Shown here one piece after another: positions 1 to 26,370 of a DNA stretch of 26,370 nucleotides. Made by a program: the position numbers and the translations under genes. Origin of the DNA: a virus; the IMG/VR virus record IMGVR_UViG_3300033143_003611, positions 1 to 26,370 of that record; one strand, 5' to 3'. Under the pieces are notes generated by a model, which was given only the letters and a program-made list of their open reading frames with translations, was not told the DNA's origin and made no database searches. Position 1 is the stretch's first letter; each line of letters opens with the position of its first letter.

Positions 1-542
1 AAGATCATATTCAGGAAACAGATCACATCAAGATTATTGAACACAGATTAATTAGTAATCATCTTGAGCTTAATGAATTTTATAAAGAAGCCCTTGAAGC
101 TGGTGAAGAGGGGTTAGTTGTCTATACTAATGATCACAAATACAGAGATGCCAGAAGTTGGGATTGGACAAGGCTTGTTCCTATAAAATCTGCTGATTGC
201 AAGGTTGTTGGATTTGAAGAAGGCAAAGGCAAATTTGCTGATAGCCTTGGGAAGTTGATTGTTGACTTTGATGGGCATGAAGTTAAAGTTGGAACTGGCT
301 TTAATGAGAAGCCATGGGGTGAGCTGACTTTGCCTCAGAGAAGAAATGCTGTTAAAAATGGCAAAGGCACAAGTCCAGCAGAATATGAAGACAGAAGAAG
401 GGGATATATGTGGGCAAATCAAGGTCTATATTTAGGCAGAATTGCTCATTGTGAATATAAGGAAAAAACCAAAGCTGGATCTATGAGGCAACCTAGATTC
501 AAGTGTTGGAGATTTGATAAAGAGGAGGCAAGTTTTGAGTAA
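1..542 (+). CDS. ATP-dependent DNA ligase, C-terminal part (5' truncated by window edge)
   Basis: The reading frame (codons from position 3) is open from the left edge to a TAA at 540-542, so the start and the catalytic lysine motif lie outside the window. Visible are EEGLVVY, which fits nucleotidyltransferase motif IV, and about 25 residues later VPIKSADCKVVGF, which fits motif V with its lysines. An OB-fold-like segment follows (GKLIVDFDGHEVKVGTGF), typical of small phage ATP-dependent ligases. Such enzymes seal nicks during phage DNA replication and repair in the cytoplasm. An ATG at 255 is internal to the OB fold and is not a real start. The last 8 nt overlap the next gene, whose ribosome binding site sits inside this gene's last codons. 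The ligase assignment is fairly secure from motif order; the subfamily is not determined. Confidence 0.8.
   Translation, partial: DHIQETDHIKIIEHRLISNHLELNEFYKEALEAGEEGLVVYTNDHKYRDARSWDWTRLVPIKSADCKVVGFEEGKGKFADSLGKLIVDFDGHEVKVGTGFNEKPWGELTLPQRRNAVKNGKGTSPAEYEDRRRGYMWANQGLYLGRIAHCEYKEKTKAGSMRQPRFKCWRFDKEEASFE
522..537 (+). promoter_or_regulatory. Ribosome binding site that decides a TTG start
   Basis: GAGGAGG at 522-528 lies 6 nt before TTG at 535-537, inside the end of the ligase gene. An ATG at 514 is in the same frame as the downstream gene but lies before this site, so the TTG is preferred. The same arrangement (GAGGAGGCAA, then TTGAGTAA) recurs at 721-738 before the RuvC-like gene. Confidence 0.6.
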
Positions 543-738
543 ATTGACTGCTGTATTGAGTAGATTATCTGCCATTGAGTTTGATAATCTACTCAGACCA
601 AAAAAACCAAAGATGAGAAAGGCCATTAAGAAGGTTGTATTTGATGGTCTTACTTATGAAGAAGCTGGCAATGATTGTGGTGTTACCAAGCAAGCTATTT
701 ATGAACAATTGAAAGGTATGGAGGAGGCAATTGAGTAA
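535..738 (+). CDS. Small TrfB/KorA-like helix-turn-helix protein
   Basis: This is a 67-residue protein from the TTG start at 535; an in-frame ATG at 514 would add 7 residues but lacks a well-placed ribosome binding site. Residues about 28-62 read as a helix-turn-helix: VVFDGLTYEEAG, then CGVTKQAIYEQLKGM. This closely follows the pattern of the TrfB/KorA repressor family (hydrophobic helix, DG, turn, LTR/TKxAI recognition helix). A role in DNA binding and local transcription control is inferred from this. The protein is much shorter than plasmid KorA and has only the DNA-binding part. It overlaps the ligase by 8 nt and the RuvC-like gene by 8 nt, so the three genes are probably translationally coupled. 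A sigma-region-4-like adaptor is an alternative. Confidence 0.6.
   Translation: MSKLTAVLSRLSAIEFDNLLRPKKPKMRKAIKKVVFDGLTYEEAGNDCGVTKQAIYEQLKGMEEAIE
721..733 (+). promoter_or_regulatory. Ribosome binding site with TTG start for the RuvC-like gene
   Basis: GAGGAGG at 721-727 precedes TTG at 731-733 by 3 nt from the full motif, or 6 nt from its GAGG core. No ATG is available near the start of the D-containing first strand of the RuvC-like protein, so TTG is the best start. Confidence 0.6.
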
Positions 739-1186
739 AGTAAAAATAGGAATTGATCCAGGGTTGTCTGGTGCTATTGCAGTTGTTTGTGATGATTATA
801 TTGGGCTGCATGATATGCCGCTGATGGCGTGCCCTTGGTCACCAAAGAAGAAAATGGTTGATGGGTTGAAGTTGATGGATATATTGAGGACACAATTGGG
901 TGCCAAAGTCACCATTGAAATTGTTCACTCAATGCCAAAGCAAGGTGTAGCAAGCACATTCACATTTGGGCAATCTTTTGGAGTAGTGGTTGGAATTGTC
1001 CAAGCAATGGGGTTTAAACTCAACATGGTGACACCACAAAAGTGGAAAGGAAAGTGTGGATTGATTGGTATGGACAAGGATGCTTCAAGGCAAATGGCCT
1101 TGAGAATGTATCCTGATATGGCTGAACAACTAAAATTTAAAAAGCATCATGACAGAGCAGATGCATTATTCATAGCGGTGAGCTAA
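731..1186 (+). CDS. RuvC-like Holliday junction resolvase (RNase H fold)
   Basis: This is a 151-residue protein from a TTG start. It begins KIGIDPGLSGAIAVV, the first beta-strand of the RuvC/RNase H fold with the catalytic Asp (D9). E63 in VTIEIVHSMP is the second acidic residue and is followed by QGVASTFTFGQSFGVVVGIV, a typical RuvC-family segment. The C-terminal HHDRADALFIA supplies D141 and D144. Four acidic residues in this order fit a magnesium-dependent endonuclease that resolves branched DNA, which phages use during replication or before packaging. The length is close to that of small phage resolvases. It overlaps the HTH gene by 8 nt and its TAA is directly followed by the ATG of the zinc-ribbon ORF. 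Family confidence is high; junction specificity is inferred. Confidence 0.85.
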   Translation: MSKVKIGIDPGLSGAIAVVCDDYIGLHDMPLMACPWSPKKKMVDGLKLMDILRTQLGAKVTIEIVHSMPKQGVASTFTFGQSFGVVVGIVQAMGFKLNMVTPQKWKGKCGLIGMDKDASRQMALRMYPDMAEQLKFKKHHDRADALFIAVS

Positions 1187-1267
1187 ATGTCTTGTGAAAC
1201 TATTTGTCCAAGTTGTGGAACCCCATTAAAGAGTGGTTGGTGCAGAAAGTGTGGGTATAAAAGTTGA
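1187..1267 (+). CDS. 26-residue zinc-ribbon microprotein
   Basis: The ATG at 1187 follows the TAA of the RuvC-like gene without a gap, and GGTGAG at 1177-1182 can serve as ribosome binding site. The product has two CxxC knuckles: C7-P-S-C10-G and C19-R-K-C22-G, with GW between them and a further Cys at position 3. This is a minimal rubredoxin-like/zinc-ribbon pattern. It is too short for most gene callers, but tight coupling, an SD-like site and an intact metal-binding pattern support it being translated. The function is unknown; a small zinc protein assisting the neighbouring DNA enzymes is speculation. The gene ends 5 nt before the convergent terminator hairpin. Confidence 0.6.
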   Translation: MSCETICPSCGTPLKSGWCRKCGYKS

Positions 1268-1272
1268 TGATT

Positions 1273-1298
1273 ATAAGGCTCCCAACTGGGAGCCTTAT
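1273..1298. terminator. Hairpin terminator between converging operons
   Basis: Perfect 11-bp stem: ATAAGGCTCCC (1273-1283), loop AACT, GGGAGCCTTAT (1288-1298). On the + strand TTTGATTATTTATT follows, so it should end the ligase-RuvC transcript. The - strand operon ends in the opposite direction at 1307, so the hairpin may also work for it, although the U-tract on that side is poor. Confidence 0.85.
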
Positions 1299-1306
1299 TT
1301 GATTAT

Positions 1307-1441
1307 TTATTCTGTTGGTGCATCCACAATGGTTACATTCCAAGATGGGTCAATATCATAGATAATTCCAGTCAATGGGCTGGTTACTTTGCAACCACCC
1401 AGAGCTATTGCCAATACAACCAATACAAATATCTTTTTCAT
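1307..1441 (-). CDS. Small putative lipoprotein (44 aa)
   Basis: ATG at 1441 is preceded by TAGGAGAG, an SD site that overlaps the stop of the upstream gene. The product starts MKKIFVLVVLAIALGGC: positive N-terminus, hydrophobic core and the lipobox L14-G15-G16-C17, followed by a 27-residue mature part without further hydrophobic segments. It would be exported and lipid-anchored through C17. It is the last gene of the long - strand operon and comes after a lysis-like block, so an outer-membrane spanin subunit (Rz1-like) is possible. However, the mature part is not proline-rich, no inner-membrane Rz partner is recognised, and an unrelated phage lipoprotein is equally possible. Confidence 0.65.
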   Translation of the reverse strand: MKKIFVLVVLAIALGGCKVTSPLTGIIYDIDPSWNVTIVDAPTE

Positions 1442-1449
1442 AATCTCTC

Positions 1450-1881
1450 CTATGGTGCAATATGCACTTTCTTTTTATTCCTAGGGTCAGCTGCAGCATC
1501 AGCGAGTTTATCAACTGCTCTGTGCCACACACCTGCCCTCCATTCCCACATACCATCTTTTACACATACAAACTCAAGAATATCATCTGCAATTTCTTTT
1601 ACCTCTGGGGGTAGTAATTCCAGACGGATCAATTTATACAAAGCATCATGGACAGCCCCACCCCGCATAGAGGATAGAGTATCAATAGTGGGGCCACTGG
1701 CACCATCCCACGCAAAACCCTTTAGAAGCATTAAATGCCCATCAGAAAGGGTTATAAAATCACAAGATAGTTTGCCGTATTTCTGCAATGCTGGGATGAA
1801 ACAAACCATGTTCTCAGTGAGTTGGTACTTAAACCCTTTCTGATATTCCATGGGCTCAAACATCGTTATTATGTTAGACAT
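1450..1881 (-). CDS. DUF1353 family phage protein
   Basis: This is a 143-residue protein. The start is ATG at 1881, which overlaps the upstream TGA by one base (TGATG); a TTG one codon earlier is less likely. The sequence GFAWDGASGPTIDT followed by GGAVHDALYKLIR is the hallmark of DUF1353, a family common in phages and often next to lysis or tail-tip genes. The biochemical role of the family is not established. The conserved His-Asp pair (AVHDAL) suggests an enzyme-like site but that is inference. It lies between DUF5675 and a small lipoprotein, in a group that includes a peptidase and a holin-like protein. Confidence 0.8.
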   Translation of the reverse strand: MSNIITMFEPMEYQKGFKYQLTENMVCFIPALQKYGKLSCDFITLSDGHLMLLKGFAWDGASGPTIDTLSSMRGGAVHDALYKLIRLELLPPEVKEIADDILEFVCVKDGMWEWRAGVWHRAVDKLADAAADPRNKKKVHIAP

Positions 1882-2279
1882 CAATATACCTCGCTGATTG
1901 TTAAGTGGTGGCCCCCACTGCGTAAAATAGTACGGAATTTATCAAATGTTTTACCACTATTTAGAATAGCCCTGTTACCTTGCAATTTACCCAAAGACTC
2001 ACCCAACAAAACACAACCTGCGGTATTGTTCACAACATTCCCAGGGTGAAAAAGGACATATGACCTGTCAGGGACATTTGTTATTTCAAAAGCATCTGGG
2101 TAGTTTTGGGAAGAGTATGGCTTTACTGTGTACTGTTGAGCAGGGATGCTTGATTTGTTGGCACGGTTTTCAAGGTCAGGAGGCTCAAGGGTAAAACAAA
2201 ACACTTCTTTGTTTATTTTTAGAATGCCAATTGTGCCTTGGGCAGTTTCTTCGAGTCGGATCAATTCTAATATTTTCAC
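1881..2279 (-). CDS. DUF5675 family protein
   Basis: I place the start at GTG 2279, which overlaps the TGA of the upstream gene (GTGA, 2279-2276) and has AAGG about 10 nt upstream; a longer reading frame to 2315 would start with an unlikely cysteine-rich leader inside the upstream gene. The 132-residue product has the DUF5675 pattern: FTLEPP near the N-terminus, IPAQQYTV, a central segment with VLFHPGN, then AGCVLLGESLG. The family occurs in phages and mobile elements; its His and Cys motif resembles the layout of L,D-transpeptidase-like folds, but no activity is established. Its position beside the peptidase and holin-like genes suggests a cell-wall-related role. Confidence 0.75.
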   Translation of the reverse strand: MKILELIRLEETAQGTIGILKINKEVFCFTLEPPDLENRANKSSIPAQQYTVKPYSSQNYPDAFEITNVPDRSYVLFHPGNVVNNTAGCVLLGESLGKLQGNRAILNSGKTFDKFRTILRSGGHHLTISEVY

Positions 2280-2560
2280 GATGACACCTTGAAGAAATGG
2301 ACAACAGCATACCACAGGGCACCTAGAAGGGCAACCACTAGCCCGTTGGAGACAGTTGTAACCACAACACCCTTGGCTTTGCTGCCTGTTCGTCTAACAT
2401 CTGACATAAAATTATGGTTTGCTTCCCATTCTGGTTTTGATGCTTGGCAAATTTCCATTTGTTGGTGGTGTTGGTAGTGCTTTTCGGCTTCTACATAGAA
2501 AGCTGTATGGTGCTCCTCAAGAGCTTCCTTGAATGCATCTTTGATTTCATCTTTGTTCAT
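2276..2560 (-). CDS. Holin-like small membrane protein
   Basis: This is a 94-residue protein with a long charged, histidine-rich N-terminal helix (about residues 1-50, EEHHTAFYVEAEKHYQHHQQ) and one strongly hydrophobic segment near the C-terminus (about residues 65-90, VVVTTVSNGLVVALLGALWY). The ATG at 2560 directly abuts the TAA of the peptidase gene. Small phage proteins with an FYxxxEKHYxHH N-terminal segment and a single membrane helix often sit next to endolysins and are annotated as holins or holin accessory proteins. Topology and location support this; there is no direct evidence of pore formation. The C-terminus overlaps the DUF5675 start by 4 nt. Confidence 0.55.
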   Translation of the reverse strand: MNKDEIKDAFKEALEEHHTAFYVEAEKHYQHHQQMEICQASKPEWEANHNFMSDVRRTGSKAKGVVVTTVSNGLVVALLGALWYAVVHFFKVSS

Positions 2561-3187
2561 TTACAATCCCCAATTTATTACATCATAGTCATACATTGGA
2601 TACAAAGACCAGTGTATGTGCGTGTCATGTCGGTAGTGCATAGGGCTGTCTGGTTTTACATGCTCCACAAACAATTCACCCCTTGTGGTGCCATGGTGTT
2701 GCAGAATAAGAGGGTGCATGTATTCAAATATCCTCACGTCAATCCACGCCTTGCTTTTCGGGAAAGCTGAATAAATATTCTCCCAAAATGCAAAATTCCT
2801 TTCCCAGTCAAACAGGCTCAAATCTAACTCAGCAGTGAGTGATCTCCCCCCAATCCATATTGGCATAACCTCCAACACCTCTTGCCCAAGATATTGTGTG
2901 GCATTAGTGCTGCCAAGGGTTAAATAATCAAAGTCAATACCACACAGACCTTGATGGCTCGCACCAGGGTGTCCAGTGCATGGCAAGCCATCATTTGGAG
3001 TGCAATCACCTATGTTCACACACCTTGCCATCCTGTCAGGGAAAACAGCATGGATGCTGAGCATTATAATCTTTAATGCATCAATCGTTGACCTGTGTAG
3101 ATACTTACAGCAATCTTGCCCATTATACAGATAGCACGAGCTGCTGCCCCAAGTTGCAGCAAGTTTAATAAACTTGGGGCTTATTAC
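2561..3187 (-). CDS. M15-type peptidoglycan peptidase, probably made by -1 frameshift from the upstream gene
   Basis: The first ATG is at 3064 (167 residues), but coding-looking sequence in the same frame (KFIKLAATWGSS, YLYNGQDCCKYL, STIDALKI) runs back to the slippery site at 3193-3187 with no ATG, GTG or TTG in it. I therefore begin the feature at the first -1 frame codon, GTA 3187. Numbered from M3064, SH37QGLCGID44 matches the zinc-site spacing of D-Ala-D-Ala peptidases (SxHxxGxAxD: His and Asp seven apart), and DTH149IH151W near the C-terminus matches their HxH motif. This suggests a zinc D,D- or L,D-peptidase cutting peptidoglycan stem peptides, that is an endolysin or virion-associated lysin. 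It is followed without gap by the holin-like gene. The family call rests on motif spacing only, so it is moderate. Confidence 0.6.
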   Translation of the reverse strand, partial: VISPKFIKLAATWGSSSCYLYNGQDCCKYLHRSTIDALKIIMLSIHAVFPDRMARCVNIGDCTPNDGLPCTGHPGASHQGLCGIDFDYLTLGSTNATQYLGQEVLEVMPIWIGGRSLTAELDLSLFDWERNFAFWENIYSAFPKSKAWIDVRIFEYMHPLILQHHGTTRGELFVEHVKPDSPMHYRHDTHIHWSLYPMYDYDVINWGL

Positions 3188-3193
3188 TTTCCC
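3146..3193 (-). promoter_or_regulatory. Putative programmed -1 ribosomal frameshift site (GGGAAAG plus hairpin)
   Basis: Read on the - strand: codons TTG GGA AAG TAA end the 113-residue gene, giving the canonical heptamer G GGA AAG (3193-3187) in the zero frame, the same heptamer as in the lambda G/GT site. A 6-nt spacer TAATAA follows (3186-3181), then a perfect 10-bp stem GCCCCAAGTT (3180-3171) / AACTTGGGGC (3155-3146) with a 15-nt loop. After a -1 slip the next codons are GTA ATA AGC, in the peptidase frame. No T-run follows the hairpin, so it is not a typical terminator. Confidence 0.8.
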
Positions 3194-3525
3194 AATGCAG
3201 GGTCAATATTCTCATAGAGTGGAAGGATGCACATCACACCATTTTTCCAAAGAAAAGGAGATACATATAGATCATCAACTCCAACCAATTCAACAGCAAT
3301 TATACCATCCTGAATGCCTCTCTCCAGAAAATTCCAGTCGAACACCTTGTGCTGTCTCGCAGGCACAGTGTGCTCCTCACTCTCAATGGCAAAACTACCA
3401 TTGGAACGACGTGTGCTGATTAAAATTATTTGGTCTGCATCACTATCATTATAAACATCAATGGCTGATTGATAGTTACCCGCAGGTTCACCACTTACCA
3501 TGTATGGAATTAATATTCTTTTCAT
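3184..3525 (-). CDS. Unrecognised 113-residue protein upstream of the frameshift site
   Basis: ATG at 3525 overlaps the stop of the upstream gene (ATGA), with AGAGAAA as weak SD. I do not recognise a family. The sequence alternates short hydrophobic strands and turns (RILIPYMVSG, AIDVYND, QIILISTRR, GIIAVELVGV, LYVSPFLW), so it is probably a small all-beta protein. It follows the tail-fibre gene and another small protein, in the region where phages keep fibre-associated and host-contact proteins. Its last codons form a frameshift signal that can extend it by 208 residues into the M15-type peptidase, making a 321-residue fusion. A role as a targeting or virion-anchoring domain for the peptidase is inference. 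Confidence 0.7.
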   Translation of the reverse strand: MKRILIPYMVSGEPAGNYQSAIDVYNDSDADQIILISTRRSNGSFAIESEEHTVPARQHKVFDWNFLERGIQDGIIAVELVGVDDLYVSPFLWKNGVMCILPLYENIDPALGK

Positions 3526-4055
3526 GTGATTTCTCTGTAAACTTTGAAGGAATTGTCACCAACAATATGACCCTGAAGTTCAACCCCATCCTGCAGAACA
3601 GACAAGTCCTTTTCATCAATACTAACAATTGCTGCTGCGCCTGTTGTTTTGTAAGAAAAAGCTGCCATACCAGAATTATCAAAATTAATCTTAACAATGT
3701 CATACACCATGCCATCACTGTTCCGCATTGCCACGCGCCATGGCTTACCATTGATTAGTTCAAAGATAGGGGAAGCAGGATCAGCACCAGTCCTAGCGGT
3801 AATCACAACATCAACAGACATAGCCCCATCATTGACAATGCCAATAGGCTCCATGCTATCACCACCAGATAATTCAATGTGATAATAAACATTAACACAG
3901 GGTTCTTGGCAAAGTGGCAATTCAAGCTCACCAGAATAATCTGCAACAATATTGTTGTCTTTGACATTTGTATTTGTGAACAGCTCCCTGTCATCTGGGT
4001 AAATAACAAGATTTGTTCCATCTTCTTTTTCAATTGGGAAAATAACTTTTTTCAT
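3522..4055 (-). CDS. Unrecognised small structural-like protein downstream of tail fibre
   Basis: Start chosen at ATG 4055 (MKKVIFPIEKEDG): AGAGGTAT lies just upstream and the preceding gene stops at 4058, so a longer frame to 4103 would overlap the fibre. The product has 177 residues, no signal peptide and no membrane segment. It is rich in beta-type sequence (VDVVITARTG, WRVAMRNSDG, FSYKTTGAAAIVSI). TARTGADPASPIFELINGK resembles fibre-associated beta-sandwich proteins in style, but I cannot assign a family. It sits between the tail fibre and the 113-residue frameshift gene, overlapping the latter by 4 nt, and may be a fibre accessory or virion protein. Confidence 0.7.
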   Translation of the reverse strand: MKKVIFPIEKEDGTNLVIYPDDRELFTNTNVKDNNIVADYSGELELPLCQEPCVNVYYHIELSGGDSMEPIGIVNDGAMSVDVVITARTGADPASPIFELINGKPWRVAMRNSDGMVYDIVKINFDNSGMAAFSYKTTGAAAIVSIDEKDLSVLQDGVELQGHIVGDNSFKVYREIT

Positions 4056-4057
4056 TT

Positions 4058-5401
4058 TTATACCTCTGGAAGTCCATAATAATCTGCAATATCTTTTAGC
4101 CATTGATCAAACTCAGCACGGTTATAAACACCATGAGTTTCAAATTGACTACTTGATGCACCACCAATGCTTATTTGGCTCTCAACCTCATTTGCCACCA
4201 GCACAACATAGCCATCAAACATCAACAGAGGCCACGCCCCCACATCTCCATTTTGCCCCACAATAGAGAATTTATGAGTTAACTGTATTCGTTTTTTGGC
4301 ACCATTGCGCCAAATAGTAAACTGAGAGGACACAACCTCAGCACCAGGGCTTCCTATGGCTGTCATGGCAATGGTCTCATCAGATGTAATATATGATGCA
4401 GCATACGTTGGGGGTGACCCCTCATATATCTCTGTGCCTGTTTTTTGAGAGAAAATACCCTCACTGATGATGGCTGCTGTTGTTGCATTTAAAACAACTT
4501 TTCTTTGGGGGCTGCTGTTGTAATAAAATTCAATCTCATTTGCACCTCCATGCCGTATAAATACACCAGGGAAATTACTTGCAGAGTGGGCAGTTGCAAC
4601 AGTAAAGCTCCCAAGATCAGTGACAACCCCTGTTGAGTAGTTAACACTGCCAAGATGGAAAATTGTCGTAGACTCAGATGCTATAACAAACATTGTGTCT
4701 TCAGCACTATTAAAAATAGGTGGCACAACAAATTCAGTTGCTGAAGCATCCACATCAGATGGGGCAATTGTCCAATCAATAACATTTGATGAATCATATT
4801 TTACTAAAGCAAAGCCTGTTATACTAAGCCCAAAGTAGTCATTTGTGGGGGCAGGTAAACGGTTTTCTGTCCTGTCCCACTGTGCTGCATCTGGCAATGG
4901 AAATTCTTTCATATCTGCATCAAATTTTATTTGTTCAAATTCATCAGTTGTGCCATTGTACACTGCATAAGCAAATGCCCCTGTTTTGAAAGAGGCTCTA
5001 CTTCCTGTTTCTGTGACAATTGGTCTTACTCCAAGGCCAACTACATTTACAGTTACATCACTTGCCCCTGTAGTATTGTTAGTTGGCTTAAAGAGTATCT
5101 CCATACCTTCAAAATAATCAAAAGGAGACTCAAAGGAGCCAGCTTTTGCCAATACATATGCATCTGCTGCACCAGAGTCTGTATATTTTGCTCCACCTCC
5201 ACTGCCATATGCTGCCATTGCTTTTGCAAGCTGAGTTAATATTTCTCCTGCTCCTCCTGCTGGGGCTAGTGTTTGCCCTGTTGTTGACACTGCTGCTTCT
5301 AATTCTTTTGCTATTGAATTAAACTCACCAGCTCCGTACTTTGTAACAGTTATTGAATCAACTGCCCCATTGATATTTCCCTTTTCTTGATAGTCTCTCA
5401 T
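4058..5401 (-). CDS. Tail fibre protein
   Basis: This is a 447-residue protein; ATG 5401 is preceded by GAGGG. The N-terminus (residues 1-55, VTKYGAGEFNSIAKELEAAV, then GQTL) and the segment KYTDSGAADAYVL (about 74-86) are a pattern repeatedly seen in N-terminal and shaft regions of phage tail fibres. FEGMEILFKPTNNTTGASDVTVNV and its surroundings fit a shaft repeat. The remainder is beta-rich with no recognisable enzymatic motif and ends YNRAEFDQWLKDIADYYGL, perhaps a trimerisation or chaperone-binding tail. The likely role is host recognition at the baseplate periphery. It follows the gp48-fibre fusion in the operon. The family is clear; the receptor-binding region cannot be placed from sequence. 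Confidence 0.85.
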   Translation of the reverse strand: MRDYQEKGNINGAVDSITVTKYGAGEFNSIAKELEAAVSTTGQTLAPAGGAGEILTQLAKAMAAYGSGGGAKYTDSGAADAYVLAKAGSFESPFDYFEGMEILFKPTNNTTGASDVTVNVVGLGVRPIVTETGSRASFKTGAFAYAVYNGTTDEFEQIKFDADMKEFPLPDAAQWDRTENRLPAPTNDYFGLSITGFALVKYDSSNVIDWTIAPSDVDASATEFVVPPIFNSAEDTMFVIASESTTIFHLGSVNYSTGVVTDLGSFTVATAHSASNFPGVFIRHGGANEIEFYYNSSPQRKVVLNATTAAIISEGIFSQKTGTEIYEGSPPTYAASYITSDETIAMTAIGSPGAEVVSSQFTIWRNGAKKRIQLTHKFSIVGQNGDVGAWPLLMFDGYVVLVANEVESQISIGGASSSQFETHGVYNRAEFDQWLKDIADYYGLPEV

Positions 5402-5422
5402 AGTCCCTCAATAGTCAGAGTT

Positions 5423-6271
5423 TTATGCCATTTCAGAAGGGCTTAAAACTCTATTGTATATGTGTAAACCTTTTAAATGGTGATAACTATCTCCACTTGA
5501 TAAAATTACCCAGTCACCTCTTGCTGCAGATGTTGTTGCAGATGCATCTTCTGCCACATTTACTCCATCATGATACATGATTAATGTTGTATTGTCAGGG
5601 TCATAAGTTACACCCATCCTAAAGTTACCACTTTTTGATACCTTTGCTGTTTCAGATCCTACATCCATATAAGCAAATGTTTCACCATCATTGGCAACAG
5701 TTGAGCTGTCAAGTAATTGCAAATCACCACTATCAAAAAGCTTAGAGTTGGCTGAGTTTGTCCCAATAATATCTACATCAAATACAACTGACTTTGCAAA
5801 TAGTGGGCCAGGAGAGTTTCCTACATATTGAATTTCAAACAAATCAGCATTTCTTGTGGTAGCTGTTGAACTTATTATATCAGCAGCCCTTGTTACTGCA
5901 GTTGTGGTTGTAGGAATGTGTGAAGTTACACCAGCAGACTCTTCTAGCTGTGCACCCCACACATATAAGCCAGACGACCCATCCCCTGTATAATACGAAG
6001 TGGTGCCATTGTGTAAAACAATAACAATGTATGAATTTGTAGCTGTGGCAGTAGCAGTAACTGAACAGCGATACCATCCGTTGTTTATTTCCTGTATATG
6101 ACCAACTCCACCAAGAGTGTTATGGATAATTCCAAGATCTAGGTCAAAAACAACCCGCCCAAAATTCCCATCCGTACTATTGTATAACTGTATATCCACA
6201 TACTCTACTTCTTCTTTTTTTACAAAAATGGAGCCTGTCAACATGCCTACAACTCCAGCAGCTTGAGACAC
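5423..6271 (-). CDS. C-terminal part of the gp48/tail-fibre fusion, separated by an in-frame TAA
   Basis: This 282-residue frame is the direct continuation of the upstream gene: both are in one frame and are separated only by TAA at 6274-6272. The codon after the stop is GTG, which could be a start, but no convincing SD lies before it. The first residues (GSIFVKK, VDIQLYNSTDG, INNGWYRCSV, GLYVWGAQLEE) complete a carbohydrate-binding-like jelly-roll module whose first strands (FNFSQWAK, TTAPDSSNAADKLVEN) are at the end of the upstream frame. The linker SHIPTTTTAVTRAADII follows, then a second lectin-like domain (VVFDVDIIG, DGVNVAEDA, LKGLHIYNRVLSPSEM). It is probably a host-surface-binding tip. 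It may be a broken piece, a separate protein from the GTG, or a read-through product. Confidence 0.7.
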   Translation of the reverse strand: MSQAAGVVGMLTGSIFVKKEEVEYVDIQLYNSTDGNFGRVVFDLDLGIIHNTLGGVGHIQEINNGWYRCSVTATATATNSYIVIVLHNGTTSYYTGDGSSGLYVWGAQLEESAGVTSHIPTTTTAVTRAADIISSTATTRNADLFEIQYVGNSPGPLFAKSVVFDVDIIGTNSANSKLFDSGDLQLLDSSTVANDGETFAYMDVGSETAKVSKSGNFRMGVTYDPDNTTLIMYHDGVNVAEDASATTSAARGDWVILSSGDSYHHLKGLHIYNRVLSPSEMA

Positions 6272-7792
6272 TTAGTGCACCGATAGCCCTGTATTTTCTA
6301 CCAGCTTATCCGCAGCATTGCTGGAATCAGGAGCAGTAGTGACATTCGTGGATATGGTTGCATTTAGCTTCGCCCATTGGCTGAAGTTAAATGAGTCAGA
6401 GGCAATAAGTAGGTTTGTTGAAGCATCCTCAAAAAGTTGTGTGCTTTGCGCAGCAAGGTTATTCGGGTTGTATGCAATCCGCTCTGTGTTTATAGCAGCT
6501 ATCTGTAAAACACCTGAACTATCATAATAGGTTGCCGTTGATGCTCTACTTACAAAAGCATCTGTTGAAGGCATATATGAAGAAGCAAAAGCTAGTGCTT
6601 CTTCTTGCCCAAAAGATGTATAAAACACAAAGCCTAGAGGAGATGCACTGCCATCTGCTGTTATGTTAAAATCTACAGATGCACCTAATAAGGTGACAAT
6701 TGCTGGCGACTCAACACGCACCCATTGATCAAATTCAGTCTTTGTGTCTGTTGAGCCTGCATCAACATTAGTGAAACCAGCATCATTATACCCAGCAATG
6801 AAGCCAAAGTCAGAGATGCCCTGTCCACTAGGCACATATATATAGATTGAGGGTGTTCTATTGCCAACAGCATAGCTGCCAGAAACACGAGCAAAAAGGA
6901 CTTGTGTGCCAGTTAAATTTATATGCTTTGTCACATGTGGATAATTCCCACTTGGAGATGGGATATCAAATGATCTGGCGCTATTCCAGAATCCTCCAAT
7001 GCCTGGGTTCCACACAGCATTGTATTGATCACCTGAGTAAGTCAAGGTGTTAGTATTTGACCCCTCAAGCAGCAGCCCTTCATCTTCGAATCTCGGTGCA
7101 TCGGGGTCTGCTACGACAAGTAGACCATCGACAAAGTACGTTGCTATAGATCCTCTCTTGAAAATTATAGGAGTAATGCCAATAACCACATTAAGATTGC
7201 TGATCAAAGGCATATAGCATGTTGTGCTGGCTTCAATGTATATAACTGGGACAGCATTTGATCGTAAAATTTTGCGAAGAAGACACAAAACCTTCACCCT
7301 GTCAACTGTGCTTTCTTCTGGGATTATAACAAACAATAAAAATTTTGACCCTATTATTCCACCAAACTGAAATTCAAAAGTGTATTCAAAATCTTCAAGA
7401 TAATCTTCTCCAGGAATCAATATAATCCCTTCATCTGGGAATATATCATCTACAAGCTCTTGAAACTCACTTAGTGTGACAAAAGGCTTTTTTCTTAATC
7501 TTATTATTACATCTGATCTTCTTTGCTCTATGCTATCAGCAATGCCAAGGCACTCATCAGGAAGCCCAACTGACTCTTCCCAATCAGTTAAAAGGTCAAC
7601 AGTGTTTCTGATATATGCTTCTTCTGAAAGAATTTCTACAGTCTGCTGGTTCTTGTTATGGGCAGGAGCCAAGCTATTAATCAACTTTCTTGTATTAGAA
7701 TCTTGATTATTTTTGTTGCCCCATGCCCTGCCATCAGGTAAGGAATTGGACATTTGCTGGGATGTGTCTTTAGGTGCTTTGAATATGCTCAT
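6272..7792 (-). CDS. gp48/YmfQ-type (DUF2313) baseplate protein fused to fibre-like modules
   Basis: Residues 1-190 match the Mu gp48/YmfQ (DUF2313) family: LPDGRAWGNKN at 19-29, EEAYIRNTVDLLTDWEESVGLPDE at about 57-80, then IEQRRSDVIIRL. This family lies next to gp47 in Mu-like baseplates. From about residue 211 the protein continues into two fibre-like modules with a shared opening (RGSIATYF at 213-220 and RASTATYY at 416-423), which is not part of gp48 proper. The frame ends inside the second module at LSVH before TAA, and the missing remainder of that module follows in frame in the next reading frame. ATG 7792 overlaps the gp47 stop by one base (TAATG). It probably links baseplate to receptor-binding modules. 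Confidence 0.8.
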   Translation of the reverse strand: MSIFKAPKDTSQQMSNSLPDGRAWGNKNNQDSNTRKLINSLAPAHNKNQQTVEILSEEAYIRNTVDLLTDWEESVGLPDECLGIADSIEQRRSDVIIRLRKKPFVTLSEFQELVDDIFPDEGIILIPGEDYLEDFEYTFEFQFGGIIGSKFLLFVIIPEESTVDRVKVLCLLRKILRSNAVPVIYIEASTTCYMPLISNLNVVIGITPIIFKRGSIATYFVDGLLVVADPDAPRFEDEGLLLEGSNTNTLTYSGDQYNAVWNPGIGGFWNSARSFDIPSPSGNYPHVTKHINLTGTQVLFARVSGSYAVGNRTPSIYIYVPSGQGISDFGFIAGYNDAGFTNVDAGSTDTKTEFDQWVRVESPAIVTLLGASVDFNITADGSASPLGFVFYTSFGQEEALAFASSYMPSTDAFVSRASTATYYDSSGVLQIAAINTERIAYNPNNLAAQSTQLFEDASTNLLIASDSFNFSQWAKLNATISTNVTTAPDSSNAADKLVENTGLSVH

Positions 7793-9132
7793 TATGCGAA
7801 TGTCACATTGCCAAGTGATGCAATCTCACCATCACTGACTATGATATCTCCTGTTGGGGTTGATAATGAAAATGAAGTCAAAAATTCACCAGTTACAAGA
7901 TCTTGAGTATTTTGAATAGATCCTAGATAGCTTGCTTCAGTTATTGATTCTTCAAAGTCTGCAGAGTCCTCAAAAAAAGCACTTAGTTGTGCTTCAACAG
8001 CACTCCTCATTGTTGTTGTATCAGGAGACAGAGAAGTAAAACCAAAGTCAGTTGGGACAAGAGTAGGAGCATTGACAAAGACATCACTCTCAGCAGTATG
8101 GGCTGGCATAGCCCCTTCTTCTATCACAGCAGCCTTTGTAAGGGCTATGATTGGGGTTGTTGGAGTTATTGGAGTATCATCATCTCTCAAAAAGAATACA
8201 GAAGTTTGACCAGGAATAGGGTCAAGATACCCTCCAGAGCCAGATGTTGTAGGGATTTTAACAAATGCTCTTGTATTCCCAGCAATAGATAAAGCAGCTA
8301 ATTTTACTTGGTCAGAAGTAAATACACCGCTAATGATTGATCTTGATAGGATGATTCTCGCTCTGTAGTCATTGTTTGATTCAATCCCAGCGCCACCAGC
8401 TATTCCGCTGAACTGTACTAGCCCAGAATCATCTGCGCCTGTTATTAATGGGTCTATTGCTACTGAAGCCCCTGAGTCAAGATTTGCTTGTATCCCTGTT
8501 TCAATAGACACAACTGGCACATCTGCTATATCAGCACCATACACAGGTGACCCAGTTGCTGGAGTTGTAGGGGTTGTTGATATCTCATATGTAAAACTGT
8601 CTCTTGCCCCTACAGATGCAGTAAAAGTGCCATTGTATTCTGGCTCTGTCACACCTGAAATAGTAACATCAATTCCAGTAGCAAGAGCATGGTCAGTAGC
8701 AAGCTCAGCAGTAACTGTTGAACCACTTCTAGTTAAAGTAACAATTGCCTGGCTAACTGCATTTATAGTTGCAGCAGAAGAGGATACATAATTTATTCCA
8801 TTACTCCCCCTCATAGTGGAGCCACTAGGAATAACAGTTGTTGCAACCCCTCCTAGGGTGATCCTACCACTGGCGGTGGAGTCGGACTTCCTTGGCAAAT
8901 CTTCGTAGTCACCCCACCTATCGAGGTATTCATCAGTAGCAGTTTGAGGGAACATTTGCTTTTCAAGATCTCTTATTAGGTAAGAGATCTCTTGAGCAAG
9001 TGCTGCATTCCCATCACCAAAAGCCCTTGCCCAACTGCCAAATACAGTAGGGTCTACATTTGGCAGTTGGTTCCTGAACTCTGCTCTAATTAGATTTGCT
9101 AAATCACTAAACTGTGGGTAATTGAGAGGCAT
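7792..9132 (-). CDS. Baseplate J-like protein (Mu gp47 type)
   Basis: This is a 446-residue protein with the Mu gp47/P2 J pattern: N-terminal FRNQLPNVDPTVFGSWARAF, ATDEYLDRWGDYEDLPRK at about 65-82, SGSTMRGSNGINYVSSSAATI at about 102-122, later SNNDYRARIILSR and PIIALTKAAVIEE. Such proteins form the wedge ring of contractile-tail baseplates. Between about 128 and 195 there is an extra domain (ELATDHALATGIDVTISGV, YNGTFTASV), like the small beta domains often inserted in phage structural proteins. ATG 9132 has GGAG 8 nt upstream and overlaps the gp46 gene by 26 nt, which suggests coupled translation with gp46. Confidence 0.9.
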   Translation of the reverse strand: MPLNYPQFSDLANLIRAEFRNQLPNVDPTVFGSWARAFGDGNAALAQEISYLIRDLEKQMFPQTATDEYLDRWGDYEDLPRKSDSTASGRITLGGVATTVIPSGSTMRGSNGINYVSSSAATINAVSQAIVTLTRSGSTVTAELATDHALATGIDVTISGVTEPEYNGTFTASVGARDSFTYEISTTPTTPATGSPVYGADIADVPVVSIETGIQANLDSGASVAIDPLITGADDSGLVQFSGIAGGAGIESNNDYRARIILSRSIISGVFTSDQVKLAALSIAGNTRAFVKIPTTSGSGGYLDPIPGQTSVFFLRDDDTPITPTTPIIALTKAAVIEEGAMPAHTAESDVFVNAPTLVPTDFGFTSLSPDTTTMRSAVEAQLSAFFEDSADFEESITEASYLGSIQNTQDLVTGEFLTSFSLSTPTGDIIVSDGEIASLGNVTFA

Positions 9133-9571
9133 CTGTATTTCTCCATATTGCTATGTATCTGTCGATTGTATTGTCAGTGTTAAAGAATGTTAATGCAATT
9201 TCTATTTTCCTGAAATTCTCTGTTATAACTTCCACTGATATGTTCAGCACCAGCCCATCATCGATGAGCCACTGGTGAGATTCTTTTGCTGCAATCCTCG
9301 CTTGGTTTATTACTGCCTGTGTGATTCTAGCTTGATCTAGCACCCATAATGTAGAGCCTAATTGCCTGTCAATATCTACATATAGAATATTGCCCACCCA
9401 GCCTCTACGCTTACTTGCATCATGGACAGTCTGTGGTTCAACTCTAGCATCAGTGAATAGGCTCAATGGAATTGCAGACTCAAAGCCTCCAGCAGATTTA
9501 AAGTCTGAACCTTCTATCTCAATGTCATACATGCCAACTTCGTCAGGCTTAATTAATACATCTTGTTGCAT
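9107..9571 (-). CDS. Phage GP46 family baseplate protein
   Basis: This is a 154-residue protein matching Mu gp46 (W-like/gp25-type baseplate wedge): LFTDARVEPQTV, RGWVGNIL, then LGSTLWVLDQARITQAVI, a conserved run in the family, followed by a helical segment and the beta-hairpin LVLNISVEVITENFRKIEI. The role is a baseplate wedge component joining sheath initiation to the gp47 ring. The start ATG at 9571 shares a base with the gp45 stop (TAATG). The C-terminal 26 nt overlap the gp47 start. Confidence 0.85.
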   Translation of the reverse strand: MQQDVLIKPDEVGMYDIEIEGSDFKSAGGFESAIPLSLFTDARVEPQTVHDASKRRGWVGNILYVDIDRQLGSTLWVLDQARITQAVINQARIAAKESHQWLIDDGLVLNISVEVITENFRKIEIALTFFNTDNTIDRYIAIWRNTDASQLPTV

Positions 9572-10074
9572 TATGATGGCCCCAATGTTGAGCTTGAACC
9601 TGGTTCAATGCCACCATGTGTGTGGTCATCGCCTATGTTCACTCCATTGTGTTTGAGTGTGTCTGATATTATATTTACATTAGTTGCAGTTATTTGTGCA
9701 TCACCATCAATATTGGCAATTACATCAGTTGATACCTTTATGTTGAGAGTGCCATTTTCATCAAAGAAAATATAGTCACCAGTAATGTAATTGCCTATGG
9801 CAATTTCACCTGTTTTAAGATCTCTTAATGTTCTATTGTTGGGATCATCCGCCATAGCTAATAAGTTTGATTCCTGTCCTTGCTGTGCTAAAACAACAGC
9901 CATAGAATCTGTTGGTGGGTTGCTCATTATTCCATAAGGGGTTATGAGCTGTGCTTTCTGATCAGGACGACCTAATGCAGACACCATGCAAAATCTCAAA
10001 TTGCCAGTGTCATCTACACTTATAAGCCTAGCAACTTTGATCATGTTTTTTATGAAACAGATTATTTTATACAC
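9571..10074 (-). CDS. Baseplate spike protein (Mu gp45 type) with HxH tip motif
   Basis: I use GTG 10074 as start because GGAGAAG lies 6 nt upstream; ATG 10044 (10 residues shorter) has no SD. The product (167 residues) has an OB-fold-like N-terminal part (ARLISVDDTGNLRFCMVSALG), IMSNPPTDSMAVVLAQQG, and a C-terminal beta-helical part (GTLNIKVSTDVIANIDGDAQI) ending DDH151TH153GGIEPGSS. The HxH near the tip is the iron-binding motif known in gpV/gp45 spikes of P2 and Mu. It is the membrane-piercing tip of the central tail hub. The last 8 nt of the gp44 gene overlap this start. Confidence 0.88.
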   Translation of the reverse strand: MYKIICFIKNMIKVARLISVDDTGNLRFCMVSALGRPDQKAQLITPYGIMSNPPTDSMAVVLAQQGQESNLLAMADDPNNRTLRDLKTGEIAIGNYITGDYIFFDENGTLNIKVSTDVIANIDGDAQITATNVNIISDTLKHNGVNIGDDHTHGGIEPGSSSTLGPS

Positions 10075-11038
10075 TCAAGTCTTCTCCAAAAGATGATTTG
10101 CGAGAATAGCCTCTAGTAACAGCCCCAACAACATTATATGCATCTGGAGATGCACATAAAATACTTGTTGTGCTGCCACCTTGGATTGATGAAAACATTT
10201 CAACTGCTCGTATCAGGAGTTGACCTCTGACATTTGCATATTCATCATCAACATTTACAAGTTGCCCAAAGTCCCATAGTGCACCAGAACTCTGAGCATA
10301 CCCTGCTACTTTTGCTGTGTACTCCCCTGTTCTTGAAGTGCCATCTACAGAATAGTCAGCAGATGCATTATTCCCAAAGTTATCAGCAGAAGTGCAGACC
10401 ACTTTGTTATATCTTCCTTGGCTAGAAAATCTTGAAGATGAAGACTTAACATTGTTTGTTTGGTTATTTACTTTTCTTATAAGGCTAGTGCTTGATGTTG
10501 ATTCCCCTGGACTAAATATAACAAGAGAATTATCACCATCAGAGACTAAATACACTTGGCGTTTTCTTGAGAAGCTAACAAGAAAGTCCATTGCATTTCC
10601 ACCGCTACTTGCTGCTTGTAAATCTTTATCTGTAAACTCATCTGGATCAATATCATCTATAACTGCAATATTTGCTTTGAGCCCTGCTATGACCTTTTGC
10701 ATCATGCTCTTGAGAGTTATTGGGCCTTCAATAACCTTGGCACTATTTGGAACACTAGAATCAATTATGTCAGCAGTTGTGTCTCTTCCAATAACTGTTA
10801 CTGTGTGTTGGTCACTATCACTTATTGTTGAAACACCATCAACATATCCTGTAAGCTTTAATATTCCATTTATTTTAATGCCAACAAGATCACCCTCTTT
10901 GACAGGGTAAGGCTGACCAGGGACTGTGCTTGAATTTGTGAATTTGAATGACCCGCAATTGTCATCAATTGACCGCCTTAATGTTGCTGTCTCCCATATT
11001 ATAAATGGTTGACCATTAACAAATATGCTAAAACTCAT
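10067..11038 (-). CDS. Baseplate hub protein (Mu gp44/gpP type)
   Basis: This is a 323-residue protein with the gpP/gp44 (gpD/gp27-like) hub pattern: N-terminal SIFVNGQPFIIWETATLRRSIDD, then FKFTNSS, YPVKEGDLVGIKINGILKLTGYVDG (about 44-68), TVTVIGRDTTADIIDSSV (about 79-96), a middle domain (LKSMMQKVIAGL) and VYLVSDGDNSLVIF. These proteins make the trimeric hub that carries the gp45 spike, which is encoded next. ATG 11038 overlaps the preceding gene by 4 nt (ATGA). Confidence 0.88.
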   Translation of the reverse strand: MSFSIFVNGQPFIIWETATLRRSIDDNCGSFKFTNSSTVPGQPYPVKEGDLVGIKINGILKLTGYVDGVSTISDSDQHTVTVIGRDTTADIIDSSVPNSAKVIEGPITLKSMMQKVIAGLKANIAVIDDIDPDEFTDKDLQAASSGGNAMDFLVSFSRKRQVYLVSDGDNSLVIFSPGESTSSTSLIRKVNNQTNNVKSSSSRFSSQGRYNKVVCTSADNFGNNASADYSVDGTSRTGEYTAKVAGYAQSSGALWDFGQLVNVDDEYANVRGQLLIRAVEMFSSIQGGSTTSILCASPDAYNVVGAVTRGYSRKSSFGEDLSV

Positions 11039-12411
11039 GCTTGTAGCACCTCTATATCACCAATCAAGCGGTCAGCAGGCAATGTTGGGTTAAGCCCTCT
11101 TAGCTCAATTGTCCTGTTCTTTAGATCACCTTCATTGGAAAGATCTTCTGCATATAGATTGTATGCCAGCTCATAAGATCCTATGCTGGTCAACTGCTCT
11201 ATTTCAGTAAGGCTGTATGCTTGCTGTTCTTTCTGATCAAGGACAGAAAGTGCTGTTGTTCTCAAATCATCAATAGCTGACCTAACATCCTTATCAGATT
11301 GGACTATATCTTTGTTTGAGGTATCAACTCTCATAAGCCTTTTATAATTTGACTCAACCACTGATCTGGCTTTTTTAATGCTGTCTGAGGTTAGATATTT
11401 TATCACTGAAACTTGCTCAAATGCAGTAATCAAAGCACAGACTCTTGTTGCATTTATCATGTTGAGTCTGTTTGTATTTCTCTTGACTCTTCCAGCAGTA
11501 GTTGCTGGCCACACAGGTATTGATGTTTCAACCTGTGATAAAGTAGTTGATGAATCAACTGGCACATCTGCTCTTTTGATATCCGAAAGAACAAGTGATA
11601 ATTTTGACCCAGCAGTTGTCTGCTTTATACTCTGATCAAACCCACTTGTTACATCAGCTGCAGTATTGCTTATTGCATCTGTTACACTACTGCTTCCATC
11701 ATCCAGATAAGTGCTGATTATTTGCCAAAGACCATTGTCAACAGCTCTTGCAACAAGAGTTTCAGCAAGCAAACCGCCATCTCTTACAATAGAGCTGACA
11801 TTGTTTATTATTGAATTGACTTCTTTTTCAAGTTCTGTCTGAGTTACTACTGCTGTTTTGAAATCATCATAAATAGAGCTGACAGACTCAAGAAGGTCAA
11901 ATTCAGCAACAGCTACACTAGAAGGATCAGTTGGTGGCACCCATGAATCTTGCAATTGCTCCTTCACTGCTTCTCTTGCTACATCACCTTTTGCAAAGAC
12001 AGTTTCTTGGGTAGGTCTATCTGTGCTTGGGGCAGATTGTGATCTACCTTGGGCAAATTCCAAGTTGAATTCTATTTCACCTACAGTTTTTTGAGATGCT
12101 TTCTTTGTATATGGAAGGGCATAAACTCTGAGGCTACCAAGCACTGGCATATCAAGTGTACCAGCTCCACTTGAATTTAATACTGCTTCAAGGGTGCTCG
12201 CATCATCCTGATAATTTTCCCCATGGACAAAAGCCTTCAGCCTAAATCTTGGGGATAGTCTGCCAATATCTTCAACAAATCTATCAGAGCTGTTTGGGTA
12301 CTCATGCAGAATTATGCGCCTACCTGCTTCAGTGAGAATTTCATCTCTAACAGAGAATGTAACACCCTTAAATCTTGCAGTTAATAACTCATCTACTCTA
12401 CTAATAGTCAT
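11035..12411 (-). CDS. Mu N-like DNA circularisation/tail protein (DNA_circ_N)
   Basis: This is a 458-residue protein. The N-terminal about 95 residues match the DNA circularisation N domain of Mu gpN: FKGVTFSVRDEILTEAGRRIILHEYPNSSDRFVEDIGR, then FRLKAFVHGENYQDDA and GTLDMPVLGSLRVYA. The rest is helical. In Mu this protein is a tail component and is injected, and has been linked to circular protection of the incoming DNA. It lies between tape measure and hub, exactly as in Mu. SD TAAGGTAA precedes ATG 12411. Confidence 0.85.
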   Translation of the reverse strand: MTISRVDELLTARFKGVTFSVRDEILTEAGRRIILHEYPNSSDRFVEDIGRLSPRFRLKAFVHGENYQDDASTLEAVLNSSGAGTLDMPVLGSLRVYALPYTKKASQKTVGEIEFNLEFAQGRSQSAPSTDRPTQETVFAKGDVAREAVKEQLQDSWVPPTDPSSVAVAEFDLLESVSSIYDDFKTAVVTQTELEKEVNSIINNVSSIVRDGGLLAETLVARAVDNGLWQIISTYLDDGSSSVTDAISNTAADVTSGFDQSIKQTTAGSKLSLVLSDIKRADVPVDSSTTLSQVETSIPVWPATTAGRVKRNTNRLNMINATRVCALITAFEQVSVIKYLTSDSIKKARSVVESNYKRLMRVDTSNKDIVQSDKDVRSAIDDLRTTALSVLDQKEQQAYSLTEIEQLTSIGSYELAYNLYAEDLSNEGDLKNRTIELRGLNPTLPADRLIGDIEVLQA

Positions 12412-12420
12412 TAGTTTACC

Positions 12421-14400
12421 TTAGTATGCAAAAGCTACATTAGAACCAGTGTTGAGATTTATGTTGGCATCCTCAACAACTGCACCATCCCTTCCCCTAA
12501 CTCCAATTTCACCAGAAACTCTTACATCATTATTTGTCCTTGCCATTGACTGTGTTACTTTTTCTACAGCAACATCTTTTCCAAGGTTTTTAGTATCAAT
12601 TGGCACATCTTTTTCATAGACTGTTTTTGCATTGTTTAATACACCTAAGAAATTCTGCTCATTGTTATTTATTACATTGGTGATATTTGAAACACTTTTA
12701 TCAACCATCTGGGGCATATTGCTATTTGTGGCAAGTGGCTTTACAGCTGGAGAGTTTGCAACTTTACTATAGTTTGCAAAGCTTTTGCTCATTGCATCTG
12801 ATGTTTTGAGATCTGGGCCAGGCATCAGAGGCATTGCAGGCATCAACTTTTTGGTTTTATCCACAACCTTGTGGGTTACATCATACCCTAGCTCACCCTT
12901 TAAAACATCCCAAGCAGCACCAATCCCCTCACCCATTGATAGGGCAGCTGTTGCCTTTGCAAGACCTATTATGAGATTGAAAAACCCCTTTATTATTGCT
13001 GCAAGTCCGTTGATTACAGCTGCAAATATCTCCCCCCAAGCTTCCAAAGATTTACTGCTATTATCAAATTCAACACCAAAACTCTTAAAAAGAAACATTA
13101 CTATTGTCTTGCCAGCTTTCAGCAATGGCTTAAATGCTGAGGCTAAATTTAATATTGATTGTCTAAAAGCTGTTGATTTTGAATATATTCTTGCAAATAC
13201 AAAACCAAGCCATGCAACAACTGCAATTACTGCAAGTACAGGCAGAGAGATGGCTCCAAATGCTCCTGCTATTCCTGCAAATACAGGAAGGGCTGCAGCA
13301 GCCATTGAAGTGATGACCCCAATAGCAACCACAGCGGCAGTTATTGCTATTGTTACAATTGAAAGAATAACACCAAATTGAACAAGTTTAGGATTGTTCT
13401 TCACAAATACAAGGATTGATTTACTTAGTTTCAGAATCTTATCTGAGTATTTGTCAAATAGTTTTATGAAGCCCGTACCTATAGACCTAGAAACCGCTTT
13501 AAAAATTTCTACAACTCGTTTACCAGCAGTACTAGACCGCTTCATGTAAACTTCCCACTCTTTGTTCATTGATTCAAGTGCTTCATGTGATGATGAAAGC
13601 TCGAATGCCTTATCAAGCAGATCTATTTTGGAAACAGCTGATATAACAAACTTGCCTGCTTCTTGGCCAAACACCTTAAAGATCTTTGTGGCACGCTCAA
13701 CATCTTCAAGCTTTGATAGATCCTTGAGCATTTTAAGTGCTGCTTTTTTTGGGTCATCAAGCATTTTCTGCATCATGCCTGGCATCTTCATCATTCTTGA
13801 CATCATCATGTTGATGCCAGATGCAGCAAGCTCAGGTGAAACTGTTATTTGATCACCGAATGCTGCCCAACCAGCAATTACATCAGTGGGCACATTTAAG
13901 GTTTTCATTGTTCCAGATGTACGCTTAACAATCTCAATAATGTGTGCACCATTAGCACTTACATTATCAGCAAGAAAGTTAATCTGACTCATAAAGTCTT
14001 CTGTTGCCTTCATAGACAGAGTCAAATTATCCCGAATCTTTCCAATGTCTTCTGCAGCAGCTCCTTCAAGCATGTCAAAGGCATTGGCTGTTTTCATTAC
14101 AGTGGATAGGAAAGCATCCATCTGATCATTGGCAATACCAAGCTTACCACCTTGGTATACAATGTCTGCTAGCCCTAGTGCTGACTTGCCAGAGGCAACA
14201 CTCACTGCTACTATTTTTGCACGCATCTTTCCTAGTGCAGCACCAGTTAGACCTGTAGACCTTTGAACATCAGCCATCTTATCATCAAGTGCAGATGCAG
14301 CCTTGACAAATGCCCACAAAGCAGCAGTTGCAGCAGCAGTGCCAATAACTGAGCCAAAATTTGCCATCGCATCTCCAGCAGACTTCAGCCTTTTGCTCAT
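12421..14400 (-). CDS. Tail tape measure protein (TP901 type)
   Basis: From ATG 14400 the protein has 659 residues. It has the TP901-type tape measure core near the N-terminus (ADVQRSTGLTGAALGKMRA, SALGLADIVYQGGKLGI, ELAASGINMMMSRMMKMPG), hydrophobic stretches in the middle (about residues 340-410, GVILSIVTIAITAAVVAIGV) and a long helical and low-complexity remainder. It sets tail length and is ejected into the host. The reading frame continues upstream to 14538 with tape-measure-like sequence but no ATG, GTG or TTG, so the real N-terminus is probably about 40-46 residues longer and the start is abnormal. It is short for a contractile tail and may be a short-tailed variety. Confidence 0.85.
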   Translation of the reverse strand: MSKRLKSAGDAMANFGSVIGTAAATAALWAFVKAASALDDKMADVQRSTGLTGAALGKMRAKIVAVSVASGKSALGLADIVYQGGKLGIANDQMDAFLSTVMKTANAFDMLEGAAAEDIGKIRDNLTLSMKATEDFMSQINFLADNVSANGAHIIEIVKRTSGTMKTLNVPTDVIAGWAAFGDQITVSPELAASGINMMMSRMMKMPGMMQKMLDDPKKAALKMLKDLSKLEDVERATKIFKVFGQEAGKFVISAVSKIDLLDKAFELSSSHEALESMNKEWEVYMKRSSTAGKRVVEIFKAVSRSIGTGFIKLFDKYSDKILKLSKSILVFVKNNPKLVQFGVILSIVTIAITAAVVAIGVITSMAAAALPVFAGIAGAFGAISLPVLAVIAVVAWLGFVFARIYSKSTAFRQSILNLASAFKPLLKAGKTIVMFLFKSFGVEFDNSSKSLEAWGEIFAAVINGLAAIIKGFFNLIIGLAKATAALSMGEGIGAAWDVLKGELGYDVTHKVVDKTKKLMPAMPLMPGPDLKTSDAMSKSFANYSKVANSPAVKPLATNSNMPQMVDKSVSNITNVINNNEQNFLGVLNNAKTVYEKDVPIDTKNLGKDVAVEKVTQSMARTNNDVRVSGEIGVRGRDGAVVEDANINLNTGSNVAFAY

Positions 14401-14538
14401 AGCATTTATCTTTACTTTTGCTCTTTGAGAAGCAGCAGCAAATCTATCTGTCTGACGAGAAATTTTGGCTAGTGGTCCAGAGTACTTATCAATTATGTTG
14501 TATAGATACTCAACTGAAAATGCGATGGCATCACCTAT
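14401..14538 (-). other. Coding-like N-terminal extension of the tape measure gene without standard start
   Basis: In frame with the tape measure ATG, 46 codons upstream read FSVEYLYNIIDKYSGPLAKI, then SRQTDRFAAASQRAKVKINA, the usual style of tape measure N-termini (strand, IDKxSGPL, then a long helix). The codons include no ATG, GTG or TTG; the first is ATA at 14538 and the preceding in-frame stop is TGA at 14553-14551. An ATG at 14531 with AGGTG directly upstream lies in another frame and would join this frame after one extra T in the run 14520-14517. Confidence 0.6.
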
Positions 14539-14705
14539 TTTTTGTTTGCTTCACGGTTGATTTTTTCTAGTTCATCAATAGCAACACTGCACTCCCAAAG
14601 GCACATGTCAAGTGCTGATTGGTAGCTTATACCGCCTGTACTTGCAACGCAGACTCTGGTTGCTGTTCTTGGGTATTCTTCCCTGCCCCTTCCAAGGGCA
14701 TACCG
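14535..14705 (-). CDS. T-type extension of the tail assembly chaperone, reached by -1 frameshift
   Basis: After the slippery site at 14711-14705 the -1 frame stays open for 56 codons to TAG 14537-14535, beyond the TAA of the zero frame at 14629-14627. The extension (RYALGRGREEYPRTATRV, then SALDMCLWECSVAIDELEKI) is acidic and helical at its end, as T domains often are. In phages with long tails the G and GT chaperones help the tape measure and tube protein assemble, with GT being the minor form. Position between tube and tape measure is the canonical one. An ATG at 14720 in this frame is probably not used, since it overlaps G without an SD. Confidence 0.7.
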   Translation of the reverse strand, partial: RYALGRGREEYPRTATRVCVASTGGISYQSALDMCLWECSVAIDELEKINREANKK

Positions 14706-15202
14706 AAAAAAGAGCACCATTTTACCGCCATGTTGAATGCATCATCTGGGTGCATCTCTGACCATAACCCAGGAGTCATAACTTGGATGCCATCAACAAC
14801 ACAGACAGATCGCCTTAGAGTTTTACAAGCCATCTTTTGGAAGATGGAAAGGAACTCTGAAGCATCAACAGTCTCAGCAGAAAGCAGAGCCATGTGGAGC
14901 ACTTCTTCAATCCCTGCAGCTTCATCTTCAATAGTTTGAGCTTCATCTTTAAATGCCTTTACAGCTTCACCAGCAACAACTTGGAGGTCATCCTCATCAA
15001 TGGCATCTCTAAGGTGCTTGCTATTTTTAGCAATCTCCATTTGAGCACGACCAATCATCTGCTTGAGTTTGGTGTATTCTTTGACATGCTCCATTCCAGG
15101 CTCACGCAACTCAACAAAAGTAGAGTCAGTTGTTTTACCTTTAATGGTGAATGGAATTGATCGTTCTAGCTTGTACTGTGCTGTACCTTCATAAATAGAC
15201 AT
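14627..15202 (-). CDS. Tail assembly chaperone, G-type product
   Basis: This is a 191-residue protein from ATG 15202 with AAGGTAAG upstream. The N-terminus (AQYKLERSIPFTIKGKTTDSTFVELREPGMEHVKEYTKLKQ) is the short beta plus helical pattern of tail assembly chaperones that lie between tube and tape measure genes in Mu-like phages. Near its end the zero frame contains a slippery T TTT TTC followed by a hairpin, so most ribosomes end at TAA 14627 and a minority make the longer GT fusion. A middle helical part (DEAQTIEDEAAGIEEVLHMA) may hold the tape measure contact. The role is inferred from position and the frameshift; sequence similarity alone is modest. Confidence 0.8.
   Translation of the reverse strand: MSIYEGTAQYKLERSIPFTIKGKTTDSTFVELREPGMEHVKEYTKLKQMIGRAQMEIAKNSKHLRDAIDEDDLQVVAGEAVKAFKDEAQTIEDEAAGIEEVLHMALLSAETVDASEFLSIFQKMACKTLRRSVCVVDGIQVMTPGLWSEMHPDDAFNMAVKWCSFFGMPLEGAGKNTQEQQPESALQVQAV
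14685..14711 (-). promoter_or_regulatory. Programmed -1 frameshift site of the tail chaperone pair
   Basis: Zero-frame codons are TCT TTT TTC GGT, so T TTT TTC (14711-14705) is a perfect X XXY YYZ heptamer. After a 5-nt spacer GGTAT a hairpin follows: GCCCTT (14699-14694), loop GGA, AGGGGC (14690-14685), with one G-U pair. A -1 slip gives SFF-RYALG and continues to 14535. Confidence 0.8.
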
Positions 15203-15224
15203 AATAACTTACCTTGGCTGAGAT

Positions 15225-15270
15225 TAAAAATTCCCATCACCTCCTCCCAGCCAGGGTGGAGGATCAGGGA
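15225..15270 (-). terminator. Intra-operon terminator or attenuator after the tube gene
   Basis: On the - strand, CCTCC (15262-15258) pairs with GGAGG (15244-15240), and an inner CCC/GGG pair (15256-15254 with 15248-15246) closes a 5-nt loop. An outer TCCC/GGGA (15270-15267, 15235-15232) adds a stem across an internal loop. AATTTTTAAT follows. It lies between tube and G chaperone, so it may lower downstream transcription relative to the tube. Confidence 0.6.
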
Positions 15271-15277
15271 AAGGATA

Positions 15278-15682
15278 TTAAGAACGACTCATTTGATCGC
15301 CTTCAAACTCGATGCTTACTGTGCCATCTGCACTGGCTTCTCGTTCTACCATATTGACAAGAGACATGCTGTCCCATGATAGAGTTACAGAAGTTCCATC
15401 AGTGTTGCGTTGAAGTGCTTTAATTGAGTTTGATCCAATTTTCTCTTTTAGATCTGCAATAAATGCATCTGTATCTGTTTTGAGATACACATCAAAGCTA
15501 CACTTGCCAATAGTTCCTTCAGCATCTACTGAATGGACAGACTCATTAAGTCCACCACCAGCTGATGCAGAACGAACATTGATTTCACCTTCACCACCAT
15601 CATACTTAAAGCTATTTGGCACAATAGCAATTGGGTCATTGTTGACCAGAATTGATGGGACTGATAAAGTTTGATTCCCCAT
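15278..15682 (-). CDS. Tail tube protein (Mu gpM type)
   Basis: This is a 134-residue protein directly after the sheath gene. SD AGGAGGT precedes ATG 15682. The sequence has the compact beta-rich tube pattern of the Mu gpM family: IVPNSFKYDGGEGEINVRSASAGGG, DAEGTIGKCSFDVYLKTDTDAFIADLK, then VTLSWDSMSLVNM and SADGTVSIEFEGDQM at the end. Tube subunits stack as hexamer rings inside the sheath. It is followed by a hairpin terminator, in keeping with a high-copy product. Confidence 0.85.
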   Translation of the reverse strand: MGNQTLSVPSILVNNDPIAIVPNSFKYDGGEGEINVRSASAGGGLNESVHSVDAEGTIGKCSFDVYLKTDTDAFIADLKEKIGSNSIKALQRNTDGTSVTLSWDSMSLVNMVEREASADGTVSIEFEGDQMSRS

Positions 15683-15698
15683 TTTTCATACCTCCTAA

Positions 15699-17282
15699 TT
15701 AAACTGTAATTTCAGTTCCAGTTGAGCCAACAGTGAAGTCGAACTGTAGTGAATAGTTGATTGTTCCAAGCTGAGTCACAATAGTTAATGGCCCAGAAAT
15801 TGTTGCTTTTCGCTCTGATAAAGATACAGTTACTACTGTATTCTGAGCAAAATAACTTTCTGCCTCACGACCAGCTTGTGTGAGGGCAAGAGTTGACAAA
15901 AATCTGTAGATCCTGAGAAGTTCAGCCTTAATGCTTTCAGCACTTGCCATAGAACGACCAGGAATCAAAGCACCCTCAGTCAAACGACTTTGAGCATATG
16001 TTGATTTAAGGACTCGGAAAAAGATCTCACGACAAACACTACCAGTATCAATGAAGTTCAGATAATGGAAGCTGTCATTAACATTCCCACCAGCATCAGT
16101 GGTATAGGTTGTAACAACTGGGCCCATAATCATTGCATTACCAGCAGGATTCACACCATATGTGGTAAACCCATCCTCTTCAAGCTCAAGTTGCTCTTGT
16201 GAGGTGAATTGATCAGCAGGAGGTGTAACAGGAGTGCGAGCAATTGGAGTATTAAAGTATGGCAAACTCGCAAGAGCTGGCCCACCGAATGCATCTAACT
16301 GACCACTGGTTGTAATAATAAAATCAGCAATCGGCGCATCTGTTGTCAATCGTCGTGCTCGAATACCAGCAAACTCAGCCATAACCCAGTCAGCAGGACG
16401 CAAGACCTCTGGTCCTTCATGGTCATCACCAGCAACAACATTACTTCCACCAACAACAAGTACTTGAGTGTTGAGGGTGGCCACAGCAATCTTTGCATTT
16501 GCAAAAGTGGCTGATGTGCCATGGAAAACAGTACCATCAATGATGTTGTTAGAGGCATTAAACCGTGCAACAAACTCATCAGTGATGATAGTAAGATTAG
16601 CAGTCCAGAACTCAGGCCACTCAGCACCTGTGTACCGAATGCCCTCAATAGGGTCAAGAATGCCAGTTAAGACAGGATCATTTGCACCAGAAGCAAAAGG
16701 TGCAGTTGTCACAGTAACACCAGGGACATTTCCAGCAACATCAATGCCATAGAAATTACCAATTGTGCCGCCATCCGTAGCAGTGAGGGTAACAACTCCT
16801 GCCACATTAGCAGCTGTGAATGGAGGATCAGCAAGAGCAGCAATGGCTGTAACAAGAGCATCACCAATTTCTGTATCAGTATCATCTTCAAGAACAGTAA
16901 GTGTAACTTCAAACTGACGAGCATCAACCATGCCAATGACATATGTGCCATCACTTGTGGCTGTGCTGTCAAATGTAATTGTGGCTTCTGCCTCAACAGC
17001 TGTGCCACTGGCATCTTTAGAGATGACATCAAGCGGTGAATAACCACCATTTGATTGCTTCCATGCCAAGATGCGATATGTCAATTCAGAAGTTGCACCA
17101 AATAAGGTTTTAATTTCAGTGGTGTTTAATGACTGAATGTCCTGATTTAATGCACCATCAACAGCTTCGCCTGCACTTCCTGTCTGACCTACAATCAAGT
17201 CTCGACGCTCTTCAAATGCTGTAACAAGTGCAGCAGGCAGTAACTGGATTGTAATACGTGGGTTGCTTGTTGGCTGTCCCAT
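15699..17282 (-). CDS. Contractile tail sheath protein (Mu gpL type)
   Basis: This is a 527-residue protein; AGGAGG precedes ATG 17282. The N-terminus (NPRITIQLLPAALVTAFEERRDLIVGQTG) and C-terminal half (IARTPVTPPADQFTSQEQLELEEDGFTTYGV, then IDTGSVCREIFFRVLKSTYAQSRLTEG) match Mu-like sheath proteins. The middle (about 95-200, EVTLTVLEDDTDTEIGDALV, FTAANVAGVVTLTATDGGT) is the protease-resistant outer domain common in this subfamily. Sheath contraction drives the tube through the cell envelope. Neighbours DUF2635 and tube are in Mu order. Confidence 0.92.
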   Translation of the reverse strand: MGQPTSNPRITIQLLPAALVTAFEERRDLIVGQTGSAGEAVDGALNQDIQSLNTTEIKTLFGATSELTYRILAWKQSNGGYSPLDVISKDASGTAVEAEATITFDSTATSDGTYVIGMVDARQFEVTLTVLEDDTDTEIGDALVTAIAALADPPFTAANVAGVVTLTATDGGTIGNFYGIDVAGNVPGVTVTTAPFASGANDPVLTGILDPIEGIRYTGAEWPEFWTANLTIITDEFVARFNASNNIIDGTVFHGTSATFANAKIAVATLNTQVLVVGGSNVVAGDDHEGPEVLRPADWVMAEFAGIRARRLTTDAPIADFIITTSGQLDAFGGPALASLPYFNTPIARTPVTPPADQFTSQEQLELEEDGFTTYGVNPAGNAMIMGPVVTTYTTDAGGNVNDSFHYLNFIDTGSVCREIFFRVLKSTYAQSRLTEGALIPGRSMASAESIKAELLRIYRFLSTLALTQAGREAESYFAQNTVVTVSLSERKATISGPLTIVTQLGTINYSLQFDFTVGSTGTEITV

Positions 17283-17285
17283 GGC

Positions 17286-17498
17286 TTACGCCTCCTTTTT
17301 CTTTGTTGCTTTTTTCTTTGAAACAGCAACAGATTTATTATTTGCTACAATAGCTCCATCATTATCCTTCATCCGTCTGCGCCAATTCTTATCAAGTGGT
17401 GTGCCATTGACATCAACAGCAACCTTGATTTTGCCACCAGGTTTCAGCCCATGAATTGACACAATTGACTTGTTTTCAAGCTCAACTGATTTGATCAT
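17286..17498 (-). CDS. DUF2635 family small tail protein (Mu gp38 type)
   Basis: Start chosen at ATG 17498 (MIKSVELENK), which follows GAGGAGCAG and the upstream stop at 17502-17500; an ATG at 17513 is in the SD region. The 70-residue product contains VDVNGTPLDKNWRRRMKDND, the DUF2635 signature (short beta hairpin, then WxRRxxDGD-like). A lysine-rich tail follows (KKKATKKKEA). In Mu the homologous gp38 lies immediately upstream of the sheath gene; its function is not known. Confidence 0.75.
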   Translation of the reverse strand: MIKSVELENKSIVSIHGLKPGGKIKVAVDVNGTPLDKNWRRRMKDNDGAIVANNKSVAVSKKKATKKKEA

Positions 17499-17499
17499 T

Positions 17500-18594
17500 C
17501 TACTGCTCCTCATCTAAGTTAATATTTGCAGTCATCGTAGCATAATCATCATCATGAAGATTAAAGCTATCTTCGATGTCTCTGAATGCAACATCATCTT
17601 GCATAGTAAAGCCATCACTAAAGTCAATTGCTGCGGGAAGTTGCCAATCATAAACATGGGTAAGATATGAGCTATTGTAAATTCCTGGCCCATGACCAGA
17701 AGTTATTGCAACATATGATATTGAATTATCAGCATCTTGGAATTCATATCCATAGACAGCCTTTAATAGTGATTTGTAAATTGTATCATAAGCAAGGTCT
17801 TGAGCATCTGCCCCTGAAATCTCATCATGGGTGGGTATAAACACAGTTATAGAAAAGTTTTGCAGCAATCTAAGAAGCATATTGTCTTGGCCTGTAAACC
17901 CTGCAATAGCATCATTCTCTGTATGCCTATCTTTTGATGCATCAACATCGCCCATAATGACAAAAAGATAAGGCTCATCTGTGTTCTGTTTAGAATATGC
18001 TGCCTCTGCCCTTTTAAAGTCTGCTGCAGCTGCTATTCTAAATCCAGAAATAATCTCAAGGCCATCAACTATACCAGTGGGCATGTTAGGCAGATTAGAT
18101 ATATCAACTGTAAAATTATCATCATCAATGACAGTTGCAACAACTTGAAGTCCAAGCCCTATATTATCAACTAAATATTGATTGCCATCTGGGGTAGGGG
18201 CTATTGTTTCACCATCAGGCAGAACAACTTCAAAAAATCTCCTGTTAGGAATACCATCAATATCATGAACTCCATCCCAAACACTACCCCAGCCACCCAT
18301 AGTTAAGGTCTGATCATCATTAGTCTGACTAGGTTGTATAAGGTCATGGTCAAATGCAGTCTCAAATCTGACAGTTCCATCAGGGTTTAATGTTGCCCCA
18401 ACTATTTCATTTCTTGTATCACCAGCACTTATTACAATTTTCTTCCCTGCTGAGTAGCCATGGTCAGTTATCTCAATTGATAAAACTGAGCCAAGAGATG
18501 ATGCACCCACAACTGTCTCTTTTTCAGTGAACAGATCAGTTATGATAGGCAAATATTTTTTTAAATGTTTTGTTATCAGGGATGGAGTAATCAT
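17500..18594 (-). CDS. Tail terminator-like protein (Mu gp37 position) with inserted beta domain
   Basis: This 364-residue protein lies between a gp10-like gene and DUF2635, where Mu has gp37 (DUF1834). The N-terminal helix (SLITKHLKKYLPIITDLF) and the end (FSITVFIPTHDEISGADAQDLAYDTIYKSLLKAVYGYEF, then FNLHDDD) suit the tail terminator/gpU-like fold, but I do not see a strong family motif. Residues about 30-130 (SLGSVLSIEITDHGYSAGKKIVISAG) form a small beta domain of the kind repeatedly inserted into phage structural proteins. ATGA overlap with the upstream gene (18594-18591). The role in closing the tail at the neck end is inferred mainly from position. Confidence 0.6.
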   Translation of the reverse strand: MITPSLITKHLKKYLPIITDLFTEKETVVGASSLGSVLSIEITDHGYSAGKKIVISAGDTRNEIVGATLNPDGTVRFETAFDHDLIQPSQTNDDQTLTMGGWGSVWDGVHDIDGIPNRRFFEVVLPDGETIAPTPDGNQYLVDNIGLGLQVVATVIDDDNFTVDISNLPNMPTGIVDGLEIISGFRIAAAADFKRAEAAYSKQNTDEPYLFVIMGDVDASKDRHTENDAIAGFTGQDNMLLRLLQNFSITVFIPTHDEISGADAQDLAYDTIYKSLLKAVYGYEFQDADNSISYVAITSGHGPGIYNSSYLTHVYDWQLPAAIDFSDGFTMQDDVAFRDIEDSFNLHDDDYATMTANINLDEEQ

Positions 18595-19028
18595 TTATAT
18601 TTTATTCCATTGATGCCATGCTCAATAAGAGCAGATTGAGTATCACGAGCTTTGTTATTTATAGCAACTATAAGGTGAGGTCTTGCTTTCATTTTCTTTG
18701 TTCCATCTTCTAAAAACTTTGCATACTCAACTTTTTCACCTACTACCATTTGGTATGGACCAGAAACTTTATAGCCTCCAGACCTTGCCAAACGACCGCT
18801 TCTATTAGCAGGGGCTTCGGTTGGGGATGATGCTATGTGAATCCTTCCCCTAAATGAATACTGCCGTCCTGTCCTGTTGCCTGTTCTTATTAATCTTTTT
18901 GTTTCTGAAACAACTTCTTGACCTATTTCAATAAGTGCTTTTCTAATTCCTTCTTGGTGCAAAGATTTCTGTTCTGATATTTCTATTAAAACTTTTTTTG
19001 ATCTGTTATTTACTTTTACTGTGATCAC
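18591..19028 (-). CDS. HK97 gp10-like tail completion protein
   Basis: This is a 145-residue basic protein. IHIASSPTEAPANRSGRLARSG (about 64-85) and GEKVEYAKFLEDGTKKMKARPHLIVA (about 97-122) are the signature blocks of HK97 gp10-like / virion morphogenesis proteins (SxPGExPAxxTGxLxxS, then YAxxxExGTxxMxARPFL). These sit at the head-tail interface or complete the tail. It overlaps the upstream adaptor gene by 4 nt and the downstream gene by 4 nt. Confidence 0.85.
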   Translation of the reverse strand: MITVKVNNRSKKVLIEISEQKSLHQEGIRKALIEIGQEVVSETKRLIRTGNRTGRQYSFRGRIHIASSPTEAPANRSGRLARSGGYKVSGPYQMVVGEKVEYAKFLEDGTKKMKARPHLIVAINNKARDTQSALIEHGINGIKYK

Positions 19029-19438
19029 GCCTTAGTGGCCTCAAGGGAATCTTCACCCCTGTCTGTTACTTGTATAGCTAAGAATTGATTGTCTTCATTA
19101 ATGTTAGTTACAGATACAACACGAAATCTTTTTTCTCTAAACAGGATAAAATAATTGCTGCTTTCAATAACTTCTAATGCAGATGAGTACAGAACATAGA
19201 AAATATGAGTTGTTCTCTCATCAATGCTTACTCCACTAAACTTTTTACCACCACTAAGGATTCCAGTGACAGTTTCTAAAGTAGATCTTCTTGTGAATAC
19301 AGTGGCGAATTGCTCAACAGGTTGAGATGAGTCATAATCACTTTCATCAAGATCACGGGTTTGAATCCGAATCTTTTTATTAAGATCTCCCCTGCAGAGC
19401 TTCTTTCTGGTTGGTTTATGGAACTTGCAATTAGCCAA
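19025..19438 (-). CDS. Head-tail adaptor / head closure protein (SPP1 gp16-like)
   Basis: This is a 137-residue protein: RGDLNKKIRIQTRDLDESDY opens the typical small beta-barrel (LxxrIxIQ), followed by QFATVFTRRSTLETVTG, HIFYVLYS and a C-terminal FRVVSVTNINEDNQFLAIQVTDRG. This order matches head closure proteins of the gp16/FII type. The N-terminus has two Cys (C4, C15) with His between, perhaps an accidental metal site. It overlaps the connector gene by 8 nt, as expected in the connector cassette. Confidence 0.75.
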   Translation of the reverse strand: MANCKFHKPTRKKLCRGDLNKKIRIQTRDLDESDYDSSQPVEQFATVFTRRSTLETVTGILSGGKKFSGVSIDERTTHIFYVLYSSALEVIESSNYFILFREKRFRVVSVTNINEDNQFLAIQVTDRGEDSLEATKA

Positions 19439-20015
19439 AGGTATTCACTATTCTGTATTGATTTAATATTGCCCTTGCTGATGATGGAATGCTTATGCCA
19501 TCACAAGGTGAGCAGTCTCCACGATTAACATACAAGTAGCATACAATAACCTTGATTGCAGCCTTAATAGGACTAGGGACATCAGCTGCAGCCCCATACC
19601 CAGCAACAAATTCAATTTCAAAAGGGTAAGCAATATTATCAACAGCAACTCCATCCTCAAACAACAGTCTTGAGAATGCTGAACCTAGCTTGATCTCAAA
19701 ATCAGTGAATGCTTCTTGAGCACTATTAATTGTAATCTCTATGCTTGTTACAGTTTTAAGAGGTGCACGCCTTACCTGAATATAGGGAAACTTCTCAAAT
19801 CTTGAGCATTCAAGTAATTGGAAGAACCCTGTAAAGGTTCTTTCAACAAATACTCTATTTGTAAGTTTTTCAGCAATTTCAGTAGCAGCCCCAATCAGAG
19901 CTGTAACCAGAACATCATCGTCATCATCCTCAATTACGCACCACTCTTTTGCTTCAGCAAGTGTAATAGGAAGTTCAGATGCTGCTGTTTTTAGCACATA
20001 ATTATCAATTGCCAT
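19431..20015 (-). CDS. Head-tail connector (HK97 gp6-like)
   Basis: This is a 194-residue protein. ELPITLAEAKEWCVIEDDDDDVLVTALIGAATEIAEKLTNR (about 14-54) is the hallmark N-terminal helical part of gp6-like connectors, followed by RTFTGFFQ, IQVRRAPLKTVTSIEI, IEFVAGYG and PSPIKAAIKVIVCYLYVNRGDC. Such dodecameric adaptors sit beneath the portal. The upstream gene overlaps it by 11 nt. Confidence 0.88.
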   Translation of the reverse strand: MAIDNYVLKTAASELPITLAEAKEWCVIEDDDDDVLVTALIGAATEIAEKLTNRVFVERTFTGFFQLLECSRFEKFPYIQVRRAPLKTVTSIEITINSAQEAFTDFEIKLGSAFSRLLFEDGVAVDNIAYPFEIEFVAGYGAAADVPSPIKAAIKVIVCYLYVNRGDCSPCDGISIPSSARAILNQYRIVNTFG

Positions 20016-20439
20016 TTGAAATCTCTGCCAATTCTTTTATAATAGTTGTTACAGACTTGCGCCTGTCAACATTGATTTTAAGATTTTCTTCAGCCCATTC
20101 TTCTAGCTGAATCTTTGCATCTTCAGCATCAATGGCACAATCAACAATATTATTAAGAGTATCTTCAATTGTTGGAGCATCTTCTTTCATTCCAGCCATA
20201 ATTGCAGAAGAAATAAAGTTGGCTCCATGAGGCTCAGCAACAGGCATAGGAGTAGTTGCACCCTCAACCTTTACTACCTTATCAAAAGGAGTAATAAAGC
20301 TCTTAGACAACAGCATATCAATGAGAGAAGCAGGGATATCAGACTCAGCATATGCCTTATCTTTCTTCATAGAAAATTGAGGTAAATGAGGTTGGGCTTG
20401 TGCCCATCGTCCTGACTTCTTAGCAGTATATTTTTTCAT
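20005..20439 (-). CDS. Unassigned protein between decoration and connector genes (gp35-like position)
   Basis: Start chosen at ATG 20439 (MKKYTAKKSG) with GGAG 7 nt upstream; the longer frame to 20487 would begin inside the terminator hairpin. The 144-residue product has an N-terminal basic part, an IPASLIDMLLSKSFITPF segment, and a C-terminal acidic helical part. EEWAEENLKINVDRRKSVTTIIKEL at the end resembles the HeH/LEM-like C-terminus of Mu-like gp35 proteins (WAxxxxIxxxxxxxKxxLIxxL). I cannot confirm a family. By position it is a minor head or connector protein. Confidence 0.55.
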   Translation of the reverse strand: MKKYTAKKSGRWAQAQPHLPQFSMKKDKAYAESDIPASLIDMLLSKSFITPFDKVVKVEGATTPMPVAEPHGANFISSAIMAGMKEDAPTIEDTLNNIVDCAIDAEDAKIQLEEWAEENLKINVDRRKSVTTIIKELAEISNGN

Positions 20440-20449
20440 AATATTCTCC

Positions 20450-20482
20450 AAAAAAGCCCAGCCATTACAACTGGGCTTTTTA
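20450..20482. terminator. Terminator hairpin after the decoration gene
   Basis: Perfect 11-bp stem: AAAAAGCCCAG (20451-20461), loop CCATTACAA, CTGGGCTTTTT (20471-20481). The - strand reading ends GGGCTTTTTTGG, an intrinsic terminator. The stem is symmetric with U-runs on both sides, so it could work in either direction. The SD of the next gene follows directly, so read-through is needed to express the connector and tail genes. Confidence 0.85.
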
Positions 20483-20512
20483 ATCACAAATTACTTCTTA
20501 GCTACAACTACC

Positions 20513-20932
20513 TTACGAGGTGCTATCAGTCTTCAGATATTCACCGCTTTTCACAGCAAGAATGGAGCCAACAGCTCCATCTGTCACCCCAGTACTAACA
20601 AAGCTTGCACGAACATACCGCTTTGTTGAATGCACACCCACACAAGCAATTGAATCACCATTTGCATGGATGGCACCAAACACAGGGAGTGCACCAATCA
20701 GCTTAGTAGTTCCAACAGTAGCAGCATCTGAAAGGTCAGACTCATCACCTTCTTCAATCAGAAGGGTATGAGATCCATCAGTCCACGCAGTAATAAGGCA
20801 AGCAAAAAAGACACCAAGATCAAATTCAGCAGTGTCTACAATTGCACCAGCATTTGTTTCATTTCCATCAAGCGCAAGGTTAATTCCAGCAACCTCTACT
20901 ACTTGATCAGATACATTATCTCGAATAGGCAT
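20513..20932 (-). CDS. Probable capsid decoration protein
   Basis: This is a 139-residue protein directly after the major capsid gene, with AAGGAGG before ATG 20932. The sequence (ETNAGAIVDTAEFDLGVFFACLITAWTDGSHTLLIEEGD, LSDAAT, KRYVRASFVSTGV, GSILAVKSG) follows a pattern I know from small beta-rich phage virion proteins encoded next to capsid genes. Such proteins are often decoration or minor head components; the exact role is inferred from position. A strong terminator lies 31 nt after the stop. A different frame at its 3' end reads a lysine-rich end with no stop until 20491. Confidence 0.65.
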   Translation of the reverse strand: MPIRDNVSDQVVEVAGINLALDGNETNAGAIVDTAEFDLGVFFACLITAWTDGSHTLLIEEGDESDLSDAATVGTTKLIGALPVFGAIHANGDSIACVGVHSTKRYVRASFVSTGVTDGAVGSILAVKSGEYLKTDSTS

Positions 20933-20965
20933 ATGAGCCTCCTTAAATTGTATTTTTATTAGCTA

Positions 20966-21000
20966 TATAAAAAGGACTAAGCCTTATGCCTAGTCCCTTT
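20966..21000 (-). terminator. Terminator hairpin after the major capsid gene
   Basis: On the - strand GGACTA (20996-20991) pairs with TAGTCC (20979-20974) across an 11-nt loop; outer AAA/TTT pairs extend the stem past one bulged G, and TTTTTAT follows. It stands 22 nt after the capsid stop. The next gene has its own strong SD at 20938-20944. Confidence 0.75.
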
Positions 21001-21021
21001 ACAAACAATCAGGTCACTTTA

Positions 21022-22326
21022 TTAAGCAGCCTTAATTTTCATGATCTTACCAGCTTCATAGTTGGTTACAGCACCACCAACACGCTTGGTAGTGTAGAAG
21101 CGGATGTATGGCTTCAATGTATAAGGATCACGAAGGATACGGATACCAAAACGATCAGCAATGGTATAGAACTCTTGGAAGTCAGCATAGACAAGAGGAA
21201 GGGCACTATCAGCCACTGCTGGCATATCTGCCATAAAGGTAACAGGGGCACCAAGGAGGATCTTATCAGCACCTTCAGCAATGATGCGAGGATTAAGAAG
21301 GTATTTACCTTGAGAATCCTTCAGGGTTGCAATGTTGAACCAAGTTGCACGCTTCATACCCCATGTTGCACCCATTTGGTAATCTTCAATGAGTGAATTA
21401 TGAAGGCCAATAACATCATCACCATCGATGACAGAGGCAGCAGCAGTTTGAATCTGCTCAACAGCATTGCGCTGATAAACACCAGCAGCAGACCAAGCAG
21501 CATAAGCAAGAAAACCTTTAGGCTTCATAGAGCCATCACCCACAACAAAGGAGGTATTTTCTTTGCGACCAATACGGCGTTGAACTTTATTAGCAAGCCA
21601 AGCCTCAAGATCAAAACCAGCATCATCAACCATCTTCTGAGTTGCTTTTGGTTGAGCATAGATTTCATGGATAGGAATTTTGATTAAGCCAACTCCAGGG
21701 GAGTCAGTATCATCACGGGAATCTACTTCACCTACCCAGCCACAATCTGCTTCATCATCATCCAAGAGGATTTCAAGGACATCAGAGCCAGTGGTCATGA
21801 TGTTAGCAAGAGCACGAAGAGGGGAAGTTTCAAAGATACGGGTTGAAACCTGTGTTGACCGCTCTGAGGAGAGAAAATACCCACCATCAGGATTAGATCC
21901 AGCAACAAGATCTTTAACATGACGCTCAACTTCTTCATCAGATGCGCCAATCAAGCTCTTCGCAGCAGCATTACGGCAAACTGCTTCAAGTTGATCTTCT
22001 TCAATGGCAGTTCCTTTGCGCATGAAACGGGCAAGTGCAGTCTTGTATGCCTTTTCATCAGCACCATCTTCAGAGTTATTTGTGCCTTTGGCAACAAGCA
22101 ACTCAAGGTCTTCAATTTGCTGCTTTGAATCTTTTTGTGCAGCAGTAAGTGTATTTAGTTCTTCAATTGCCTTGGCAGAGTCTTCTTTCATCTTTGCCAG
22201 AGCTTCAGCATCAAGTGGGTCAACTTTCTTGCCCATCTCATCACTTTTTTTTTTTATTTCACGTATTGTAGTGGCAAGGCCATCAAGGGTTGCTTTAATA
22301 TCTTTTTGAATATCATCATCAGCCAT
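21022..22326 (-). CDS. Major capsid protein (HK97 fold)
   Basis: This is a 434-residue protein. Residues 1-about 85 are a charged coiled-coil delta domain (LDGLATTIREIKKKSDEMGKKVD, AKAIEELNTLTAAQKDSKQQ). The HK97 fold follows: GGYFLSSERSTQVSTRIFETSPLRALANI (about 147-175), IYAQPKATQKMVDDAGFDLEAWL, NTSFVVGDGSMKPKGFLAY and a C-terminal IADRFGIRILRDPYT, YIRFYTTKRVGGAV. The delta domain is normally cut off by the prohead protease encoded immediately upstream. ATG 22326 shares one base with the protease stop. A terminator follows, in line with a high-copy product. Confidence 0.95.
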   Translation of the reverse strand: MADDDIQKDIKATLDGLATTIREIKKKSDEMGKKVDPLDAEALAKMKEDSAKAIEELNTLTAAQKDSKQQIEDLELLVAKGTNNSEDGADEKAYKTALARFMRKGTAIEEDQLEAVCRNAAAKSLIGASDEEVERHVKDLVAGSNPDGGYFLSSERSTQVSTRIFETSPLRALANIMTTGSDVLEILLDDDEADCGWVGEVDSRDDTDSPGVGLIKIPIHEIYAQPKATQKMVDDAGFDLEAWLANKVQRRIGRKENTSFVVGDGSMKPKGFLAYAAWSAAGVYQRNAVEQIQTAAASVIDGDDVIGLHNSLIEDYQMGATWGMKRATWFNIATLKDSQGKYLLNPRIIAEGADKILLGAPVTFMADMPAVADSALPLVYADFQEFYTIADRFGIRILRDPYTLKPYIRFYTTKRVGGAVTNYEAGKIMKIKAA

Positions 22327-23456
22327 TATACTTCTCCTTTGTTAATTGTCTTGAGAGTCTTTCTCAATATTGCTCCAATTTCTTTCAGCCCATCATCACC
22401 ATCGCGGTGGCCATCTGAGCTAACATCACGCAAGCCAGAAGACTTTAATGCTGAAACCATAGCCTTTGCTTTCTTCCCACTCAAGCAAATGCCATCCTTA
22501 AATATATTCTCTAAATCCTTTTCACCAAAGGCAGAAAAATCATCAACTCTAAAAGCAGACTTATCATTAAACGGACTTTCCAAGTCCATCTTCTCGTAAT
22601 ATTTTTCAATATTACGGATAATACTAGGGCGATCCTGTTCAGGTAAATCAATGCTGAAACGACCCCCTCTCATAGCCCCTGCAGCTGCGAATATAGCTTT
22701 TGGCACTACCGTCAGCACACCATCTATAACATCCGCTATGGGGAGCTTATAGCTCTCAAACTTCTCTGGGGCTATATTGTAATACCACAGGAATGCTTGT
22801 CTGTACCTGCGTTGAATAGCTCCACCCTCAAGGCCATCATCCTCTGCCCCTGTGAGCTCACGAATACGACCAATTGCACCTTCAGGGTTCCATGCTTTGT
22901 CTCTGTCAGCAATAGGCATGTTTGTGAATGGCACAACCTTCTTGGTTGCAATATGCTTTGGATAATCTGCATCAGTCAATGCATCATGATCAGACCCAAT
23001 TCCAACAAGAGAAATTTCTCTCAAAACTGCTTTTGTTAGGTTGTTTGGGTTTTCAGCATCCTCAAACAACCAATTGCCACCGATACTTAATGCTCTTCCA
23101 AAGCCCTTCTGCCATGCTGAAACAGCATCCTTAACTTCATTATTATAGATATCAGGCAAGTCACGAAAGAGGAGCTTAAACCATAAGCCCTTTTCATCTT
23201 CTTTCAACTCTACAAAATTACCAGCAATGTTAGAAGCAGAAGCCCAATGGTCAACAAAACAGACAGGGTTCTTGAGCATAAAATCCAAGATATATACAGG
23301 CTGATCATTAAAATTAGTAGGGATATCTCCATGTGAGTCTGAGTGACCTTTTGTATTTGCATATCCAGTAAGGTATATTTTACCATCTTCTTCGGTGACT
23401 TTTCTTTCAGTCACTTCAAAAAGTTTCGTATCAAGTGTTGTTTTCTTTTTCTTCAT
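22326..23456 (-). CDS. Prohead protease (S78 type) with C-terminal extension
   Basis: Start chosen at ATG 23456 (MKKKKTTLDTK) preceded by GAGAAAG; a longer frame to 23495 lacks an SD. Residues about 1-160 contain the HK97 prohead protease motifs: GYANTKGHSDSHGD, VDH70W with the catalytic His and RALS124IGG with the catalytic Ser, then LREISLVGIGSD. Residues about 200-376 form a second part (RRYRQAFLWYYNIAPEKFESYKLPIADVIDGV, IFAAAGAMRGGRFSIDL) known as a C-terminal partner of phage proteases. It matures the capsid by cutting the delta domain. The C-terminal part may also act as scaffold. Confidence 0.9.
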   Translation of the reverse strand: MKKKKTTLDTKLFEVTERKVTEEDGKIYLTGYANTKGHSDSHGDIPTNFNDQPVYILDFMLKNPVCFVDHWASASNIAGNFVELKEDEKGLWFKLLFRDLPDIYNNEVKDAVSAWQKGFGRALSIGGNWLFEDAENPNNLTKAVLREISLVGIGSDHDALTDADYPKHIATKKVVPFTNMPIADRDKAWNPEGAIGRIRELTGAEDDGLEGGAIQRRYRQAFLWYYNIAPEKFESYKLPIADVIDGVLTVVPKAIFAAAGAMRGGRFSIDLPEQDRPSIIRNIEKYYEKMDLESPFNDKSAFRVDDFSAFGEKDLENIFKDGICLSGKKAKAMVSALKSSGLRDVSSDGHRDGDDGLKEIGAILRKTLKTINKGEV

Positions 23457-23491
23457 AGTCTTTCTCACACGGAGTAAATGGATGAGCATCG

Positions 23492-24304
23492 TCAATTGGC
23501 TGTATTGCCTATACTTGCACCTAGAGATACATCACCAGGATGCATTAAGCTTTGTCCACCCACTATGAATGGCTCTGTTATCTTTACTACTTGAAAATCA
23601 GCTGCTCTGTGATTGAAAGGCTTTGTTCTGACAATGCTATCACCCACAGTCCTCCACTTCTTTGTTGTGCTTGTTCTTACAAAAGAAACAGGCTGTATAA
23701 TAGAAGGAGTTAAGCCTGATAAAAGCTCTGCCTCTATCAACTTAGTTGCCTCAGCTGAACTCTGGGTCTCAAAAGAAATAATTGTCCCAACTCTTCCTGA
23801 GAATTTTCTTTTTAAGATCACAGCAGCAGTCAAAGCAATATCTCTATCACTAAATTCATCACCTTCATCAAGGAGATTTTGTCTTGCCTCATCTACAGCA
23901 TCTTCAATATTTCTCTGGTTGGTATTTGTTATAATCTCAGCTGATTCTGCACTATGCTCTTCCAACCATTTAAGAAGGGCAAATGCAAACAAGATTGAAT
24001 CATCAGATCCTTCTTCAATCTCATCAACCTTAACACCAATACCAAAGAAAGACTTGTTAGCAAACTTGCTTACACTTCCAGCAAATTGACCTTGAACTCT
24101 ATTGTATTGCTTCTGAAGCAACCCTACCCATTCACCTTCAAAAGATGAGGCATCTGTTATTCTTCCTGTTGCTGAAAACCTTACTGTAAAATCTTTCACC
24201 ATTCTTCTGAATAAGCTAACAACTTCTGGCCTGAAAGTCTTTTCAAGCTTCAGCTTATTCCTAAGATCAGTATTGACCTGTATGTTCTCAGAAGCAACAG
24301 TCAT
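23492..24304 (-). CDS. Phage head morphogenesis protein (Mu F-like / SPP1 gp7-like)
   Basis: This is a 270-residue protein directly after the portal gene. The helical N-terminal part is followed by a conserved C-terminal block, KKWRTVGDSIVRTKPFNHRAADFQVVKITEPFIVGGQSLMHPGD, the hallmark of the Mu F-like/SPP1 gp7 domain. The usual C-terminal NCRC motif appears as NTAN, so the metal-like cysteines are missing. Members act in capsid assembly or DNA ejection. ATG 24304 shares a base with the portal stop. Confidence 0.85.
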   Translation of the reverse strand: MTVASENIQVNTDLRNKLKLEKTFRPEVVSLFRRMVKDFTVRFSATGRITDASSFEGEWVGLLQKQYNRVQGQFAGSVSKFANKSFFGIGVKVDEIEEGSDDSILFAFALLKWLEEHSAESAEIITNTNQRNIEDAVDEARQNLLDEGDEFSDRDIALTAAVILKRKFSGRVGTIISFETQSSAEATKLIEAELLSGLTPSIIQPVSFVRTSTTKKWRTVGDSIVRTKPFNHRAADFQVVKITEPFIVGGQSLMHPGDVSLGASIGNTAN

Positions 24305-25605
24305 TATAGCTCATCAACCTCAGGCTCATCTCCAAATACATCTTCACCAAGTGGAATCAAATTTGCCGCTTGGTAAATGGTATCTCCACCATCAACAGGG
24401 TCACGTCCAATCCCTGCTCTCAATTCATTTGTGGTCTCAATATTCATCTTACTCTGTTCTGCTAACTGTGCAAGCATTCGAGTCTTCAAGGCAGGGATGC
24501 TCAATGGATCATAGGAGATTTTCCAATCATCCATAGACACCCCATAGCGAGGAAGCAAGAACTTAGACAGCCCAGCAAAAATAATATCTGCTAATGGCAG
24601 GACAGCTTGGTCATAAAGTAGGCCAATGGCTGTATTAAAGTTGTTAAATGTAGAGGCATCATTTGAAATCAAAGGGAGTGGGATTTTATACCTGAGATAA
24701 ATTGCCTGAGTAGCAATGTTATCTAAAGTTGAATAATCCATATCCTTGTTTGACTTTCCTACCTCTTCAATATTAACATCAGCAGCAGATATTACAGCTA
24801 CCCTTCCAGCATTAGTTTCACCAGAAAGATCTTCATTGATTCTTTGCTTGCGCTCCTGATGCTCATCATCATCTATGCCACTCTCATCTTTAAAGGATAC
24901 AATGAGAGATAATCTACCACCATTTTCAATCAACTTTAAGTTGTGATTGAGCCCTTTGATCTTCTGGCTAATCTCAAGAGCAATAGCTTGGATAAGAGAA
25001 TCACCATTCACATTTGCCTCTGAGGAAGAGAAGCCCATAATGTGATAAATTTCTTTCAAGGCTCCATCCAAGAATCTTGTGCTGCCTCTTTTTTCAATCC
25101 TCTTGTATCTCCCTCTACCAGCCCCAGCATTAACATCATAGGTTGCTGGAAATAAGTCTCTAATATCTGTTGTTGTATTAACAACTTGAGGCTTAACAGA
25201 AAACAACTCAAGAGGAGGGCGGTTGACACTTCCTAATCCAGATATGTGAGAATCAGCTGTCAGCAAATAATGCCTGCTCAGGTCTCCTGCTAATTGACTC
25301 CATGATTGAAAGCCATTTGGTTGCTTTAACAGCTTTATTACTTCTTCATCTTTGAAAATCTTCCCATCTTTATTAACAAGTACAGGTTGAATTTGCTCAA
25401 AAGTACTAGCAATCATATCAACAGCAGTAGCAAGTGATGAGTTCTTCCTGTATAATCTCATTGCCTTATAGGAAGATATCCCTCCACCCCTTAAAGCAGC
25501 ATCAAGCATTGACCCAGAAGAGATAGGAATGATTACAGAAGAGCCAGACTTTTTGCCCACAGTCTCTTCTTCCTTATTTTTAGAAAATCTAAACCAGTTT
25601 AGCAT
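24304..25605 (-). CDS. Portal protein (HK97 family)
   Basis: This is a 433-residue protein with HK97-type portal features: N-terminal NSSLATAVDMIASTFEQIQPVL (about 55-76), VIKLLKQPNGFQSWSQLAGDLSRHYLLTADSHI (about 89-121), EIYHIMGFSSSEANVNGDS, a long clip/stem helix, and YLRYKIPLPLISNDASTFNN followed by YDQAVLPLADIIFAGL. It forms the dodecameric DNA channel at the capsid vertex. Length is usual for the family. The upstream gene stops 2 nt before its start, with only a weak SD. Confidence 0.92.
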   Translation of the reverse strand: MLNWFRFSKNKEEETVGKKSGSSVIIPISSGSMLDAALRGGGISSYKAMRLYRKNSSLATAVDMIASTFEQIQPVLVNKDGKIFKDEEVIKLLKQPNGFQSWSQLAGDLSRHYLLTADSHISGLGSVNRPPLELFSVKPQVVNTTTDIRDLFPATYDVNAGAGRGRYKRIEKRGSTRFLDGALKEIYHIMGFSSSEANVNGDSLIQAIALEISQKIKGLNHNLKLIENGGRLSLIVSFKDESGIDDDEHQERKQRINEDLSGETNAGRVAVISAADVNIEEVGKSNKDMDYSTLDNIATQAIYLRYKIPLPLISNDASTFNNFNTAIGLLYDQAVLPLADIIFAGLSKFLLPRYGVSMDDWKISYDPLSIPALKTRMLAQLAEQSKMNIETTNELRAGIGRDPVDGGDTIYQAANLIPLGEDVFGDEPEVDEL

Positions 25606-25607
25606 AA

Positions 25608-26370
25608 TTAACCATTCACCACAGGAGGGATATAAACATACTGCATCCCAAAAATAATAGTTCTGACACTATCAGACAAATCATCATTATAATACAACTC
25701 ATATTTTCCACCTTTAGGTAAAAATGGAGGTCTGTGTGTAAGGTCAATTACACCACTTGCCCCTGGCTGAATACCACGATTTATGATAACATCTGTGAAA
25801 TCCATATTCTTATCTTCAATAAAGGCATGGAAAAGGGCATCAATCCCTGGTTGTGCATCAGCACGCGCTGTACTTTGTGTTAACCACACATCGCCCGTTG
25901 AGAAAAATGCAAACATCAAGTTGCTGAACTCACCTATCTCATCAATTGCTGTCGATGTGTCTGGTATCGTGAATGCATAACCACTTTCATAATAATCAAT
26001 CCCAAAACTTGTATCAGGCCCGTACACAGCCACCTCTGTGTCAATATACTCTATGGTGACAATATAGTAATTCCCAACATTTAGTAATACGTTTGCAGGG
26101 TCTTCTGGGGCATCGCCTATTTCTAAATTGTCGAGGAAATATAACCTTTTCCCACCAATTAAACTAAGAACTGTTCCAGCAGTCCCAACCTGCACACCAT
26201 CGTCAACTGTAGTCACACCAGAGATAGGCTTATCCACTCCCATATCATACATTCTGAAAAGGACAGACCCTGGTACAGGTGTGTAAATTATATTATCCAC
26301 AAACCCAACTTTGTCATTGCCATCTTGGTCTTCTGTTCTAAAGCCTATACCAACGATGTCTGTAATGACA
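25608..26370 (-). CDS. Unrecognised protein upstream of the portal gene (N-terminus outside window)
   Basis: The frame is open to the right edge: codons upstream of the GTG at 26300 read GFRTEDQDGNDKVGF and continue to 26369, so the true start lies beyond the window and GTG 26300 is internal. At least 253 residues are visible. The sequence is beta-rich (SVLFRMYDMGV, GTVLSLIGGKRLYFL, YYIVTIEYIDTEVAVYG, VIINRGIQPGASGVIDLTH, KYELYYNDDLSDSVRTIIFG) with no signal peptide, membrane helix or catalytic motif I can name. The place before a portal gene is usually the large terminase, which this is not. A virion-associated beta protein is the most likely guess; I do not recognise a family. Confidence 0.7.
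   Translation of the reverse strand, partial: VITDIVGIGFRTEDQDGNDKVGFVDNIIYTPVPGSVLFRMYDMGVDKPISGVTTVDDGVQVGTAGTVLSLIGGKRLYFLDNLEIGDAPEDPANVLLNVGNYYIVTIEYIDTEVAVYGPDTSFGIDYYESGYAFTIPDTSTAIDEIGEFSNLMFAFFSTGDVWLTQSTARADAQPGIDALFHAFIEDKNMDFTDVIINRGIQPGASGVIDLTHRPPFLPKGGKYELYYNDDLSDSVRTIIFGMQYVYIPPVVNG

Follow-up and report, generated by a model that had tools for sequence, protein, structure and literature searches.

A probable programmed -1 frameshift site joining a small gene to a MepA-like peptidase gene in a metagenomic phage

Our analysis indicates that a programmed -1 ribosomal frameshift site probably lies at positions 3193-3187 on the minus strand of IMGVR_UViG_3300033143_003611, a 26,370-base virus record (the window) from a phage known solely from metagenome sequence. 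At this junction a 113-residue gene overlaps a frame encoding a MepA-like peptidase, and the sequence strongly suggests that frameshifting is the only efficient route we found by which the peptidase could be translated. Most ribosomes would terminate at the TAA at 3186-3184 and release the free 113-residue protein. A minority, as we infer for both the slippage and its rate, would be delayed by the hairpin that starts 6 nt further on, slip back from GGA-AAG to GGG-AAA and translate 208 more codons, giving a 321-residue product in which the small module is joined to the MepA-like peptidoglycan peptidase. A preliminary description of this DNA had proposed such a programmed -1 frameshift between the 113-residue protein and the peptidase. 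The proposal is well supported by the anatomy of the site, its statistics and a control from the same genome, whereas the family name given to the peptidase has to be changed from M15 to MepA-like.

The elements named in that description were all present on the minus strand, namely GGGAAAG at 3193-3187, a 6-nt spacer, a perfect 10-bp stem and an open -1 frame. The 113-residue gene (3184-3525) ends in ...ALGK-TAA, and its zero frame reads directly as TTG GGA AAG TAA TAA. The candidate slippery heptamer G_GGA_AAG (3187-3193) has the form X_XXY_YYZ, is in the zero frame and lies within the overlap of the two ORFs. The tandem stops TAA TAA (3181-3186) also form the 6-nt spacer, and they are followed by a candidate stimulatory hairpin (3146-3180) in which GCCCCAAGTT (3180-3171) pairs perfectly with AACTTGGGGC (3155-3146) around a 15-nt loop, folding at -16.2 kcal/mol. 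Measurements in E. coli rank G_GGA_AAG within the top three heptamers for efficiency when a stimulator is present, and stimulators usually begin 5-8 nt after the slippery site (PMC4066793); the 10-bp stem, starting 6 nt after the heptamer, falls in this range. The -1 frame is a 213-codon ORF (2561-3202, minus strand) that is shut just upstream by a TGA at 3205-3203. Its post-shift part begins with GTA at 3187 and meets no stop over the 208 codons that follow the heptamer, down to 2561. The predicted fusion of 113 + 208 = 321 residues has the length given in the preliminary description.

Other roles for the stem-loop were also considered. A terminator role for the 3180-3146 stem was rejected, as no T-run follows it. 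A pseudoknot between GCTGC in the loop and a downstream GCAGC was set aside because just 1 nt would need to span the 10-bp stem. An alternative pair of small hairpins is weaker than that stem (-8.5 versus -16.2 kcal/mol). An Rfam search returned nothing relevant, and no Shine-Dalgarno (SD)-like stimulator was found upstream of the GGGAAAG heptamer. A 17-bp palindrome, CAAGTTTATTAAACTTG (3160-3176, minus strand), lies inside the stem-loop and could be an operator-like site or fold into a small hairpin of its own that competes.

All statistics on the junction are post hoc, the site having been chosen first. Across 38 genes of the phage, 51 of 10,874 codons (0.47%) began an in-frame X_XXY_YYZ heptamer, and a perfect stem of 10 bp or more, spaced 3-9 nt away, followed 7 of 10,114 codon positions. 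Multiplied over the approximately five codons of overlap, these frequencies give a post hoc expectation of about 2 in 100,000 per junction, or less than 1 in 1000 over approximately 40 junctions. When the N-terminus of the peptidase was recoded synonymously, a stem of this kind appeared in only 2 of 4000 sequences, and a minimum free energy as low in 4 of 4000; the stem is therefore not imposed by the amino-acid sequence. Dinucleotide shuffling of the 47-nt stretch alone was less striking (z -2.3; 5/200). The window's genes contain 38 in-frame heptamers, and a shift would lead past the gene's own stop at just two of them, the one at 3193-3187 (206 codons beyond) and a T_TTT_TTC in the tail-chaperone gene (29 beyond). 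Both also have strong downstream folds. Among the genes listed, the heptamer at 3193-3187 is the only in-frame instance of GGGAAAG. A chance origin for the arrangement of heptamer, spacer, stem and open frame is unlikely.

The tail-chaperone gene is the classical location of the phage -1 frameshift, and the window has its own example. The tail-assembly-chaperone pair (14535-15202, minus strand) carries T_TTT_TTC at 14711-14705, a 5-nt spacer and a GCCC-hairpin at 14699-14685. Four relatives, L017, L018, L019 and L020, which were located through a baseplate protein with 53-65% identity, all retain T_TTT_TTC exactly 27 codons before the stop, followed after a 5-nt spacer by a GCCC-stem of 5-6 bp. 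Because the chaperone site shares the layout of the peptidase junction and is conserved in four relatives, this lineage appears to use -1 sites of one design, consisting of a heptamer, 5-6 nt and a GC-rich hairpin.

The main rival to frameshifting is weak initiation within the peptidase frame, either at an AUA at 3184-3182 or at an ATG at 3064. As the preliminary description had stated, and as the sequence confirms, this frame contains no ATG, GTG or TTG upstream of 3064. The AUA is a near-cognate codon overlapping the stop (TAATA), at which termination-reinitiation would yield a separate peptidase, by a lineage-specific change from a TAATG stop-start overlap. The phage does have TAATG overlaps at 7792, 9571, 22326 and 24304, and a GGGA located 5 nt upstream of the AUA pairs with the anti-SD at -4.2 kcal/mol, within the range of its other genes. 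The product, (M)SPKFIKLAATWG..., would also resemble a normal N-terminus. Nevertheless, we regard this start as unlikely. An AUA arises automatically from the tandem stop TAATAA, which also ends gene 21022, and the -16 kcal/mol stem begins only 1 nt after it. Moreover, initiation at the AUA would leave the heptamer, a motif at 0.47% of codons, its placement at the stop and the 6-nt spacing all to accident.

A start at the first ATG of the frame (3062-3064) would give a 167-residue peptidase and turn 3183-3065 into an untranslated leader containing the hairpin, with ISPKFIKLAATWG and YNGQDCCK left untranslated. Agreeing with such a start, residues 1-60 of the peptidase fail to align with MepA and the alignable part begins after the ATG, at residue 61. 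The preliminary description had called WGSS and YNGQDCCKYL, which precede the ATG, conserved-looking, but neither aligns with MepA and conservation could not be shown. Initiation at 3064 is still improbable, since the ATG has nearly no SD pairing (-0.9 kcal/mol) and is 119 nt past the stop of the upstream gene, a non-coding gap that would be unusual among such tightly packed genes. The 46 codons upstream of it are stop-free, although over this stretch 3 and 4 stops occur in the other two frames of the minus strand. The ATG also falls within a segment modelled as helix, with very low confidence. Codon bias proved uninformative as a test of peptidase translation. The peptidase departs from the usual codon usage of the phage from end to end (coding score 0.030, whereas the 5th percentile for coding stretches is 0.071). 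The part of the frame before the ATG scores -0.060, so coding potential is no proof of translation there. The atypical codon usage (2561-3202) suggests recent acquisition.

This codon usage also speaks for another explanation, in which the peptidase is a decaying gene or an assembly artefact that has lost its start codon and makes nothing useful; so does the in-frame TAA of a tail gene on the same contig, which shows that genes can be broken here. We consider that explanation very improbable. A second contig, L004 (13,040 bases), is 100% identical over 4,004 bases including the junction, and the MepA-like catalytic residues are all intact. Furthermore, decay or artefact would leave the stem and the heptamer unexplained. 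Programmed frameshifting at 3193-3187 is the reading that we prefer.

The peptidase had been described as M15-like; its sequence instead resembles MepA, an LAS endopeptidase, and places it near family M74. It is colinear with E. coli MepA and has the catalytic motifs in the same order, including SHQ-x5-D, D-V-(x)-R-I-F and H-x2-H-x-H. The segments VNIGD...GHPGASHQ...D, DVRIF and HYRHDTHIHW of the peptidase correspond to VLIGD...GHASHQ...D, DVTRIF and WFQHRAHMHV of MepA. In this alignment the H-x6-D motif (2933-2956, minus strand), with predicted zinc ligands H83 (2956-2954) and D90 (2935-2933), falls opposite MepA GHASHQTGLDVD, and a downstream H-I-H (2612-2620; H195 and H197), in the region of the third LAS ligand, falls opposite AHMH. 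With three of four gap-cost settings only 2-8 of 2000 shuffles aligned as well with MepA, while at the harshest gap cost the match was not significant (354 of 2000). No Pfam match was obtained at E values up to 1, including PF03411 (M74), for which a search of the window's own virus record was also empty, and nothing above chance was found in Pfam, PHROG or NCBIfam; we do not file the protein as M74. M15 likewise gave no Pfam match, and 259 of 500 shuffles aligned equally well with the M15-like lysin of L017. Since the MepA motifs align and this lysin does not, the peptidase is better called MepA-like than M15. Unlike MepA, it is phage-encoded, differs in its N-terminal 60 residues and has no visible signal peptide. 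A structure model of the peptidase, made without homologues, was unusable (pLDDT 32).

Neither protein had a detectable homologue in 50,697 phages, in 21 related virus records or in IMG/VR, apart from the contig with identical DNA, and none was found for the peptidase in 72,556 plasmids or in GTDB genomes. These searches included octapeptide scans, a degenerate motif pattern and loosened patterns, for which alignments with an invented second row were used, and the scans returned the identical contig alone or nothing. This absence of homologues counts against a programmed site at the junction. A plasmid match at E 0.9 was dismissed as a long Ig-like protein, and a short match to the polymerase relative L010 was spurious.

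The position of the junction in the genome points to a lysis function. The minus strand of the window encodes a contractile-tail module with portal, capsid, sheath (PHROG 165), tube, tail chaperones, tape measure, baseplate hub and wedges, and tail-fibre-like proteins, the portal and capsid being named from position and ORF size only. Downstream of the tail-fibre-like proteins, on the same strand, are a 180-residue gene, the 113-residue gene, the peptidase, a 94-residue protein, a DUF5675 protein and a DUF1353-like protein. The 94-residue protein (2276-2560, minus strand) has one C-terminal hydrophobic segment and matches only a PHROGs family without known function; its position makes it holin-like, and a holin role would fit. 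In L017 the equivalent slot contains a holin-like protein with an M15-like lysin behind it, and in L018 an M23-like lysin. Both lysins were named from motifs rather than database matches, and both have ordinary ATG starts, a point against frameshifting at the window's junction. In L020 the slot has a DUF5675 protein and a holin-like protein. This slot is likely a lysis cassette with exchangeable lysins, of which the window's peptidase would be the endolysin. With tail genes on one side, a holin-like gene on the other and unrelated lysins in the corresponding slot of the nearest relatives, the peptidase gene is more likely to encode an endolysin than a virion component.

Several further features were seen in these genomes. 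A tail protein of the window (7792-6272, minus strand) has a single in-frame TAA at 6274-6272, after which the same frame resumes (6271-5423); matches to PHROG 5939 and 34853 cover both halves, and the stop could reflect either a nonsense mutation or readthrough. A homologue of this tail gene in L020 also has an in-frame stop, a TGA at a different place (11800-11802). L004 carries the genome onward to genes for DNA ligase and DNA polymerase III, and in it DNA polymerase III alpha (4731-7471, minus strand) is encoded as two genes in different frames that overlap at 6851-6857. The helicase of L017 (15250-17925, minus strand) has 891 residues compared with 545 in L018, and the surplus resembles an intein that includes a homing endonuclease. 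Two perfect 13-bp inverted repeats with no known role lie within coding regions of the window (557-595 and 9031-9070).

The coding score of the 113-residue gene (0.238) is typical of the phage, and its product had no Pfam match. A low-confidence structure model (pLDDT 57) has as its nearest solved folds TM1070 (Z 8.2), carbohydrate-binding modules (Z 6.5-7.4) and the Anabaena sensory rhodopsin transducer (Z 6.5-6.8). With low confidence, the protein may be a sugar-binding-type beta-sandwich. Sugar binding has been proposed for the transducer (ASRT/ASRAH) superfamily, one family of which is fused to amidases (PMC2739507). Members of the superfamily are recognised by an eight-stranded sandwich and diagnostic residues; the likeness of the model to this superfamily is best taken as a lead and not as membership. 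XepA and YomS are beta-sandwich proteins encoded beside lysis genes in prophage lytic cassettes (PMC6834076), and the 113-residue protein would share both the fold type and the location. These two proteins score lower against its low-confidence model (YomS Z 6.1, XepA Z 5.5), a middling similarity, and no sequence similarity to them was found.

Based on these observations, we tentatively suggest, as a possibility somewhat short of even, that this phage makes an endolysin in two protein forms, with -1 frameshifting rather than an internal start setting the ratio of free module to fusion, so that frameshift efficiency would act as a control on lysis dose. The small module might bind a cell-wall or surface sugar, and the free module might assemble with the fusion as in two-polypeptide endolysins. 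If this is true, two-polypeptide endolysins can arise by a second genetic route, and the locus would offer a simple handle on how enzyme dose and binding-module ratio govern lysis. It would also mean that lysin genes can be overlooked or cut short by gene callers that insist on a start codon.

Well-documented frameshifting in phages mostly concerns tail chaperones, insertion sequences and a few structural proteins. Our search of the literature turned up no described lytic peptidase that is reached mainly by frameshifting; one genome note mentions uncharacterised putative frameshifts near predicted endolysins (PMC9671017). For the site itself, the nearest likeness is lambda G/GT, in which a -1 frameshift at G_GGA_AAG near the end of a small gene gives a low-level fusion beside an abundant short product (PMC5009743, PMC7618472). 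The heptamer, the direction and the location near the end of a small gene are the same here. Lambda G/GT, however, fuses a tail-tube-binding domain, whereas the present junction would fuse a cell-wall peptidase; in addition, the stop here adjoins the heptamer, and a separate chaperone frameshift is already present in this phage at 14711.

In function, the nearest analogy is with two-polypeptide endolysins such as CTP1L, CD27L, LysP7951 and LysIME-EF1, in which an internal start yields a free binding module besides the full-length enzyme (PMC4777826, PMC9430671, PMC7098653). In several of these the two forms assemble, as shown for CTP1L (PMC4777826) and, at 1:5, for LysP7951 (PMC9430671). If frameshifting occurs, the present locus would similarly make a full-length enzyme and a free module from one locus, and this analogy would be a better-precedented alternative to the virion-anchoring or dose-limiting roles suggested in the preliminary description. 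The named enzymes come from phages of Gram-positive bacteria. Their short form is C-terminal and arises from an internal start, whereas here the short form would be N-terminal, ending by ordinary termination at a stop before the enzyme, and the long form would arise by frameshifting. We therefore propose that this locus works like a two-polypeptide endolysin without being a member of that group.
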